A stretch of DNA of 64,000 nucleotides from Pseudonocardia broussonetiae (GTDB lineage Bacteria > Actinomycetota > Actinomycetes > Mycobacteriales > Pseudonocardiaceae), in assembly GCF_013155125.1 (NCBI RefSeq), contig NZ_CP053564.1, forward strand, positions 4,285,501 through 4,349,500, written 5' to 3'. The notes beneath the pieces were generated by a model that did not search any database, was not told the DNA's origin, and saw nothing but the letters and a program-made list of their open reading frames with translations. Within the stretch, counting starts at the first letter, position 1. Each line of letters begins with the position of its first letter. This document shows positions 1-64,000 of the stretch, piece by piece. The translations under genes were made by a program, and so were the position numbers.

Positions 1-55
1 GCGGCGGTCGAGCACGTCGGTGCCTGCGCTCGCGCGCCGTGACGCGCACGTCCGC

Positions 56-304
56 TCAGCCGTCGATGCCCCCGCTGCCGCACTGCGGGCAGATCCCGGT
101 CGCGGCGGGGAGCCGCCGCAGTTCGACGAGCTCCAGCCCGAGCGCCTCGATCCGCGCGATGAAGCCGTGCAGGGCGGCCCGGTCGGCCGCGCGCCCGACG
201 AGCAGCGTGCCCGTCGCCGACTCCGCGGCGGTGAGCGGTTCGAGCGCCTCGAGCAGGACCGGCCTCAGCCGGCCGGTGACCCGGAAGCTGTACTCGGCGT
301 CCAC
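56..304 (-). CDS. Small conserved-looking protein, unknown function
   Basis: An 82-residue protein read from a GTG start with a good upstream GGGAGGACGAG ribosome-binding site. The N-terminal 70 residues look like a compact alpha/beta fold (VDAEYSFRVTG, then alternating hydrophobic segments). The tail GICPQCGSGG has one CxxC pair that could bind metal or form a disulfide. No family was recognised. It is divergent from the LuxR-type regulator at 376 and shares with it a palindrome-rich 70-bp gap, so the two may be co-regulated (inference). The start is chosen from the ribosome-binding site; an upstream start is unlikely because the preceding sequence is palindrome. Confidence 0.62.
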   Translation of the reverse strand: MDAEYSFRVTGRLRPVLLEALEPLTAAESATGTLLVGRAADRAALHGFIARIEALGLELVELRRLPAATGICPQCGSGGIDG

Positions 305-309
305 CTCGT

Positions 310-351
310 CCTCCCCTCGGGGAGGGGCGCCGCCACCGGTGGCGGCGCCCC
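310..351. promoter_or_regulatory. Two abutting palindromes in a divergent intergenic gap
   Basis: A perfect 28-bp palindrome without loop lies at 324-351 (arms GGGGCGCCGCCACC and GGTGGCGGCGCCCC). It directly follows a shorter one at 310-325 (CCTCCCC, TC, GGGGAGG). They sit between the starts of the small minus-strand gene (304) and the LuxR gene (376). They could be an operator for either gene, or a transcribed hairpin in either leader; the sequence alone does not decide. Confidence 0.5.
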
Positions 352-375
352 CCGCACCATCGTGGGAGCAGCGGG

Positions 376-3027
376 GTGACCGCGTCTCCTCCTCGCAGCA
401 TGAGGGACGCCGACCCCCGGTTCGCCGCTCCCGTCGCCACGAACGTCGTCGTCCGCCCGCGCCTGCACGAACGGCTGACGGAGGGGGTGGCGGGGTCCTG
501 CGTACTGATCGCGGCCCCGGCCGGCTGGGGCAAGACGCTGCTCGTGGGTTCGTGGCTCGGCGGTGCGGGGCGCGGCGCCGGCGGCACGGCGGGCCGTGAC
601 GCGTGGGTCTCGCTCGGCTCGCGCGACGACGACCTGCCGGGTTTCTGGGCGGCCGTCGTCGACGCCCTGGCCCCGGCGGTCGGCGAGCGGGCCACGGCCG
701 AGCTGCGCAGCGCCGTCGCCGCCGGCGACCTGGACCACCTGCCCGCCGGGGTGGCCGCAGCGACGGCTGCCGTCGAGCCCTCCGTCGTCCTCGTGCTCGA
801 CAACCTGCACGAGATCACCGCCCTCGCCGTGCACGAGAGCCTGCTCCGGCTGGTCCAGCGGCCTCCGCCCGGCCTCCGCCTCGTCGTCACCACCCGCCGC
901 GACCCGCCCTGGCCGCTGAACCGCCTGCGCCTCGCCGGCGTCCTGACCGAGATCCGGGCCGCCGACCTCGCCTTCGGACCGGGGGAGGCGCGCGCCCTGC
1001 TCGACGGGCTCGGCATCGACCTCGACGACGTCCACGTCGGGCGGCTGGTGGGACGGACCGAGGGGTGGGCGGCCGGACTGCGGCTCGCTGCACTGGAGAT
1101 GCAGGGAGGCGTGGATCCCGCCGGCTTCGTCGACGCGTTCTCGGGCGACGACCACGCCGTGGCGGCGTACCTCCTGGACGAGGTGATCGACCGGCTGGCC
1201 CCGGACGTGCTCGACTTCCTCGTCCGGGTCAGCATCCTCGACGTCGTGTCCGCCGATCTCGCCGACGCGATGACCGGCGGCCGCACCGGTGCGTCGACGC
1301 TCGCGGAGCTGGCCGCGTCCCACCTGTTCGTGCACGCCGTGGGCAGCGGAGGCCGGTGGTACCGGCTGCACCGGCTGATCGCCGACGTCCTCCGCACCCG
1401 GATCACCCGGCCCCGCACCTCCCGCGACCTCCACCGCCGGGCCGCCGAGTGGTACCTCCACCACGCGATGCCCCTCGAGGCCGTCCGCTACGCGCTGCGC
1501 GGGCGCCTGTGGCCGCTCGCCGCGGAGGTCCTCGGCGTCCACCTCCTGCCCCTCGTCGTCCGGGACGATCCGCAGGAGATCGACACCCTCCTCTCCGCGG
1601 TGCCCCGAGAGGTCCTCCTCGGCCACCCGGAGCTCGCCGCGGCCCTGGCCGGGGTGCGCTCGTACCACGCCTCACCCCACGACGCCCGGGAGATGGCCGC
1701 TGCCGCCCGGGCCGGCGTCGACTCGCTGCCGCCACGTCGTGCGACCAGGCTGCGGCTGGTGCTGGAACTGATCGACATCGCCGCCCGCCGCGCGGACGGC
1801 GACCTCACCGCCGTGGCGGCCGCCTGCCGCCGGATCCCCCGGGACCCGGCCGTGCTCGCGGCCAGCGGCCTCGCCGGTTGGGACCTCGTACCGATGCTGG
1901 CCGCCTCCAACGCCGGCACGGCGGAGTACTGGACCGGGGACCTCGTCGAGGCGGAGGCGCACCTGCGGGAGGCCGACGACCTGGACCGGTCCGGTGGCGT
2001 CCTGCGGCCGCACCTCAACGCAGCCGCCCACCTCGCGCTCCTGCGCTGCGAGCAGGGCGACCTCGTCGCCGCGGAGGACGGGGCGCGGTCGGTGGTCGAC
2101 CGGGCGACCACCGCCGGCTGGGCGGTCTCGGTGCAGGTCGTCGCGGCCTACCTGACGCTGGCCCGGGTGGCGCTGGACCGGGACGACCGGGCCGGGACCG
2201 ACCGCTGGCTCGGCCAGGTGGCCGAGGTCGAGGCGGTCATCCCCGAGGCCCACGTCCGGCTGGCCGCGGCCGCGCTGGCCGCGCTCCGCCGGGCGGACAC
2301 CGGGGATCCGGCCGGGGCGCTGTCCGGGCTGCGCTCGGCGACGGCCGACCTGGCCGGCCGCGCACCCCCCGCGCTCGCCGCCGGGCTGGGTCGGGTGGAG
2401 GCGGACCTGCTGCGCGGTCTCGGGGACCTGCGGGGTGCGGAGGAGGTGCTGGCCGGGCTGCGCGGCCCACCGACGGCCGCACACGCACACGCACTCGCCC
2501 GACTGAGGCTCGCGACGGGGGACCGCGTTGCTGCCGCGCAGGTGCTCGACCGGTTCCCCGACGACGACGCGACGGTGCGCGGGCTGGTGGAGGGCGGCGT
2601 CCTGCGGAGCCTGGTCGCCTGGCCGGACGAGCCGGAGGCCGCGCTCGCCCGGCTGGAGCGCGCACTGCGCGCCGCCGCCCCGTTGGCCGTGCGACGGCCC
2701 TTCCTGGTCCAGGCGTCGCTCCTGCGCGACGCGCTCGGCGCCAGGATCGAGGCCGGCAGCTCCGCGTCCGCCTTCGCCGTTGACCTCCTGCGTAGGATGT
2801 CCGGTGGAGGCGGTGGACCGCCGGCGACCCTGGTCGAGCCGCTGACCGCGCGGGAGCAGCACGTCCTCCGCTATCTCGCGAGCACGCTCTCGAACACCGA
2901 GATCGCCTCCGAGCTCTACCTGTCGGTCAACACGGTGAAGACGCACCAGCGGATGGTCTACCGCAAGCTCGCGGCGGGCGGGCGGCGGGATGCCGTGCGA
3001 CGGGCGAAGGAACTGCGCCTCTTGTGA
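376..3027 (+). CDS. LuxR-family regulator, MalT/LAL type (ATPase + TPR-like + HTH)
   Basis: An 883-residue large ATP-binding LuxR-type transcription factor. A P-loop is at about residues 47-54 (APAGWGKT), a Walker B-like strand VLVLDNLHE at about 138-146, and then long alpha-helical repeats rich in Ala and Leu typical of the MalT/LAL sensor region. The last 60 residues are a canonical LuxR helix-turn-helix (LTAREQHVLRYLA, then LSVNTVKTHQRMVYRKL). The length matches the family. The start is GTG 376, eight bases after GGGAG. These proteins usually sense a small inducer and ATP; the inducer is not predictable here. A second, shorter-spaced paralogue follows at 3146. Confidence 0.9.
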   Translation: MTASPPRSMRDADPRFAAPVATNVVVRPRLHERLTEGVAGSCVLIAAPAGWGKTLLVGSWLGGAGRGAGGTAGRDAWVSLGSRDDDLPGFWAAVVDALAPAVGERATAELRSAVAAGDLDHLPAGVAAATAAVEPSVVLVLDNLHEITALAVHESLLRLVQRPPPGLRLVVTTRRDPPWPLNRLRLAGVLTEIRAADLAFGPGEARALLDGLGIDLDDVHVGRLVGRTEGWAAGLRLAALEMQGGVDPAGFVDAFSGDDHAVAAYLLDEVIDRLAPDVLDFLVRVSILDVVSADLADAMTGGRTGASTLAELAASHLFVHAVGSGGRWYRLHRLIADVLRTRITRPRTSRDLHRRAAEWYLHHAMPLEAVRYALRGRLWPLAAEVLGVHLLPLVVRDDPQEIDTLLSAVPREVLLGHPELAAALAGVRSYHASPHDAREMAAAARAGVDSLPPRRATRLRLVLELIDIAARRADGDLTAVAAACRRIPRDPAVLAASGLAGWDLVPMLAASNAGTAEYWTGDLVEAEAHLREADDLDRSGGVLRPHLNAAAHLALLRCEQGDLVAAEDGARSVVDRATTAGWAVSVQVVAAYLTLARVALDRDDRAGTDRWLGQVAEVEAVIPEAHVRLAAAALAALRRADTGDPAGALSGLRSATADLAGRAPPALAAGLGRVEADLLRGLGDLRGAEEVLAGLRGPPTAAHAHALARLRLATGDRVAAAQVLDRFPDDDATVRGLVEGGVLRSLVAWPDEPEAALARLERALRAAAPLAVRRPFLVQASLLRDALGARIEAGSSASAFAVDLLRRMSGGGGGPPATLVEPLTAREQHVLRYLASTLSNTEIASELYLSVNTVKTHQRMVYRKLAAGGRRDAVRRAKELRLL

Positions 3028-3145
3028 AACGGGCGGTCACGACGGGGGAACTGCGCTCATCCCGGCGGAGTGAGCCGGGGTCATCCCGTCCGGCGGGATC
3101 GTGCGGCCGTTCGCAGCACGTCCACGAGCGAGGGGCAGTGACGCC

Positions 3146-5707
3146 ATGCCGGTTCCAGCAGCGGGGAACACGGTGGCCGGGGCCGAGGACGCGTCCGTGC
3201 CGCGACCCCGGTTGCTCGCCGCGCTCGCGGACGCCGCGGAGCGGACGGTCCTGGTCTGCGCGCCCCCCGGGTTCGGCAAGACCTCGCTGCTCGTGGACTG
3301 GGTGCGTACCGCCACCCCGGCCACCCCGACCGCCTGGGCCGATGCTTCCCCCGCTCGGGACGGGCCACTCTGGCCGGTGGTCCTCGCCGCGCTGTCCTCC
3401 TGCCCCGCGGTGCCGGCCGGGAGCGCGGTCCACGCGCTCGCCGGCGGCGCGACCGCGGCGCGGTCGGCCCCCGCCGCGGACGTCGTGCGCGCGCTGGACG
3501 TCCTGCCGGTCCGCGTCACGCTCGTCCTGCACGACGTCCACGGGCTCGGACCCGCCGGGCTCGCCGATCTCGACGCGCTGGTCGCCGCGCGCCCGGCCGG
3601 GATCCGCCTCGTCCTCTGCAGCCAGTCGGACACCCCGGGGGCGCTGTCGTCGCTCCGGTCCGCGGGGCTGCTCGGCGAGGTCCGGGCGGACCTGCTGCGC
3701 TTCTCGACCGACGAGACCCACGACCTGCTGCGGCGCCTGGACCTGCACCTCACCGCGGGCCAGGTGCGCGACGTCCGCGCCCGGACCGGCGGATGGCCCC
3801 TGGGTGTCCGGCTCGTCGGGGCCGCCCTGCGCGGCGGCGCAGATGCGGCCCCGTTCCTGGAGCGCCTCGCCGCCACGGACCGGTCGGTGGGCGACTTCCT
3901 CGTCGGGGAGGTGCTGGCCGGCCTGCCGGCCCCGGACCGCGACCTGCTCGTCGCCGTCGGCCCCGAGCCGGCCAGCGTGGACGACCTCGTCGTCCGCAGC
4001 GGCCGCCGTGATGCCGGTGAGGCCCTGGACCGGCTGGCCCGCGAGAGCCGGCTCGTCGGGCGGGAGCCCGGCGGTGCCTACCGCGTGCTCGCACTCGTGG
4101 CTCCCCGCCCGGGTCGTGGCAGCGGCGGCAGCGGTGCCCGCGGCCCCCGGACGACCGGGCACGGGGATCCCCGTTCGGCGCTCGACGACGCCCTCCGGGG
4201 CGGCGATCCGGTCGTGCTCGCGGAACTGGTGCACCGGTCCGCCGGCGTGCTGCTGGTGACGGGCGACCACGCCGTCCTCGGCGAGGCCCTGTCCCGCATC
4301 GGTGAGCGCGCGGTCGCCGCCGACGCCTGGCTGAGCGCCTGCGCGGCGCTGGTCCGCACCGAGGCCGGGAGTCCACTGGTGCCGAGCGACCGGCCGGGGT
4401 CCGCGGCGGGCGGGGTCCCGGCACCGTCCGCGAGGGCGGCCAGGCTCGCCGTCCTCGAAGCGGCCGCGGCGGTGTTCGCCGCGCTCGCCACCGGCGATCT
4501 CGGTGGGGCCCCGGGCCCGGTCGACGTGGCGCTGAGCCGGAGCGACTCGCCGGAGTGGACCGCCCTCGCCCTCGTGGGCGCGGGTGGGCGGGCGCTGCTC
4601 GTCCACCGCGACACGGCCAGGGCCACCGCCGCGCTCGAGGAGGCGGCGGAGCTGGCGCGCGCCCACGGATTCGGGCACCTCGGGATGCAGTGCCTCGGGC
4701 TGCTCGCCGGCGTCGCGGGCATCGAGGGCGACCACCGGTCGATGGTGGTCCGGGCGGCGGGCGCCGACGAGGCGGCCACCGCGGGCGGGTGGGAGTCGTC
4801 ACCGTCGACGGCCGCGTCCCGGTGGATGCTCGCCTACGGGGCCCTGCTGAGGTCGGAGCCGGTCGAGGCGCACCGGCTCGCCGGTCGGGCGCTGCAGCGG
4901 GGCGGGAGCGCGCTGCACCCCCGCTACGTCCACGCACTGCGGGCGGTGCGCGGTGCGGCGGCGTTCGACGCCGGGCAGCGGCACCGCGGCCTCCGGGAGA
5001 TGCAGGCGGCCAGGGCCGCGCTCGGCGAGGTCCGCCTGAGCGACGAGCAGACCGCCGTCCTGGCCGTGCTGGAGCACAGCGCCGCCGTCGCGCTCGACCT
5101 CCCGGCAGCCGCCGACGAGGTCCTCACGTGGCTCGCGGACCGCATCGGCGCCCGCGCCGAGGTCCTCGTGATGCGGGCGTGGGCGGCACAGGCGGCGGGC
5201 CGGGACCGGGCGGCCACGGCCCTGGTCGAGCCGGTGCTCGACGGCGTCGCCACCCCGGTCCTGCCGCACACCGCCGTGGAGGCGCTGCTGGTGGAGGCGG
5301 GCGCCCGTGTGGTCGAGGGTGACGTCCCCGCGGCACGTCGGGCCCTCCGCGACGCCCTGTCCTCCGGGGCGTGCCTCGACGTCGTGCGGCCGTTCGCGAC
5401 GGCCGGGGGGCAGACGCGGGAGCTGCTGGCCGACCACGTCGTCCGCTCCGGCACCCCGGAGCCGTTCGCGGTGCGGGCCCTCGGCGCCGGTCCGCCGCGC
5501 GGCCGCGGCCCCCGCGACCTCGACGACGACGAGGTGCTGCTGCTGGCGCTGCTGCCCTCCGCCCTGTCGGTGGAGGAGATCTCCCGGGTGCAGCGCATCG
5601 CGGCCGGCGATGCGCGTGCTCGCCTCCGGACGCTCTACCGGAAGCTGGGGGCGAGCAGCCGCCGCACCGCCGTGTGGGCGGCCCGGGAACGCGGCCTGCT
5701 GCGCTGA
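3146..5707 (+). CDS. LuxR/LAL-type regulator with divergent HTH
   Basis: An 853-residue paralogue of the preceding regulator. A P-loop is at residues 39-47 (APPGFGKTS), a Walker B-like VTLVLHDVHGL at about 123-133, then a long helical repeat region. The C-terminal domain aligns with LuxR HTH (LDDDEVLLLALL, ending LRTLYRKLGASSRRTAVWAA). However, the recognition helix that reads SVNTVKTHQ in the upstream gene is replaced by IAAGDARARLR, and the usual acidic Glu of helix 1 is altered. DNA binding may therefore be changed or lost. The start is ATG 3146, preceded by GAGGGG; the frame is open further upstream but without a better site. The tandem arrangement suggests gene duplication followed by divergence (inference). 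Confidence 0.85.
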   Translation: MPVPAAGNTVAGAEDASVPRPRLLAALADAAERTVLVCAPPGFGKTSLLVDWVRTATPATPTAWADASPARDGPLWPVVLAALSSCPAVPAGSAVHALAGGATAARSAPAADVVRALDVLPVRVTLVLHDVHGLGPAGLADLDALVAARPAGIRLVLCSQSDTPGALSSLRSAGLLGEVRADLLRFSTDETHDLLRRLDLHLTAGQVRDVRARTGGWPLGVRLVGAALRGGADAAPFLERLAATDRSVGDFLVGEVLAGLPAPDRDLLVAVGPEPASVDDLVVRSGRRDAGEALDRLARESRLVGREPGGAYRVLALVAPRPGRGSGGSGARGPRTTGHGDPRSALDDALRGGDPVVLAELVHRSAGVLLVTGDHAVLGEALSRIGERAVAADAWLSACAALVRTEAGSPLVPSDRPGSAAGGVPAPSARAARLAVLEAAAAVFAALATGDLGGAPGPVDVALSRSDSPEWTALALVGAGGRALLVHRDTARATAALEEAAELARAHGFGHLGMQCLGLLAGVAGIEGDHRSMVVRAAGADEAATAGGWESSPSTAASRWMLAYGALLRSEPVEAHRLAGRALQRGGSALHPRYVHALRAVRGAAAFDAGQRHRGLREMQAARAALGEVRLSDEQTAVLAVLEHSAAVALDLPAAADEVLTWLADRIGARAEVLVMRAWAAQAAGRDRAATALVEPVLDGVATPVLPHTAVEALLVEAGARVVEGDVPAARRALRDALSSGACLDVVRPFATAGGQTRELLADHVVRSGTPEPFAVRALGAGPPRGRGPRDLDDDEVLLLALLPSALSVEEISRVQRIAAGDARARLRTLYRKLGASSRRTAVWAARERGLLR

Positions 5708-5716
5708 CCGGGGCGG

Positions 5717-5998
5717 TCAGTCCACGAACCACACGTCGGCCAGGTCGACGGCGGCGACCCCCTGGTCGGTGGCGATGCGCTCGAGCGCCGATGCGAGCTT
5801 GAGCGAGAGCTCGACGGTCATGTCCGTGAGTCCCGTGACGCCGGACTCCGCCAGCACCGCCTCCGCGACCTCGCGGGCCGCGGCGACTCCGCGCTCGTGG
5901 CAGTGGTCGTCCGACAGCACCGCCCGCACGGCGTCGTACGCCCGCGCGCGGGCGTAGAGCTCGACGGACCCACCGGAACCCGCTCGGTCGTCGGTCAC
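5717..5998 (-). CDS. Small acidic protein, unknown function
   Basis: A 93-residue protein (GTG start at 5998 with AGGAGAGG upstream). It is predominantly helical, rich in Ala, Glu and Asp, with a helical stretch LKLASALERIATDQGVAAVDLADVWF cut off by the stop; no Cys cluster, signal peptide or membrane segment is visible. A longer reading from 6064 is possible but begins in low-complexity Pro/Gly sequence without a ribosome-binding site. It is convergent with the second LuxR regulator, with only 9 bp between stops. No family was recognised. Confidence 0.65.
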   Translation of the reverse strand: MTDDRAGSGGSVELYARARAYDAVRAVLSDDHCHERGVAAAREVAEAVLAESGVTGLTDMTVELSLKLASALERIATDQGVAAVDLADVWFVD

Positions 5999-6178
5999 GA
6001 CGGTCCTCTCCTGGGGACCCGGCCCCGGTGCGATCCGGGGTGTGCGGCCGAGGCTACCCGTCATGGGCGGGACTCATTCCGGTGGATCACGACTGCGGGG
6101 CCGAGCGGCACGAGCGGTGCGGCCGGTTCGCCCGGCGCGGGTGACACCGGTCCGTGCGGCCCGCCCTAGCGTCGTGGC

Positions 6179-7360
6179 GTGACCCCTCCCGACCCCACTG
6201 CCGCTGCTCCGACCGTCGTCCGGGCACACCTCGTCGACGGGGTGGCGATCGGGCGCCGGGCCGTGCCCCGCGCGCTGGTGATCCTGGTGGTCGCCGCGGC
6301 CATCGTGGTGGTGCTCGCCGGCGTGCAGGCCACCGCGTGGCTGATCGGGCCGGTGTTCATGGCGCTGGTCGTGGTGATCGCGGTGGCGCCGGTGCAGACC
6401 CGGCTGCGCCGTCGCGGCTGGCCGGGGTGGGCGACCGGTCTTGTCGTCCTCGTCCTGGTCTACGCGATCCTGCTGGGTCTCGCGCTGGGCATCGTCGTCT
6501 CGATCGCCCGGCTGGCCACCGAGCTGCCGGCCTACGCCGCCGAGGCGCAGGGCCTGGTGGAGTCCGCGACGGGGCGGTTGGCCGCCTGGGGGATCGGTCC
6601 GGAGCAGCTCCGGCAGGCGGCGGGATCGCTGGACCTGGGCCGGGTCACCGGGGTGCTGAGCGCGCTGCTGAGCAGCGTCGCCGGGCTGGCGACGAACTTC
6701 GTGTTCCTGCTGGCGCTGCTGCTGTTCCTCAGCGTCGAGGCCGGCGGCGCGGGGGACCGCCTCGCCCTCATCGCGCGCGACCGGCCGGCCATCACCGACG
6801 CGCTGGGCCAGTTCGCCTGGGGCACCCGCCAGTACCTGATCGTGACCACGGTGTTCGGTCTGATCGTGGCGGTGCTGGACACCGTCGCGCTGGCGCTGCT
6901 GGGCATCCCGCTGGCCGTCACCTGGGGTCTGCTCGCCTTCATCACCAACTACATCCCCAACATCGGGTTCGTCGTCGGTGTCGTGCCACCGGCGCTGCTC
7001 GGGCTCCTCACGGGCGGCCCGTCGCTCATGCTGATCGTCATCCTCGTCTACTGCGTGCTCAACTTCGTGATCCAGTCGATCGTGCAGCCGCGGTTCATCG
7101 GCGACGCGGTCGGCCTGTCCGTCACCGTCACCTTCGTGGCCCTGGTGTTCTGGGCCTGGCTGCTCGGTCCGCTGGGCGCGATCCTGGCCATCCCGCTCAC
7201 GCTGCTGGCCAAGTCCGTGCTGGTCGACGTCGACCCGCAGGCCCGGTGGGCCGACGCGCTCCTGCGGGCGTCGGCGACGGAACCCGCGCCGGCGGCCGCA
7301 CGGCCCTCGGCACCACCTGCGCCCGACTCACCTCCACGGGATGACGGGACCGCTCCCTGA
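6179..7360 (+). CDS. AI-2E family transporter (UPF0118/YdiK-type permease)
   Basis: A 393-residue polytopic membrane protein with the layout of the AI-2E transporter family: two hydrophobic helices near the N-terminus (about 30-75), a third after the cytoplasmic loop QTRLRRRGWP, a soluble central segment, and a C-terminal group of helices. The family-typical regions FITNYIPNIGFVVG and the conserved run IVQPRFIGDAVGLSV are visible. The GTG start at 6179 is in the first dense open stretch; alternative ATG starts lie inside membrane segments. Members export diverse small molecules or act as Na+/H+ antiporters; the substrate here is unknown. The Pro/Ala-rich tail is probably cytoplasmic and disordered. 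Confidence 0.88.
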   Translation: MTPPDPTAAAPTVVRAHLVDGVAIGRRAVPRALVILVVAAAIVVVLAGVQATAWLIGPVFMALVVVIAVAPVQTRLRRRGWPGWATGLVVLVLVYAILLGLALGIVVSIARLATELPAYAAEAQGLVESATGRLAAWGIGPEQLRQAAGSLDLGRVTGVLSALLSSVAGLATNFVFLLALLLFLSVEAGGAGDRLALIARDRPAITDALGQFAWGTRQYLIVTTVFGLIVAVLDTVALALLGIPLAVTWGLLAFITNYIPNIGFVVGVVPPALLGLLTGGPSLMLIVILVYCVLNFVIQSIVQPRFIGDAVGLSVTVTFVALVFWAWLLGPLGAILAIPLTLLAKSVLVDVDPQARWADALLRASATEPAPAAARPSAPPAPDSPPRDDGTAP

Positions 7361-7412
7361 CGGCGCGATCCTCCCCTCGCCCGCTCGTACCCGCGCCGCC
7401 CCAGGAGGGCCG

Positions 7413-7859
7413 ATGTCCACACCCGAAGCACACCCCGACCAGAGCTACCGGTCGTACAGCGTCGACGATCAGCCCGCGGGCTGGGTCGTGGGACTGAGCC
7501 TCCTCGCCGGCGTCCTGATGATCATGGCCGGCGTGTTCAACGTCGTCCAGGGACTCGTGGCGCTGTTCGAGAACGAGGTCTACCTGACCACCCCCCGCTA
7601 CGTCTTCGCCTTCGACCTCACCACGTGGGGCTGGATCCACCTCCTCATCGGCCTCGCCGTCGCCGTCGCCGGGTTCGGCGTCCTCGCCGGCCGGATCTGG
7701 GGTCGCATCGTGGGCATCGCGATCACGGCGCTGTGCATGATCGGCAACTTCCTCTTCGTGCCCTACTACCCCGTGTGGTCCCTGCTTCTCGTCGCGCTCA
7801 ACGTCTTCACCATCTGGGCGCTGTGCGCCTACGACAGGAGCGCCCCCGAGAACACCTGA
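7413..7859 (+). CDS. Small four-helix membrane protein (DUF7144-like)
   Basis: A 148-residue protein with four hydrophobic segments after a polar N-terminus (MSTPEAHPDQSYRSY): about 28-50, 70-90, 93-115 and 118-138. The pattern (GWVVGLSLLAG start, PYYPVW loop before the last helix, WALCAYDR end) matches a common actinobacterial integral membrane family often annotated as DUF7144. ATG 7413 is preceded by CAGGAGGGC, which rules out the longer open frame from 7341. It follows the AI-2E gene by 52 bp and may share its transcript. The function is unknown. Confidence 0.85.
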   Translation: MSTPEAHPDQSYRSYSVDDQPAGWVVGLSLLAGVLMIMAGVFNVVQGLVALFENEVYLTTPRYVFAFDLTTWGWIHLLIGLAVAVAGFGVLAGRIWGRIVGIAITALCMIGNFLFVPYYPVWSLLLVALNVFTIWALCAYDRSAPENT

Positions 7860-7890
7860 GCGGGTGTCGCAGCACCTGCCCGGTCGGTCC

Positions 7891-7931
7891 GCGGGCCGGT
7901 CGGTGGGGGAGTTCCCCGCCGGCCGGCCCGC
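7891..7931. terminator. Nested hairpins between convergent genes
   Basis: Between the stops at 7859 and 7972 lies GCGGGCCGG (7891-7899) paired with CCGGCCCGC (7923-7931). The loop holds an inner stem GGGGA/TCCCC (7906-7917). There is no T tract, as is common for actinobacterial terminators. Position between convergent genes suggests a bidirectional terminator (inference). Confidence 0.45.
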
Positions 7932-7971
7932 CCGCCGTCAGCCGTGCGCGACGGAGGCTTCGATCCGGCGG

Positions 7972-9291
7972 CTACTGCCGGGCGGCGGCGATCCGAGCGA
8001 CCGCCGGACCGGCCGGCCGGTCCACCCGCCCCCCGATCCCGTGCCGGTCGCCGACGGCGGCCGGCTCGCGGCCGCCCGGCTCGGGGAACGCCGTCGCCAC
8101 CGCGGCGTCCAAGCGCCGGAGCTCCTCCCGGACCGCGGCGCGCCGCTCGTCCGGCACGACCACGAGGATCCGGTCGAGGACGGCTCGCAGGCGCCGGCAC
8201 ACCTGGACCGACGTGACGCCGTAGTCGCGCACCTCGGTCACCGCCAGCTCGAGGTACTCCTCCCACCCCGGCCCGGGGATCACGAGCCTCGTGGCCCCGC
8301 CGCGGCCGAGGGTGCACCTCGAGCGCAGGTCCGTGCGCGCCAGGACCTCCAGGAAGTCCTCGACGTAGTCCAGGACCTGCACCGCGGTCGTCGGATCGTT
8401 GATCGCGGGGGAGACCGCCCTCGTCGCGATGTCGACCAGGACGCGCATCGCGAAGGCCGGGTCCTGCTCGATCGTGCGCTCGCGGCCGAACGCGAACTGG
8501 TGGCGCAGGTGGTCGGCGGGCGGGGGGCCTGCGCCGTGCACCTGCGCCAGCACGGTGCCCGTGGTCACGAAGTCCCCGACGGTCCGGTCGAGCACGATCG
8601 TGCAGTCGTGCTCCTCGGCGGCGGACACGAGGGCGGCGAGGTTGACGGCCTGCACGACACCGGTCCGCTGGGCCACGAGGCTCCAGGTCGGACCCGGGAC
8701 CGGGGCGGCGGCCGCGCCGTCCCGTGGGGCGCTCCCGTCCGCGCACATCTCGGCGGTCCAGCGGGCGAGCACCTCCTGCCCGGACCGGCTCACGAGCGCC
8801 GCCACGGCCACCGGCCGCAGGTCGTGGGTGAAGCGGTCGAGGTAGACCATCAGCAGGCCGAGGCTCGCCGCCACGGCGACGCCCGCCGTCGTGACGCCGA
8901 CGTCCGGCACGGTGTCCTCGCCGATCCGGCGCAGCAGCGCGAACGCGAAGGTCAGGGTGCCGGCGAAGGTCGCCAGCACCACCTTCTGCAACCGGTCGCG
9001 GTACCACAGCCGCATGTACCGCGGCGAGAGCGTGCTCGTCGCCTGCTGCACGACGAGCACGCCGACCGTCACGACGAACCCGAGGAGGGCCACCATCGCC
9101 CCGACGATCGCGGTGAGGACCCCGCTGGCCGTCGCCGCCGAGTAGGTCCAGCCGGTCGGCAGGCGCACGGCGTCGTCCACGGCGAGGGCGACCTGGGCGA
9201 GGACGACCCCGAGGAGCAGACCGAGCACCGGCAGCACCCACAGGCTGCCCTTGAGGTACTGGCGGAGCTCGAACCGGACGGACCAGGGCAT
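7972..9291 (-). CDS. DUF2254 domain membrane protein
   Basis: A 439-residue protein with four N-terminal hydrophobic segments (about 17-38, 60-85, 108-130 and 140-160). A large cytoplasmic domain follows, carrying the DUF2254-typical stretches LVVQQATSTLSPRYMR, FDRxxHD-like YLDRFTHDLRPVAVAAL and ATRAVSPAINDPTTAVQVLD. The start at 9291 overlaps the stop of the antiporter gene (ATGA), so it is translationally coupled as the last gene of the minus-strand sulfate-island operon. The longer open frame continuing to 10212 belongs to antisense of the neighbouring gene and is rejected. The biochemical role of DUF2254 is not established; channel-like functions have been proposed. Confidence 0.85.
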   Translation of the reverse strand: MPWSVRFELRQYLKGSLWVLPVLGLLLGVVLAQVALAVDDAVRLPTGWTYSAATASGVLTAIVGAMVALLGFVVTVGVLVVQQATSTLSPRYMRLWYRDRLQKVVLATFAGTLTFAFALLRRIGEDTVPDVGVTTAGVAVAASLGLLMVYLDRFTHDLRPVAVAALVSRSGQEVLARWTAEMCADGSAPRDGAAAAPVPGPTWSLVAQRTGVVQAVNLAALVSAAEEHDCTIVLDRTVGDFVTTGTVLAQVHGAGPPPADHLRHQFAFGRERTIEQDPAFAMRVLVDIATRAVSPAINDPTTAVQVLDYVEDFLEVLARTDLRSRCTLGRGGATRLVIPGPGWEEYLELAVTEVRDYGVTSVQVCRRLRAVLDRILVVVPDERRAAVREELRRLDAAVATAFPEPGGREPAAVGDRHGIGGRVDRPAGPAVARIAAARQ

Positions 9292-10520
9292 CACGGCGGC
9301 ACCCGGCCGGCCGCGTCGGCCCCGGGCGGGCGCGCCCCGACCGACCGGCCGTACCGGGCGGCGAGGGGTGCGGCGCTCAACCCGTGGACGACCACGCTCA
9401 GCAGCACCGTCACGGCGATGACGACGACGGCCGGGTCGGCCTGCGGCCCGAGCTCCTCCACGGCGAGCAGGGCGAAGACCAGGGACGCCAGCCCGCGCGG
9501 CCCGAACCAGCCGACGAACGCGACGGTCCGCCGGTCGAGGCCCGAGCCGACCAGGGCGAGCGCGACGGGCAGCATCCGCACGACGGTGAGGCTCAGGACG
9601 GCGTACACCACGGTGACCACGTCCAGCCCGGCGAGCACCAGCGGTACCGCGATCAGGCCGAAGGCGATCCACACGAGCAGGGAGACCAGGCCGCTCGCCT
9701 GCTCCAGGAACACGACCTCCGCCGGCCCGCGTCGACCGGCCGCCGCGCCGAAGGCCAGCCCGCCGCAGAACGCGGCGACGAAGCCGTTCCCGCCGACCGC
9801 GACCGCGGCCAGGTAGCAGGCGAGGGCGAGCGCGAGGACGGCGATGCCCGCGAACTCCTCGGCGGACCACCCCCGGTGCCGGGCCCACCGCAGCAGGGCG
9901 CCCCCGCCGACGCCGGCCGCCACGCCCACGCCCACGCCCACGGCCAGCTCGACCAGCGCCGCGCCGACGCCGCGCCCCTCGGCGAGTCCCTCGGCGGAGG
10001 CGGCGCCGGCGATCGCGAGCATGACGACCGGCGTGGCGATGCCGTCGTTCAGCCCGCTCTCCACGGTGAGGAGCCGGCGGATCGGGGACGGCACCGCCGG
10101 GTTCGTCACGACCGGCACGCCCAGCGCCGCGTCGGTGGGCGCCAGGGCCGCGGCGACGAGCAGCGCGAGCCACACGCCGAGCCCGGGCGCCAGCCAGAGC
10201 GCCAGCAGCCACCCGAGGACGACCGTGAGGGGCAGGCCCACCCCGAGCAGGCGCACGTAGCGGCCCAGGTCGCCCCGGAGCTCGGCGACCCGCACCCGCG
10301 CGGCGTCACCGAAGAGCACCCAGACGAGGGTGAGCTCCACCAGCGGTTCGAGGCCCTCCGAGGCCGACGACGGGTCGGCCGCACCCAGCGCCGCCAGGAC
10401 CGCGCCGACGACCACGAAGACGATGGGGGCCGTCAGGTCCGCCCGCTCGAACCGCGCGGAGACCAGCCCCCACGCGAAGATCGCCCCGGTGACCACCAGG
10501 AGCGCCGTCGTCACGTGCAC
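9291..10520 (-). CDS. Cation:proton antiporter, CPA1/NhaP-like
   Basis: A 409-residue protein with about twelve hydrophobic segments. It shows monovalent cation/proton antiporter hallmarks: ALAPTDAALGVPVV with the conserved Asp in the sixth helix region and ESGLNDGIATPVVML with the second Asp (Asn-Asp pair), both typical of CPA1 proteins. The C-terminal FVGWFGPRGLASLVFALL is also characteristic. It lacks a long cytoplasmic regulatory tail. The GTG start at 10520 lies 7 bp after the upstream stop; its own stop overlaps the DUF2254 start. In this operon it may compensate proton or charge movement linked to the SulP permease (inference). Confidence 0.87.
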   Translation of the reverse strand: MHVTTALLVVTGAIFAWGLVSARFERADLTAPIVFVVVGAVLAALGAADPSSASEGLEPLVELTLVWVLFGDAARVRVAELRGDLGRYVRLLGVGLPLTVVLGWLLALWLAPGLGVWLALLVAAALAPTDAALGVPVVTNPAVPSPIRRLLTVESGLNDGIATPVVMLAIAGAASAEGLAEGRGVGAALVELAVGVGVGVAAGVGGGALLRWARHRGWSAEEFAGIAVLALALACYLAAVAVGGNGFVAAFCGGLAFGAAAGRRGPAEVVFLEQASGLVSLLVWIAFGLIAVPLVLAGLDVVTVVYAVLSLTVVRMLPVALALVGSGLDRRTVAFVGWFGPRGLASLVFALLAVEELGPQADPAVVVIAVTVLLSVVVHGLSAAPLAARYGRSVGARPPGADAAGRVPP

Positions 10521-10527
10521 GGCCGCC

Positions 10528-10965
10528 TCACCCGCGTGCGTCGACGTCGGGGGCCGGTGACCGCCCGAGCAGGGTCCGGATCCCGAGGAGCGCGGGCGGG
10601 GCCAGGAGCACGATCGGCACGACCGCCAGCACCGCCACCGGGAGACCGCCCGCGCCGAACAGGGCCGTGACGGCGGCGACCAGCGACAGGACCCACACCG
10701 CGGAGTAGGCGAGGGCGACCCACCGGGGCGGGGTCGTACCGACCGTCCAGCCGCGCCGGACCTGGGTCTTCAGCGCCAGCAGGAAGGCTCCGCCCGCGAC
10801 GGCGCCCACGGTGAGGACGAGGAGCACGACGGAGGCGATCACCGGGTCCCGCTGGTTCGCCTCGGCCGCCGTGGCGACGAACAGGCCGGTGCACAGACCG
10901 ACGACGAGCGCCTGGATCGGCGGCGGACGCTTGGTGAGGTACGCGGCGAGCAGCGCGAAGATCAT
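10528..10965 (-). CDS. Four-helix integral membrane protein, unknown function
   Basis: A 145-residue protein, mostly membrane: hydrophobic spans at about 17-32, 42-68, 82-103 and 107-130, with a basic loop LKTQVRRGWTVGTTPPR between the second and third. ATG 10965 overlaps the TGA stop of the FGE gene (ATGA), so translation is coupled to FGE. The stop is followed 7 bp later by the antiporter start. No family was recognised. Its fixed position behind FGE makes it a candidate partner in sulfatase maturation or in localisation of the enzyme (inference only). Confidence 0.75.
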   Translation of the reverse strand: MIFALLAAYLTKRPPPIQALVVGLCTGLFVATAAEANQRDPVIASVVLLVLTVGAVAGGAFLLALKTQVRRGWTVGTTPPRWVALAYSAVWVLSLVAAVTALFGAGGLPVAVLAVVPIVLLAPPALLGIRTLLGRSPAPDVDARG

Positions 10966-11918
10966 CGGTCGTCCTCGATCCCGCCGGCCGGGTGGACGGC
11001 CGCCGCCATGCGGAAGCCGATGTTCCCGGCGCTGCTGTCCGGGGTGTTCGCGCTGCGCGCGGCGCACCGGTAGCGCCAGCAGTAGGACTCGTGGCAGAGG
11101 TAGGAGCCACCCCGCATGTTCCGCCGGCCGGGCCGCGCCGGACCGAACCGGTCGGCGCACCACTCCCAGACGTTCCCCGTCGTGTTGTGCAGGCCGTACC
11201 CGTTCGCCGGGTAGGCGTCGACGGGCGCGGTGCCGGCGAAGCCGTCCTCGCCGGTGTCGCGGCCCGGGAACCGGCCCTGGAACACGTTCATCCGGTGCTC
11301 GCCGCCGGGGGTCAGCTCGTCGCCCCAGGGGTACCGGACCCCGTCGAGCCCGCCGCGCGCCGCGTACTCCCACTCCGCCTCGGCGGGCAGCCGCCCGCCC
11401 GCCCACCGGCAGTACTCGCGCGCGTCCAACCACGACACGTGGACGACCGGGTGGTCCCCCCGGCCGTCGACGTCCGAGGCGCCGCCCTCCGGCCTGCGCC
11501 ACGAGGCACCTGGCACCTCCCGCCACCAGGGCGCGGCCGCGACCGCCCGCGTCGGCGGGAAGTCGTCGGGCAGCAGGCCCCCGAACACGAAGGACGTCCC
11601 CACCCACTCCGCCGTCGTGACGTACCCGGTCGCCGCGGCGAAGGCGGCGAAGTCGTCGTTGCTGACCGCGTGCGGGGCGATCCGGAACGCCCCGACCCGG
11701 ACGTCCCGCGCCGGCCCCTCGCCGTCGCCGGGGTAGCGCTGCTCGTCGGAACCCATCCTGAACACGCCACCGGGCAGCGCGAGCAGTGCCGTGTGGGGCT
11801 GCGTCGTCGGCGTGGTCGGCGTCCCGCCGGTGCGGCCCTCCGCCCGCACCCCCGCATCCGTCCCGCTGCGGGACACCCCACCGCAGCACGAGCTGTCCGT
11901 CGCATCCGACACCGGCAT
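10962..11918 (-). CDS. Formylglycine-generating enzyme (sulfatase maturase)
   Basis: A 318-residue FGE-sulfatase family protein. It oxidises the Cys of sulfatase CxPxR motifs to C-alpha-formylglycine using O2 and copper. Many FGE-fold proteins lack the catalytic pair, but here both active-site cysteines are present (C275 and C280 in GGSYLCHESYC), followed by YRCAARSANTPDSS and GNIGFRMA. This nearly matches characterised aerobic FGEs of human and Streptomyces. Earlier signatures are PGGVFRMGSDE, HPVVHVSW, RLPAEAEWEYAARGG and GNVWEWCAD. No signal peptide is evident, so it should act in the cytoplasm. It lies 34 bp behind the SulP gene and is coupled to the next membrane gene. The two nearby sulfatases carry CSPSR and CSPTR, its expected substrates. 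Confidence 0.93.
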   Translation of the reverse strand: MPVSDATDSSCCGGVSRSGTDAGVRAEGRTGGTPTTPTTQPHTALLALPGGVFRMGSDEQRYPGDGEGPARDVRVGAFRIAPHAVSNDDFAAFAAATGYVTTAEWVGTSFVFGGLLPDDFPPTRAVAAAPWWREVPGASWRRPEGGASDVDGRGDHPVVHVSWLDAREYCRWAGGRLPAEAEWEYAARGGLDGVRYPWGDELTPGGEHRMNVFQGRFPGRDTGEDGFAGTAPVDAYPANGYGLHNTTGNVWEWCADRFGPARPGRRNMRGGSYLCHESYCWRYRCAARSANTPDSSAGNIGFRMAAAVHPAGGIEDDR

Positions 11919-11952
11919 GCGCCGACGATCCCCACCGCGCTCGGCGGCGGCA

Positions 11953-13647
11953 TCACCCGTCGCGGATGACCCGCCCGGTCCCGCCGGCCGTGGGGTCCGC
12001 CGGCTCGGCCGACTCCGGGTCGGCGGCCTCCCGGGCGGCCCGCTCCGTCTGCGTGCGGCGCCGGAACTCGACGACGGCGTCGCGGACGCGGAGCGGGAAC
12101 CCGTGCGCCCCGATGCGGTCCTCGAGACCCAGCCGCTGCAAGGTGGTGCGCAGCGTCGTGCGCACGCTGACCAGCACCAACCGCACGGACCTCTCCTCGA
12201 GCTGGTCCATCAGCTCGTCGAGCGCCTCGGCGCCCGTCACGTCCATGTCGACGATGCCCTCGGCGTCGATGACGACCTCGCGCACCGGCGGGTCCGACGC
12301 GTCGACGAGGTCGATCACCTCCTCGCGCAGCACGGCCGCGTTCGCGAAGAACAGCGGCGCGTCGAAGCGGTAGACGAGCAGTCCGGGCACCATCCGGGAG
12401 CCGTCGTGGTTGGCCGCGGTCCGCCACGCGGTTCGGCCCGCGACCCGGCCCAGCACCGCCGTGGGCGGCAGCACGGCTCGCCGCAGCACCTCCAGCAGCG
12501 ACACCGCCACCCCCACACCGATGCCCGGCAGCACGCCGACGACCAACACGCCGCCCGCCGTGACGGCCGCGAGCACGAAGTCGCTGCGCCGGACCCGCCA
12601 CAGCAGGCGCAGCCCGTCGAGGTCGACCATCCGGGCCGAGGCCACGAGCACGACCGCGCCGAGCGCCGCCTGCGGCAGGTACCGGAAGACCGGCGTCAGC
12701 ACCAGCAGCGTCACCGCGGTGAGCGCCGCCGCCACGAGGTTCGCCCCCTGCGACCGGGCGCGGGCGTCGGCGACCATGAAGCTGCGCGAGTCGCTCGCGT
12801 TCGCGGGGAACCCCTGCAGCAGGCCCGAACCGACGGACGCGGCGGCCAGGCCGAGGAACTCCCGGCGGCCCGACACCCGGTCTCGGTCACGACGGGCCAG
12901 GGCGCCGGCCGTCAGCATGCTGCTCGCGAAGATCAGGAGGGCGACGCTCGCTCCGGCGCCGAGCAGGTCGAGCACGTCGCCGGGCGCCGTGTCGGGGAGC
13001 GACGGGACCGGGATGCCGGAGTCGACCTCGCCGATCACCGGCACCTCGTCCTGCCACCCGACGAGGGCCACGAGGGCGGTGGCCGACGTGACCGCGAGCA
13101 GGATGCCGGGCACGCCCGGGGCCCAGCGGATCACGGCGACCACGACGAGCACCGTCGCGACGCCGATGAGCAGCGCCCGCGTGTTCGTCGTCGGGAGTGC
13201 GGCGACCAGCTCACCCAGCTTGCGCCACCACTGCTCGGCCGGCGTGGGGACCGCGAAGATCTTGCCGAGCTGGCCTGAGCCGATCACGACGGCCGACCCG
13301 GCGAGGTAGCCGGCCAGCACCGGCGTGGACAGCAACCGGGCCACCACGCCGAGACGCAGCAGCGCCCCCAGGAGCAGGAAGCCCGCCGTCACCAGGCTGA
13401 GCAGCGCGGCCAGCCCGGCGGCCCGCTCGGGGGCGTCGGCGACGAGGCCGCCGACGTAGGCCGCGGTCACGATGGCGATCGACGACTCGGGTCCGACGTT
13501 GGCGTAGCGGCTGCTGCCCAGCAACGGGTACAGCAGCAGGGCGCCGAGTGCGGTGTAGAGGCCCGCGACCGGGGACAGGCCGGCCAGCTCGCCGTAGGCG
13601 AGGCCCTGCGGCACCAGCACCGCCCACACCCCGAGCCCGGCGAGCAC
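11953..13647 (-). CDS. SulP family inorganic anion (sulfate) permease with STAS domain
   Basis: A 564-residue reading from GTG 13647. It holds the SulP transmembrane core (VLVPQGLAYGELAGL, SRYANVGPESSIAIVTAAYVG, ten or more helices). From about residue 430 it holds a STAS domain (VYRFDAPLFFANA, VIDAEGIVDMDVTGAEAL) typical of sulfate/bicarbonate transporters. The GTG used here falls inside the first family-conserved region. The frame continues upstream with LPGAADLAGYRRAWLRPDV, which looks like genuine SulP N-terminus, but no ATG, GTG or TTG exists before the in-frame TGA; only CTG codons or an ATC at about 13762-13764 are available. The real start is therefore uncertain. It is followed by FGE. 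Confidence 0.85.
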   Translation of the reverse strand: MLAGLGVWAVLVPQGLAYGELAGLSPVAGLYTALGALLLYPLLGSSRYANVGPESSIAIVTAAYVGGLVADAPERAAGLAALLSLVTAGFLLLGALLRLGVVARLLSTPVLAGYLAGSAVVIGSGQLGKIFAVPTPAEQWWRKLGELVAALPTTNTRALLIGVATVLVVVAVIRWAPGVPGILLAVTSATALVALVGWQDEVPVIGEVDSGIPVPSLPDTAPGDVLDLLGAGASVALLIFASSMLTAGALARRDRDRVSGRREFLGLAAASVGSGLLQGFPANASDSRSFMVADARARSQGANLVAAALTAVTLLVLTPVFRYLPQAALGAVVLVASARMVDLDGLRLLWRVRRSDFVLAAVTAGGVLVVGVLPGIGVGVAVSLLEVLRRAVLPPTAVLGRVAGRTAWRTAANHDGSRMVPGLLVYRFDAPLFFANAAVLREEVIDLVDASDPPVREVVIDAEGIVDMDVTGAEALDELMDQLEERSVRLVLVSVRTTLRTTLQRLGLEDRIGAHGFPLRVRDAVVEFRRRTQTERAAREAADPESAEPADPTAGGTGRVIRDG

Positions 13648-13750
13648 GTCGGGGCGCAGCCACGCCCGCCGGTACCCGGCCAGGTCGGCGGCCCCGGGCA
13701 GGAGCCGCCGCAGCCGCCGCCCTCGCGACGCCGGCTCGGTGTCCGGTGCG

Positions 13751-13912
13751 CTAGCGATGACGGCTCAGCAACGGTGCCGGGTGGGGGCACAGCGAGTGGT
13801 TGGGCCGGTGGCGTGGGCCGAGGAGGGGGCCGTACAAGCGCGTGGCGCGGCGGTGCAACCGGATCGCCACGACGCTCAGCGCGACCAGGAGCGTCGGCAA
13901 CATCCACATCAT
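13751..13912 (-). CDS. 53-residue membrane peptide upstream of SulP
   Basis: A short frame: ATG ATG TGG ATG TTG and onward, encoding an N-terminal hydrophobic helix (MMWMLPTLLVALSVVAIRL) followed by a basic, His/Pro-rich tail ending SRHR and TAG. Its start overlaps the TGA of the seven-codon frame upstream (13909-13932), and its stop lies at the beginning of the extended SulP reading frame. This tight packing, the hydrophobic helix and conserved-looking codon use argue for a real gene. It may be a small membrane partner or a coupling peptide for the SulP operon (inference). Confidence 0.6.
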   Translation of the reverse strand: MMWMLPTLLVALSVVAIRLHRRATRLYGPLLGPRHRPNHSLCPHPAPLLSRHR

Positions 13913-13932
13913 CGGGCACCTCGTTCGTTCAT
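13909..13932 (-). CDS. Possible seven-residue leader peptide (MNERGAR)
   Basis: A near-perfect Shine-Dalgarno AGGAGGA (13937-13943) is placed five bases before ATG 13932. That start opens a frame of only seven codons, whose TGA overlaps the ATG of the membrane peptide (13912). Strong initiation on so short a frame suggests a translationally coupled leader controlling the SulP-FGE operon. It could also be a decayed start. Confidence 0.4.
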   Translation of the reverse strand: MNERGAR

Positions 13933-14057
13933 CGTGTCCTCCTCGGTCCGGACTGCGGCGCGCAGGTAGGTAGGCCCGCCGCCCGTACTGTTCTCACCTC
14001 CGCGGTCCCCCACAATCGGCGGAGACGGTGCCGTCGAACCCGCCGAGGAGGCCGCGG

Positions 14058-14420
14058 ATGGACATGGTCCCTCGCGACGACCCGCGCGTCGTCGCCCTGT
14101 CGGCGGCCCTGCAGCCCTACGGCTGGACCATGGCCACCCCGGAGATGCTGGCCCGACGCGCGGTCGGGGTCCTGGACCGCCACTGGCTCCTCGGCGAACT
14201 GCCCGTTCCGCGGCCCGCCGGCTGGATGGACGGCGTCGAGCCGGCGGTGCGGAGCGACGAGCGCGTGGGCGTGCTGGTGGAGGCTCTGGCGGCACTGCGC
14301 TGGCGGGTGCTGACCCGCGAAGCGCTGTGCCGCCGGCTCGTCAGCGCGCTGGAGTGCTGGTCGGTGCGCCGCCGGCTCGTCGACATCGAGCTCGGCTGGT
14401 TGCTCGACGGCGGCGCCTGA
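14058..14420 (+). CDS. Hypothetical protein, 120 residues
   Basis: A 120-residue protein from ATG 14058, preceded by GAGGAGG; an earlier in-frame start at 14028 has no such site. The protein is alpha-helical (PEMLARRAVGVLDRHWLL, LVEALAALRWRVLTREALCRRLVSALECWSVRRRLVDIELGWLL), has two Cys far apart, no membrane segment and no recognised domain. It is divergent from the SulP operon and convergent with the sulfatase gene, with 12 bp between stops. Function is not predictable. Confidence 0.65.
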   Translation: MDMVPRDDPRVVALSAALQPYGWTMATPEMLARRAVGVLDRHWLLGELPVPRPAGWMDGVEPAVRSDERVGVLVEALAALRWRVLTREALCRRLVSALECWSVRRRLVDIELGWLLDGGA

Positions 14421-14432
14421 CCGGCGGCCCGC

Positions 14433-16784
14433 TCACTGCCGCGACATCGCCGCCCGCATCTCGGCCTCGCTGTCGACGATGAGGTCGCCGCTCAGGTCGA
14501 CGGTCACGCTGCGCAGCAGACCGGTGAACCGGAACGGTGAGCGGTAGTCGGTGACGATCGGCGCGCCGGGGTTGGCCCCGCACGACAACCCGCCCGGGTT
14601 GAACATGATCGGGACGGTCACCGGGAGCTCGGCCTGCCCGACGAGCCGGTCGTCGACGTAGAGCTGGGCCCGCCCCGGCGCCCCCCGACCCCGGGCGAAG
14701 TCGGGCTCACCGGTCGGCTCGAACTCGAACCGCAGCCGGTGGTCGCCCTCGGGCAGCGGATCGGCCGAGGACACCCGGTGCGTGGCGCGGCTGAGGTAGT
14801 TGTGGGCGTAGTGCAGCCGCTGGTCCTGCACGTAGAACGCGAACCCGCCCGTGTTGGCGCCCTGGCAGAGCAACACGCCCTCGGCACCGCCGGCGGGGAT
14901 CCCGACGTCGGCGACGATGCTGTGCGGGCGGTTGAGCACCCGCGGAGCGACGGCGCCGGGCACGATCGCGGTGTCCGGCCAGAACGTGTAGCTCGTGCGC
15001 TCCTGGGTGAGCTGCGGTCGCTCGGTCATCAGCCGGAGCACCGCGGTGCCGTCGATGGGGAGGACGCCGTAGCGGCCCGCCTCGACGTACCACTGGGCGA
15101 TGAGCTCGACGACCTTGCTGCGGTTCTCCGCGGCGACGTCGTAGTTCTCCGCGAAGTCCTCGGCCGAGTTGTAGAGCTCCCAGCGCTCGGCGTCGAGCAC
15201 CGCCAGCGTCTCGGCGCTGATCGCGGTGCCGAACGGCACCTCGGCCTCGGCGAACGACGGGCCCGGCCAGGGGCAGACCGCCCGCCAGCCGTTGTGGTCG
15301 ATCGCCCGGTGGCCGAACATCTCGAAGTACTGCGTGTAGTGGCGCGTCGGCGCCTCCGCCTCGTCGAACGTCTGCGCGAAGCTCACTCCGTGGAGCGGTG
15401 CCTGGGTGACGCCGCGGATCGTGGTGGGCGGCTCGATCCCCAGCACGTCCAGCACGGTCGGGACCATGTCGATGATGTGCGCGTACTGCTGGCGGACCTC
15501 CCCGCGGGCGGTGATCCCGGCGGGCCAGTGCACGAGGAACGGGTCGCTCGCACCGCCGCGGTAGGTCTCGCGCTTCCACCGCCGGAACGGCGTGTTGCCG
15601 GCCCAGGTCCATCCCCACGGGTAGTGGTTGAACGTGGTGGGTCCGCCGATCTCGTCGAGCTTGGCCAGGCTGTCCTCGAGCGGTTCCGGTGCGTTGTTGA
15701 AGAACTGGGTCTCGTTCGTGGTGCCGGCGACGCCCCCCTCGGCGCTCGCGCCGTTGTCGGACACGACCATGATCAGGGTGTTGTCGAGCTCGCCCGTGCC
15801 GCGCAGGAAGTCCAGCAGCCGGCCGATCTGCTCGTCGGTGTGCGACAGGAATCCGGCGAACACCTCCATCAGCCGGGCCGCGAGCGTGCGGGCCTCGGGC
15901 GCGAGCGACTCCCACTCGGGCACATCGGGGTCGTGCCGCGAGAGCTCCGCATCCGGGGGGATCACGCCGAGCTCCTTCTGCCGGGCGAACGTCTCCTGGC
16001 GGTAGACGTCCCAGCCCTCGTCGAAGCGCCCCGCGTACCGGTCGGCCCACTCCCGCGCGACGTGGTGCGGGGCGTGCGCCGCGCCCGGGCAGAAGTGCAG
16101 GTAGAAGGGCTTGTCCGGGGCCACCTGCTTCGCGTCGGCGATGAACGAGATCGCGTGGTCGGTGAGGTCCTCGGTCAGGTGGTAGCCCTCCTCCGGGCTG
16201 CGCGGCGGCTCCACCTGGTGGTTGTCGTGGACGAGGTCGGGATACCACTGGCTGGTGTCCCCGCCCAGGAAGCCGTAGAAGCGGTCGAAGCCGCGCCCGA
16301 GGGGCCAGCGGTCGTACGGCCCGGCGGCGGACTCCTGCTCGGACGGCATCAGGTGCCACTTGCCGATCATGTACGTGTTGTAGCCGTGCTGCTTGAGCAT
16401 CTCCGACAGGAAGCCGTTCTCGAACGGCGTGTTGCCGTCGTAGCCGGGGAAGCCGGTGGAGAGCTCGGTGATCGCGGCCATCCCGTTGGAGTGGTGGTTG
16501 CGGCCGGTGACCACGCAGGAGCGCGATGGCGAGCACAGCGCCGTGGTGTGCATGCGGTTGTAGCGCAGTCCCGAGTCCGCGAGCGAGTCCAGGTGCGGGG
16601 TGGCGATCGGGCTCCCGTAGCAGCCGAACTGCCCGAACCCGACGTCGTCCAGGACGATGATCAGCACGTTCGGGGACCCCGGCAGCGCACGTACCGGCTG
16701 GGGCCAGGCCGGGGCCGACTCGTCCGTGGTCCGTCCGATCCGGCCGGGGAACGTCGTGCCCGGCTGGTACTCGCTCAACGCCAT
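14433..16784 (-). CDS. Arylsulfatase (type I, Cys-type), AtsA/AtsD-like
   Basis: A 783-residue sulfatase. It hydrolyses sulfate esters using a formylglycine made from Cys84 in the signature ALCSPSRSCVVTGRNH. Metal-site residues are visible: VLDDVGF (Asp46, Asp47), GKWH (MIGKWHLMP) and VVSDNGAS. The last 200 residues form a beta-rich C-terminal domain. Size and architecture match the large mycobacterial AtsA/AtsD-type enzymes. ATG 16784 follows AGGAAGG at good spacing; the longer frame from 16844 lacks one. No signal peptide is seen, so the enzyme is probably cytoplasmic, consistent with cytoplasmic FGE. It shares clear similarity along its length with the broken sulfatase at 19260. The natural substrate is unknown. 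Confidence 0.92.
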   Translation of the reverse strand: MALSEYQPGTTFPGRIGRTTDESAPAWPQPVRALPGSPNVLIIVLDDVGFGQFGCYGSPIATPHLDSLADSGLRYNRMHTTALCSPSRSCVVTGRNHHSNGMAAITELSTGFPGYDGNTPFENGFLSEMLKQHGYNTYMIGKWHLMPSEQESAAGPYDRWPLGRGFDRFYGFLGGDTSQWYPDLVHDNHQVEPPRSPEEGYHLTEDLTDHAISFIADAKQVAPDKPFYLHFCPGAAHAPHHVAREWADRYAGRFDEGWDVYRQETFARQKELGVIPPDAELSRHDPDVPEWESLAPEARTLAARLMEVFAGFLSHTDEQIGRLLDFLRGTGELDNTLIMVVSDNGASAEGGVAGTTNETQFFNNAPEPLEDSLAKLDEIGGPTTFNHYPWGWTWAGNTPFRRWKRETYRGGASDPFLVHWPAGITARGEVRQQYAHIIDMVPTVLDVLGIEPPTTIRGVTQAPLHGVSFAQTFDEAEAPTRHYTQYFEMFGHRAIDHNGWRAVCPWPGPSFAEAEVPFGTAISAETLAVLDAERWELYNSAEDFAENYDVAAENRSKVVELIAQWYVEAGRYGVLPIDGTAVLRLMTERPQLTQERTSYTFWPDTAIVPGAVAPRVLNRPHSIVADVGIPAGGAEGVLLCQGANTGGFAFYVQDQRLHYAHNYLSRATHRVSSADPLPEGDHRLRFEFEPTGEPDFARGRGAPGRAQLYVDDRLVGQAELPVTVPIMFNPGGLSCGANPGAPIVTDYRSPFRFTGLLRSVTVDLSGDLIVDSEAEMRAAMSRQ

Positions 16785-17224
16785 GTCCGGCCTTCCTGTC
16801 CGAGAAGCCGATGATCGGCCCCACTCCAGGTGAGGAGCGAACACCGCCGCGGGGACGCGGTCCTCACCTGCATCAGGTGGTCAGGGGCACGCCACCAGCT
16901 CCGCCGCGGACCATCCGGAGCGTCAGCACGCCGACGACCGGGAAGCAGACGGAACGATCGCGTGGAAGCCGTCGGCGTCGACGGCTGCCGCCGATGACGG
17001 CACCGTCGAGCAGCAGGTCGGCCATCTCGCGGCCGGTCCCGTTGCGGATCACGACCCGGCGCGTCCGACGCCGGGGCGGTCGCCCCGGGTGTGGAGGTCG
17101 CCGGCCGCCCGGGCGTGCTCGCCCCGATCGGGTGGTGCCCGGCCGCGGTCTCGTCGTCAGGGTGCGGTCATCGACCGCCCGCCCGGGCCGAGACCTCCGA
17201 TCACGCTGCTGCACAGGACGGGTC
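16785..17224. other. 440-bp divergent gap between sulfatase and aquaporin
   Basis: No convincing gene is seen. It holds the inverted repeats near 16827-16879 (listed separately) and, closer to the aquaporin, a palindrome CCGGGGCG-gt-CGCCCCGG at 17071-17088. Short open frames here are low-complexity Arg/Pro-rich readings on both strands. The gap probably holds both promoters. Confidence 0.5.
16827..16879. promoter_or_regulatory. Inverted repeats upstream of the sulfatase
   Basis: CAGGTGAGGA (16827-16836) pairs perfectly with TCCTCACCTG (16861-16870) across 24 bp. The latter also forms CACCTG-cat-CAGGTG with 16874-16879. Three copies of the same six-base core lie 43-95 bp upstream of the sulfatase start, as expected for an operator (inference). 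Confidence 0.45.
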
Positions 17225-18088
17225 ATGGATGCCGACGAACAGAACGCGCGGCCGGTCACCGGCGCGGCCCCTACCGCTCCCGCCCCTGCGGCCCCGGGGC
17301 GGTCGTCCGTTCCCGTCTGGCTGCAGGAGCTGGAGATCCCGGTGGGGGAGCGCTCCTTCGACGATCCCCGCCACGAGCGGCTGCGCCTGTTCAGCGAGCT
17401 GCTCGGCACGTTCCTGCTGGTGCTCGTCGGGGCCGGCGGCGCCGTCGTCGGGGCCGTCAGCGACGGGCAGATCAGCCGGACCGCGGCGGTGACCGCGCCC
17501 GGCCTGACCGTGCTCGCGATCATCCTGTTCATGGGGGCCATCAGCGGCGCCCACCTGAACCCCGTGGTGAGCATCGCGTTCGCGCTGCGCGGCGACTTCC
17601 CGTGGCGGCGGGTACCCGGCTACATCCTCACGCAGCTGGTCGGGGCGGCGCTCGCCTGCCTGGTCCTGGCCGCGGTGTTCGGCCGGGTCGGCGAGCTGGG
17701 GACCACGTCGCCGGGCGCGGGGGTCACCGGCCTGCAGGCGGCCGTGATCGAGCTGCTGCTGACGGTCGGGCTGGTGAGCACGATCCTCGGCACGGCCTCG
17801 ACGGCGCAGAACGTCGGGGCGATGTCGGCCATCGGCGTCGGGGGCTACATCATCCTGGCCGGGCTGTGGTCGAGTCCGATCAGCGGCGCCTCGATGAACC
17901 CTGCGCGCTCCTTCGGCCCCGCGCTGGTCACCGGCGACTTCTCGCAGTACTGGGTGTACCTGGCCGGGCCGCTCGCCGGCGCGCTGATCGCGGTCGGGAT
18001 CGCCCGCGTGCTGCGCGGCCCCGGCGGGGACTCCGGCGGCCGGGCGGCGGCGCGCGGCCGGACGGGCCGCGACGCGACGGCCGGGTGA
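17225..18088 (+). CDS. MIP family channel (aquaporin/glycerol facilitator type)
   Basis: A 287-residue membrane channel with six transmembrane segments and both NPA-type half-helices: GAHLNPVVS (the first box has NPV instead of NPA) and GASMNPARSFGPAL. An N-terminal extension of about 45 polar residues (MDADEQNARPVTG, then LEIPVGERSFDDPRHE) precedes the first helix ELLGTFLLVLVGAGG. The Gly/Arg-rich tail is cytoplasmic. ATG 17225 is chosen because it follows an AGGACGG-like site; the longer frame from 16811 is low-complexity. It could carry water, glycerol or small neutral solutes. Its place among sulfatase genes may be incidental. Confidence 0.9.
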   Translation: MDADEQNARPVTGAAPTAPAPAAPGRSSVPVWLQELEIPVGERSFDDPRHERLRLFSELLGTFLLVLVGAGGAVVGAVSDGQISRTAAVTAPGLTVLAIILFMGAISGAHLNPVVSIAFALRGDFPWRRVPGYILTQLVGAALACLVLAAVFGRVGELGTTSPGAGVTGLQAAVIELLLTVGLVSTILGTASTAQNVGAMSAIGVGGYIILAGLWSSPISGASMNPARSFGPALVTGDFSQYWVYLAGPLAGALIAVGIARVLRGPGGDSGGRAAARGRTGRDATAG

Positions 18089-18127
18089 CCGACCGCGGCA
18101 CCGCGACCCGACCGGCGCGGTCGCGGA

Positions 18128-19060
18128 TCAGAACACGGTGGTCCAGTCGTCCTTCATGCTCGCGACGGTCCAGTCGTCCTTGTCGGCGCGGACGAGGGCC
18201 TGCTCGGCCCCGCTGGTGTAGGCGAACTCGCGGTCGGCGTCGTCGTGCAGCACGAGCAGCCGCAGGGTCGGCGTGTCCGGATGCTGCGTGAACTCCAGCA
18301 TCGCGACGTCACCGTTGGAGTTGCCACCGGCCAGGATCGGGCGCCGACCGGTCCGGTTCCAGATCCGGACCGGCTTCTCCGGACCGTCGTCGACGTAGTC
18401 GGCGGCCGGCTGGTGGGTGATCGTCCCGTGGTGGCCGTCGCTCGTGTAGGTGAACGTGCTGCTGCTGCCGATCACCCGTTCCCGCGGGATGCCGTACATG
18501 TCCCGGCTGATCGGGCGCATGAAGTCGCGACCCCCGCCGGAGACGATGTAGGTGGTGAACCCGTTGGCGCCCAGGTAGTCGAGGAGCTCGACCATCGGGG
18601 CGTAGGCGCACTCGACGTAGGAACGGCCGAGGCTGGGATGCCGCGTCCCGCGGATGAACGAGTTCGACCGCTGCTCGAACTCCTCCACGCTGATCCCGTC
18701 GTACGCGGCGAGGATGCCGCGCAGCAGCTCGCGCACGCGGGTGTCGTCACCGGCGTAGTGGTCGGTCATGAGCGTCCCGAACCAGGCGAGGTCGTTCGCC
18801 GAGACCGCCTTCCACGGCTGCTGGTCGCGCAGCTCCGGCGTCGCCGCGGCCATCTCGGCCAGCCGGCGGATGACGAAGTCGAGCTGGATCGGCATCGGCT
18901 TCTCGCACCAGAGCGTCCCGTCGTTGTCGAAGACCGCGACGCGGTCCTCGACCGGCACCGCCGCGGTCCCGTCCTCGCCGACGACGCGCCGGACGAAGGC
19001 GACGATCGCCTGCTTGGCCGGGGCGTCCCGCCAGCTCGTCAACAACTGCTCCTCGGCCAT
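18128..19060 (-). CDS. HAD-superfamily hydrolase (phosphoserine-phosphatase-like)
   Basis: A 310-residue HAD protein. Motif I is VAVFDNDGTLWCEKP (nucleophile Asp and general acid Asp in DxDGT), motif II is YIVSGGGRDF, and motif III/IV is GGNSNGDVAML; there is a C1-type cap between about 75 and 190. This group is usually annotated as haloacid dehalogenase-like or phosphoserine phosphatase-like; many are secreted, but no signal peptide is visible here. ATG 19060 has GGAGGGACG upstream. It is divergent from the broken sulfatase (199-bp gap). A sulfate- or phosphate-ester scavenging role is possible but not shown. Confidence 0.82.
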   Translation of the reverse strand: MAEEQLLTSWRDAPAKQAIVAFVRRVVGEDGTAAVPVEDRVAVFDNDGTLWCEKPMPIQLDFVIRRLAEMAAATPELRDQQPWKAVSANDLAWFGTLMTDHYAGDDTRVRELLRGILAAYDGISVEEFEQRSNSFIRGTRHPSLGRSYVECAYAPMVELLDYLGANGFTTYIVSGGGRDFMRPISRDMYGIPRERVIGSSSTFTYTSDGHHGTITHQPAADYVDDGPEKPVRIWNRTGRRPILAGGNSNGDVAMLEFTQHPDTPTLRLLVLHDDADREFAYTSGAEQALVRADKDDWTVASMKDDWTTVF

Positions 19061-19259
19061 GGTGCGTCCCTCCGCGGTCGGACATCCGGTCCCGACGAAC
19101 GAACCGGAACGCGGGAGGTCTGTCCTCACCCGCCACGCGTGAGCGCCGGACGGCCGCGGGAGCACCGGTCGGCGATCACCCCCGGCGGGTGGTCCGCAGG
19201 CTCCGCGGCCACTGCAGGCTCGGAGGTCAGGTGACGAGGCGACCACAGGAGATCCTGAC

Positions 19260-21635
19260 ATGGCATCCCGAGCGTTCCGCGGCGTGATCAACGTCGACAT
19301 CCGTGACTCGACGCCGGACTGGGCTCCGTTCGAGCCGCCCAGGGCACCCGACGGCGCGCTCAACGTCGTGTACATCGTGCTCGACGACGTCGGCTTCTCG
19401 GCCCTGTCCTGCTACGGCGGCCCGATCGCGACGCCGAACATCGACCGCATCGCCGCGGAGGGCGTCCGCTTCACGCAGTGGCACACGACGGCCCTGTGCT
19501 CACCGACGCGGTCGTGCCTGCTGACCGGACGCAACCACACGCGCAACTCGATGGCCTGCATCACCGAGGCGGCGTCGGGGTTCCCCAACGCGAGCGGGAC
19601 GATCCCGCCCGAGAACGGGATGCTGCCGGAGATCCTGGGCGAGCGCGGCTGGAACACCTACATGGTCGGCAAGTGGCACCTGTGCCCGACCGTCGAGATG
19701 AACCTGGCCGCCACCCGCCGGAACTGGCCGTCGGGCCGGGGGTTCGAGCGGTGGTACGGGTTCCTCGGGGCGGAGACGAACCAGTGGTTCCCCGACCTCG
19801 TCTACGACAACCACCCCGTGGAGCAGCCCGCGTCGCCCGAGGAGGGCTACCACCTCAGCAAGGACCTCACCGACAAGGCGATCGAGTTCATCACCGACGC
19901 CAAGACCATCGCCCCGGACAAGCCGTTCTTCCTGTAATACGCGCCCGGCGCGGCCCACGCGCCGCACCACGCGCCGAAGGAGTGGATCGAGAAGTTCCGG
20001 GGCCAGTTCGACATGGGCTACGAGGCCATGCGCGAGCAGACCCTCGCCCGGCAGAAGCAGATGGGCATCGTGCCCGCGGACACCGAACTGCCGCCGATCA
20101 ACCCGATCGGCACCCCCGAGACCCGCACCGGACCCGACGGCCAGCCGTTCCCGCCGCTGGACGTCACCCGGCCGTGGGACTCGCTCAACGACGACGAGAA
20201 GCGGCTGTTCGCGAGGATGGCCGAGGTGTACGCGGGTTTCCTGGGCCACGCCGACCACCACATCGGGCGGCTGCTGGACCACCTCGAGGAGTCGGGGCAG
20301 CGGGACAACACGCTCGTCATCGTCGTCTCCGACAACGGGGCCAGCGGCGAGGGTGGTCCCGACGGCTCGGTCAACGAGAACAAGTTCTTCAACGGCATCC
20401 CCGACGACCTGGAGTCGAACCTGGCGATGCTCGACGAGCTCGGCGGCACCAAGACCTACAGCCACTACCCCAACGGGTGGGCGATGGCGTTCAACACGCC
20501 GTTCAAGATGTGGAAGCGCTACGAGTTCAACGGCGGCACCTCGGACCCGTGCATCGTCTCCTGGCCCGCGGCCGGCGACGCGGCCGACTCGTCCGGCAAC
20601 GGCCAGCTGCGCCACCAGTACCACCACGCCATCGACCTCGTGCCGACCATCCTCGACACGCTCGGGGTGGAGCCCCCGGAGACGATCAAGGGCCACGTGC
20701 AGAGCCGGATCGACGGCGTCAGCATGCGCTACGCCATCACCGACCCGTCGGCGCCGTCGGCGCGGCAGACGCAGTTCTACTCGATGCTCGGCTCCCGCGG
20801 CATCTGGCACGACGGCTGGAAGGCCGTCACGACCCACCCCACGATCAGCGGCTGGAGCAACTTCAACAGCGACACCTGGGAGCTCTACCACACCGACACC
20901 GACCGTTCGGAGATGCACGATCTGGCGGCCGAGCAGCCCGACAAGCTCCGGGAGCTGGTCAACCTGTGGTACGCCGAGGCCGGCGACAACGGCGCCTTCC
21001 CCCTCGACGACCGGTCGGCCCTGGAGATCATCCTGACGCCGCGACCGCAGATCGCGGCGCACCGCGACCGGTACACCTACTACCCCGGCACGGCCGAGGT
21101 GCCCGAGCAGCAGGCGGTCAACGTCCGCAACCGCTCCTTCACGATCGGCGCCCAGGTCGTCATCCCGGAGGCCGGTGCCCAGGGCGTGCTGTTCGCCCAC
21201 GGCGCCCGGTTCGGCGGGCACGCCCTGTACGTGAAGGACGGTCGGCTCCACTACGTCAACAGCTTCGTCGGCCTCGTGGAGCAGAAGGTCGACGGCACCG
21301 TCGACCTGCCCACGGGTGAGGACCTGGTGCTCTCGGCCTCGTTCGACAAGGACGGCGAGGAGCCCCAGGGCGTCGCCACGGGGATCCTGTCGCTGTACCA
21401 CGCCGACCAGAAGGTCGGCGAGGGTCGCATCAGGACCCAGCCCGGCCTGTTCAGCCTGGCCGGTGAGGGCCTGTGCGTCGGGCGCGACAGCGGCGAGCCG
21501 GTGACCTCGGACTACCCCGGGGAGCACCCGTACGCGTTCACCGGCGGGACGATCACGCGCGTCGTCGTCGACGTCAGCGGCGACCCGTACGTGGACCTGG
21601 AGCGTGAGGCCCAGGCCATGATGGCCCGGGAGTAG
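19260..21635 (+). pseudogene. Second Cys-type arylsulfatase, interrupted by one in-frame TAA
   Basis: The frame encodes a 791-codon sulfatase homologous along its length to the gene at 14433. It has the formylglycine signature ALCSPTRSCLLTGRNH (Cys80), LDDVGF, GKWH and VVSDNGAS. Codon 226 (19935-19937) is TAA, in KPFFL-stop-YAPGAAHAPHH; the paralogue has a residue there (KPFYLHFCPGAAHAPHH), and a Tyr codon TAC would restore the family pattern. Downstream the frame stays open for 565 codons with normal codon use. The break is therefore recent, or a sequencing error. ATG 19260 has CAGGAGATCC upstream. The 225-residue product would lack most of the fold; an internal restart at ATG 20013 would lack the active site. 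Confidence 0.88.
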
Positions 21636-21651
21636 ACGACCCGGTGCTGCC

Positions 21652-21685
21652 CAGCCCGGCGAGGGAACCCACCCTCGCCGGGCTG
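21652..21685 (+). terminator. Strong hairpin after the sulfatase frame
   Basis: A perfect 14-bp stem (CAGCCCGGCGAGGG with CCCTCGCCGGGCTG, loop AACCCA) starts 16 bp after the sulfatase stop. There is no T tract, which is usual for high-GC actinobacteria. Confidence 0.7.
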
Positions 21686-21870
21686 CCGGTGCGGGCGCCT
21701 TCGGGAAGAGCGTCGAGAGCGAGTCGAGACCGTCGACTGCAGCATCGGTGCCGGTCCGGCCGATCGGGTGTTGTTCCGAGGAGGTCGGTCGGGACCTGCT
21801 GACGACGGACTCCGGTGCGGCGGGAGGCGGCTGGTCAGCGAGTACGTTGAAGGGTGGGGAGGGAGACCCG

Positions 21871-22356
21871 GTGACCGACAGGCCTGAGCGGTGGTGGCGG
21901 GGGGAGCTCCTGCACACCTTCCTCGCCGAGGCTGCCGGCGTGGAGATGCTCGAGTGCGCCGGGGTGCGGCTCGTCGAAGGACGGGGCGTGGAGGGCGACC
22001 GCTACGCCAACGGCATCGGGTACTACTCGCACCGACCGCACGAGGATCGGCAGGTGACGCTGATCGAGATCGAGACGCTCGAAGCCTTGGCACGCGATCA
22101 CCGGATCGACCTCGCCCCGGCCGAGACCCGCCGCAACCTGGTCACTCGCGGGGTACCGCTCAACCATCTGGTCGGTCGTCGGTTCCGGGTGGGTGAGGCG
22201 CTGCTGTACGGCGGTCGGCTGAACGTGCCGTGCAGGTACCTCGAGCGGTTGATCGACAAGCCCGTCATGGAACCGCTCATCAACAGGTCAGGTCTGAACT
22301 GCCAGGTCCTCGTCGGGGCCTGGGTCCGGCCCGGTGATGCGATGGAGGCGGGGTGA
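21871..22356 (+). CDS. MOSC domain protein
   Basis: A 161-residue single-domain MOSC protein (molybdenum cofactor sulfurase C-terminal-like). Visible signatures are VEGRGVEGDRYANGIGYYS, the family-typical RQVTLIEIETLEALA, the block ETRRNLVTRGVPLNHLVGRRFRVGEA cut at 20 residues as TRRNLVTRGVPLNHLVGRRF, and the ligand-type Cys in LNVPCRYLE. GTG 21871 follows GGAGGGAG. The next gene, an iron-sulfur flavoprotein reductase, begins 4 bp after its stop. MOSC proteins of the YiiM/YcbX/mARC group bind Moco and reduce N-hydroxylated compounds with an electron-transfer partner. The pair here may form such a two-component reductase (inference). Confidence 0.87.
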   Translation: MTDRPERWWRGELLHTFLAEAAGVEMLECAGVRLVEGRGVEGDRYANGIGYYSHRPHEDRQVTLIEIETLEALARDHRIDLAPAETRRNLVTRGVPLNHLVGRRFRVGEALLYGGRLNVPCRYLERLIDKPVMEPLINRSGLNCQVLVGAWVRPGDAMEAG

Positions 22357-22360
22357 GGGG

Positions 22361-23302
22361 GTGGCACCCCGACTGCTGATCGCAGCTCGGGTGGTCGAGG
22401 CGGTACGGGAAGCCGACGACGTGCGCTCCCTGCGCTTCGTCCCGGTGCACCGCCCGAGGTTCCCCTCCTTCCCCGGAGGTGCGCACACGATCCTGCAGCT
22501 GGCCGACGGTACCCGTCGGAGCTACTCGCTGTGCGGCGATCCGCACGACACCTCGACCTATCAGATCGCCGTGCTGCGCGAACCCGACGGACGGGGTGCG
22601 TCCCGACGGTTGCACGACGAGGTGCAGGTCGGGGACCACCTGTACCTGTCCTATCCCCAGGACGCGTTCGGACTGGATCCTGAGGCCCGACGCCACATCC
22701 TCGTGGCCGGGGGCATCGGGATCACACCACTTCTGTCGATGGTGTGCGACCTACCGCCGCAGTCGACGGCGGAGCTGCACTACTGCGTCCGGTCGCGCTC
22801 CCGGGCCGCCTTCCTCGAGCGCCTCGCCGCGCTCCCGGTCGACGTCCATCTCCACGTCGCCGACGAGGGCCGCCGACTCGACGTCGCGGCGCTGCTGGGC
22901 GTGACAGCGCCGGGAACGTCCGTCTACTGCTGTGGCCCGCAGAGGTTGATCAGTGCCGTGCGCGCGAGCACGGCCGGCCGGCCGCCCGGCACCGTGCACA
23001 TCGAATCCTTCACCGGCTTGAGCAGCGAGCGGGCCCGGCAGGGCGAGCCCTTCGAGGTCGACCTCACTCTGACGCAACGCCGCCTGGGGGTACCTGCGGA
23101 TCAGACGCTCCTCGACGTCCTGCGGGAGGTCGGCGTTCCGGTGGACGCCTCCTGCGAAGGCGGGATCTGCCGCACGTGTGTCGTCGACATCGTGGAGGGC
23201 GAGGCGATCCACCGTGACACGTGCCTGTCCGAACAGGAACGCCAGGGCGCACTGACCGCGTGCGTGTCACGCGGCCGGGGGCTGCTGCGGCTGCTGCTGT
23301 AG
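22361..23302 (+). CDS. PDR/VanB-type oxidoreductase (flavin, NAD(P)H and 2Fe-2S domains)
   Basis: A 313-residue phthalate-dioxygenase-reductase family protein. The flavin-binding barrel has RSYSLCGDP. The nucleotide-binding domain has HILVAGGIGITPLLSMV and the CCGP motif (VYCCGPQRLI). A C-terminal plant-type ferredoxin has CEGGICRTC and a fourth Cys in HRDTCLSEQE. It passes electrons from NAD(P)H to an oxygenase or reductase. GTG 22361 is 4 bp after the MOSC stop; starts at 22334 or 22337 would overlap that gene. No Rieske oxygenase is nearby, so the MOSC protein is the natural partner candidate (inference). Confidence 0.88.
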   Translation: MAPRLLIAARVVEAVREADDVRSLRFVPVHRPRFPSFPGGAHTILQLADGTRRSYSLCGDPHDTSTYQIAVLREPDGRGASRRLHDEVQVGDHLYLSYPQDAFGLDPEARRHILVAGGIGITPLLSMVCDLPPQSTAELHYCVRSRSRAAFLERLAALPVDVHLHVADEGRRLDVAALLGVTAPGTSVYCCGPQRLISAVRASTAGRPPGTVHIESFTGLSSERARQGEPFEVDLTLTQRRLGVPADQTLLDVLREVGVPVDASCEGGICRTCVVDIVEGEAIHRDTCLSEQERQGALTACVSRGRGLLRLLL

Positions 23303-23351
23303 GGACCCGGTCGTCATCACCGGCTTCCTGCCCCCGACCTGACCTCGAGGT

Positions 23352-23367
23352 GCTGCCCGAGGGCAGC
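23352..23367. terminator. Short perfect hairpin between convergent genes
   Basis: GCTGCCC-ga-GGGCAGC sits in the 96-bp gap between the reductase stop (23302) and the esterase stop (23399), where a bidirectional terminator is expected. Confidence 0.4.
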
Positions 23368-23398
23368 GTGCGCGAGGTGACACCGGCAGCAGCAGTGG

Positions 23399-24334
23399 TT
23401 ATCGGGCCCCTTCCAGAACGGCGTGGAGAGCGGTGGCGAGGTCGTCGATCAGCACGGCGCCGCTGGGCGTGGCGCCGAGGGTCCATGCGAAGCCGTGCAG
23501 CATGCCGTCGTAGCGCTTCGCGCTGACGTCGACGCCCGCGGTGCGCAGGTTGGCGGCGTAGGCCTCGCCTTCGTCGCGCAGCGGGTCGAACTCGGCGGTG
23601 GCGACGAAGGCCGGGGGCAGGCCGACGAGGTCGTCGGCGCGGGCCGGGCAGGCGAACGGTTCCTTGCCGAGTTCCTGGGCACCGAGGTAGTGCGCCCAGA
23701 ACCACTGCATGGAGCCCTTGGTGAGCAGGTAGCCCTCGCCGTTCTGCTCGTAGGACTCGGTCGTGAAGTTGAAGTCGGTCACCGGGTAGAGCAGCAGCTG
23801 CGCGGCGAGGCGGGGGCCCTGGCGGTCGCGGGCGGCGATCGCGACGGCGGCGGCGAGGTTCGCGCCGGCGCTGTCGCCGCAGGTCGCGATGCGCCCGGGG
23901 TCACCGCCCAGCTCGGCGGCGTGCTCGGCGACCCAGGCGGTCGCGGCGTAGCTGTCGTCGAAGGCGGCGGGGTAGACGTGCTCGGGCGCGAGTCGGTAGT
24001 CGACCGAGACGACGACCGCGCCGGTCCGGTTGGCGATCCGCCGGACCGGGTTGTCGCAGACGTCGAGGTCGCCGATCACCCAGCCGCCGCCGTGGAAGTA
24101 CACGATCATGGGCTTGGGCCCGTCGCCGGCGGGGGTGTAGACGCGGACGGGGATGTCCCCGGCAGGGCCGGGGATCGTCCGGTCCTCGGTCGCGATGTCC
24201 TCGGGCTCGCCCTGCAGGTCGATGAAGCCCTTGGCGGCCTCGCGGGCTTGCGGAACGGTCATGTGCTCGAACGGCGGCATTCCCGCCGCAGCGAGCGCGG
24301 CGAGCAACTGCTGGGCTTCGGGGTGGACGGGCAT
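23399..24334 (-). CDS. Alpha/beta hydrolase, hormone-sensitive-lipase family (esterase)
   Basis: A 311-residue HSL/family IV esterase. The oxyanion motif HGGG is at residues 81-84 (VYFHGGGWVIGDLD) and the nucleophile elbow is GDSAG with Ser155. The acid is likely in EFDPLRDEGE and the His in GMLHGFAW; the conserved DYRLAPEHVYPAAF lies between. It should hydrolyse short-chain carboxyl esters in the cytoplasm. ATG 24334 is in a clear coding start; the frame further upstream is low-complexity. It lies downstream of and co-oriented with the Baeyer-Villiger monooxygenase (205-bp gap). A lactone or ester from that enzyme is a plausible substrate (inference from family pairing). Confidence 0.88.
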   Translation of the reverse strand: MPVHPEAQQLLAALAAAGMPPFEHMTVPQAREAAKGFIDLQGEPEDIATEDRTIPGPAGDIPVRVYTPAGDGPKPMIVYFHGGGWVIGDLDVCDNPVRRIANRTGAVVVSVDYRLAPEHVYPAAFDDSYAATAWVAEHAAELGGDPGRIATCGDSAGANLAAAVAIAARDRQGPRLAAQLLLYPVTDFNFTTESYEQNGEGYLLTKGSMQWFWAHYLGAQELGKEPFACPARADDLVGLPPAFVATAEFDPLRDEGEAYAANLRTAGVDVSAKRYDGMLHGFAWTLGATPSGAVLIDDLATALHAVLEGAR

Positions 24335-24539
24335 GGCATCTCCGATCTGAGAGGGGCTGGGCACGAACGTCGCGGAAGGGCCACACACCAGGAAGCACTC
24401 GGCGCGCTGAACCTGGTGCAGGACGGCCCCGGCCGGAGTCCGGACCGGGACCGGTGGGGGCTGTCCCCGCGCACCACCGTGACCCTTGACGGGGGCGCGC
24501 GGGGCGGACGGCAGCTGCCGCCCGGGAGCGGTCAGCCGG

Positions 24540-26267
24540 TCACGACGCCGCTGCCGCCGAGACGACGTCGACGAACTTCGCCCGCGCGACCCCGGTGAAC
24601 TCGCCGGCCGTGGCCGCGCCGCCGGTGCCCCGCGCGAACCCGTCGTAGTCGCGGGCGGCGACCTCGTCACAGATCAACCGGTAGGTACCGACCCCGCCCA
24701 CGTACGGATAGAGGTTGCGCGGCTTGCCCGGGATGTTGGCGCCGACCCACCAGGAGTTGGCCCTCGGCAGCAGCGTCATCTGGGTGACCTCGTTGTGGTG
24801 GTCCACCCAGTCCCGCTCCGCCTCGGGCAGCGGCTCGATCGTGTCGAGGCCGTTCTCCCGGAGGTGACGCAGGCAGTCGGTGATCCAGTCCACGTGCTGC
24901 TCGATGGACACCGGCATGTTGCTCAGCACCGACGGGCTCTGCGGTCCGGTGATCATGAACAGGTTCGGGAACCCGTGGGTGGCGATGCCGAGGTAGCTCA
25001 GCGGCCCCTCCGCCCACTTCTCCTGCAGACCGAGCCCGTTCCGTCCGCGGATGCCGAGCTTGAACAGGGTTCCGGTCATCGCGTCGAAACCGGTGGCGTA
25101 GACGATGATGTCCGCCTCGTACTCCGCGTCCGCGGTACGGACCCCGGTGGGGGTGATCTCCTGGATCGGCGCCGGCCGCAGGTCCACCAGGGTCACGTTG
25201 TCCCGGTTGAACGTCTCGTAGTAGCCGTTCTCCAGCGGCGGGCGCTTGGTGAAGAACGGGTGGTCCCGCGGCGTGAGCAGCTCGGCGATCTCCGGATCGC
25301 TCACCCGCTCCCGGATCCGGGCCCGGAGGAACTCCGCGGCCGTCTCGTTCGCCTCCTCGTCGAAGAGCAGGTCGTTGAACGTCGTGCCGAGCCGGAACCC
25401 GCCGCGCTCCCAGGCCTCCTCGAAGATCTGCTGCCGCTCCTCGTCCGTGACCGACAGGGCGGTGCGGTTGGCGATGTGGTACGGGAAGCCGAAGCCCGTC
25501 TCCCGCGTCGTCTGCCAGATCTCCCGGTAGTTGTCCTTGATCTTCCGTCCGTCCTCGGCGTCCATCGGCCGGTTCCCGCCGGCGATGTCGTAGTTCGCGG
25601 TGCGCTGCAGCACGTAGACGTGCGCCGCCTGCTCCGCGATCTCCGGGATGGCCTGCACCGCCGTCGCCCCGGTACCGATGACGACGACCCGCTTGCCGGT
25701 GAAGTCCACGCCCTCGTGCGGCCAGGCACCGGTGTGGTACGAGTCGCCGCGGAAGCTGTCCCGGCCCGGGAAGTCGGGCAGGTTGGTCGTGGACAGGCAC
25801 CCGACGGCGGTGATCAGGTACGTCGCCGTGAACTGTCCGCCGTCATCGGTGCGGACCGTCCACCGGCCGCTCGCGTCGTCGTACTCCGCCGCGACGACCT
25901 TCGTGCTGAACTGGATGTCCTTGCGCAGGTCGTACCGGTCGGCGACGTGTCGCAGGTAGCTGAGGAGCTCCGGCTGGGCGGCGAAGCGCTCGCTCCAGGT
26001 CCACTCCTGGAGCAGGTCCTCCGACAGCCGATCGGAGAAGCTGTAGAAGTAGCTCTCCGAGTCGCACCGGGCGCCGGGGTACCGGTTCCAGTACCAGGTG
26101 CCGCCGACGTCGTCAGCCGCCTCGAACACCCGCGCGGAGAGGCCGAGTGTGTCCCTCAGGCGGTGCAGCATGTACAGCCCGGAGAAGCCGGCGCCGATGA
26201 CGACCGCGTCGAACTCGCCGGCCGACCTCGAGGGCGCGTCCCGCTGATCCTGTTGCTCGCTGGTCAT
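24540..26267 (-). CDS. Baeyer-Villiger flavin monooxygenase
   Basis: A 575-residue FAD/NADPH monooxygenase. The FAD Rossmann motif GAGFSG is at 25-30 and the NADPH Rossmann motif GTGATA at about 198-203. Between them is the BVMO fingerprint FRGDSYHTGAWP (172-183), matching FxGxxxHxxxW. The conserved ARCDSESYFYSFS and YATGFDAMTGTLF also fit cyclohexanone/phenylacetone monooxygenase-type proteins. It inserts oxygen into ketones to give esters or lactones. ATG 26267 follows AAGGAGAG; the open frame beyond, to 27389, is antisense of the HAD gene and rejected. The esterase downstream would complete ketone-to-acid plus alcohol conversion. Confidence 0.92.
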   Translation of the reverse strand: MTSEQQDQRDAPSRSAGEFDAVVIGAGFSGLYMLHRLRDTLGLSARVFEAADDVGGTWYWNRYPGARCDSESYFYSFSDRLSEDLLQEWTWSERFAAQPELLSYLRHVADRYDLRKDIQFSTKVVAAEYDDASGRWTVRTDDGGQFTATYLITAVGCLSTTNLPDFPGRDSFRGDSYHTGAWPHEGVDFTGKRVVVIGTGATAVQAIPEIAEQAAHVYVLQRTANYDIAGGNRPMDAEDGRKIKDNYREIWQTTRETGFGFPYHIANRTALSVTDEERQQIFEEAWERGGFRLGTTFNDLLFDEEANETAAEFLRARIRERVSDPEIAELLTPRDHPFFTKRPPLENGYYETFNRDNVTLVDLRPAPIQEITPTGVRTADAEYEADIIVYATGFDAMTGTLFKLGIRGRNGLGLQEKWAEGPLSYLGIATHGFPNLFMITGPQSPSVLSNMPVSIEQHVDWITDCLRHLRENGLDTIEPLPEAERDWVDHHNEVTQMTLLPRANSWWVGANIPGKPRNLYPYVGGVGTYRLICDEVAARDYDGFARGTGGAATAGEFTGVARAKFVDVVSAAAAS

Positions 26268-26705
26268 GGGCTCTCCTTCATCTGTTGGTCTTCGTTGACA
26301 CAAGAGATGGCGCCGTCGATCCCTGACGGCGGCGTCAGATGCCGAAGGCACCCGCGGCTGGTCCTCGGAAGGCGTGCGGAAGGGCAGCACCCGTTGCGCG
26401 GCGACCGGCGCTGCTGAGAGCTCCAGTTCTGCGGGAGGTGGTGGCTGACCGTCTCGTGTTCGCCATACTGCTGCGACCTCCAGCCGGAGCCCAACCTCGC
26501 CGTGGCACGTCGGTTCGATTCTGCACGGGCGTCGCCTGCGATTCAATGCCTCCACGACGGGCCGATCGTCGCGCCGGACGTCAGCGCACCTCTTCCGCGC
26601 CCTCGACGTTGCTCGGCCGGGGCCGGTGCGCTCGGTGGTCGCGGCGTTCACACCGAAGAGGTTCCTGGTTCGGCGCCGGGACGCGCGCGGTGCGAGGCTG
26701 CGGCG
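26268..26705. other. 438-bp divergent intergenic region
   Basis: No supported gene is seen. Close to the monooxygenase start lies the palindrome CTGACG-gcgg-CGTCAG (26323-26338), about 60 bp upstream of its ATG and a reasonable operator position. The rest is mixed sequence with only low-complexity short frames. It presumably holds promoters for the monooxygenase and the HAD gene. No regulator gene is adjacent. Confidence 0.45.
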
Positions 26706-27377
26706 GTGACCCCTCCACCGGTGATCGTCTTCGACGTCAACGAGACCCTGTCCGACATGGCGCCGCTGGCTCGACGCTTCACCGACCTGGGCGCGCCGGC
26801 GCACCTCGCCCCGCTGTGGTTCGCCTCGGTGCTGCGCGACGCGTTCGCCCTCACCGCGGCGGGTGCCTCCGAGAGGTTCGCGGTGATCGCCGACGCACAG
26901 GTGCGGACGGTGCTGCACGACGTCGCGGTCGACCGGGACCCCGATGCGGCGGTCGCGCACGTGCTGGAGGGCTTCGCGGCGCTCGACGTGCACGCCGACG
27001 TGGTCGACGGGGTGCGCGCTCTGCGCGCCGCCGGGTTCAGGCTCGCGACGCTGTCGAACGGTGCGACGGAGGTCGCCGAGACGCTGCTGTCGCGGGCCGG
27101 CATCCGCGAGCACTTCGACCGGGTGCTGTCGGTCGAGGACGCCGGGGTCTGGAAGCCGGCGCCCGGGTCCTACGCCTACGCCGCGCGCGAGCTGGGCGTC
27201 GATCGGTCCGAGCTGGTGCTGGTGGCCGTGCACCCGTGGGACGTCGACGGTGCCGCCCGCGCCGGATGCGGCTCCGCCTACCTGGACCGCACCGCCCGGC
27301 CGTATCCCGCCCACCTGAGGAGGCCCGACCACGTCGTGACCTCGGTCGGGGCGCTCGCCGGTGCCCTCGCGGACTGA
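26706..27377 (+). CDS. Haloacid dehalogenase type II-like HAD protein
   Basis: A 223-residue HAD protein. The motif I is VIVFDVNETLSDM, where the Asp-Val-Asn-Glu-Thr form is characteristic of L-2-haloacid dehalogenases rather than phosphatases (the second Asp is Asn). LATLSNGATEVAE is motif II; WKPAPGSYAYAARELGV carries the motif III Lys. GTG 26706 begins directly at the conserved N-terminus. It could dehalogenate 2-haloacids or act on another substrate. One odd point is VAVHPWDVDGAARAG, where family members often have AxHxWD, consistent with the group. Confidence 0.87.
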   Translation: MTPPPVIVFDVNETLSDMAPLARRFTDLGAPAHLAPLWFASVLRDAFALTAAGASERFAVIADAQVRTVLHDVAVDRDPDAAVAHVLEGFAALDVHADVVDGVRALRAAGFRLATLSNGATEVAETLLSRAGIREHFDRVLSVEDAGVWKPAPGSYAYAARELGVDRSELVLVAVHPWDVDGAARAGCGSAYLDRTARPYPAHLRRPDHVVTSVGALAGALAD

Positions 27378-27532
27378 CGGCCCGGTCACCTTCCGCGTGC
27401 GGGGCAGGTCGTCGTCGAGGTCACCGGTTCACGGCGTCTTCGGAGTCGATCCGGGTCTTCTGGCCGTCGGCCGGGGGGAACCGGCGGCCGCCCGGCGGCG
27501 GGGGCCGACGCGGTCAGGCCCCCGCCGTCCGA

Positions 27533-27742
27533 TCAGCTCTCCGATTCGTACTTGAACGAGATCGCCAGCCGAACCCGGTAGCTGGTGACGCTGCCGTTCT
27601 CGATCGTCACGTCCTGCCGGACGACCTCGGCCACGCGGATCTCACGCACGGTCGCGGCCGCGGTCTCGACAGCGGTGCGCGCTGCTGCTTCCCAGGACTC
27701 GGTGCTCGTACCGATGACTTCAGTGACGCGGTAAACACTCAT
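27533..27742 (-). CDS. Dodecin family flavin-storage protein
   Basis: A 69-residue dodecin: MSVYRVTEVIGTSTESW, a long helix of Ala/Glu/Thr residues, then the strand pair VRQDVTIENG and YRVRLAISFKYE. Dodecins assemble into 12-mers that bind flavins or CoA. ATG 27742 is preferred because SVYRVTE is the usual N-terminus and GGGAGG lies at the right distance; GTG 27751 is too close to it. It stands alone between oppositely oriented genes. Confidence 0.9.
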   Translation of the reverse strand: MSVYRVTEVIGTSTESWEAAARTAVETAAATVREIRVAEVVRQDVTIENGSVTSYRVRLAISFKYESES

Positions 27743-27976
27743 CTCGCTCACGCCTCCCTGTTGACCGGTCCGGCGTCCGGACCTGCGGCCACGCTAGCGG
27801 TGTCTGACGTGTTGGAGCCCGGGTGCGACGAGGCCTGCGCTCACCGGCGCTCGGCCGGGTCGTCGGCACGACCGCTGTCTGCACCAGGGCGACGAGCACC
27901 GCCACGGCACGTCAGAACTCACGGCGGGCCGTGGCCTCCGTGACTCGACCGATCGCCTGACCGCGCAGCGCAGTCG

Positions 27977-28150
27977 TCACGTGCTGTTCTTCGCTACCCC
28001 AGCATCAGGAACCAGGTCCCGCTCCAGGAGGGCGTACGCCTCCGCGAGATCACGGACTCCAGCCGGGCTGTTACCGACCGTGGGAGCCGACTTGATGATC
28101 GCCTTGAGGACGGCATCACGGGCCTGCTCGTCGAGACTCTGGTCAACCAT
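27977..28150 (-). CDS. Small hypothetical protein
   Basis: A 57-residue helical protein (MVDQSLDEQARDAVLKAIIK, PAGVRDLAEAYALLERDLV). Composition and codon use are gene-like and the sequence is not low-complexity. There is no strong ribosome-binding site at ATG 28150, and a GTG start at 28180 is possible. No family was recognised; related short proteins annotated as hypothetical are common in actinomycetes (recollection, not checked). Confidence 0.5.
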   Translation of the reverse strand: MVDQSLDEQARDAVLKAIIKSAPTVGNSPAGVRDLAEAYALLERDLVPDAGVAKNST

Positions 28151-28238
28151 GCCCGACGACGCTACAGCGGCGTCCACCACTGTGGTGTGCGACCGCCGCT
28201 CGTCCCGCAGTTCCTCGCCGCCGCGGACGATCCTCGTG

Positions 28239-28412
28239 TCAGTGCTCCGCGGTGGGGCGAGTGGCGCGGCCGAGACGCAGCGCCGAGACGAGGAAGAAGA
28301 TGCCGCCGAGGGTGGCGTAGCCGGCGATGCTCGCCAGCGAGGAAGTCGGCTGACCGGCCATCAGGAAGAACGAGGCGCCGGCGAGGACGGAGATGGCACC
28401 GCTGAAGACCAT
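28239..28412 (-). pseudogene. C-terminal remnant of an HdeD/DUF308-like membrane protein
   Basis: A short frame reading MVFSGAISVLAGASFFLMAG, QPTSSLASIAGYATLGGIFF and ending LRLGRATRPTAEH. It has two transmembrane helices in the pattern of the last third of HdeD-type proteins (acid-resistance/DUF308 family). The frame continues upstream for about 26 codons (SVVAVGRRTLGGQWP, the usual residues before such a helix pair) until TGA, with no start codon. This looks like a 5'-truncated gene. The internal ATG could still give a 57-residue product. Confidence 0.5.
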
Positions 28413-28509
28413 CGGCCACTGTCCGCCGAGCGTACGGCGGCCGACGGCGACGACCGAATGATCTCCGGCGTTGCCGGTGGCTCGTGGCTGGTGCCTCCCG
28501 TGTCAGTAG

Positions 28510-29403
28510 CTAGTCATCCCGACCGGTTGCACCCTTCTTCTGACCCTCTCGCCGGTCCACCGTGGCCCGGTCGGCGGCCAGGCTGGTGAGCAGGGCGAGA
28601 CCGTCGGCGGCGGCGGTGCCGGGTTCGGCGGTGTAGACCGAGAGGTGCTGGCCGGGCGCGCTGTCGATGGTGAGCTTCTCGAAGTGCAGCCGGATCTCGC
28701 CGACGTCGGGGTGGTGGAAGTGCTTGTCCTCCTGGATGCGTGGACCGACCTCGTAGCGGGCCCAGAGGGCGGCGAAGGCGGGGCTGCGCACGGTGAGAGC
28801 GCCGATGACCTGTTCGGTGCGCTGGTCGGGTACCGCGGTGGTGGCGCGCAGGTCGCGCACCGCGACGCTCGCGCAGCTGTCCCAGTCGGCGTAGAACTCG
28901 CGGGCGTGGGGGTCGAGGAAGATCATGCGCAGGAGGTTGTCGAAGCGGGCGAACCCGCGGTAGAGAACCTCCGCGAGGGCGTTGGCGGCGAGGACGTCCT
29001 GGCCCGGGCCGACGACGAACGCGGGCACCGTGTGCATCTGGTCGAGCAACTGCTGCAACGGTGCGGCGACCGTGGTGGTCGTCTCCGTGGCGAGGGCCGG
29101 CACGGCGGGCAGGCCGATCCGGTAGAGGTGACGGGCCGCGTCCTCGTCCAGGCGCAGCGCGCCGGCCAGGGCTCCGAGCACCTGACGTGAGGGGTGCCGT
29201 TCGCGGCCCTGCTCGAGGCGGATGTAGTAGTCGGTGCTGACGCCGGCGAGGAGGGCGACCTCCTCACGGCGCAGTCCCGGCACCCGCCGGGCGCCGTCGT
29301 CCGGGAGCCCGACGGTCGCCGGGGACACGAGGGCCCGGCGCGCGGCCAGGAACTCACCCAGTGCGGTGCCCCGGACAGCGCCCCGCTCCGCACCCCGGTT
29401 CAT
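28510..29403 (-). CDS. XRE-type HTH regulator with MmyB-like ligand domain
   Basis: A 297-residue regulator. The N-terminal XRE helix-turn-helix is at about 12-85 (VPGLRREEVALLAGVSTDYY, RLEQGRERHPS). A C-terminal MmyB-like domain follows (PAFVVGPGQDVLAANALAEV, HFHHPDVGEIRLHFEKL). This family is abundant in actinomycetes, often next to oxidoreductases or transporters it controls; a fatty-acid-like ligand was seen in MmyB. It lies 106 bp upstream of the end of, and on the same strand as, the MFS transporter, which may be its target. ATG 29403 is the only good start. Confidence 0.9.
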   Translation of the reverse strand: MNRGAERGAVRGTALGEFLAARRALVSPATVGLPDDGARRVPGLRREEVALLAGVSTDYYIRLEQGRERHPSRQVLGALAGALRLDEDAARHLYRIGLPAVPALATETTTTVAAPLQQLLDQMHTVPAFVVGPGQDVLAANALAEVLYRGFARFDNLLRMIFLDPHAREFYADWDSCASVAVRDLRATTAVPDQRTEQVIGALTVRSPAFAALWARYEVGPRIQEDKHFHHPDVGEIRLHFEKLTIDSAPGQHLSVYTAEPGTAAADGLALLTSLAADRATVDRREGQKKGATGRDD

Positions 29404-29509
29404 GCCTCGACGGTATCCCCGCCGGCCTGCCGCCGGGGAGGGTGTGCCACTCCCTGTCCGGCCGGCGGAGCCGGGTCGGGCGCGTCGAAGGAGGTGTTCA
29501 GGGTGAGCA

Positions 29510-30967
29510 TCATCGCTCGGGCACCACGGTGGCCGGCGTGCCGGCGCGCACGCTGCTGTCCACGGCGGGGACGGCCGCGACCGAACGCGCCAGCACCGCC
29601 GCGGAGAGCAGCAGCGCCGCGATGATCAGAGCCGTGGTAGTGATCGCGACGGTCTGGCCGCCCACGCCTGCGACGGCGAAGTGGATCGTCCCGATGATCG
29701 CCACCGAGAGGGCCGCGCTGATCTGGAGGGTGGCGCTGACCAGGCCGCTGGCGAGACCGGCGAAGCGGCCGGGAACGCGGGCGACCGTGAGACGGATCAG
29801 CGACGGGAAGGCCAGCCCCTGCCCGAAGCCGATGACCGCCAGCGGCACCGCGGTCCACGCCGTCTGGCCGAGGGCGACGGTCAGGGCGGCGAAGGTCACG
29901 AACCCCGCGGCTTCCAGGCCCAGGCCGAGCGGAGCGACGCCTCGGGGGAGCAGGCCGGTCAGGCGGTGGACGGTCAGTGGGCCGATGAGGAAGCCGACGC
30001 CCAGCGGGAGGATGTCCAGACCGGCCTGGAAGGGACTCCGGCCCGCCGCCTGCTGGTAGGTCGAGAAGGTGAGGAAGAACGCCGCGATCGAGTAGAACAG
30101 CAGCAGCGCCACGAGCCCGCCGCGAACCCCCGGAGCGGTGATCGAGGCCGGGGCAACCAGCGGCCTCACCCGCAGGGCGGGGGCGTCGACGGTGTCGAGC
30201 GCGAGGCGGTGCTGGCGGCGCCAGAACCCGACCAGCGTCACCGCACCGGCGACGAGGACGACCCAGCACCACCACGGCCAGCCCAGGGACTCCGCCTCCA
30301 CCAGCGGAACCACGATCCCGGCGAGGCCGACGAACAGCAGGACCGCGCCGGTGACGTCGAGCAGCTCGGTGCGTTCCGGCCGCGGCGCGCGGAGCACCAG
30401 GCTCCCCACGACCGCGATCGCCGCGAAGGGCAGGTTGATCAGGAAGATGGTGCGCCAGCCGAGGCCGAACACGTCGGCGGCGACCAGCAGCCCACCCAGG
30501 GACTGGCCGAGCACGGCGGCGAGGCCGAACACGGCGCCGTGGAAGCCGAGGGCGATGCTCTGCTGCCGTCCGGTGAGACTGGCCCGGATCAGCGCCAGCG
30601 ACTGCGGCGCCATCAACGCCGCCGTGATGCCCTGCAGGATGCGCCCCACGACGAGCACGGCGGGTGCGGGCGCGATGCCGCACAGGAGAGAGGCCAGCGC
30701 GAACCCGATCAGGCCGACGAGGAACACGCGCTGGCGACCGTGGAGGTCGCCGACCCGGCCGCCCAGGATCAGGGTGACGGCGTAGGTGGCCGCGTAGGCG
30801 GCCACGACCTGCTGGCCCAGCAGGTCCCCACCGCCGAGCTCGTCCTGGATGGACGGGATGGCGAGGTTGACGATGAAGAAGTCCAGCGGGGGCAGGAGCG
30901 TGCCCACCAGCAGGGTGGCGACCCCGAGCCACGTGCGCCGCGACGAGCCGGACTCGTCGCCGTTCAC
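29510..30967 (-). CDS. MFS transporter, DHA2-type drug exporter
   Basis: A 485-residue major-facilitator protein with about fourteen hydrophobic segments, as in the DHA2 (EmrB/QacA) group. Motifs: PPLDFFIVNLAIPSIQ in helix 1, GRVGDLHGRQRVFLVG as loop 2-3 motif A, and QGITAALMAPQSLALI in helix 4. It likely exports hydrophobic compounds by proton antiport. GTG 30967 overlaps the TGA of a 28-codon frame (GTGA). Earlier starts in the long open frame to 31795 are rejected because that part is antisense to other genes. Regulation may be by the MmyB-type protein at 28510. Confidence 0.88.
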   Translation of the reverse strand: MNGDESGSSRRTWLGVATLLVGTLLPPLDFFIVNLAIPSIQDELGGGDLLGQQVVAAYAATYAVTLILGGRVGDLHGRQRVFLVGLIGFALASLLCGIAPAPAVLVVGRILQGITAALMAPQSLALIRASLTGRQQSIALGFHGAVFGLAAVLGQSLGGLLVAADVFGLGWRTIFLINLPFAAIAVVGSLVLRAPRPERTELLDVTGAVLLFVGLAGIVVPLVEAESLGWPWWCWVVLVAGAVTLVGFWRRQHRLALDTVDAPALRVRPLVAPASITAPGVRGGLVALLLFYSIAAFFLTFSTYQQAAGRSPFQAGLDILPLGVGFLIGPLTVHRLTGLLPRGVAPLGLGLEAAGFVTFAALTVALGQTAWTAVPLAVIGFGQGLAFPSLIRLTVARVPGRFAGLASGLVSATLQISAALSVAIIGTIHFAVAGVGGQTVAITTTALIIAALLLSAAVLARSVAAVPAVDSSVRAGTPATVVPER

Positions 30968-31050
30968 GTCGCCGCCCCCACCGTTCCGACCGAGGACGTG
31001 GTCGCGTCCGGCGCGCTGCGGACCACGGTCGCGGCCACACTCGTGTTCAT
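30964..31050 (-). CDS. Possible 28-residue leader frame for the MFS gene
   Basis: ATG 31050 opens a frame MNTSVAATVVRSAPDATTSS and onward, whose TGA overlaps the transporter GTG. A GGAAG lies seven bases upstream. The overlap suggests translational coupling; the frame is short and polar and may be chance. The stretch 31051-31203 shows nothing else. Confidence 0.3.
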   Translation of the reverse strand: MNTSVAATVVRSAPDATTSSVGTVGAAT

Positions 31051-31203
31051 CGTGATGCTTCCGTCCTGGGGCGCATTCGCAGGCCGTTCCGGCCGCGAGT
31101 CGGTCGTTCTCAGCCATCAGCTCCGGGGCCAAGACTCGCAGGGTGGACCGCCGGACCGGGAGGGTGCGCTGCACCCACCCCTCCGCGATGCGCGTGCTCG
31201 TGA

Positions 31204-31509
31204 TCAGACGGTGGCGGTCGGGACCGGGGTGCTGCCGACCTCGATGTTCACGATCTCGGCGAGGGAGGCGTAGGCCATGAAGCCGGGGATGTCCTCGGCC
31301 CGGGCGTTGGCGCTCTCGGCATCGGTCTGCGTGGCGTAGACCCACACGTCGATCCACTCGTGGTCGCCGACGCGGGCGGTGAGCGGGGCGGCGACGAAGC
31401 CGGGGATCTGCTCGGCGATGGCGGCGATCGCGCCGGGCCGGTGGGCGAGGAACTCCTCCTCGCGACCGGGCTGGACGCGCAGGCGGACGAACTCGGTGAA
31501 GTGAGCCAT
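31204..31509 (-). CDS. ABM-fold (antibiotic biosynthesis monooxygenase-like) protein
   Basis: A 101-residue dimeric alpha/beta barrel-type protein: FTEFVRLRVQPGREEEFLAH, AAPLTARVGDHEWIDVWVYA, then ARAEDIPGFMAYA. ABM-fold proteins act as cofactor-free monooxygenases, heme-degrading enzymes or ligand carriers; no heme-binding signature is seen. ATG 31509 is 14 bp after the stop of the amine oxidase gene, so it is co-transcribed with it. A role in handling the oxidised amine product is inferred only from position. Confidence 0.75.
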   Translation of the reverse strand: MAHFTEFVRLRVQPGREEEFLAHRPGAIAAIAEQIPGFVAAPLTARVGDHEWIDVWVYATQTDAESANARAEDIPGFMAYASLAEIVNIEVGSTPVPTATV

Positions 31510-31523
31510 GGGACTGCCTTCTC

Positions 31524-32858
31524 TCAGGTGGTGGTGGTCGGTCGGGAGGTGAGGTGCTCGTCGACGGCGCGGGCGACGTCGAGTCCGCTCTCGATGGCGC
31601 CGTCGATGAAGCCGGCCCAGCCGCGGGCGTAGTCGGAGCCGGCGAGGAAGAAGCGGCCCTCGGGGCGGCGCAGTTCGGCGAGCGCGCCCGTGAGCTGGCC
31701 GGCGCGCTGCATGGGCCAGGTCTCGCGGGCGTAGGGGTCGGCGACCCAGTCGTGGCCGGCGACGTCGACGACCTCCAGGTCCGGGATCCAGGCACGGAGG
31801 ACGTCCTGGACGGCGCCGCGATCGGTGAAGTCGAGGGCGGTGGAGTCCCCGCCGAGGCAGACGATGAGGCTGTCGCCGTCGACGGTGTACTCGAGCTGGG
31901 CGAGCTGCAGCGGGTGGTCGGCGGGGGCGAGCGCGGCGAACGGCGTGACGGGTCCGCGGACGCGTGCCCAGACCTTCACCCCCTGCGAGGTCTGGCCCTC
32001 CTGGGCGGCGGCCTGCTTGACGTCGTGGAGGGTGGGGGTGACGGCGATCGAGTCGAGCGCGTTGAGCGGGAGGGTGACGACGACCGCCGCACCGTCGACG
32101 ACGCTGCCGTCGGCGAGGCGGACGCGGACCCCGGCGTCGTCGTGGTCGATCCCGGTGACCTCGGCGTCGAGCCGGAGGTGGGCGTCGCTGTCGTCGAGGA
32201 TGGCCTGCAGCAGGGACGCGGTGCCGTTCTTGAGCCGGTACGTGGCGCACGCTTCGAACATCAGGTTCCAGTCGCCACCGCACAGGGCGTGCCAGCGCAG
32301 CGCCTGCAGGTACCCGCCGGTGTGGGTGGGCCCGCTGAAGTTGAGGGTCCAGAAGGCGTCGAGCAGCTCGCGCTGGTCGTCGGTGAGGTCGAGCTGGGCG
32401 ATCTTGTCCGCTACGGTGAGCTTGTCGGCGGCGATCAGCTCGGCCTCCGCGGCGGTGCCGGGTTCGACCTCGTGGGGCGCGTAGGGGCGGGGGATCAGCC
32501 GCAGGCTGTCCTCGCCGAGGGCGGTCGCGCCGGGATCGAGCAGGCCGAGCAGCTCCTCGGCGCTGCCCTCGTGGCGGCGGCCGCCGGTGATCCAGTAACC
32601 CTTCTCCGGGACGGGGCTCCGGCTGAGCTCGGCTCCGTAGCGGCTGATCTCGGCCCAGACGTGGGGCTGGAACCAGTGGACCCAGGTGCCGCCGAGTTCG
32701 AGCCGGCGGCCGAGCTTCTCGGCGTAGTAGGTGCGGCCGCCGATGCGGTCGCGTGCTTCGAGGAGCACGACCTGCCGGCCGCGGCGGGTGAGCTCGCGGG
32801 CCGCGGTGACGCCGGCGAAGCCGGCGCCGACCACGATGACGGGGGAGGAGTCGCTCAT
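31524..32858 (-). CDS. Flavin-containing amine oxidase (MAO/polyamine oxidase family)
   Basis: A 444-residue FAD amine oxidase. The dinucleotide motif VVGAGFAGVTAARELTRRG is at the start, with the EARDRIGGRTYYAEK signature, then LGGTWVHWFQPHVW. The C-terminal FAD site is FFLAGSDYARGWAGFIDGA, followed by IESGLDVA. It oxidises primary amines or polyamines to aldehydes with H2O2 release. ATG 32858 is at the conserved N-terminus. It sits 39 bp downstream of the amino-acid/polyamine permease and upstream of the ABM protein, giving an uptake-plus-oxidation operon, probably controlled by the divergent TetR gene at 34581. Confidence 0.9.
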   Translation of the reverse strand: MSDSSPVIVVGAGFAGVTAARELTRRGRQVVLLEARDRIGGRTYYAEKLGRRLELGGTWVHWFQPHVWAEISRYGAELSRSPVPEKGYWITGGRRHEGSAEELLGLLDPGATALGEDSLRLIPRPYAPHEVEPGTAAEAELIAADKLTVADKIAQLDLTDDQRELLDAFWTLNFSGPTHTGGYLQALRWHALCGGDWNLMFEACATYRLKNGTASLLQAILDDSDAHLRLDAEVTGIDHDDAGVRVRLADGSVVDGAAVVVTLPLNALDSIAVTPTLHDVKQAAAQEGQTSQGVKVWARVRGPVTPFAALAPADHPLQLAQLEYTVDGDSLIVCLGGDSTALDFTDRGAVQDVLRAWIPDLEVVDVAGHDWVADPYARETWPMQRAGQLTGALAELRRPEGRFFLAGSDYARGWAGFIDGAIESGLDVARAVDEHLTSRPTTTT

Positions 32859-32897
32859 GGGATCTCCGTGGGGTGTCGGTCGTCGGGAGGCGTGGGC

Positions 32898-34346
32898 TCA
32901 GCCGGCGTTGCGGCGGGTGGCGGCGTCGAGCACGACGCCGACCACGAAGACGAGCGGGACGGTCGCCATCAGCCACAGCGCCGTGCCGGCCTCACCGCCG
33001 ATGAGGGTGGTGAAGTTGGCGACGATGAGCACCCCGGTTCCCAGGGTGAGCAGCGCGGAGACCGTGGGGGCGAGGAACGTGCGCCACAGCCCGGCGTCGG
33101 TGGCGCCCCGTCGGCGGAAGAACACCACGACCGACACCGAGGTCAGGAAGTACAGCAGCATCAGGGCGAGCACGGCGACGCCGCTGAGCCAGGAGAACAG
33201 GGTCAGGACGGGATCGAGGCCGAGGACCGCGAAGGGCACGACGAGGACCAGCGCGATCGCGGTCTGCACGGTGCCGGCGACGGCGGGGGCGCCGCGACCG
33301 TTGACCCGGGTCAGCGCCTGGGGCAGTGAACCGTGGCGGCCCAGCGAGTACAGGTAGCGGTTGATCGCGTTGTGGAAGGCGAGGATGCCGGCGAGCAGCG
33401 ACGACGCCAGCAGGAAGCCGACGACGTCGCCGGTCCAGCCGCCCAGGACGGTGCCGATGGCCCCGGTCAGGAACGAGGTCGAGTCGCCGGAGTCGAGTGC
33501 GGCGCCCGCTGCGGCCGCGGCGTCGGCGGGGCCGTAGAAGGACACCAGCATCCAGGTCACGAAGGCGAAGAAGACCGCGATCAGCGTGACCGACAGGTAG
33601 GTGGCCCTGGGGACGGTCCGCTCCGGATCCTTGGCCTCCTCGGAGTAGATCGCGGTGGACTCGAACCCGAACATCGACGCGACCGCGAACATGATCGCCA
33701 CACCGGGCGCGCCGGCGAAGACGGCGCTGGGCGCGAAGCTGGCGGCGGGGGCGAGGCCCTCCGGCCCGCCGCCCTGGAAGAGGACCCCGAGCGCGAACGC
33801 GATCAGGATCGACATCTCCAGGGCGACCAGCACGCCCAGCACGCGGGCGCCGGTGTCGATGCCCAGCGCGCCGACGACCTGGATCACGATCATCGTCACG
33901 ACCGCGCAGACCCACCACGGCACCGAGACGCCCCCGTAGGTGCCGACCAGGCTGCTGACCACGGCGCCGTAGAGGCCGTACATGCAGGCCTGCACGGTCG
34001 CGTAGGACCACAGCGCGGTCAACGCGGACCCGGTGCCGGTCGGGCGGCCCAGGCCGCGGCCGACGTAGGCGTAGAAGGCGCCGGCGTCGGTGACGTAGCG
34101 GCTCATCGCGATGAAGCCGACCGCGAAGATGATGATCATCAGGCCGACCAGCAGATAGGCGCCCGGTGCGCCCGCCCCGTTGCCCAGGGCGACGGTCAGC
34201 GGGGTTGCGCCGGCGATGCCGGTCAGCGGGGCCTGCGCGGACAGGACGAAGAAGAGGATCCCGAGAACGCCCACGGAGTTCGGACGGAGGCGGGACGAGC
34301 GGGCGCCGGACGCGGTGCGGGCGCCGGCGACGTCGGAAGTGGCCAT
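32898..34346 (-). CDS. APC family permease (amino acid/polyamine)
   Basis: A 482-residue amino acid-polyamine-organocation transporter with about twelve helices. Signatures are GVLGILFFVLSAQAPLTGIA at the first helix, the mid-protein FGFESTAIYSEEAKDPERTV and FHNAINRYLYSLGRHGSLP, all typical of APC permeases. ATG 34346 has GGAGCTG upstream; a longer start would add a Ser/Arg-rich tail without a site. It is the first gene of the amine operon. Its promoter (TTGACA at 34486-34491 on the minus strand, 17-bp spacer) overlaps the operator-like repeats. Confidence 0.9.
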   Translation of the reverse strand: MATSDVAGARTASGARSSRLRPNSVGVLGILFFVLSAQAPLTGIAGATPLTVALGNGAGAPGAYLLVGLMIIIFAVGFIAMSRYVTDAGAFYAYVGRGLGRPTGTGSALTALWSYATVQACMYGLYGAVVSSLVGTYGGVSVPWWVCAVVTMIVIQVVGALGIDTGARVLGVLVALEMSILIAFALGVLFQGGGPEGLAPAASFAPSAVFAGAPGVAIMFAVASMFGFESTAIYSEEAKDPERTVPRATYLSVTLIAVFFAFVTWMLVSFYGPADAAAAAGAALDSGDSTSFLTGAIGTVLGGWTGDVVGFLLASSLLAGILAFHNAINRYLYSLGRHGSLPQALTRVNGRGAPAVAGTVQTAIALVLVVPFAVLGLDPVLTLFSWLSGVAVLALMLLYFLTSVSVVVFFRRRGATDAGLWRTFLAPTVSALLTLGTGVLIVANFTTLIGGEAGTALWLMATVPLVFVVGVVLDAATRRNAG

Positions 34347-34468
34347 GGGACAGCTCCAGCTTGCGTCAGAAGTGCCTTGCGGGAAGGACTGCGCGGAGGA
34401 GTTCCTGCGCCTCGGTCGTGCCGGCGCCATCGCCGACGGCTGGAGTCGCTGTCGACGCGAGAAGAATT

Positions 34469-34513
34469 AACCAGATGGATAGACTTGTCAAGTGGTTAGT
34501 TTGACTGGTCAAG
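34469..34513. promoter_or_regulatory. AT-rich operator/promoter with direct and inverted repeats
   Basis: In the 234-bp gap between the permease and the TetR gene lie ACTTG-t-CAAGT (34483-34493), TTGAC-tg-GTCAA (34501-34512) and outer arms AACCA/TGGTT (34469-34473, 34493-34497). On the minus strand CTTGACnAGTC occurs twice, 21 bp apart (two helical turns). One copy contains a TTGACA -35 box for the permease. This is a strong candidate TetR operator. Confidence 0.65.
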
Positions 34514-34580
34514 GGAGGGAGATCGTGGATCGAGGAGGCGCAGGGCCGGTGGGCGAGGCGGATTTGGGAGGATCGATCCC

Positions 34581-35183
34581 ATGACGTCCAGTGCCTCCGG
34601 GCATCCGAGCGGTGTGGCCTACGGGGAGGGCAAGCTCGCCCTGCTGGACGCCGCCATCGCCGTCGTCGCCGACGGTGGGCTGCGGAAGCTGACCTGGCGG
34701 GCAGTGGCCCAGCGCGCAGGGGTGACGCACGGCCTGGTCGCCCACCACTTCGGCTCCCGGGACGCGTTGATCACCGCCGCGCTCGAGCTCGCCGTGCAAC
34801 GCAGCATCGACGCCAGCCGGCTGGTTCCGGGGAGCGACCGGCTCGAGGACTTCGCGGCCAACCTCGTGGACATGGCCGTGACGGACGCCGACGCCCAGGC
34901 CTTCCAGTACGAGCTGATCCTCGAAGCGCGACGCAACCCGGAGCTCCGCCCGCACGTGCGCTCACTGCTGGAGACCTACCGGCGCAACGCCCGCACGGCG
35001 CTGGTCGAGCTCGGCCTGCCGGACGACCAACCGCTCGCCGACCTCGTCTACGCAGCCCTGGACGGCCTGGTGTTCGGGGTCTACTCCGAGGACGATCCGG
35101 CGCGGGCCCACGCCGCACTCGGTCGCCTGCGAGAGCTTCTCGGGCTGCTCGCGCGGCAGGGATGGACACCTGACTCTCGTTGA
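34581..35183 (+). CDS. TetR family regulator
   Basis: A 200-residue TetR-type repressor. The HTH is at about 15-62 (LALLDAAIAVVADGGLRKLT, then HGLVAHHFGSRDALITAALE), followed by a helical ligand domain. The distinctive HGLVAHHFGSRD variant occurs in regulators of amine or amino-acid permeases. ATG 34581 is in a typical start. It is divergent from the APC permease-amine oxidase operon and separated from it by the repeat-rich operator, so it most likely represses both. The inducer would be an amine or its aldehyde (inference). Confidence 0.9.
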   Translation: MTSSASGHPSGVAYGEGKLALLDAAIAVVADGGLRKLTWRAVAQRAGVTHGLVAHHFGSRDALITAALELAVQRSIDASRLVPGSDRLEDFAANLVDMAVTDADAQAFQYELILEARRNPELRPHVRSLLETYRRNARTALVELGLPDDQPLADLVYAALDGLVFGVYSEDDPARAHAALGRLRELLGLLARQGWTPDSR

Positions 35184-35236
35184 GGGTGGGCGAGACGGCC
35201 CCCGAGGTGGATGTGCGCCGGGCACCGGGGGCCGCC

Positions 35237-36031
35237 TCAGGTCAGACGGAAGACCGGCCAGCCGATCTCGGTGCGCCACGCAGCGGGATCGCTCGTGTCA
35301 CGAGGGCCGACGAGGTAGACCTCCCGCACCGGCCCGGCCACCGACATCGCGTTCTCCACCACCCAGGTCCCGAGTTCGCCGTAGGTGACCTCGACGCCGT
35401 CGTGCTCGCCGACGTGGGTGGTGACGGCCAGTTCCGCGGCCGGCAGGCGCACGGGGTGCACGCGTCCGGAGCGAGGTGGTGAAGCGGTCGGCAGGTAGAC
35501 GAGCGCGTGACCCCGCTCGTGCTCGAAGAGAGCGTTGTCGTAGCTGCCGCCCGGCGGTCCGGTCACGGCGGCGCCGACGGCCGCCTCCAGTTCGGCCATC
35601 GCGCCGGCGTACCAGATCGAGACGTCGCGATGCCCGACCACGGCCTCCACCGCCGCGACCGTCCGGGCGGGCTCCGCGCGCAGCTCGACGTCGATCGGCG
35701 TGGGGTCGGGCCGGAGCAGGCGGCGCAGCGACACGACCGTGGCCCGCGTGCGGTCGAGAACGTCCTCGAGGCGTTGCAGGTGTTCCGCGACCAGAGCCGC
35801 CCGGACGCCGGGGTCGGGGGTCCGCAGGATCCGCTGCACGTCGCTGAGAGGGACGTCGAGCTCGCGGAGCCGGTGGATGACCTGCGCGGTCGGGATCTGG
35901 TCGACGCCGTAGTAGCGGTAGCTGGTGGCCTCGTCCACCACGGCGGGTTCCAGCAGGGCCGCGTCGTGGTACCGGCGCAGGGTCCGCACGCTCAGGTGGG
36001 TCAGGCGGGAGAACTCCCCGATGGTCAGCAC
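35237..36031 (-). CDS. MerR family regulator with GyrI-like effector domain
   Basis: A 264-residue protein. The N-terminal MerR helix-turn-helix is [20 protein letters not shown], then [21 protein letters not shown] coiled-coil dimer helix follows (about 80-115) and a C-terminal GyrI/BmrR-like small-molecule domain (about 120-264). GTG 36031 with AGGATGAGGG upstream gives the standard N-terminus; the longer frame is antisense. It is divergent from the SnoaL/SDR pair at 36110. The 78-bp gap has inverted repeats and a TTGACC box, as in MerR-controlled divergent promoters. Confidence 0.9.
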
Positions 36032-36057
36032 CCCCTCATCCTGAACGCTCTCCCCGG

Positions 36058-36083
36058 GGGAGGGTCCACGGCTTGACCCTCCC
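36058..36083. promoter_or_regulatory. MerR-type divergent operator
   Basis: GGGAGGGTC (36058-36066) and GACCCTCCC (36075-36083) form a perfect 9-bp inverted repeat with an 8-bp spacer; TTGACC at 36074-36079 can serve as -35 box toward 36110. MerR proteins typically bind between over-spaced -35 and -10 boxes, which fits. Confidence 0.6.
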
Positions 36084-36109
36084 GCGCCGTGAGGTCCCAC
36101 GGTGGGCTC

Positions 36110-36469
36110 ATGACACAGCACACCGACCTCCCGTCCGATCTGCTCCCGACCACCGTGCGTGCGTTCATGGCCGCCCAGATCGTCCGCGACGGCGGCACCG
36201 CCTCGTCGTTCCTGACCGAGGACGCGGTGGTCGTCGACCAGGGCGAGACCTTCCGCGGCCGAGAGGCCCACGCGTTCCTGCGGGACGCCGGGTCCGAGTT
36301 CGAGTTCACGACCGAGCAGATCGGCGCTCGCCGCGTCGACGACGCCCACTGGGTGGTGACCGTGCGGCTCGAGGGCACCTTCCCGGGTGGCGTCGCCGAG
36401 CTCGACTACCGGTTCACGCTGCGGGACGACCTCGTCGCCGAGCTCGTCATCGCCAACCACGCGGCCTGA
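36110..36469 (+). CDS. SnoaL-like/NTF2-fold protein
   Basis: A 119-residue NTF2-superfamily protein: helical start ([39 protein letters not shown]), then curved beta sheet ([34 protein letters not shown]). Members are isomerases, hydratases or ligand-binding proteins; no catalytic residues can be assigned. ATG 36110 is the only suitable start. It is coupled to the SDR gene (2-bp gap) and divergent from the MerR regulator. Sequence [14 protein letters not shown] resembles the stress-related nuclear transport factor 2-like group. Confidence 0.8.
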
Positions 36470-36471
36470 CC

Positions 36472-37257
36472 GTGTCCGGTTCGGATCGCGATCGCCTCGA
36501 CGGTCGCCGGGCGCTGGTCACGGGCGGCTCGAAGGGCTCGGGCAGGGCCGTGGTCGAACGACTGCGGGAGATGGGTGCCGACGTGTTCGTGACGGCGCGG
36601 ACGATGCCCGACGGGTACGAGCACCCTGACCGGTTCATCGAAGCGGACACCTCGACGGTGGACGGCGCCGACGCCGTGGCCGCTCGGATCGCTGAGACCG
36701 GAGCACTCGACATCCTGGTGCACGTCGTCGGAGGGGCGTCGACGCCGCCCGGTGGATTCGCCGCCATCACCGACGACCAGTGGCTCGTCGAGCTGAACCT
36801 CAACCTCCTCGGAGCGGTGCGGCTGGATCGAGCGCTCCTCCCGGCGATGATCGAGTCGGGGTCGGGGGTGGTGCTGCACTTCACCTCGATCCAGCGAGAG
36901 CTGCCCCTGTACGACGCGTCCCTGGCCTACGCCGCGGCGAAGGCCGCGCTGCGCACCTACAGCAAGGGACTCGCCAACGAGCTCGCGCCGCGCGGCATCC
37001 GGGTCAACGCGGTCAGCCCCGGCGGGATCGAGACCGAGGCCTACGAGAGGTTCGTGGACCGGATCGCCGAGGGAAACGGACTCACACGTGAGGCAGCCGA
37101 GCAGACCATCTTCGACTCCCTCGGAGGAGTGCCCCTGGGGCGGTTCGCGAACACCGAGGAGATCGCGGACCTGGTGGGCTTCCTGGTCTCGGACCGCGCC
37201 TCGGCGATCGTGGGGGCCGAGTACGTGATCGACGGTGGCACCGTTCCGACCGTCTGA
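36472..37257 (+). CDS. Short-chain dehydrogenase/reductase
   Basis: A 261-residue classical SDR. Cofactor motif [15 protein letters not shown] (TGxxxGxG), catalytic Ser in [11 protein letters not shown], Tyr-Lys in [15 protein letters not shown] (YxxxK), and [14 protein letters not shown], ending [12 protein letters not shown]. Uses NAD(P)H to reduce a ketone or oxidise an alcohol. GTG 36472 begins two bases after the SnoaL stop, so the pair is one transcript. The regulator is probably the MerR protein next door. Confidence 0.92.
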
Positions 37258-37334
37258 GCCGGGCACCGGCTCCGAGCAGCCGCTCGTGAGCAGCTCGACT
37301 CAACTGCAGGATCCCCCTTCAGAAGGAGAACTGA

Positions 37335-38117
37335 GTGAGGGAGTGCGGAGCGGGAGGGATCTGCCCGGACGGGCGAAGCATTGCCTGGCGGCCCTTCAGC
37401 AGGTTGAGGAGTTCAGCGGGAACGTCGCAGCGATCTGGCGGCCGCGCCCTGACCGAGGTGTGCAGGGCCGTCGCCGAGGTTCTGAGCCGCAGCCGCTCGG
37501 AGATACCCGAGGCGACCACGTGGGTGGACGTCGACGCGACGGCGCTGCTCGACCTGCGCGCCCGGCTGGGAGAGAGCGGTGCCGCGCCGGGCATCCTCGC
37601 CATGGTCGCCCGCTTCGTCGTCGCCGGGCTCGCCCGGTTCCCCGAGCTGAACGCGAGGGTCGACACCGGGGCCGGCGAGATCACCCACCTCGACGGGGTC
37701 AACCTCGGCCTGGCCGCCCAGACCGGGCGCGGCCTCGTCGTCCCGTCGATCCGCGACGCGCAGCGGCTCGGCATGCGTGGCCTGGACGCGGAGATCCGGC
37801 GCCTCACGGCCGCGGCCCGCGAGGGCACCGCCACCGCGGCCGAGCTCGGTTCCGGCTCGTTCACGCTGAACAACTACGGCGTCCTCGGCGTCGACGGCAG
37901 CGCCGCGATCATCAACCACCCCGAGGTCGCGATCCTCGGGATGGGCCGCATCATCCCGCGGCCCTGGGTCGTGGACGGTGAGATCGTCGCGCGGCAGATC
38001 GTGCAGCTCTCGCTCGTGTTAGACCACCGGGTCTGCGACGGCGGCACCGCCGGCGGGTTCCTGCGCTTCGTCGCCGACGCGATGGAGGCCCCGGTGTCCG
38101 CGATGGCCGACCTGTGA
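37335..38117 (+). pseudogene. 2-oxoacid dehydrogenase E2 acyltransferase, lacking lipoyl and binding domains
   Basis: A 260-codon frame. Residues about 38-260 are the catalytic (CAT) domain of a branched-chain/2-oxoacid dehydrogenase E2: ALTEVCRAVAEVLSRSRSEI, PEATTWVDVDATALL, GSGSFTLNNYGVLGVDGSAA, and the active-site LDHRVCDGG. The lipoyl and E1/E3-binding domains that precede this in a normal E2 (over 400 residues) are absent. The first 37 residues (MRECGAGGICPDGRSIAWRP onward) do not resemble any E2. GTG 37335 has a strong AAGGAG site, so a chimeric product may be made. The E1 and E3 genes are not present. It is best read as a 5'-deleted remnant. Confidence 0.7.
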
Positions 38118-38148
38118 GCCGGGCTCCGGTCCGGGGTGAGTGACGGGA

Positions 38149-38165
38149 CCGGGTGACTCACCCGG
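38149..38165. terminator. Palindromic hairpin at a convergent junction
   Basis: CCGGGTGA-c-TCACCCGG overlaps the IclR stop codon between the E2 remnant and the IclR gene; a bidirectional terminator is likely. Confidence 0.45.
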
Positions 38166-38913
38166 AACGGAGGACTCCGGCGATCCCCACTGCCGCGGCG
38201 TGCACGGCGGGCGCGAGGCGATCGACGTCGATCTGGTGCGCCCATCTGGTCACGGAGACCGCGGCCATCGCCCGTCGATCGGTGCCCAGCACCGGCGCCG
38301 CGACGCAGGCGATGCCCTTCGCGGACTCCTCGTGCTCGGCGGCGAACCCGCGCCCCTGCACAGCGCGGATCTCGCGCAGCACGAGCCCGGGCGCCACGAT
38401 CGTGCGTGGCGTGCGGCGCTGCAGCGGGTGGCCGATCACCTCCTGCTGGACCGCCTGCGGGGCGTGGGCGAGCAGCGCCTTGCCCACCCCCGTGCAGTAC
38501 GCAGGCATCCGCCCGCCGAGCCGCGACTGCAGCGTCGGTCCGTGGCGGCTGCCGAGCTTGTGGACGTAGACGACGTCCGAGCCGTCGAGCACGGCCAGAT
38601 GCACGGTGCTGCGCGTGGTCTCGAACAGATCCGCGAGGAACGGTCCCGCCGCCTCTCGGAGCCGGTGCTGCAGGGGTGCGAGCGCGCCGAGCTCGAAGAG
38701 ACGGACACCGAGGCGGTGCCCGTTCTCGGTGCGTTCGACCAGCTCCCACTCGGCCAGCTCGCCGAGGAGGCGATGGGCTGTCGGCTTGGGGAGCTTCGTG
38801 CGGCGGGCCAGTTCGGCGAGGGTGAGCTCGGCGTCGCCGGGTCGGAACGCCGCGAGCAGACACAGGGCACGGCCCAACTTGGAGGGGCCACCGTGCAACT
38901 CGTTCGCACTCAT
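38158..38913 (-). CDS. IclR family regulator
   Basis: A 251-residue IclR-type protein. The winged HTH is at about 10-65 (LGRALCLLAAFRPGDAELTL, ELARRTKLPKPTAHRLLGEL). The C-terminal effector domain has GRMPAYCTGVGKALLAHAP, a conserved signature, and GFAAEHEESAKGIACVAAPV. ATG 38913 is followed by the usual short linker. Upstream (38960-38995) is the only AT-rich stretch nearby (TGCATATTTTGGAA), likely its promoter. Its target is uncertain: it could control the E2 remnant locus or the aromatic operon. A second IclR gene follows at 39024. Confidence 0.92.
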   Translation of the reverse strand: MSANELHGGPSKLGRALCLLAAFRPGDAELTLAELARRTKLPKPTAHRLLGELAEWELVERTENGHRLGVRLFELGALAPLQHRLREAAGPFLADLFETTRSTVHLAVLDGSDVVYVHKLGSRHGPTLQSRLGGRMPAYCTGVGKALLAHAPQAVQQEVIGHPLQRRTPRTIVAPGLVLREIRAVQGRGFAAEHEESAKGIACVAAPVLGTDRRAMAAVSVTRWAHQIDVDRLAPAVHAAAVGIAGVLRSG

Positions 38914-39023
38914 GCGATGCCCGCTCTCGACCTCGAGATCTACGGCGCCGTTCGGACGCCGGCTGAGGCCATGACCCTACGATTACGCATCGAGTAACGC
39001 AATGCATATTTTGGAACGCCGGG

Positions 39024-39800
39024 TCAGTCCCGGGCGGGGCACCCCAGTTCGGCCGAGATGGCTCTCGCGGTGGTGAGCAGGTCGGCGCGGATGGAGCGGA
39101 CGTCGCGGTCGTCGTCGAAGCGGGCGGGCATTGCGACGCCGATCACCACCTCGATGTGCCCGTCCGGTCCGAAGACCGGTGCCGAGATGACGTTCAGGCC
39201 GGCGATGACGCTGCCGGTGGCGGTGGCGAGACCGGTCCTGCGCACCTCGTCGAGAACCTCGGCGAGGTGCTCGGGCGGGAGCTGCGAGGTCTCCTTGCGT
39301 CGTTGCTGGGCAGCGAGGATCGGGGCGGTGAGGGGTTCCGGGAGGTGTGCGAGGAACGCCCGTCCGATCGACGAATCCACGATCGGCAGGATCGAGCCGA
39401 TCCTGACCACGATCGGCAGTGGGTACCACCCGTGGTCCTGGCGCACCAGGCTCGGGCCGGCGTCGGTCCACAGCGCGAGGTACACGGTGTGCCCGGTGCG
39501 ATCGCGCAGGACGCTGGCATGGCGCGACGCCGTGCCCACCTCGTCGACCCGGCGCAGTGCCTCGACGCCGAGCCGCCGGGCCGCCGGGCCGAGGTTGTAG
39601 AGCCCGGTGTCCATCTCCTGCGTGACGAACCCGCTGCGCAGGAGGCTCACCAGGTAGCGGTGGGTCTTGCCCGGTAGCAGTCCGCTGCCGGCGGCGATCT
39701 TGGACAGCGGCATCGGGCCCCCGCCCTCCTCGAGCGCCGCCAGCACGCGCATACCGATCTCGACGGACTGGATGCCCTGCTGCTGATGTGGCGTCGTCAC
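39024..39800 (-). CDS. IclR family regulator (aromatic catabolism type)
   Basis: A 258-residue IclR protein. The HTH is at about 15-70 (IGMRVLAALEEGGGPMPLSK, IAAGSGLLPGKTHRYLVSLL). The effector domain has SSIGRAFLAHLPEPLTAPIL, TATGSVIAGLNVISAPVFGP and VIGVAMP. GTG 39800 has GAGGAG upstream; the longer frame to 39875 runs into the promoter. It is divergent from the aromatic-acid permease operon, and an IclR-type box (39870-39884) lies between, so it very likely controls that operon. Confidence 0.92.
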   Translation of the reverse strand: MTTPHQQQGIQSVEIGMRVLAALEEGGGPMPLSKIAAGSGLLPGKTHRYLVSLLRSGFVTQEMDTGLYNLGPAARRLGVEALRRVDEVGTASRHASVLRDRTGHTVYLALWTDAGPSLVRQDHGWYPLPIVVRIGSILPIVDSSIGRAFLAHLPEPLTAPILAAQQRRKETSQLPPEHLAEVLDEVRRTGLATATGSVIAGLNVISAPVFGPDGHIEVVIGVAMPARFDDDRDVRSIRADLLTTARAISAELGCPARD

Positions 39801-39869
39801 CGGTGATCGGGCTCCTCGGGACGGGGGACGCGGCCGGCACATCATGCCGGACGACTCGTCGGACCGGCA

Positions 39870-39884
39870 TTCCAACCACTGGAA
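39870..39884. promoter_or_regulatory. IclR-type operator candidate
   Basis: TTCCA-accac-TGGAA (15 bp, perfect arms) lies midway between the divergent IclR gene and the MFS permease. A second imperfect palindrome GACGA-c-TCGTC (39850-39860) is next to it. The E. coli IclR box uses the same TGGAA/TTCCA half sites in the opposite order. Confidence 0.5.
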
Positions 39885-39952
39885 CGGATCTGTGGGACGC
39901 GTTCGGCACGGGTGCCAGGGTTCGCCCCGGTTCCGACGAAGAGGTGGTTGTC

Positions 39953-41293
39953 ATGGATGCAGATCTCGACGAGGTCATCGGTCGCAGTCGGTTCGGTCCG
40001 CTGCACGTGCGGATCGTCCTGCTCGCCGGGCTGGTGATCCTCTTCGACGGCTACGACCTGACGATCTACGGGGCCGCGGTGCCTCGGATGATCGTCGAGT
40101 TCGGCATCAGCCCGGCGACCGCCGGCCTGATCGGCAGCGGTGCGCTCGTCGGGATGATGATCGGGGCGATGGCGTTCGGCGCTCTCGCCGACAAGGTCGG
40201 GCGACGCAGGCCGATCATCGCGTGCGTCGTGCTGTACACGGTGTTCACCGGCGCGGTGTTCCTCGCGGCCACCCCGTGGGAGGTGGGCGTCTACCGCTTC
40301 CTCGCGGGCCTGGGACTGGGCGGCGTGATGCCCAACGCCGTCGCACTGGTCACCGAGTACGCACCGACCCGGCTCCGCAGCACGATGGTCAGCGTCATGT
40401 TCAGCGGTTACATGGTCGGCGGGATCGCCGCGGCCCTGCTCGGAGTGGCGCTCATCCCCGCCTACGGATGGCGGTCGTTGTTCCTGCTGGGCGCGCTCCC
40501 GCTCCTCGCCGTGCCCCTGCTCGTGAAGTACCTTCCCGAAGCTCCGGCCTTCCTGCTGCGCCGCGGACGCGCTGACGAGCTCGCCGCGACCCTGCGCGCC
40601 CTCGACCCCGGCCTGCCCCCGCACGGCGATCTCCGGGTGACGGCGGGGGCGGAGCCGGCCGGCCGGTCGCCGGTCGCGAGCCTGTTCCGCAACGGCAACG
40701 GCGTGAACACAGCGATGCTGTGGATCGCGTTCTTCATGGTGCTGCTGATGATCTACGGGCTGCTCACCTGGCTGCCACAACTCATGATCGAGGCCGGGTA
40801 CCCGTTGGGCTCGAGCCTGTCGTTCCTGATGACGCTCTTCCTCGCAGGCATCGTCATCACCTGGGTCGGCGGGTACCTCTCCGACCGCTACGGGACCCGG
40901 CCGGTGCTGATCGTGAGCTATCTCGTCGCCGCGGTCTTCGTCGCCGCCCTCGGGTTCCTCGGCGACAGCTCGCTCCTGTGGGTCTACGCATCGGTCGCAC
41001 TGGGTGGCGGCGCCACCTTCGCCGCGCAGATCTTCGCCAACGCCTACGCCGCCCAGTTCTACCCGTCGTCCGCCCGGTCGGCGGGAATCGGTTGGGCTCT
41101 CGGGATAGGTCGGATCGGGGCGATCATCGGACCGTTGCTGGGGGGCGTCCTGCTGTCGGCCGGCGTTCCGCTCCACGTGAACTTCCTGGCTTTCGCTGTT
41201 CCCGGGATCATCGCCGCCGCAGCACTGGGACTGATCCGGAACCGCACGGCGGCTCCGCGCACCGCCGGCACCCGACCCTCGATCGGGGCATGA
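39953..41293 (+). CDS. MFS transporter, aromatic acid:H+ symporter (AAHS) family
   Basis: A 446-residue MFS permease. AAHS hallmarks: LFDGYDLTIYGAAVPRM in helix 1, GALADKVGRRRPII as loop 2-3 motif, RFLAGLGLGGVMPNAVAL in helix 4, and YLSDRYGTRPV in the second half. It imports aromatic acids such as benzoate, protocatechuate, hydroxybenzoates or salicylate-type compounds. ATG 39953 follows GAAGAGG. Its stop overlaps the hydroxylase start (ATGA). It is the first gene of the IclR-controlled aromatic operon. Confidence 0.92.
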   Translation: MDADLDEVIGRSRFGPLHVRIVLLAGLVILFDGYDLTIYGAAVPRMIVEFGISPATAGLIGSGALVGMMIGAMAFGALADKVGRRRPIIACVVLYTVFTGAVFLAATPWEVGVYRFLAGLGLGGVMPNAVALVTEYAPTRLRSTMVSVMFSGYMVGGIAAALLGVALIPAYGWRSLFLLGALPLLAVPLLVKYLPEAPAFLLRRGRADELAATLRALDPGLPPHGDLRVTAGAEPAGRSPVASLFRNGNGVNTAMLWIAFFMVLLMIYGLLTWLPQLMIEAGYPLGSSLSFLMTLFLAGIVITWVGGYLSDRYGTRPVLIVSYLVAAVFVAALGFLGDSSLLWVYASVALGGGATFAAQIFANAYAAQFYPSSARSAGIGWALGIGRIGAIIGPLLGGVLLSAGVPLHVNFLAFAVPGIIAAAALGLIRNRTAAPRTAGTRPSIGA

Positions 41294-42492
41294 CGATGGC
41301 GACCACGGACGTCGACATCGCGGTGATCGGCGGCGGTATCGGCGGGCTGACCCTCGCACTCGCGCTGCGACAGCGCGGGCTCGAAGCCGAGGTGTTCGAG
41401 CAGGCCGATGCCCTGCGCGAGGTCGGAGCGGCGGTCGCGATCGCCGCGAACGGCTCCCGGATCCTGCAGCGGCTGGGCCTCGGTGACGAGCTCGCCGCCG
41501 CCTCCGTGGTGCCGACCTCACTGCAGTACCGGCACTGGCGCAGCGGTGCCGTCGTCGCCGAGCATCCCGTCGGTGAGGCGTACGCGCGGCGCTTCGGCGC
41601 ACCGTTCTGGGGCATCCACCGCGCGTCGCTCCAGCGGACCCTCAGCGAAGCCTGGGGCGTGGAGCGGCTGCACCTCGGCCGGTGCCTGGTCGGGGTGAGC
41701 GACCGCGCAGACGGCGTGGTCCTCACTTTCCGCGACGGCCGGACGGTGCACGCCCGCACGGTGGTCGGTGCCGACGGCGTGCACTCGCGGGTGCGACGGC
41801 ACGTCGACGACTCCGCCCCGGTCTACTCGGGCACGAGCGGGTTCCGCGGGATGGCGCCGATCGAGGCGCTCCCGTCCCTGCCGTCGCCCTCCGCCGTCCA
41901 GTTCTGGATGGGGCCCGGCGGGCACGTACTGCACTACCAGGTCGGTGAGAGCGTCAACTACCTCGCGGTGCTGGACGGCCCGCGGCGATGGCCCCACCAG
42001 GCCGGCCTCACCGACGCCGGACCGGGTGAGCTGATCGGCGCCTTCGCCGGATGGCACGGCGCAGTCCGGGACATGCTCGAGGCCGTGCCGCAGAGCCCGC
42101 GGTGGGGGTTGTTCACGCTGCCCTCGCCTCTGCGGTGGAGCCGCGGCCGTTCCGTCCTGCTGGGCGACGCCGCCCACGCGATGCTGCCGCACCACGGCCA
42201 GGGCGCGAACCAGACCATCGAGGACGCAGCCGTGCTCGCCCGCTGCATCGCCGACGCGGGCCCGGAGGGGTACGAGTCGGCGTTCGGCCGCTACGAGCGG
42301 CTGCGTCGGTCCCGCACCCGCGCCGTCCAGCGCGCGTCCTGGGACACCTCACCGGTCCTCCACCTCCCGGACGGGCCCGCCGCCGACGTCCGTGACGAGC
42401 GCCTGCGCGGCCTCGACGGGTGGCTGGGCTGGATCCACGGCCACGACCCCGACCGGGCGATCGCTCTTCCACTCGCCGATGCCCACCACTGA
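41290..42492 (+). CDS. FAD-dependent aromatic hydroxylase (salicylate hydroxylase-like)
   Basis: A 400-residue class A flavoprotein monooxygenase: GGGIGG at 14-19, DG motif in VVGADGVHSRVRR, GD motif in VLLGDAAHAMLPHHGQGANQ. These are typical of salicylate 1-hydroxylase and 3-hydroxybenzoate 6-hydroxylase. Followed by an extradiol dioxygenase rather than a cupin gentisate dioxygenase, a catechol-producing reaction is favoured (inference). ATG 41290 overlaps the permease stop. The product would be oxidised in the cytoplasm with NADH. Confidence 0.9.
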   Translation: MTMATTDVDIAVIGGGIGGLTLALALRQRGLEAEVFEQADALREVGAAVAIAANGSRILQRLGLGDELAAASVVPTSLQYRHWRSGAVVAEHPVGEAYARRFGAPFWGIHRASLQRTLSEAWGVERLHLGRCLVGVSDRADGVVLTFRDGRTVHARTVVGADGVHSRVRRHVDDSAPVYSGTSGFRGMAPIEALPSLPSPSAVQFWMGPGGHVLHYQVGESVNYLAVLDGPRRWPHQAGLTDAGPGELIGAFAGWHGAVRDMLEAVPQSPRWGLFTLPSPLRWSRGRSVLLGDAAHAMLPHHGQGANQTIEDAAVLARCIADAGPEGYESAFGRYERLRRSRTRAVQRASWDTSPVLHLPDGPAADVRDERLRGLDGWLGWIHGHDPDRAIALPLADAHH

Positions 42493-42505
42493 AGGAGATC
42501 TGCGC

Positions 42506-43516
42506 ATGACCACCACCGTCCCGCCGAGGTACGAGATCGCACACCTCGCCCACGCCGAACTGCTCACCCCGGACCTGGCGGGCAGCCTGTGGTTCTTCAC
42601 GGAGCTGCTCGGCATGCGCGTGACCGCCCGGCACGAGGACTCGATCTACCTGCGCTGCTACGAGGACCCCTACCACCACAGCCTCAAGCTCACCGCGGCC
42701 GAGCACGCGGGACTGGGCCTGCTGGGCTGGCGAACCACCTCGGCCGATGCCCTGGAGCGCCGGGCGGCGGCTCTCGACGCGGAGGGCCTGGGCACGGGCT
42801 GGACCACGGGCGACATCGGCGTCGGACGCACCTTCGCCTTCCAGAGCCCCGACGGACACGCGATGGAGCTCGTGTGGGACGTCGAGAAGTACAGCGCACC
42901 CGCCGAGCTGCGGAGCCCGATCCTGACGCGCCGGTCCAAGCGACCGCTGCAGGGCATGCCCCCACGGCGGCTGGACCACGTCAACCTGATGGCCTCCGAC
43001 GTCACCGCGCAGAAGGAGGTGTTCGAGCGGGCCCTCGGCTTCGGCACGCGCGAGCGCGTGATCGACGCGGCGAACGGCGACACCGAGATCGGGGCCTGGC
43101 TCAGCGTCAACAACCTCGGCCACGAGATGGCGGTCATGCTGGACCAGACCGGCTCCCGAGGACGCCTGCACCACCTCGCGTTCTGGTACGGGGTGCCCCA
43201 GCACAACACCGACGCCGCCGAGCTGTGCCGCGAGTACGGCATCCAGATCGAGGCCGGCCCCGACGTCCACGGCATCACCCAGGGCGCGTTCCTTTACGTC
43301 TTCGAACCCGGGGGCAACCGCATCGAGCTGTTCGGCAACTCCGGGATCCTGCAGTTCGAGCCCGACCACGAGATGGTGACCTGGGACATCAGCGACTTCG
43401 ACACGGGCCTCGCCATCGGCGGGGCGACGCTGCCGGCCGAGACCTACTTCGTCTACGGGACCCCCGCGAACGCGGGGCAGGAGAAGCTGCTCGTGCCGGG
43501 TGCGGCCGGTCGGTGA
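42506..43516 (+). CDS. Extradiol ring-cleavage dioxygenase (VOC; catechol 2,3-dioxygenase type)
   Basis: A 336-residue type I extradiol dioxygenase made of two VOC modules (about 8-130 and 152-300). Fe ligands: His158 (RRLDHVNLM), His222 or His223 (GRLHHLAFW) and Glu274 (GNRIELFG). It cleaves catechols between C2 and C3 to hydroxymuconic semialdehydes. ATG 42506 follows GAAGGAG. It is the third gene of the permease-hydroxylase-dioxygenase operon. The C-terminal EPDHEMVTWDISDFDTGLAI is typical of the C23O group. Downstream genes for the semialdehyde are not in this operon. Confidence 0.92.
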   Translation: MTTTVPPRYEIAHLAHAELLTPDLAGSLWFFTELLGMRVTARHEDSIYLRCYEDPYHHSLKLTAAEHAGLGLLGWRTTSADALERRAAALDAEGLGTGWTTGDIGVGRTFAFQSPDGHAMELVWDVEKYSAPAELRSPILTRRSKRPLQGMPPRRLDHVNLMASDVTAQKEVFERALGFGTRERVIDAANGDTEIGAWLSVNNLGHEMAVMLDQTGSRGRLHHLAFWYGVPQHNTDAAELCREYGIQIEAGPDVHGITQGAFLYVFEPGGNRIELFGNSGILQFEPDHEMVTWDISDFDTGLAIGGATLPAETYFVYGTPANAGQEKLLVPGAAGR

Positions 43517-43579
43517 TCGGGCGACGTCCACCGCTCCGGCGTGGGCCTGACCGCCCCAGGGTCGGGAACGCGGTCGGGC

Positions 43580-45082
43580 TCAGCCGCGCAGCCGGACGTT
43601 GACCTGCTTGGTCTGGGTGAAGCCCGCGAGCATCCCCTCCAGCGACACCTCGCGGCCCATCCCGCTGTCCTTGTACCCGCCGTAGGACTGGCCGACGACC
43701 TGCCCCCCGCCCTGGTTGACCTGGATCCAGCCGGCCTGGAGCCGGTGGGCGGTGGTCAGGGTCCGGTCGAGGTCGCGGCCCCAGACGTAGGCGGCCAGGC
43801 CGTAGTGGCTGTCGTTGGCCATCCGCACGACGTCGTCGACCTCCCGCCACGGGATGACGACGAGCACCGGCCCGAAGATCTCCTCGCGGGCGAGCCGGAA
43901 CTCGTTGCGGGCACCGCTGAAGACGGTGGGGAGGTGGTAGTAGCCCTCGGTCAGGGGTCCGTCGACCGGGGCGGTGCCGCCGAGGGCGGTGGACATGGCC
44001 GGGTCCTCGCGGCCGGCGCGCAGGTAGTCGTCGATCGCGCCGAACTGCTTCGCGTTGATCACCGCGCCGATGTCGCTGGCCTCGTCGAGCGGGTCGCCGA
44101 CGGTCAGGGCGCCCATCGCGGTGACGAGCCGGTCGAGGACCTCGTCGTGGACGTCCTCGTGCAGGAACAGGCGCGAGCCGGCGGTGCAGCTCTGGCCCTG
44201 GCGGGCGAAGCGGGAGGACGCGAGCAGGCCGGGGACCAGGTCGTCGCCGACGGCGTCGGGGAACACGATGCTCGGGTTCTTGCCGCCGAGCTCGAGGGAG
44301 GCGGGCACGAGGCGCTCGCCGGCGTGCCGGGCCACCCCGCGCCCGACCTCGGTGGAGCCGGTGAAGGACAGCTTGTCGACGCCGGGGTGCTCGACGAGGG
44401 CGGCTCCGGCCTCGCGGCCCAGTCCGGAGAACGCGTTGAGCACGCCCGGGGGCAGGAACCCGGCGCAGATCTCCGCGAGCAGCAGCACGGACAGCGGTGC
44501 GTCCTCGGCGGCCTTGAGCACCACCGTGTTCCCGGCCGCGAGCGCGGCGGGCACCTTGAACCCGGCGATCATCAGGGGGGAGTTCCAGGGCAGGATCGCC
44601 CCGACGACGCCGAGCGGCTCGAGGCGGGTGTACTGCAGCTGGCCGTCGCCCGCGGGGAGCGTGGTGCCCTTGACCTCGCCGGCGACCCCGGCGAAGTAGC
44701 GGAACAGGTCGACCAGCGTGGCCACCTCGGGACGGGCCTGGGTCCGCAGGGCGTTGCCGGTGTCGGCGGCGGTGAGGCGGGCGAGCTCCTCGGAGCGGGC
44801 CTCGACGGCGTCGGCGATCCGTGCGAGCGCGCGCTGGCGGACCGTGAAGTGCTCGCCGCTCCAGGGGCCGAAGGCGGCGCGGGCGGCCCGGACGGCGCGG
44901 TCGACGTCCTCGCGGCCGGCCCGGGCGACGCGGGCGATCACCCGTCCGCGGTGCGCGGGGGTGACGACGTCGTCCAGCGCGCCGGACGCGGCCGGCGTCC
45001 AGGCCCCGTCGACGAGCATCGTCCAGGTCGGGACGTCGCCGGCGGGGATCCCGGCGTGGGCGGGGGTGTGCAGGGCGGTCAT
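43580..45082 (-). CDS. Aldehyde dehydrogenase (NAD(P)+)
   Basis: A 500-residue ALDH. Substrate/cofactor signature ILPWNSPLMIAGFKVPAALA, FTGSTEVGRGVARHA, catalytic Glu in LELGGKNPSIVF, catalytic Cys in FARQGQSCTAGSRLFL, and EEIFGPVLVVIPW. It oxidises an aldehyde to an acid. Its start (45082) overlaps the stop of the CoA-transferase gene, so it is the second gene of that operon. It is convergent with the extradiol dioxygenase and could also serve hydroxymuconic semialdehyde, but operon logic points first to the CoA-transferase pathway. Confidence 0.92.
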   Translation of the reverse strand: MTALHTPAHAGIPAGDVPTWTMLVDGAWTPAASGALDDVVTPAHRGRVIARVARAGREDVDRAVRAARAAFGPWSGEHFTVRQRALARIADAVEARSEELARLTAADTGNALRTQARPEVATLVDLFRYFAGVAGEVKGTTLPAGDGQLQYTRLEPLGVVGAILPWNSPLMIAGFKVPAALAAGNTVVLKAAEDAPLSVLLLAEICAGFLPPGVLNAFSGLGREAGAALVEHPGVDKLSFTGSTEVGRGVARHAGERLVPASLELGGKNPSIVFPDAVGDDLVPGLLASSRFARQGQSCTAGSRLFLHEDVHDEVLDRLVTAMGALTVGDPLDEASDIGAVINAKQFGAIDDYLRAGREDPAMSTALGGTAPVDGPLTEGYYHLPTVFSGARNEFRLAREEIFGPVLVVIPWREVDDVVRMANDSHYGLAAYVWGRDLDRTLTTAHRLQAGWIQVNQGGGQVVGQSYGGYKDSGMGREVSLEGMLAGFTQTKQVNVRLRG

Positions 45083-46302
45083 GCGACGGTCCTTCCCGTG
45101 GGGCGTGCGGTCCCGGTGATCCACGCGCGGACCCCGTCGGCGTGCTGGTCGAGCGTCGGGGGAGCGGTGTGGTGCGACCGGCCGCGGGGCGAGCCGTCGA
45201 GCCCCTCGAGGCGCAGCGCCGGTCCGGGCAGCTCCACCGTCCCGACGACGGGGTGGTCCACCTCGACGACCAGGCCCTGGCTGCGGGTCTGCTCCCAGTC
45301 GTAGACCTCGTCGAGGGTGCGGATGGCGCCCGCGGGCACTCCCGCGTCGGCGAGTTCCGCGAGGCAGCGGTCGCGGCTGCGGTCGGCGAAGGCCTTCTCG
45401 ACGAGCTCGACCAGGTCGTCGCGGTGGGCGAACCGGGACGCGTTGTCGGCGAACCGCGGCTCCCGGGGGTCGATCCCGACGACCGGGGCGAAGCGGGCCC
45501 AGATGGCCTCGTTGCCGACGGCCAGCTGCAGGGTGCCGTCGGCGCAGCGGAAGGTGCCGTACGGCGCGATCTGCGGGTGGTGGTTGCCGCTGGGCTGGGG
45601 GACCTCGTGCGCGACGGTCCACCGGGTGCCCTGGAAGGCGTGGGCGCCGACCAGCCCCGCCAGCAGCGAGGTGCGGACGACGGCGCCCTCGCCGGTGCGG
45701 CTCCGCTCCGCGAGCGCGGCCAGGACGCCGATCGCCCCGTTCAGTCCGGCCAGGACGTCCCCGATCGGCAGGCCGACGCGGGTCGGCCGGTCGGCCGAGG
45801 GGCCGGTCAGGCTCATGAGCCCGGCCTCGCCCTGCGCGATCTGGTCGTAGCCGGCGCGCCCGCCCTCGGGCCCGTCGTGGCCGAACCCGGTGATGGACAG
45901 CAGGACCAGGGCCGGGTTGAGCCGCCGCAGCTCCGCCACGGGGAGCCCGAGCCGGTCGAGGACGCCGGGGCGGAAGTTCTCCACGAGGACGTCGGCCCGC
46001 CGCAGGAGGTCCTTCAGGACGTCGAGGTCGGCCGCCTGCTTGAGGTCGAGCTGGATCGACTCCTTGTTGCGGTTGGCCGCCATGAAGTAGGTCGACTCGG
46101 GAGCATCCGCCGGCCCGACGAACGGCGGGCCCCAGGAGCGGGTCTCGTCGCCGCCGCCGGGCCCCTCCACCTTGACGACCCGGGCCCCCAGGTCGGCCAG
46201 CACCATCGTCGCGTGCGGTCCGGCGAGGGCCCGGGAGAGGTCGACGACCACGGTGCCGTCGAGCGGACCCGTCCGGTCCGGTCCTGCGCTGCGCTCTGCC
46301 AT
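45079..46302 (-). CDS. CaiB/BaiF family (family III) CoA-transferase
   Basis: A 407-residue family III CoA-transferase: VVDLSRALAGPHATMVLADL, VKVEGPGGGDETRSWGPP, the catalytic-Asp-type region ESIQLDLKQ, LVENFRPGVLDRLGL, and GYDQIAQGEAGLMSLTG. These enzymes move CoA between organic acids, e.g. succinyl-CoA to an aryl- or alkyl-acid. ATG 46302 is at the family N-terminus. It heads an operon with the aldehyde dehydrogenase and is divergent from a LysR regulator; the gap has a perfect operator-like inverted repeat (46345-46365). Confidence 0.92.
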   Translation of the reverse strand: MAERSAGPDRTGPLDGTVVVDLSRALAGPHATMVLADLGARVVKVEGPGGGDETRSWGPPFVGPADAPESTYFMAANRNKESIQLDLKQAADLDVLKDLLRRADVLVENFRPGVLDRLGLPVAELRRLNPALVLLSITGFGHDGPEGGRAGYDQIAQGEAGLMSLTGPSADRPTRVGLPIGDVLAGLNGAIGVLAALAERSRTGEGAVVRTSLLAGLVGAHAFQGTRWTVAHEVPQPSGNHHPQIAPYGTFRCADGTLQLAVGNEAIWARFAPVVGIDPREPRFADNASRFAHRDDLVELVEKAFADRSRDRCLAELADAGVPAGAIRTLDEVYDWEQTRSQGLVVEVDHPVVGTVELPGPALRLEGLDGSPRGRSHHTAPPTLDQHADGVRAWITGTARPTGRTVA

Positions 46303-46344
46303 GAGCCGAGGCTGCGGGACCCCCGGCCTGCGTACAAGCACCGG

Positions 46345-46365
46345 CTGCACAGACAGGATGTGCAG
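46345..46365. promoter_or_regulatory. LysR-type operator candidate
   Basis: CTGCACA-gacagga-TGTGCAG, perfect 7-bp arms with a 7-bp spacer, sits between the CoA-transferase (start 46302) and LysR (start 46435) genes. A related TGCACAG recurs at 47379-47385, upstream of the next operon. Confidence 0.55.
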
Positions 46366-46434
46366 AATCGCAGATGTCAGTAGTCTCCCGCAGCAGTTCG
46401 CGCAGCGGTGCGCGCCGCCGACGGAGGATGCCGG

Positions 46435-47346
46435 ATGAGCTCAGACGTGGACGTCCGCCGGCTGCGGGCCGACGACCTCCGGTACCTGCTGGCGGTGGCG
46501 AGCACGGGCCGGCTGGTGGCGGCGGCGGACGCGCTCGGCGTCGACCACACCACGGTGTCCCGGCGAATCAAGGCGCTCGAGAAGATCCTGCAGGTGCGCC
46601 TGCTCGAGCGCGGCGCCGACGGGTGGGAGCTGACCGAGATCGGCCGCGCGGTGGCGGAGCCCGCCCGGCCGATCCAGGAGGCGGTGGAGCGCGCGGCCCT
46701 GGCGGCGTCCGGAATGCGGGAGGACGCCGTGTCCGGCAACTTCCGGCTCACCGCGCCCGACGGGTTCGGCACCGTGTTCGCCGTGCCGGCGCTCAAGCGC
46801 CTGCGCGACACGCACCCCAACCTCACCATCGAGCTGATCACCGCGACGCGGAACCTGATCCTGCACCAGTCCGGCTTCGACCTGGCCGTCGCGGTCGGGA
46901 AGCCCGCCACCGGCCGGTTGTTCGCCGAGAAGCTCGCCGACTACGCGCTGCGGCTGTACGCGAGCGAGGAGTACCTCGAGCGGCACGGGACGCCGCAGAC
47001 GGTGGGCGACCTCGCGCGCCACACCGTGGCGTTCTACGTCGACTCGCTGCTGCAGGTCGGCGACCTCGACCTCGACCACCACCTGCCCGGCGTGACCGCG
47101 CGGTTCGCCTCGACGAACATCTTCGCCCAGCTGGAGGCGGCCCGGGTCGGCGCGGGGATCGCCCTCGTCCCGCAGTTCCTCGCCCTGCGCGCCCCCGAGC
47201 TGCGGGTCGTCGACGTCGGGGTGCCCCCGCTGATGCTGGCGTTCACGCTCGCGGTGCGCCGCGACAGCACCTCGCGCCCGGCCGTGCGGGCCGTGCGGGG
47301 CGCGCTCCACGAGGAGGTCCGGCTGCGCCGGGACGAGCTCCTCTGA
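46435..47346 (+). CDS. LysR family regulator
   Basis: A 303-residue LysR protein. The HTH is at about 8-65 (LRYLLAVASTGRLVAAADAL, GVDHTTVSRRIKALEKIL) and the substrate-binding domain at about 90-300 (FRLTAPDGFGTVFAVPALKR, GAGIALVPQFLAL). The variant TTVSRR helix occurs in regulators of dehydrogenase and CoA-transferase genes. ATG 46435 has GGAGGATG upstream. It is divergent from the CoA-transferase/ALDH operon and probably activates it, and perhaps the dehydrogenase-permease pair downstream. Confidence 0.93.
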   Translation: MSSDVDVRRLRADDLRYLLAVASTGRLVAAADALGVDHTTVSRRIKALEKILQVRLLERGADGWELTEIGRAVAEPARPIQEAVERAALAASGMREDAVSGNFRLTAPDGFGTVFAVPALKRLRDTHPNLTIELITATRNLILHQSGFDLAVAVGKPATGRLFAEKLADYALRLYASEEYLERHGTPQTVGDLARHTVAFYVDSLLQVGDLDLDHHLPGVTARFASTNIFAQLEAARVGAGIALVPQFLALRAPELRVVDVGVPPLMLAFTLAVRRDSTSRPAVRAVRGALHEEVRLRRDELL

Positions 47347-47491
47347 GCACACGGCACAGCTCCGGCGTCTGCGTTCGTGCACAGGCGCTCTGTACCGATG
47401 GGCATTGGCCGCTCCTCCGACCGCTCGCACGCTGTGTGCACCGCAGTCGTCACGACGCCCGGTGCAGCGGCCGGGCCCACGAGGAGTGAAC

Positions 47492-48418
47492 ATGAGCAAC
47501 GTCGCCTGGATCGGTCTCGGACACATGGGGGTCCCCATGTCCGCGAACCTGGTGGAGGCCGGCCACACCGTCCGCGGGGTCGACATCGTCGAGCCGGCCC
47601 GCGAGGCCGCGCGGGCGAAGGGCGTCGAGGTGGTCGCGACGGTCGCCGAGGCCGTCCGGGACGCCGACGTGGTCTTCACGATGCTGCAGTCGGGCCGGGA
47701 GGTCACCGAGGTCCTCACCGGACCGGACGGTGCGTTCGCGCACATGCCCCGCGGCGCGGTGGCCGTCGACTGCTCCACCACCGGCATCGACACGGCCCGG
47801 ACGCTGGCCGAGCTGGCCAGGGAGAACGGCGTCGGTTTCGTCGACGCCCCGGTGTCCGGCGGCGTGCAGGGCGCGGAACAGGGGACTCTCACCCTGATGC
47901 TGGGCGGCGACCTGGACCACGTCGCCACCGCCGAACCGTTCCTGAAGTCGGTCGGCTCCTACATCGCGCACATCGGCGTGAGCGGTGACGGGCAGGCGAT
48001 GAAGGTCGTCAACAACGCGATGCTCGGCGTCGGCATGGCGACGGCCTGCGAGGCGTCGGTCCTCGCGCAGCGGCTCGGTCTCGACCCGCAGGCCTTCTTC
48101 GACGTCGTCACCCGCTCCTCCGGGGACAACTGGGCCTTCCGCACCTGGTTCCCGCTCCCGGGCGTCGTCCCGACCTCGCCGAGCTCGCACGGCTACGAGG
48201 CCGGCTTCATGATCGACCTGCTGAAGAAGGACCTCGGCCTGGCGACCGCCCTCGGCGCGGAGTTCGACGTGCGGATGGACACCGCCGCCTCGGCGGAGAA
48301 GCTGTTCGCCGACGCCTCCGCGGCCGGTGCGGGGCAGCGCGACTGCACCGCCCTCGCGCTGCACCTCGGCGCGCAGGTCGACCCGCAGACCGTCCCGGAG
48401 CAGGGCGGCGCCGCGTGA
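47492..48418 (+). CDS. 3-hydroxyisobutyrate dehydrogenase family protein
   Basis: A 308-residue beta-hydroxyacid dehydrogenase. Dinucleotide motif WIGLGHMGVPMSANLVEAGH, substrate motif FVDAPVSGGVQGAEQGTL, catalytic Lys in GQAMKVVNNAMLG, and the DLLKKDLGLA motif near the C-terminus. It oxidises 3-hydroxyacids to semialdehydes with NAD(P)+ (or reduces 2-hydroxy-3-oxopropionate). ATG 47492 follows GAGGAGTG. Its stop overlaps the start of an MHS permease gene (GTGA), suggesting uptake and oxidation of one hydroxyacid. Confidence 0.9.
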   Translation: MSNVAWIGLGHMGVPMSANLVEAGHTVRGVDIVEPAREAARAKGVEVVATVAEAVRDADVVFTMLQSGREVTEVLTGPDGAFAHMPRGAVAVDCSTTGIDTARTLAELARENGVGFVDAPVSGGVQGAEQGTLTLMLGGDLDHVATAEPFLKSVGSYIAHIGVSGDGQAMKVVNNAMLGVGMATACEASVLAQRLGLDPQAFFDVVTRSSGDNWAFRTWFPLPGVVPTSPSSHGYEAGFMIDLLKKDLGLATALGAEFDVRMDTAASAEKLFADASAAGAGQRDCTALALHLGAQVDPQTVPEQGGAA

Positions 48419-49773
48419 GCGCCCCCGCCCGGAACCGGCCGCCGACAAAGGTGGTGGCCGCGAGCACCGCGGGCACCGTCGTCGAGTGGTACGACTTCTT
48501 CATCTACGCCACCGCGGCGACGCTGGTCTTCCCCGCGCTGTTCTTCCCCCAGGCGGGCTCGCAGCTCGCCGGCATCCTCGCCGCCCTGGGCACCTACGCG
48601 GTCGGCTTCGTCGCCCGGCCGGTCGGCGGGATCGTCTTCGGGCACTACGGGGACAAGCTGGGCCGCAAGCAGCTGCTGCAGATCAGCCTGCTGATCATCG
48701 GTGTGGCGACCTTCCTCATCGGCCTGCTCCCGACCTACGGGCAGGTCGGGGTCTGGGCGCCGATCCTGCTGGTGGTGCTCCGGTTCGCGCAGGGCTTCGC
48801 GCTCGGCGGCGAGTGGGGCGGCGCGGTGCTGCTGGTCAGCGAGCACGGCAGCCGGGAGAGCCGGGGCCTGTGGGCCAGCTTCCCGCAGGCCGCCGTTCCC
48901 GCGGGCAACATCCTGGCCACGGGCGTGCTGGCGCTGCTGTCGGTGACGCTGACCCAGGAGGCCTTCCTGTCCTGGGGCTGGCGCATCGCCTTCCTGGCCT
49001 CGGCGGTCCTGGTCGTCATCGGCTACGTCATCCGCACCCGCATCGAGGACGCCCCGGTCTTCCGGGAGACCATCGCGAAGGTGGCCGCCGAGGAGCAGGA
49101 GCACGCCCCGCTGCGCGAGGTCCTGCGCGAGTACCCGCGCCAGCTGCTCGTGGCGATGGGCCTGCGGATCTCGGAGAACACGCAGTACTACATGGTCGTC
49201 TCGTTCTCGATCACCTACCTGACCGTGGTGGTCGGCGTGCCGTCGGGACAGATCCTGGGGCTGCTGCTGGTCGCCCACGTCGTCCACCTGTTCGCGGTGC
49301 CGTTCGCCGGGTTCCTGTCCGACCGGGTCGGCCGCAAGCCGGTGATCGGGTTCGGCATCGGTCTCGCGGCCGTCTGGGGCGTCGTCGCGTGGCAGGTGTT
49401 CGAGACGAACCAGCGGCTCGCCATCACCGTGGTGCTGGTCGGCGGGCTCCTCGCCCACGCCTGCATGTACGGCCCGCAGGCGGCGTTCCTGTCCGAGATG
49501 TTCCCGACCCGCATGCGCTACACGGGCATCTCCGTCGGGCACCAGGTCGCCTCGATCCTGGCCGGTGCGCTCGCCCCGATCCTCGCCGGGATCCTGCTGG
49601 CGGTGTACGGCAACTGGTTCGGCATCGCGGCCTACCTCGTGGTGGCCGCGTCGATCAGTGCGGTGGCGCTGTACCACTCCCGCGAGACGCGCGGGCTCGA
49701 CTACGCCGAGCTCGACCGCAGGACCGGGCACGGGGCCGACGTCCCGTCCGTGGCGGGCCGGCCGGTCTCCTGA
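48415..49773 (+). CDS. MFS transporter, metabolite:H+ symporter (MHS) family
   Basis: A 452-residue permease with twelve helices and MHS signatures: TVVEWYDFFIYATAATLVFP, RPVGGIVFGHYGDKLGRKQL, LRFAQGFALGGEWGGAVLLV, and FLSDRVGRKPVIG in the second half. Members import organic acids such as 2-oxoglutarate, shikimate or aromatic acids. The GTG start overlaps the dehydrogenase stop. Presumably it carries the substrate of the upstream dehydrogenase or of the CoA-transferase operon. Confidence 0.92.
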   Translation: MSAPARNRPPTKVVAASTAGTVVEWYDFFIYATAATLVFPALFFPQAGSQLAGILAALGTYAVGFVARPVGGIVFGHYGDKLGRKQLLQISLLIIGVATFLIGLLPTYGQVGVWAPILLVVLRFAQGFALGGEWGGAVLLVSEHGSRESRGLWASFPQAAVPAGNILATGVLALLSVTLTQEAFLSWGWRIAFLASAVLVVIGYVIRTRIEDAPVFRETIAKVAAEEQEHAPLREVLREYPRQLLVAMGLRISENTQYYMVVSFSITYLTVVVGVPSGQILGLLLVAHVVHLFAVPFAGFLSDRVGRKPVIGFGIGLAAVWGVVAWQVFETNQRLAITVVLVGGLLAHACMYGPQAAFLSEMFPTRMRYTGISVGHQVASILAGALAPILAGILLAVYGNWFGIAAYLVVAASISAVALYHSRETRGLDYAELDRRTGHGADVPSVAGRPVS

Positions 49774-49869
49774 CGAGGCACCCCGGGCGGTCCGGTCACG
49801 GCAGCACGCCGTGGGCCGGGCCGCCCGCGTGCGTGCCCGGCTGTTGCGCCGCCGGGACGCGCGCGGTTA

Positions 49870-49892
49870 AATCATTGAGGAACACAATGATT
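49870..49892. promoter_or_regulatory. LysR operator overlapping a possible start codon
   Basis: AATCATTG-aggaaca-CAATGATT: perfect 8-bp arms, 7-bp spacer, with T-N11-A (49875/49887) at its centre, as expected for a LysR autoregulatory site. It covers the ATG at 49887 and thus argues that translation starts at ATG 49923. Confidence 0.65.
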
Positions 49893-49922
49893 GTGGGTCT
49901 CAACGGTGATGAGGGTCCCCAG

Positions 49923-50870
49923 ATGAGCATCGCGTCCCCGGAGTCCCGCGTCCCGCTGCGCTACGACAACCGGATCACCCTCCAGAAGCTGGAGGTCCTG
50001 TGCTCGGTGGTGGAGCTCGGCGGGGTCTCGCGCGCCGCGGAGCACCTCTGGGTCGCGCAGTCGGTGGTGTCGGGGCACCTGCGGTCGCTGCAGGAGCGGC
50101 TCGGGGTCCGCATGCTCTACCGCGACGGCCAGAAGATGAAGCTGACGCCGGCCGGCGAGCAGGTGTACCGGTGGGCGTGCACGACCCTCGCCGAGACCCG
50201 CGAGCTCATGCGGCACCTCGACGAGCTGAACACCGTCGAGAACGAGCGGATCCTGCTGGCGACGAGCCAGACCGTCGGCAGCTACCTCCTCCCGCCGGTG
50301 CTCGCCGAGTTCGGCCGGGAGCGGCCGGGGGCGGTCATCTCCATGAACGTCTCCGAGCCCGAGGCGGCCTTCGACGCGGTCGCCTCCGGCGAGTGCGACC
50401 TGGGCATCGTCATCGCGGGCACCGAGTACGACCACCCGCACGTGCGGTCCACGGAGATCGGCCGCGAGGAGATCACCCTCGTCGCCGGCACCGACAGCCT
50501 GCCGGGGATCGACGGGCTGGCGCTGGCCGACCTGCGCTCGATCCCCGTCGTCGCCCCGGCGGCCGGGGCACGGGCGCGCGACGCCATCGACCGCTACCTC
50601 GTGGAGCTCGGTGCCGCACCGCAGAACGTGACGATGGAGCTGGGGCACCCGGAGGCGATGAAGCGCGTCATCCGCCGCGGCGCGGCCGCGTGCCTGCTGT
50701 TCCGCGCCTGCGTCCAGGACGAGCTGGCCGACGGGAGCCTGCGCGAGATCCCGATCCTGGACGCCGACCTGACGCTGCCCGTGCTCAGCATCGTGCGCGC
50801 CGACCGGCAGCTGTCGGCCCGGTCCACGCAGCTCGTCGAGCGCACCCGGGTGTACCTGGCGGCGCGGTGA
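49923..50870 (+). CDS. LysR family regulator
   Basis: A 315-residue LysR protein from ATG 49923. The HTH is RITLQKLEVLCSVVELGGVS, RAAEHLWVAQSVVSGHLRSL; effector domain from about 100 (ILLATSQTVGSYLLPPVLAE, GECDLGIVIAGTEYDH). A longer start at 49887 (12 more residues) has a site TTGAGGA but lies inside the operator palindrome. The stop overlaps the MarR start (GTGA). Probable target: the CocE-type hydrolase/molybdenum hydroxylase block downstream on the other strand, or the upstream MHS pair. Confidence 0.92.
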   Translation: MSIASPESRVPLRYDNRITLQKLEVLCSVVELGGVSRAAEHLWVAQSVVSGHLRSLQERLGVRMLYRDGQKMKLTPAGEQVYRWACTTLAETRELMRHLDELNTVENERILLATSQTVGSYLLPPVLAEFGRERPGAVISMNVSEPEAAFDAVASGECDLGIVIAGTEYDHPHVRSTEIGREEITLVAGTDSLPGIDGLALADLRSIPVVAPAAGARARDAIDRYLVELGAAPQNVTMELGHPEAMKRVIRRGAAACLLFRACVQDELADGSLREIPILDADLTLPVLSIVRADRQLSARSTQLVERTRVYLAAR

Positions 50871-51364
50871 GCGACAGCGGTGAGGGCGCGGCCGGCGTGC
50901 GCCCCCCGACCCTGCTCGGCATCGCGTCCTACCTGGCGGGCAACGTCGCACGCGCGGCGATGCGCACGCTGTGGCGCAGCCTCGCCGAGCACGGCCTGCG
51001 GCTGAGCCAGCACGCCGTGCTGGTCGCCCTCCACGACTTCGGGCCGCTGGCCCAGGCCGAGATCGCCGATCGGCTCGACCTCGACCGCAGCCAGGTCGTC
51101 GGCTTCGTCGACGCCCTCGAGCGCCACGGCTTCGTCACCCGCAGCCGCGATCCGCGCGACCGCCGGCGCACCCTGGTCGCGCTGACCGACGCGGGCGCCG
51201 CCGCCGAGCGCCGGGTCACCGAGGCGGCGCGCGACCTCCAGCCCGCCCTGTTCGCCGCGCTGTCCCCGGCCGAGCTGGACCAGCTGGTCGGGCTGCTCAC
51301 GCGGGTGCTGGACGCCCACGACGCCGCGCGGCTCGGCCCCGGTCACCCGCTCAGGCCGGGATGA
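50867..51364 (+). CDS. MarR family regulator
   Basis: A 165-residue winged-helix MarR protein: LSQHAVLVALHDFGPLAQAE, IADRLDLDRSQVVGFVDALE, RHGFVTRSRDPRDRRRTLVA, LTDAGAAAERRV. GTG 50867 overlaps the LysR stop, so the two regulators are co-translated. Its 3' end overlaps the stop region of the convergent hydrolase gene by 14 bp. The ligand is unknown; MarR proteins near aromatic catabolic genes usually sense phenolic acids. Confidence 0.9.
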   Translation: MSDSGEGAAGVRPPTLLGIASYLAGNVARAAMRTLWRSLAEHGLRLSQHAVLVALHDFGPLAQAEIADRLDLDRSQVVGFVDALERHGFVTRSRDPRDRRRTLVALTDAGAAAERRVTEAARDLQPALFAALSPAELDQLVGLLTRVLDAHDAARLGPGHPLRPG

Positions 51365-53036
51365 CCGGCAGCAGGAGGTGGCTGTCGAACGCGCCGCCGG
51401 TGCGGATGCGGTGCCGTCCGCGGTTGACCGACTGCTCGTGGGCCTGGGCCGGGCCGATGTCGTAGCGGTGCAGGTCCCGGCCCTGCACGACCAGCCGCAG
51501 CGACTCGCCGGCCGCGAACAGCGTCGACGACGGCCAGATCTCGATCTCGACGGGCGTGGGCTCGCCGGGGCGCAGCGGCAGCTGCCGCTCGTGGCGCAGG
51601 CGCGGCTGCCACGGCGTGGAGCGCTCGTCGTCGAGCTCGCGGTGGCTCGCCCGCAGCCAGCCCAGCGCGACCTGACCGTCGTCCATCATCGACCAGTAGG
51701 GGAAGTGCACCTGCCGGCCGGAGCGGTCGAGCTTCTGCAGGCCCACGAAGAGGTCCATGTCGTCGCCCTCGTCGATCTCGACCCACAGGCGCAGCTTCGC
51801 GTACCCGGTGATCTCGGTGCGGGCGTCGAACCGGAGGTCGAAGACCGCGCGCCCGTCCTCGGCCGCCGGGTCGTACTCGACGGCCGCCGCGGCGGCCGGC
51901 TGCCCGGCGACCAGGGTGCCGGCGGTGGCGTCGAGGGCGAAGGGCCGGTGGTCGGTGCGGGCCGGCGGCCACTCCCGTTCCGCGCGCTCGACTCCCACGG
52001 CGTAGCGCTCGCGGACCTCGATCCGCACCGGCGGCCAGGTCCGCACCTCGTCGTCGGTCCCCATGAGGAAGTGGTCGAAGAAGGCGCGGAGCCGGCGCAG
52101 GCTCTCCGGCCGGTAGTAGTACTGCCACTTCTTGCGGCCGTGCACCTCGAGCCACTTGTGCGGGGAGCCCACCTCGCGCCACGCCTCGATCGTCCCGCGC
52201 GTGTGCAGCCCGTGGTCGCCCCAGTCGGTCACGCAGTAGGCCGGGACGTCGATCACGGACAGGTCGGGCACCGACTTGCTGCGGTTGTAGTCGTCGAGCA
52301 GGGGATGGGCCGCGTGCATCGCCGGCAGGTCCTCGACCCGCCCCGGCCCGCACCGGCAGGACCACTGCGTGAACGTGACGAACTTGGTCTCGGGGATGCC
52401 GCCGTGGAAGAAGTAGTCGCGGTAGCAGTCGCTCCAGCCCTCCCACGGGTTGATGGCGGCCAGGTGCGGGGGCCGCGTCGCGGCGACGCGCCACTGGACG
52501 ACCGCCAGGTACGAGACCCCGCTCATCCCGACCCTGCCCGTGCACCACGGCTGCGCCGCCGTCCACTCGACGACGTCGTGGCCGTCCTCGCCCTCCTGCT
52601 CGCTGAGGACGACCAGGTCGCCCTCCGACATCCAGGACCCGCGCGAGTCGGCGTTGACGACGGCGTACCCGCGCTGCGCCCACCACATCGGGTCGGGCCC
52701 CTCCCACACCGTGTGCCGGGAGATCGCGTCCGCCGGCACCTCGGCACCCGGGAAGAGGTGGAAGCCCTTCGGCGCGTGCTTGCCGTAGGGACTCAGCGTC
52801 AGGATCGCCGGGACGGGCGCGGTGGCCGCGGCGGGCCGGAAGACGTCGACGTAGACGGTGACCCCGTCGCGCAGGACGACGGGGACGTCGCGCTCGATGC
52901 GGACGCCGTCCTCCTCGACGACCTCGCCCGTGCGCAGGCCCGGGTGCCCGCCGGTGGCCGGGTCGAGCCCGGGCATCCAGATCATCTCCGGCAGGACGCG
53001 CTCCGCGGGGCGCGGGGATCGCGAGGGGGTGCTCAT
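51351..53036 (-). CDS. CocE/NonD family hydrolase
   Basis: A 561-residue serine hydrolase of the X-Pro dipeptidyl-peptidase/cocaine-esterase group. Alpha/beta core from about 45 to 330 with the nucleophile in GMSGVSYLAVVQW (Ser175), the acid in TDWGDHGLHTRG and His in WLEVHGRKKW. A C-terminal jelly-roll domain (RTEITGYAKLRLWVEI, ESLRLVVQGRDL) completes the family architecture. ATG 53036 has only a weak site. It cleaves ester or amide bonds. It is the gene after the molybdenum hydroxylase operon (56-bp gap) and may act on the same substrate. Confidence 0.9.
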   Translation of the reverse strand: MSTPSRSPRPAERVLPEMIWMPGLDPATGGHPGLRTGEVVEEDGVRIERDVPVVLRDGVTVYVDVFRPAAATAPVPAILTLSPYGKHAPKGFHLFPGAEVPADAISRHTVWEGPDPMWWAQRGYAVVNADSRGSWMSEGDLVVLSEQEGEDGHDVVEWTAAQPWCTGRVGMSGVSYLAVVQWRVAATRPPHLAAINPWEGWSDCYRDYFFHGGIPETKFVTFTQWSCRCGPGRVEDLPAMHAAHPLLDDYNRSKSVPDLSVIDVPAYCVTDWGDHGLHTRGTIEAWREVGSPHKWLEVHGRKKWQYYYRPESLRRLRAFFDHFLMGTDDEVRTWPPVRIEVRERYAVGVERAEREWPPARTDHRPFALDATAGTLVAGQPAAAAAVEYDPAAEDGRAVFDLRFDARTEITGYAKLRLWVEIDEGDDMDLFVGLQKLDRSGRQVHFPYWSMMDDGQVALGWLRASHRELDDERSTPWQPRLRHERQLPLRPGEPTPVEIEIWPSSTLFAAGESLRLVVQGRDLHRYDIGPAQAHEQSVNRGRHRIRTGGAFDSHLLLPVIPA

Positions 53037-53092
53037 GGCTGGGGGACTCCGGTCGCAGGAGGGGGGGAGGGGGACTGCGGGTCGCGGCGTGC

Positions 53093-55381
53093 TCAGAGCA
53101 GCGCGTCGAGGGTGATCGGCAGGTCGCGCACGCGCCGTCCGGTCGCGTCGTGCACCGCGTTGGCGATCGCGGCGGCGACGCCCGTGATGCCGATCTCGCC
53201 GACGCCGCGGGCGCCGACGGGAGCCCGCGGGTCGGGGACGTCGGTCCACAGGACGTCGATCTCGGGCACGTCGGCGTGCACCGGGACGTGGTAGTCGGTG
53301 AGGTTGGCGTTCACGATGCGGCCGGTCCGCCCGTCGACGACGGTCCGCTCCATCAGCGCCAGCCCGATGCCCATGACGATGCCGCCGCGGAGCTGGCTCG
53401 CGGCGGTGACAGGGTTGATGATCCGCCCGCAGTCGTAGGACCCGACGACCCGGTCGACCCGGGTCTCCCCGGTGACGGAGCTGACCCTGACCTGGCAGAA
53501 CACCGCGCCGAAGGAGTGCATGGACCAGGCCTGCAGCTCGTCGCGGTCGGCCGCGTCGGCCACCGCGGTGACCTCGTGGCGGCCCGCGCGGCGCAGGATC
53601 TGCGCGTAGCCCTCCCACCGGTCCCGGTCGGCGAGCGCGCCCAGGCCGGCGTCCACCGAGCCGACCTCGTCGACGGTCAGGCCCGCCAGCGGCGTTCCGG
53701 GCGGCACCAGTGCCAGCAGCTCCGCGACGAGCGCGCGGTGCGCGGCGATCACCGCCGCCGCGACGCCGACCGTCTGGGCGGAGGCGCCCGCCTGGAACGC
53801 GCCGGGCAGCGTCGAGTCGCCGTACTCGACGGTGACCCGCTCCACCGGGAGGCCCAGGCGCTCGGCGGTGACGACCGCCTGGGCCGTCGTCGTGCCCATC
53901 CCCATGTCGTTCGCGGCCACGGCGACCGTCGCGCGCCCGTCCGCGGTGAGCGTGAGGCGCGCGGCGCCACCGGGGAAGCGCTGGTGGGGGTAGGTCGCGG
54001 CGGCGCACCCGGTGCCGATCCACCACTCGCCGTCGCGCCTGCTGCGGGGCGCCGCCGGGCGCGTCCAGCCGAAGCGCTTCGCGCCCGCGCGCCACGCCTG
54101 CGCCAGGTGGCGCGCCGAGAACGGCGCGCCCGACGCGGGATCGGAGTCCGGTTCGTTGCGCAGGCGCAGCTCCACCGGGTCCACGTCGAGCTGCTCGGCG
54201 AGCTCGTCGACCGCCGACTCCAGCGCGAACGTGCCGACCGCCTCGCCGGGGGCGCGCATGAACGAGTTCGCGATCATGTCGACGTCGACGACGTGCTGGT
54301 CGGTCCGCAGCGCCCCGGTCGCGTACATGTGGCGCGCGGGGAAGGTGAACGGCTCGACGACGTGGTTCCAGGGCGTGATCGACGAGGTGCCGGTGTGGAT
54401 CAGCGCGATGAAGCGGCCGTCCTCGTCGGCGCCGATCGCGACGCGCTGCTCGGTGTTCGTCCGCCCGCCGACGACGCGGTAGACGTCCGCGCGGGAGAGC
54501 GCCAGGCGCACGGGCCGCCCGGCCAGCCTCGCCGCCGCGGCCGCCAGCACGTGGTGCGACCACACCGTCTTGCCGCCGAAGCCGCCGCCCACGTGCGGTG
54601 ACGTCACGTGGACCCGGTGCTCGGCGACGCCGAGCGCGTGCGCGATCGTCCACGCGTGACCGGCGACGGACTGGCTGGCGTCGTGGACGACGAGGTCGTC
54701 GCCGACCCAGCCCACGGTCACCGCGTGCGGCTCGATCGCGTTGTGGTTGTGGCCCGGGGTCCGGTAGACGTGGTCGACCGCGTGCTGTGCGGCGGCCAGC
54801 GCGGCCTCCGCGTCACCGACGGCCACCTCGACCGGCTGGAAGAACAGGTGGTCGGGCCGGCGCGGGTCGGCGGCCGCCCCGGCGGAGGTGCGCGGCGCCG
54901 AGGCCGCGTACTCGACCTCGACGAGCGACGCCGCGTGGTCGGCCTGTTCGCGGGTGTCTGCCAGCACGAGCGCGACCGGCTCGCCGTTCCAGTGGATGCT
55001 GTCGTCCTGCATCACCGGCAGGTCCGTGCCGCCGAACGCCCGCGGAGCGGTGAAGATCGGCCGGAGCGGCCGCATGCGGGGCGCGGTGCGGTGGGTCATC
55101 ACGAGCCGGACGCCGGGCGCGGCCTCGGCCGCCGACGTGTCCAGCCGTGTGATGCGGCCGCTCGCGATCGTGCTGCAGCGCAGGGCCCCGTGGAGCATGC
55201 CCTCCAGCACGTGCTCGGCGGCGTAGCGCGCCTCGCCGCGCACCTTCGCCGGGCCGTCCAGGCGCGGTAGGGGAGTGCCGACGAGCCCGTGCTCGACCTC
55301 CAGCACCGGATCGGTCCCGGTGCGCGGTGTCCAGCCGTCGGGCACGACGGCGACGGGGCGCCGGCCCGGTGCGCCGGTCAC
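53093..55381 (-). CDS. Molybdenum hydroxylase large subunit (xanthine dehydrogenase family)
   Basis: A 762-residue molybdopterin-binding subunit. Features: [20 protein letters not shown] start, [54 protein letters not shown], and the catalytic Glu in [20 protein letters not shown]. It hydroxylates N-heterocycles or oxidises aldehydes with water as the oxygen source. GTG 55381 overlaps the FAD-subunit stop. The CODH-type active-site Cys loop is absent, so it is not a CO dehydrogenase. No Moco-sulfuration chaperone gene is in the operon. Confidence 0.92.
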
Positions 55382-56364
55382 GCCGGGCCTCCGGTGAGCT
55401 GCTCCAGCACGGCGACGATGGTGCGGCGGGCGAGCTCCACCTTGAACGCGTTCCCCGCGAGCGGGCGGGCATCGGCGAGCTCGGCGTCCGCCGCGGCGCG
55501 GAAGGCGGCGGTGGTCGCCGGCCCGCCCGCCAGCACGGCCTCGGCGCGCGCGGCCCGCCACGGCTTCGGCGCGACCCCGCCGAGCGCGAGCCGGGCCCCG
55601 ACGACCGTCCCGCCGTCGAGCTCGATCGCGGCGGCCACCGAGACCAGCGCGAACGCGAAGCCGGCGCGGTCGCGCACCTTGCGGTAGGTCGACCGCACGG
55701 CGCTCCCGCCGGGCGGCAGCTCCACCGCGGTGACGAGCTCGCCGGGCTCGAGCACGGTCTCGACGTCGGGCCGGTCCCCGGGCAGCCGGTGGAGGTCGGC
55801 CAGGGGGACGCGGCGCTCCCCGGCCGCGCCGGTCACGTGCACGACGGCGTCCAGCGCGACCAGCGCGACCGCCATGTCCGACGGGTGGGTGGCCGCGCAG
55901 CTCGGGGACGCGCCGAGGATCGCGAGGTCGCGGGTGTGGCCGCCGATCGCGGCGCAGCCCTGCCCCGGCGACCGCCTGTTGCAGGGCGAGCCGTCGGGGT
56001 CGGAGAAGTAGGGGCAGCGGGTGCGCTGCAGCAGGTTGCCGCCCACGGTCGCCATGTTGCGGACCTGTCCCGACGCGCCCGCGACGATCGCGCGGGTGAG
56101 CACGGGGTAGCGCTGCCGCACCGTGCGGTGGGTGGCCAGGGCGGTGTTCCGGACCGCCGCGCCGATCAGCAGCCGGCCGTCGGGTGCCTCGTCGATGCCG
56201 CCGGGGAGCCCGCTCACGTCGACCAGCCGCGTCGGCGCCTCCACGCCCTGGCGCATCAGGTCGACGAGGTTCGTCCCGCCGCCCAGGTAGCGCGCCCGCC
56301 CGCCGCGGGCGAGCCGGACCGCGTCGGCGACGTCGGTGGCGCGGGCGTACTCGAACTCGATCAC
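55378..56364 (-). CDS. Molybdenum hydroxylase FAD subunit (CoxM/YagS type)
   Basis: A 328-residue FAD-binding subunit: [16 protein letters not shown] and [16 protein letters not shown], followed by [15 protein letters not shown]. The Cys-rich insertion (four Cys within about 25 residues) is characteristic of the YagS-type subunit that carries an additional 4Fe-4S cluster. GTG 56364 overlaps the stop of the iron-sulfur subunit and its own stop overlaps the large-subunit start, giving a strict S-M-L operon. Confidence 0.92.
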
Positions 56365-56915
56365 GCGTCCGCGCTCCCGTGCACCTCGGCGATCGCCGCC
56401 ACGATCCCGTTGTGGGCGCCGCAGCGGCAGAGGTTCCCGCTCATCCGCTCCCGCAGCTCGGCCGGGGTGAGCGCGATGCCGTCGGCCGTCAGGTCCGCCG
56501 TGACGTGGCTGGGGACGCCGCGCGCCACCTCCTCCGCCATCCCGATGGCCGAGCAGATCTGCCCGGGGGTGCAGTAGCCGCACTGCAGCCCGTCGTGGCG
56601 CACGAACGCCTCCTGCAGCGGGTGCCTGCCGCCGAGCCCCTCGACGGTGGTCACCTCGCGGCCGGCGCACTGGACCGCCAGCGCCAGGCAGGACACGATC
56701 CGCTCGCCGTCGACGAGCACGGTGCACGCTCCGCACGCGCCCTGGTCGCACCCCTTCTTGGTGCCGTGGAGCCCGAGGTGCTCGCGGAGGAAGTCGAGCA
56801 GGGAGACGCGGGGATCGGCGGGCGGCGGTGCGGGCACGCCGTTGACGACGAGGTCCGGGCCGGAGGTGCCTGTGCACGACCGGTGACCGGCCGGGGACGC
56901 GGGTTCGACCTTCAC
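56361..56915 (-). CDS. Molybdenum hydroxylase 2Fe-2S subunit
   Basis: A 184-residue iron-sulfur subunit. First cluster cysteines 56, 61, 64 and 76 ([20 protein letters not shown]); second cluster 112, 115, 163 and 165 ([21 protein letters not shown]). It relays electrons from the molybdenum site to FAD. GTG 56915 is the chosen start; the first 20 residues are non-conserved. It is the first gene of the operon and is 79 bp downstream of the TetR gene stop, same strand. Confidence 0.93.
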
Positions 56916-56994
56916 CCGCCCGACGCTAGGTCCGGGATCGGGCCGGGGGCCAATACGTCCTGGCCCCGTCGCCATCGGCCGGCGGCGATGGCCG

Positions 56995-57618
56995 CTACCG
57001 CGCCGCGGTCGGGCCGCGCTCCGCCGCGGTGTCCGGCCGGGCGGCGTCCGCGCCGCCCGCGACGGCGGCGCGCAGCGCGTGGAGCCCGGCGACGACCAGC
57101 TCCCGCAGCGGCGGCCCGTCGGCGGTACCGGTCCACTCCTGCATCGCGCGCCGCTGGACGGCGGAGGCGGCGTCGGCGGCGAAGCGCGCGGTGTCGGGAT
57201 CGTGCCCGCGCGCGCGCAGCGCGGCCTCGACGGCGTCGGCGAGATCGGCGTTCTTGCCGAGCTCGCGCTCCCGGAGCTCGGGGGTGGCCTCGACGATCGC
57301 GAACCGGCGCGCCACCGCGGCCCGGCGGTGCTCGAACATCGTGTCGAGCGCACCCTGCAGGGCGTGCACGGCCGCGTCGAGCGGCGGCACCGCGGCCGGG
57401 CACTCGGCGATCCCGCGGACGACCCGCTGCCGGAACTCCGCGCTCAGGCCGAACAGGACCTCGCGCTTGTCGGCGAAGTGGTTGAAGAACGTCCGCGGGG
57501 TGAGCCCGGCCCGCTCGGCGACCTCGGCGACCGTCGTGCGGTCGAACCCCTGCTCGGCGAAGAGGTCGAACGCGGCCGTCTCGAGCCGCTCGGCCCCGTC
57601 CGGCTCCCATCGCGGCAT
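56995..57618 (-). CDS. TetR family regulator
   Basis: A 207-residue TetR protein. HTH: ERLETAAFDLFAEQGFDRTT, VAEVAERAGLTPRTFFNHFA, DKREVLFGLS, typical of repressors of oxidoreductase genes. ATG 57618. It is divergent from the epimerase-like SDR (57704); the 85-bp gap has two copies of a GACTGCA palindrome. It probably represses itself and the SDR/MBL pair, and perhaps the molybdenum hydroxylase downstream on the same strand. Confidence 0.92.
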   Translation of the reverse strand: MPRWEPDGAERLETAAFDLFAEQGFDRTTVAEVAERAGLTPRTFFNHFADKREVLFGLSAEFRQRVVRGIAECPAAVPPLDAAVHALQGALDTMFEHRRAAVARRFAIVEATPELRERELGKNADLADAVEAALRARGHDPDTARFAADAASAVQRRAMQEWTGTADGPPLRELVVAGLHALRAAVAGGADAARPDTAAERGPTAAR

Positions 57619-57632
57619 GCCCCGAGCCTAGC

Positions 57633-57683
57633 GACTGCACAGGATGCAATCGTCCGTGTACGTTGATTTCACAGACTGCAGTC
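57633..57683. promoter_or_regulatory. TetR operator candidates (two GACTGCA palindromes)
   Basis: GACTGCA-cagga-TGCAATC (57633-57651, one mismatch) and GACTGCAGTC (57674-57683, perfect) share the same half site and lie between the divergent TetR and SDR starts. Confidence 0.55.
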
Positions 57684-57703
57684 AGCGCGAGGGAGACACA
57701 GCT

Positions 57704-58633
57704 ATGCACGTGTTCGTCACGGGCGCCTCGGGGTACATCGGCTCCGCCGTCGTCCCCGAGCTGATCGCCGCAGGTCACACCGTCACCGGGCTGGCCCGCT
57801 CGGACCGTGCCGCCGCGGCCGTCGCGGCGCTGGGCGCGACGGCCCGCCGGGGCGACCTCGCCGACCTGCCCGGCCTCGCCGCCGCGGCCCGCGAGGCCGA
57901 CGGCGTCGTGCACCTCGGGTTCGCCCGCGACGACCCGGGCTGGGGCGATCTCGCCGCGGCCGTCGCCGCCGACCTGCGCGCGGTGGACGCGCTGGGCGCG
58001 GCGCTGACGGGGACGGGCAAGCCCCTCGTCACCACCGGTGCGACGCTGTCGCTGGCCCTCGCCGGGTTCCGGGGCGAGCTCACCGAGCACGACACCCGCC
58101 CGGCCGGCATGCGCGTCGACGCGGAGAACGCCGTGGTCGCCCTCGCCGGGCGCGGAGTGCGGTCGGCGGTCGTGCGCCTGCCCAACGTGCACGGCGGCAG
58201 CCGTCTGGGGTTCGCCTCGGGGCTCATCGCGGTCGCCAGGGCCACCGGCGTCGCGCACTACCTGGGCGACGGCGCCCAGCGCTGGCCGTCGGTGCACATC
58301 GGCGATGTGGGCGGCCTCTACCGGCGGGCGCTCGAGTCGGCGCCCGCCGGGTCCCGGTTGCACGCCGTGGCCGAGGAGGGCGTCGGCGTGCGCGCCGTCT
58401 CCGAGGTGATCGGCCGTCGGCTCGGCGTGCCCGTCGCGCCCCTCGACGCGGACGCCGCCCGGCGGCACTTCGGCCACCTGGCGATGTTCGTCGGTGCGGA
58501 CAACCCGACGTCCAGCCGGTCCACGCGGGCCGCGCTCGACTGGACGCCGGGCGGACCGGGCCTGCTCGACGACCTCGACGACCCGGCGCACTACGCCCTT
58601 CCGGCCGGCGCGCCCGCCGTCGCGCGACCGTGA
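57704..58633 (+). CDS. Extended SDR (NAD-dependent epimerase/dehydratase-like)
   Basis: A 309-residue extended short-chain dehydrogenase: VFVTGASGYIGSAVVPELIA (TGxxGxxG), ARSDRAAAAVAALGATARRG, and a C-terminal substrate domain. The classical YxxxK is not clear (the segment AGMRVDAENAVVAL lies where Tyr is expected), so this belongs to the atypical/divergent group; catalysis is uncertain. ATG 57704 has GAGGGAG upstream. The stop overlaps the MBL gene start (GTGA). Confidence 0.88.
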   Translation: MHVFVTGASGYIGSAVVPELIAAGHTVTGLARSDRAAAAVAALGATARRGDLADLPGLAAAAREADGVVHLGFARDDPGWGDLAAAVAADLRAVDALGAALTGTGKPLVTTGATLSLALAGFRGELTEHDTRPAGMRVDAENAVVALAGRGVRSAVVRLPNVHGGSRLGFASGLIAVARATGVAHYLGDGAQRWPSVHIGDVGGLYRRALESAPAGSRLHAVAEEGVGVRAVSEVIGRRLGVPVAPLDADAARRHFGHLAMFVGADNPTSSRSTRAALDWTPGGPGLLDDLDDPAHYALPAGAPAVARP

Positions 58634-59304
58634 CACCCGGGATGCCGACGTCCGACCACCCGACCCTCCAGCCGGTCGGCGACGGCGTGTTCGCCACGCC
58701 GCCGGCCCCGCTGCCCTACGGGCAGGACCTGCAGGTCCGGGCGTTCGTGCTGCAGCGCCCGGCGGGCAACCTGGTGATCTACAACGCCCCGGGGCTGACG
58801 GCGGCCGCCGAGGACGTCGACCGGCTCGGCGGCGCGGTCCGCCAGATCCTCGGCCACGGCCACGAGGCGATGTTCGGCCCGCAGCGGATCAGCGCACCGC
58901 TCCACGTCCACGAGCGCGACGAGGCGGAGACCGCCCGGTCGATGCCGGTGGACGGCACCTTCGCGCACCGGCACACCCTCGACGGCGACGTCGAGATCGT
59001 CCCGACCCCGGGCCACACCCCGGGCGCCACCGCCGTCCTGTTCGACAGCGGTGCGCACCGCTACCTGTTCACCGGCGACACCCTCTGGGACGACCACGGC
59101 CGGTGGTCGGCCGTCGTGCTCGGCGGAAGCGACCGCGCCGCCTACCTGGAGAGCCTCGCCGTGCTGCGGGACCTGGACTTCGACGTCCTCGTGCCGTGGG
59201 GCGCCGTCGCCGGCGCCCCGGCCACCGGGTGGACCGACCGGCGGCAGGCCCGGGCGCGCATCGACGCGGTGATCGCCCGCGTCCGCGCCGGCGGGCGGAG
59301 CTGA
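58630..59304 (+). CDS. Metallo-beta-lactamase-fold protein (divergent)
   Basis: A 224-residue MBL-fold protein: PTPGHTPGATAVLF, YLFTGDTLWDDHG with the metal Asp, and TLDGDVEIVPTPGH. The canonical HxHxDH motif is missing; the corresponding region reads ISAPLHVHERDEAE with only part of it, so a full binuclear zinc site is doubtful. GTG 58630 overlaps the SDR stop, so the two are coupled. The role may be hydrolysis of a lactone/thioester, or binding only. Confidence 0.82.
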   Translation: MTPGMPTSDHPTLQPVGDGVFATPPAPLPYGQDLQVRAFVLQRPAGNLVIYNAPGLTAAAEDVDRLGGAVRQILGHGHEAMFGPQRISAPLHVHERDEAETARSMPVDGTFAHRHTLDGDVEIVPTPGHTPGATAVLFDSGAHRYLFTGDTLWDDHGRWSAVVLGGSDRAAYLESLAVLRDLDFDVLVPWGAVAGAPATGWTDRRQARARIDAVIARVRAGGRS

Positions 59305-59379
59305 CGACCGCGCCCGGGCGATCGCCGTCCGGGCGCGGATCGGCGCGCCCTCCGCCATCGCCGGTCGCCGATGACTCCG

Positions 59380-59430
59380 CGCCGGAATCGTATTTCCGGG
59401 CGGTGCCGGAACCGCCTTACGATTCCGGCG
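59380..59430. promoter_or_regulatory. Large inverted repeat ahead of the P450 operon
   Basis: CGCCGGAATCGTA (59380-59392) and TACGATTCCGGCG (59418-59430) are perfect 13-bp arms around 25 bp. Inside are CCGGAA/TTCCGG (59382-59399) and GGCGGT-gccgga-ACCGCC stems. The element ends 34 bp before the first operon gene; it may be an operator with two regulator sites or a leader hairpin. Confidence 0.6.
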
Positions 59431-59464
59431 GAAGTCGCGGCACATCGACGAGGATGGAGTCATC

Positions 59465-59875
59465 ATGACGGTCTCACCGGAATCCGGTGCGGAAACCTGG
59501 ATCAGGCGCTACTACCAGCTCTGCGGGGCGAAGGACATCGCCGGCGCCATGGAGTTCTGGGCGCCCGACGGAAAGCTCACCTTCGCCAATTTCGACACCG
59601 TGATCGGGCGCGACGCGATTCACGAGGCGCTGGCCCAGATCGTCCACAGCTGGATCAAGGAGACGCACACCCTGCACCACCTGTGGGTCCTCCCCGGTGA
59701 TCTCGTCGTCTTCGAGATGGACGTGGCGTTCGACCGCCACGACGGCCGGCACGTGGTCGTACCGGGTGCCGCGGTCTGCCGGGTCGGCGACCGGTGCTTC
59801 CTCGAGCAGCGCATCTACGTCGACATGGCACCGGTGTTCGCGCCGTCCGAGGCCGCGACGAGCGCCACCGCCTGA
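59465..59875 (+). CDS. SnoaL-like/NTF2-fold protein, first gene of P450 operon
   Basis: A 136-residue NTF2-superfamily protein: helical WIRRYYQLCGAKDIAGAMEF, WAPDGKLTFANFDTVIGRDA, and sheet LVVFEMDVAFDRHDG, VVVPGAAVCRVGDRCF. It resembles SnoaL-like polyketide cyclases/isomerases and limonene-epoxide-hydrolase-like folds. ATG 59465 has GGAG upstream. The gene is 52 bp before the P450. A second protein of the same fold sits near the operon end. Confidence 0.82.
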   Translation: MTVSPESGAETWIRRYYQLCGAKDIAGAMEFWAPDGKLTFANFDTVIGRDAIHEALAQIVHSWIKETHTLHHLWVLPGDLVVFEMDVAFDRHDGRHVVVPGAAVCRVGDRCFLEQRIYVDMAPVFAPSEAATSATA

Positions 59876-59927
59876 CCCGCCGGCCCGGCGCTGGCACACC
59901 GCGGTTCGCATCCTGCAGAGGAGCACC

Positions 59928-61316
59928 ATGTCCGACCCCCTTTTCGACCCCTTCAGTCCGGCCGATCAGCTGAATGCCGAGGAAGTGCTGGCGAAGGCCC
60001 GCGCGGGCGGCGGTGTGACGTGTCCGTACCCGGGCGTGGCGGTCGTGGCCGGGAATGCCGGCGTCCGTGCCGTGCTGACCGATCCCGAGACGTTCTCCAA
60101 CGCCTTCAACTTCGATCTCGAACGCGGACCGGCGCCCGATCTGCACGACCCGATGAACACGATCATCGCGCGGTCGGATCCGCCGTACCACAGCGCGATC
60201 AGGAGGTTCCTGCGCCGCTGGTTCGAGCCGGCGCGGCTGCGCAGGTTCGAACCGCACGTCCGCGAGATCGTCGAGGCGGTGGTCGCGGAGCTCCCGACGA
60301 GCGGCCGGGTCGACCTGATCGGCCACCTGGGCAGGGTGATCCCCGCCCGCACCGTCTACGCGATCATCGGGATCCCGACCTCCGACCGGGACCGACTGCA
60401 GGCGTCCTCAGACGAGCTGAACGCGAACCTGCCCGCGCCGAGCCCCGACCTGATCGCCCGGATCCGGCAAGTCTTCGTCGAGGTGATCCAGGACCGTCGC
60501 GCGTCGGGGGAGCGCCGTGACGACGTCATCGACGGGCTCGTCCACCCGGACGGGGACCTCGTGTTCGACGACGAGGTCGCCGCCGGACACCTCCTGCAGC
60601 TGCTCGTCGCCGGCGCGGACACCACCACGAGCCTCATCGGCAACCTGCTGCTGCGCCTGCTGCAGGAGCCGAGCCGGTGGGACCGCGTCGTGGCCGACCC
60701 GGGGCGGGCGGCCGCGGCGGTCGAGGAGTCGCTCCGGCGGGACTCGCCCCTGCCGTTCACCCTGCGCACCGCGGTCGCCGGGACCGAGCTCGGCGGCTGC
60801 CCGGTGGAGCCCAAGGACCGGATCGTGCTGAGCCTGCAGTCGGCGAACTGGGACGAGCAGGTCTGGGGCGACTCCGCGCTCGAGTTCGACCTCGACCGCC
60901 CGCGGGCGGCTGCGCACCTCTCGTTCGGTTCCGGGATCCACACCTGCCTCGGCGCCCCGATCGCCCGCATCGAGGCCCGCGTGACGATCGAGGTGCTCAC
61001 CGAGCGCTTCCCCCGGCTGCGCCTGGCGCCCGACCACGCGCCCGACTACCTGCCCGTCGCGCAGATGCGCCTGCTCCGCAGCCTGGTCGTCGACCTCGAC
61101 CCGCCCGCGGCCACGGAGTCCCGACCGGTGCTGCTCGAGGTCGACCCGGACCGCTGCGAGGGCCACGGGCTGTGCGAGAGCGAGGCCTCGGAGCTCGTGC
61201 ACCTCGACGACGACGGCGTGCTCGTGATCGACCGGGTCGACGTGCCGGCGCACCTCGTGGGCGCGGCCACCCGGGCCGTGCAGGTGTGCCCGGTCGCGGC
61301 ACTGCGGCTGCGCTGA
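59928..61316 (+). CDS. Cytochrome P450 with C-terminal fused ferredoxin
   Basis: A 462-residue fusion. Residues 1-390 are a bacterial P450: oxygen-activation I helix AGADTTT (228-234), ExxR (Glu267-Arg270), heme loop FGSGIHTCLG with Cys340. After a short linker (about 391-399) comes a ferredoxin, 400-462, VLLEVDPDRCEGHGLCESEA with Cys410, His413, Cys416, and Cys454 in VQVCPVAAL: the CxxHxxC...CP pattern of 3Fe-4S/4Fe-4S ferredoxins that usually are separate genes beside actinobacterial P450s. The fusion should speed electron delivery; no reductase gene is visible. ATG 59928 follows AGAGGAG. The in-frame longer ORF is rejected. Confidence 0.93.
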   Translation: MSDPLFDPFSPADQLNAEEVLAKARAGGGVTCPYPGVAVVAGNAGVRAVLTDPETFSNAFNFDLERGPAPDLHDPMNTIIARSDPPYHSAIRRFLRRWFEPARLRRFEPHVREIVEAVVAELPTSGRVDLIGHLGRVIPARTVYAIIGIPTSDRDRLQASSDELNANLPAPSPDLIARIRQVFVEVIQDRRASGERRDDVIDGLVHPDGDLVFDDEVAAGHLLQLLVAGADTTTSLIGNLLLRLLQEPSRWDRVVADPGRAAAAVEESLRRDSPLPFTLRTAVAGTELGGCPVEPKDRIVLSLQSANWDEQVWGDSALEFDLDRPRAAAHLSFGSGIHTCLGAPIARIEARVTIEVLTERFPRLRLAPDHAPDYLPVAQMRLLRSLVVDLDPPAATESRPVLLEVDPDRCEGHGLCESEASELVHLDDDGVLVIDRVDVPAHLVGAATRAVQVCPVAALRLR

Positions 61317-61351
61317 CGCGCCCGCCCGACGTTCGGAAGGAGTGAGGACAG

Positions 61352-62386
61352 ATGAACGAGAACGTCTACCCGCACAACTGGAGCCGGGAGGGCTTCCTCG
61401 GCGACTTCGTCGTGGCGCTGCGGCCGCATCCCATCAACGAGTACACCGAGGTGGCCGGCCCGCACGCACCGCACCGCATCGACCTGACCGCCGTCAAGGC
61501 GGTCGACGCGACGGACCCCGCCGAGCTGCCCACCGCGTTCGCCCGCTCCCGCAACGACCTGGTGCTCTCGGTGTCGGCCCGGTCCGAGCCGACCCCGTTC
61601 GTCTGGCGCAACGCCGAGTACGACGAGGTGCACCTCGTCCAGGAGGGCGAGCTGGAGTACGTGACCGACTGGGGCACGCTCGCGGTGCGGCCCGGTGACT
61701 TCGTGTTCCTGCCGCGCGCGGTGTCCTACCGGGTGGTGCCGACGACCCCGACCACGCTCCGGGTGATCATCGAGACCCCCGAGGCGGTCGCGATGAACCC
61801 GCAGGCGCAGCCGGGGATGATCAACGCGGCGCGCGCGGTCCGCCGTCCGGACCCGGCGCGGGTCTCGCAGGAGAGCGGTCCGACGACGCTGCTCATCCGG
61901 ACCACCGACGGCATCACGCGGTTCACGATGACGAACGACCCGCTGGCGATGACGGAGATCGTCTACGGCCGGGCACCGGTGTGGACGGTCAACCTGGCCG
62001 ACATCCAGCCGGTGGCCTACCTCCCGGCCGGCGGCCCGCCGTCGCACTTCGCGGAGACGCCGACCAAGGACCTCCTGCTCTACACGCTGAGCTCCCGGCC
62101 GGGCGGGCGCCCGCCCCAGCACCACAACGCCGACTACGACGAGCTGGTCTTCTACTTCCGCGGGCCCGCTCCCTACGGCGGGCTCGACGCACCCGGCACC
62201 GGGATCTGGATCCCGAAGGCCGTCGCCCACTGGGGCCCGAGGGAGGACCCCGAGGGCGGGTACCTGGCCTGGCTCCTCGAGAGCGGCGGCACGATCCGGC
62301 TGACCGCAGAAGGGCTCGCCGCCGCCGAGCTGATGGAGACGAGCCTGTTCCACCCGCTGGTGCCCGCCCCCGGCGGCGTCGCGTGA
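61352..62386 (+). CDS. Homogentisate 1,2-dioxygenase-like bicupin
   Basis: A 344-residue cupin oxygenase. The C-terminal cupin has the homogentisate dioxygenase iron triad with matching spacing: His258 in QHHNADYDELVFYF, Glu264, and His293 in IPKAVAHWGP. The N-terminal half has the second barrel (YDEVHLVQEGELEYVTDWGT, VRPGDFVFLPRAVSYRV). It is about 100 residues shorter than true HGD (about 440), so it is a compact relative that may act on a different hydroquinone or catechol. ATG 61352 follows GGAAGGAG. The stop overlaps the BKACE start (GTGA). Confidence 0.88.
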   Translation: MNENVYPHNWSREGFLGDFVVALRPHPINEYTEVAGPHAPHRIDLTAVKAVDATDPAELPTAFARSRNDLVLSVSARSEPTPFVWRNAEYDEVHLVQEGELEYVTDWGTLAVRPGDFVFLPRAVSYRVVPTTPTTLRVIIETPEAVAMNPQAQPGMINAARAVRRPDPARVSQESGPTTLLIRTTDGITRFTMTNDPLAMTEIVYGRAPVWTVNLADIQPVAYLPAGGPPSHFAETPTKDLLLYTLSSRPGGRPPQHHNADYDELVFYFRGPAPYGGLDAPGTGIWIPKAVAHWGPREDPEGGYLAWLLESGGTIRLTAEGLAAAELMETSLFHPLVPAPGGVA

Positions 62387-63213
62387 GCGCCGTCGTCACG
62401 GTCGCGCCGACCGGACCGCTCGCGACGAAGGCCGACAACCCGGACCTGCCGACCCAGCCGCACGAGATCGCCGACGCGGTGGCCGAGGCGTACCGGGCCG
62501 GGGCCGCGGTCGCGCACCTGCACCTGCGCGACGAGCACGACCGCCCGACCGCCGACCCCGACATCGCCCGGCGGACGATCGACCTCATCGCGGAGCGGTG
62601 CCCGATCCTCGTGCAGCTGTCCACCGGGGTGGGCCTCGACGTGCCGTTCGAGGAGCGGGAACGGCTCGTCGAGCTGCGGCCGCGCATGGCGACGCTCAAC
62701 CCGTGCAGCATGAGCTTCGGGGAGGGGGAGTTCCGCAACCCTCCCCGGGACGTGCGCCGCCTCGCCGCCCGCATGCGCGAGCTCGGCGTCCGGCCCGAGC
62801 TGGAGATCTACGACACCGGGCACCTCGACGCCTGCCTGCGGCTGCGCGACGACGGGCTGCTCGAGGAGCCGCTGCAGTTCAGCATCGTGCTGGGCGTGCG
62901 CGGCGGCATGGCGGCCACCCCCGACAACCTGCTCGCCACGGTGCGCAGGCTCCCGGCCGGCAGCGTGTGGCAGGTCATCGCGATCGGCCGCGCGAACCTC
63001 CAGCTCACCGCCATCGGGCTGGCGCTGGGCGGCAACGCCCGTGCCGGTCTCGAGGACACCCTCCACATCGCCCGGGGCGAGCTCGCCGCGGGCAACCTCC
63101 CGCTCGTGGAGCGCGCGATCGCCCTGGTGGGCGCCGTGGGCCGGACGGTGGCCGACGTGGCGCAGGCGGAACACGACCTGCAGCTGACCCGACCGGCGCT
63201 GAGCCGGACATGA
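62383..63213 (+). CDS. Beta-keto acid cleavage enzyme (BKACE, DUF849)
   Basis: A 276-residue BKACE: VVTVAPTGPLATKADNPDLP, zinc ligands HLH (His45, His47 in VAHLHLRDEHDRP), PEILVQLSTGVG-like CPILVQLSTGVG, and the C-terminal ALGGNARAGLEDTLHIARGE. It uses acetyl-CoA to cleave a beta-keto acid, giving acetoacetate plus an acyl-CoA; family founder is 3-keto-5-aminohexanoate cleavage enzyme. GTG 62383 overlaps the dioxygenase stop, implying that the ring-cleavage product yields a beta-keto acid. Confidence 0.92.
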   Translation: MSAVVTVAPTGPLATKADNPDLPTQPHEIADAVAEAYRAGAAVAHLHLRDEHDRPTADPDIARRTIDLIAERCPILVQLSTGVGLDVPFEERERLVELRPRMATLNPCSMSFGEGEFRNPPRDVRRLAARMRELGVRPELEIYDTGHLDACLRLRDDGLLEEPLQFSIVLGVRGGMAATPDNLLATVRRLPAGSVWQVIAIGRANLQLTAIGLALGGNARAGLEDTLHIARGELAAGNLPLVERAIALVGAVGRTVADVAQAEHDLQLTRPALSRT

Positions 63214-63224
63214 CAAGAGGAGCG

Positions 63225-63719
63225 ATGACCGTGCTCGGTGACCTGTCGGACCCGGAGGCGGCCCTCCGCACGCTGGCGGCCGAACGCGCTTGCTGGGACA
63301 CCTACCTCGCCTACTTCGAGGTCCTGGACGAGAAGCGACCCGTCCTCGAGGCGTGCGCGTGCTTCACCGAGGACGCCACGATCACGTACGGCATGAAGGG
63401 CGGCGCCCTGGAGTTCACCGGTCGCGCCGAGTACGCGGACTTCCTCGCGGGCGCGACGGCGGCGCAGGAGATGGTCGCGCACGTGGTCGGGCAGCACCGC
63501 TTCGTCTGGGACGGCGGGACCCCGCGCCTCATCACCTACGTCACGGTGTGGCAGTGGTTCGTGGCCGACGCGCACCGCGGTGACCTCCGGCCCGCCGACT
63601 ACGTCGCGGTCGGCCACTCCGTGGACGAGTTCCGGGACGTCGGCGACGCGTGGCTGATCGCCCGGCGCACCGTGCGCCCCGCGGCCGGCATCACGGCCAT
63701 CGGCAGCAGGCCCGCCTGA
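63225..63719 (+). CDS. SnoaL-like/NTF2-fold protein (second copy)
   Basis: A 164-residue protein from ATG 63225 (an ATG at 63210 overlapping the BKACE stop is an alternative). NTF2-like fold with LRTLAAERACWDTYLAYFEV, CFTEDATITYGMKGGALEFT, ITYVTVWQWFVADAHRG, and GHSVDEFRDVGDAWLIARRT. The pattern matches SnoaL-like domain proteins that accompany ring-hydroxylating or ring-cleavage steps. GAGGAG lies close before ATG 63225. It could be an isomerase or dehydratase for an intermediate. Confidence 0.8.
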   Translation: MTVLGDLSDPEAALRTLAAERACWDTYLAYFEVLDEKRPVLEACACFTEDATITYGMKGGALEFTGRAEYADFLAGATAAQEMVAHVVGQHRFVWDGGTPRLITYVTVWQWFVADAHRGDLRPADYVAVGHSVDEFRDVGDAWLIARRTVRPAAGITAIGSRPA

Positions 63720-63801
63720 GGACGACGCACGTCCCGGCGGCGCGGACCGCCGCACACGCTGCTGCGCTCCGTGCGCCGGCACCGACCGAGAGGGAACCAC
63801 C

Positions 63802-64000
63802 ATGACCGCGACGGGCACGACCCCGCCACCGCCCACGGGCCCCGACGACCGCCTGCGGATCGTCTGCCTCGAGGAGCACGTGTCCACCCCTGCACTGGTG
63901 GAGGCGTGGACCGCGCACTCCCTGCCGTTCGGCCGCGGGCCGCTGCTCGACCAGCTGGCGGACCTGGGCGAGGGCCGGTTGGCCGCCATGGACGACGCGG
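63802..64000 (+). CDS. Amidohydrolase (ACMSD/aromatic decarboxylase-like), N-terminal part
   Basis: Frame open to the window edge (66 codons). After a Pro/Thr-rich leader it reads RLRIVCLEEHVSTPALVEAW and ends LGEGRLAAMDDA. The EEH with following TP and the late MDDA are typical of amidohydrolase-2 family proteins (aminocarboxymuconate semialdehyde decarboxylase, gamma-resorcylate decarboxylase and related). Family decision is based on the N-terminus only. ATG 63802 has GAGAGGGAACC upstream. It is the sixth gene of the operon. Confidence 0.7.
   Translation, partial: MTATGTTPPPPTGPDDRLRIVCLEEHVSTPALVEAWTAHSLPFGRGPLLDQLADLGEGRLAAMDDA

Follow-up and report, generated by a model that had tools for sequence, protein, structure and literature searches.

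A natural P450-ferredoxin fusion in an aromatic-type catabolic gene cluster of Pseudonocardia broussonetiae

The window analysed here is a stretch of 64,000 nucleotides of the Pseudonocardia broussonetiae genome. Near its end lies a plus-strand gene (59928..61316) that translates into 462 residues with a single stop, at the end of the frame. The ribosome-binding site AGAGGAG (59917..59923, +) stands ahead of an ATG at 59928, a start that agrees with those of seven full-length relatives; a GTG-initiated version of the frame, 539 aa long, was set aside and the ATG preferred. Residues 1-390 (59928..61097) form a P450 domain by Pfam, fold comparison and motifs, and residues 401-462 (61128..61313) form a ferredoxin domain of the Fer4_15 family by Pfam and sequence searches. 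Between the two lies a linker, residues 391-400 (61098..61127), that varies between relatives. An earlier note on this DNA had described the P450 frame as running into the ferredoxin without a stop or linker break; there is indeed one frame of 462 residues with no internal stop, but a short linker is present.

The P450 half belongs to the P450 superfamily (PF00067): it has a Pfam p450 match above the cut-off (E 1.3e-19), the I-helix threonine within AGADTTT (residues 228-234), an ExxR motif (ESLR, 267-270) and the heme-cysteine loop FGSGIHTCLG (333-342), in which the heme ligand Cys340 is encoded at 60945..60947 (+). Fold comparison covered the P450 half (residues 1-398 at most), and the PDB entries listed in it align with the P450 at 21-31% identity; assignment to a named CYP family calls for more than 40% identity to a named member. 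The ferredoxin half matches Fer4_15 above the cut-off at residues 404-460 (E 2.3e-11), while Fer4_13 falls narrowly below its own (22.7 vs 24.5 bits). It carries the cluster motif CEGHGLC (CxxHxxC) at residues 410-416 (61155..61175, +), with Cys410 and Cys416, and the third cluster cysteine with its proline, Cys454-Pro455 (61287..61292, +). The complete CxxHxxC...CP ferredoxin that had been recognised in the P450 frame is therefore there, with Cys410, Cys416, Cys454 and the Fer4_15 match, and by sequence it is of the single-cluster actinobacterial type, as had been claimed. The domain-architecture check proposed at that time, PF00067 followed by a C-terminal ferredoxin, returned p450 and Fer4_15, both above their cut-offs. 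In the predicted structure of the fused protein (pLDDT 94.4, pTM 0.85), the linker at about residues 391-400 is the block of lowest confidence (pLDDT 76, against 96 and 95 in the flanking blocks).

The fused gene is part of a plus-strand run in which neighbouring genes are spaced by -4 to 82 nt. A gene for a SnoaL-like protein (59465..59875, by Pfam and spacing) ends 52 nt before it, and a gene for a bicupin, a distant relative of homogentisate 1,2-dioxygenase, starts 35 nt after it (61352..62386). The latter overlaps by 4 nt a gene for a beta-keto acid cleavage enzyme (BKACE; 62383..63213, by family matches), which is followed by a second SnoaL-like protein (63210..63719; the overlap with BKACE is again 4 nt if the start is at 63210, and the gene caller places it at 63225) and by the start of an amidohydrolase gene (63802..64000). 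Past the end of the window the run continues with an MFS transporter and an NADPH:FMN reductase of flavodoxin-like fold, the third gene past the bicupin-BKACE-SnoaL run. The same cluster includes a three-subunit molybdenum hydroxylase of the xanthine-dehydrogenase type on the minus strand (53093..56915), whose large and FAD subunits were assigned by NCBIfam and whose small subunit was assigned by position and synteny, and a LysR-type regulator of the conserved cluster (49923..50870, +). The description of the operon as catabolic in type holds up by sequence.

The alignment profile of the bicupin has homogentisate 1,2-dioxygenase as its best solved relative, at a weak E of 7.4e-4. The HgmA_N family is found in five of eight bicupin members at E 0.01 or better, the window's bicupin being below the cut-off. 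Its conserved residues H258-x5-E264 and H293 are spaced like the residues that bind iron in homogentisate dioxygenase. The bicupin is 80-93% identical in three other genomes; a structure model predicted from its single sequence had no usable confidence (pLDDT 33.5). Paired with BKACE, the bicupin is a candidate new ring-cleavage dioxygenase.

We searched about 5.8 billion proteins for relatives of the fused protein; 7995 candidates were scored, 184 were reported and the best 120 were listed. Among the matches listed are seven further full-length fusions, 55-76% identical to the query, each a single chain of 462-464 residues with both domains, as well as this genome's own shorter gene call (P0002). 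All three cluster cysteines are retained in 8/8 fused proteins. A search with residues 385-462 against proteins of fusion-like length returned eight: P0002, six members of the fused family and P0122, apparently a frameshift artefact; P0009 was absent from this return. With the threshold set at E 1e-85, three of 390 family genomes had a match, fused in this genome and in a second one (G174) and unfused in a third (G299), which makes the fusion rare (2/390, this genome included). A sample of 394 genomes from the class yielded matches at 1e-80 in this genome and, with the P450 unfused, in G597. No plasmid-borne copy of the fused gene was matched at E 1e-50, and a scan of genome contigs gave no fused relative but 11 loci (ten in Dietzia, one in Parafrankia) matched solely within residues 390-462. 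By these searches the fusion is real but rare. Counted against the pattern is P0010, a fragmentary metagenomic relative (333 aa, 74% identical) that departs from the others within the linker and ends without a ferredoxin; its tail could reflect a split gene, a frameshift or an error in the sequence.

As a control for chance read-through, a query made of the C-terminal half of the P450 plus the ferredoxin was run against 200 genomes of the family, a design that detects same-frame ferredoxins only. Among the matches listed that reached at least query position 205, the window's had no stop and the 16/16 others had one or two. Two listed frames that continue uninterrupted beyond the first cluster cysteine (in G335 and G333) were rejected as fusions of this type: on a reading of their sequence letters, they are 766-residue CYP116-like frames with a P450, a reductase-like and a [2Fe-2S]-like part.

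A tree of 129 ferredoxin sequences places the eight fused domains in one clade (support 100/91, 99% of bootstrap trees), from few columns, with a bootstrap that had not fully settled and with P0122 scored as unfused. Because the ferredoxin halves form one clade, a single fusion is likely. The fused proteins also cluster in the P450 trees, with P0011 (full-length, unfused, 55%) inside or beside them at weak support. With P0010 excluded, the P450 tree is compatible with a single fused clade (p-AU 0.26), and a larger P450 tree requires three label changes with P0010 scored as unfused. Two histories remain for P0011: one fusion followed by a loss in P0011, or P0011 branching first.

Unfused relatives have their ferredoxins encoded separately. 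In G597, a CEGHGLC ferredoxin gene lies about 1.3 kb upstream of the P450, and in G299 a ferredoxin gene lies about 8 kb upstream, adjoining a reductase-like gene. The P. broussonetiae genome itself has a pre-fusion type of arrangement at a second locus (L003, G000:C1:6986501-6987853), where a P450 ends in TAG and, three codons later, a ferredoxin starts in the same frame. The stretch between residue 388 and the first cluster cysteine spans 22 positions in the fusion, against 16 in L003 and 21 in L030, the stop included. At junctions such as these two, the loss of one stop codon would create such a fusion. The fusion probably arose once, through loss of the stop between adjoining P450 and ferredoxin genes. 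PMC9868604 proposes a stop-loss origin for the CYP51-ferredoxin fusion of Methylococcus as well.

The two halves evolve under different constraint. Substitution rates were calculated by NG86 for one genome pair, this genome and G174, at high dS, so that the values are rough and their order is clear. The ferredoxin half is 81.7% identical (dN 0.105, dS 1.098, dN/dS ~0.10), the P450 half 73.1% (dN 0.182, dS 0.782, dN/dS ~0.23) and the linker, taken as residues 389-402, 50% (dN 0.457, dS 1.605). Constraint is stronger on the ferredoxin half than on the P450 half.

Related clusters differ in what they keep of the fused gene. G174 has 12 of the cluster genes, the fused gene and 11 others, at 65-90% identity and in an altered order, with a ferredoxin reductase gene about 2.4 kb from the fused gene. 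The cluster of G276 lacks the MBL-fold gene, and its matched genes encode proteins 81-94% identical to their counterparts here. Its fused copy (L080:14067-14470) has decayed: most of the P450 is gone, and the remaining tail runs in frame into the ferredoxin and then into a frameshift. A third genome, G252 (L082/L083), retains the bicupin, BKACE, the amidohydrolase, the FMN reductase, a CocE-type hydrolase and both regulators; no fused gene was found in the 30 kb read there, nor genome-wide at E 1e-85. Because the gene is mostly lost in G276 and G252 has no copy, the fused P450 step is dispensable there. Within the 30-kb read of G252, the molybdenum hydroxylase appears solely as a fragment of the large subunit, and from this genome the fused gene and the molybdenum hydroxylase may form one accessory module; G276 keeps the molybdenum hydroxylase despite its broken fused gene. 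Beside the cluster, both G276 and G252 have a flavin monooxygenase, a two-cupin protein and a member of the fumarylacetoacetate-hydrolase family, a set that appears gentisate-like, the pathway being named from its genes. The comparison across relatives suggests that the fused P450 adds an accessory step upstream in an aromatic-type pathway.

We put the probability at roughly 0.83 that the gene encodes a genuine two-domain monooxygenase whose tethered cluster feeds its own heme and whose fusion has a single stop-loss origin. On this reading, a soluble bacterial P450 would be joined by a linker of about ten residues to a CxxHxxC...CP single-cluster ferredoxin carrying a [3Fe-4S] cluster. A separately encoded NAD(P)H-dependent ferredoxin reductase would reduce the tethered cluster, which would then dock under the heme loop and pass two single electrons to the heme of the same chain. 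The P450 may oxidise an aromatic compound that enters a ring-cleavage pathway formed with the molybdenum hydroxylase, the homogentisate-dioxygenase-like bicupin and BKACE. Several published observations bear on this scheme: CxxHxxC ferredoxins adjoining P450s were isolated as [3Fe-4S] proteins, and several of these systems were reconstituted in active form (PMC6237146); in an engineered complex of a 3Fe-4S ferredoxin and a P450, the shortest cluster-heme distance is 16.75 A (PMC9868604); and the ferredoxin of the Methylococcus fusion is mobile, the fusion being argued to guarantee electron transfer rather than to speed it (PMC9519919). The tether described here may likewise serve mainly to guarantee the partner.

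The earlier note had proposed that such an oxygenase would need only a reductase. In principle this stands, but no reductase of the Reductase_C family is encoded in the operon of the fused gene in this genome. There are six Reductase_C loci in the genome, five above the cut-off, and the nearest lies about 14.5 kb downstream of the fused gene, close to another P450. A P450 and a ferredoxin reductase lie about 12-16 kb after the fused gene (L022:15262-19187), and this reductase is a possible partner in trans. The one of the six loci closest to the reductase of G174 is 40.5% identical to it.

In an unlikely alternative, the heme of the fusion would draw its electrons mainly from elsewhere: the tethered ferredoxin would serve other P450s or act between chains, and the P450 would rely on another ferredoxin. 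Such an exchange of partners would find candidates among the ten Fer4_15 loci of this genome (the fusion included), and PMC9519919 reports that the ferredoxin of the Methylococcus fusion makes transient contacts and that an E. coli flavodoxin system efficiently reconstitutes both that fusion and its separate P450 domain. The strong constraint on the ferredoxin half speaks against it, as does the loss of cluster cysteines in none of the eight fused proteins.

The gene may also yield two products, a free ferredoxin made from an internal start beside the fusion, which we judge quite unlikely. A GTG (Val401) does lie 9 nt after a GGAG at the junction (codons ACG GAG TCC CGA CCG GTG), but a possible start residue is found at this position in only three of the eight fused proteins (V, V and M, with DNA at hand for two of the eight), and the corresponding codon in G174 is ACG. 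An internal ferredoxin start is thus possible in this gene and is not conserved.

A very improbable route runs from NADPH through an FMN protein and the [3Fe-4S] cluster to the heme, with the NADPH:FMN reductase reducing the tethered ferredoxin directly and no classical ferredoxin reductase involved. In G174 the gene for this enzyme precedes the fused gene by 62 nt on the same strand. Against this route, G276 and G252 retain the gene although neither has a functional fused gene, and a classical reductase is encoded in G174.

Barely credible, finally, is an artefact in which a missing stop or a frameshift error, suspected earlier at about 61115, merges what are two distinct genes in the cell. 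Artefacts of this sort do seem to occur, as in P0122, a P450-ferredoxin chain with an apparently frame-shifted P450 part and a retained Met at the ferredoxin start, and the tail of P0010 is divergent; but the seven other full-length fusions come from several sources, one of them within a second genome, and read through the same place independently, the decayed G276 copy is likewise in frame across the junction, and no Met is conserved there (one of eight fused proteins). The P450-ferredoxin join is genuine.

If the preferred reading of a two-domain monooxygenase fed by its own tethered cluster is true, fusion of a P450 to a 3Fe-4S-type ferredoxin extends beyond CYP51 to a catabolic actinobacterial P450. 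Local supply, coupling and partner choice are possible benefits, and since related P450s and ferredoxins exist unfused and one fused copy is decaying, the benefit is testable on natural pairs. The fixed one-to-one stoichiometry would be useful for biocatalysis because only a reductase must be supplied.

The nearest known architecture is MCCYP51FX of Methylococcus capsulatus (PDB 6mcw/7snm), a bacterial CYP51-Fdx in which a P450 is likewise followed in one chain by a C-terminal CxxHxxC...CP ferredoxin and which likewise needs a separate reductase. The best PDB match of the ferredoxin half is 6mcw (E 6.6e-8). For the whole protein the best is CYP125MRCA at 166 bits; among the best 60 of 555 PDB matches (the 60th at 122 bits), 6mcw is absent despite the shared ferredoxin, and no entry is named CYP51, some entries being without a family name. 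By this ranking, the P450 half does not group with CYP51. The I-helix differs too, with AGADTTT here and a GQHTS-type motif in CYP51, and CYP51-ferredoxin belongs to sterol synthesis whereas the protein described here belongs to a catabolic cluster. The ferredoxin fused to CYP51, whose sequence in 6mcw has CKGHGNC, is treated as [2Fe-2S] in the available part of PMC9519919 and as 3Fe-4S in that of PMC9868604.

CYP116B enzymes (P450 RhF, OhpA) are also natural fusions of a P450 with redox domains, and OhpA produces homogentisate in aromatic catabolism (PMC8449657). Their chain includes a flavin reductase and a [2Fe-2S] domain (PMC9868604), whereas the protein described here lacks a reductase domain, and its single ferredoxin belongs to a different family: it is 462 aa long, and Pfam finds only p450, Fer4_15 and Fer4_13. 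In actinobacterial class I systems with a CxxHxxC ferredoxin (M. marinum; FdxE-CYP143 of M. tuberculosis), the ferredoxin family and the expected electron route are the same, but the ferredoxin is a separate gene; the ferredoxin half is 57-70% identical to stand-alone proteins (best 120 of 420 found). PMC9868604 also describes the crystallised FdxE-CYP143 as an engineered fusion with the ferredoxin N-terminal, and mentions one native P450 fusion with an N-terminal ferredoxin, in a marine bacterium. In the literature retrieved, partly as excerpts, we found no P450 other than CYP51 reported to carry a 3Fe-4S-type ferredoxin at its C-terminus. Since the ferredoxin of the CYP51 fusion is of the same kind, the ferredoxin type is not what sets the fused protein apart; its P450 lineage and its pathway are. 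The architecture is already known from CYP51-ferredoxin fusions, and what is new is its occurrence in an aromatic-type catabolic cluster, with a P450 half that ranks apart from CYP51.
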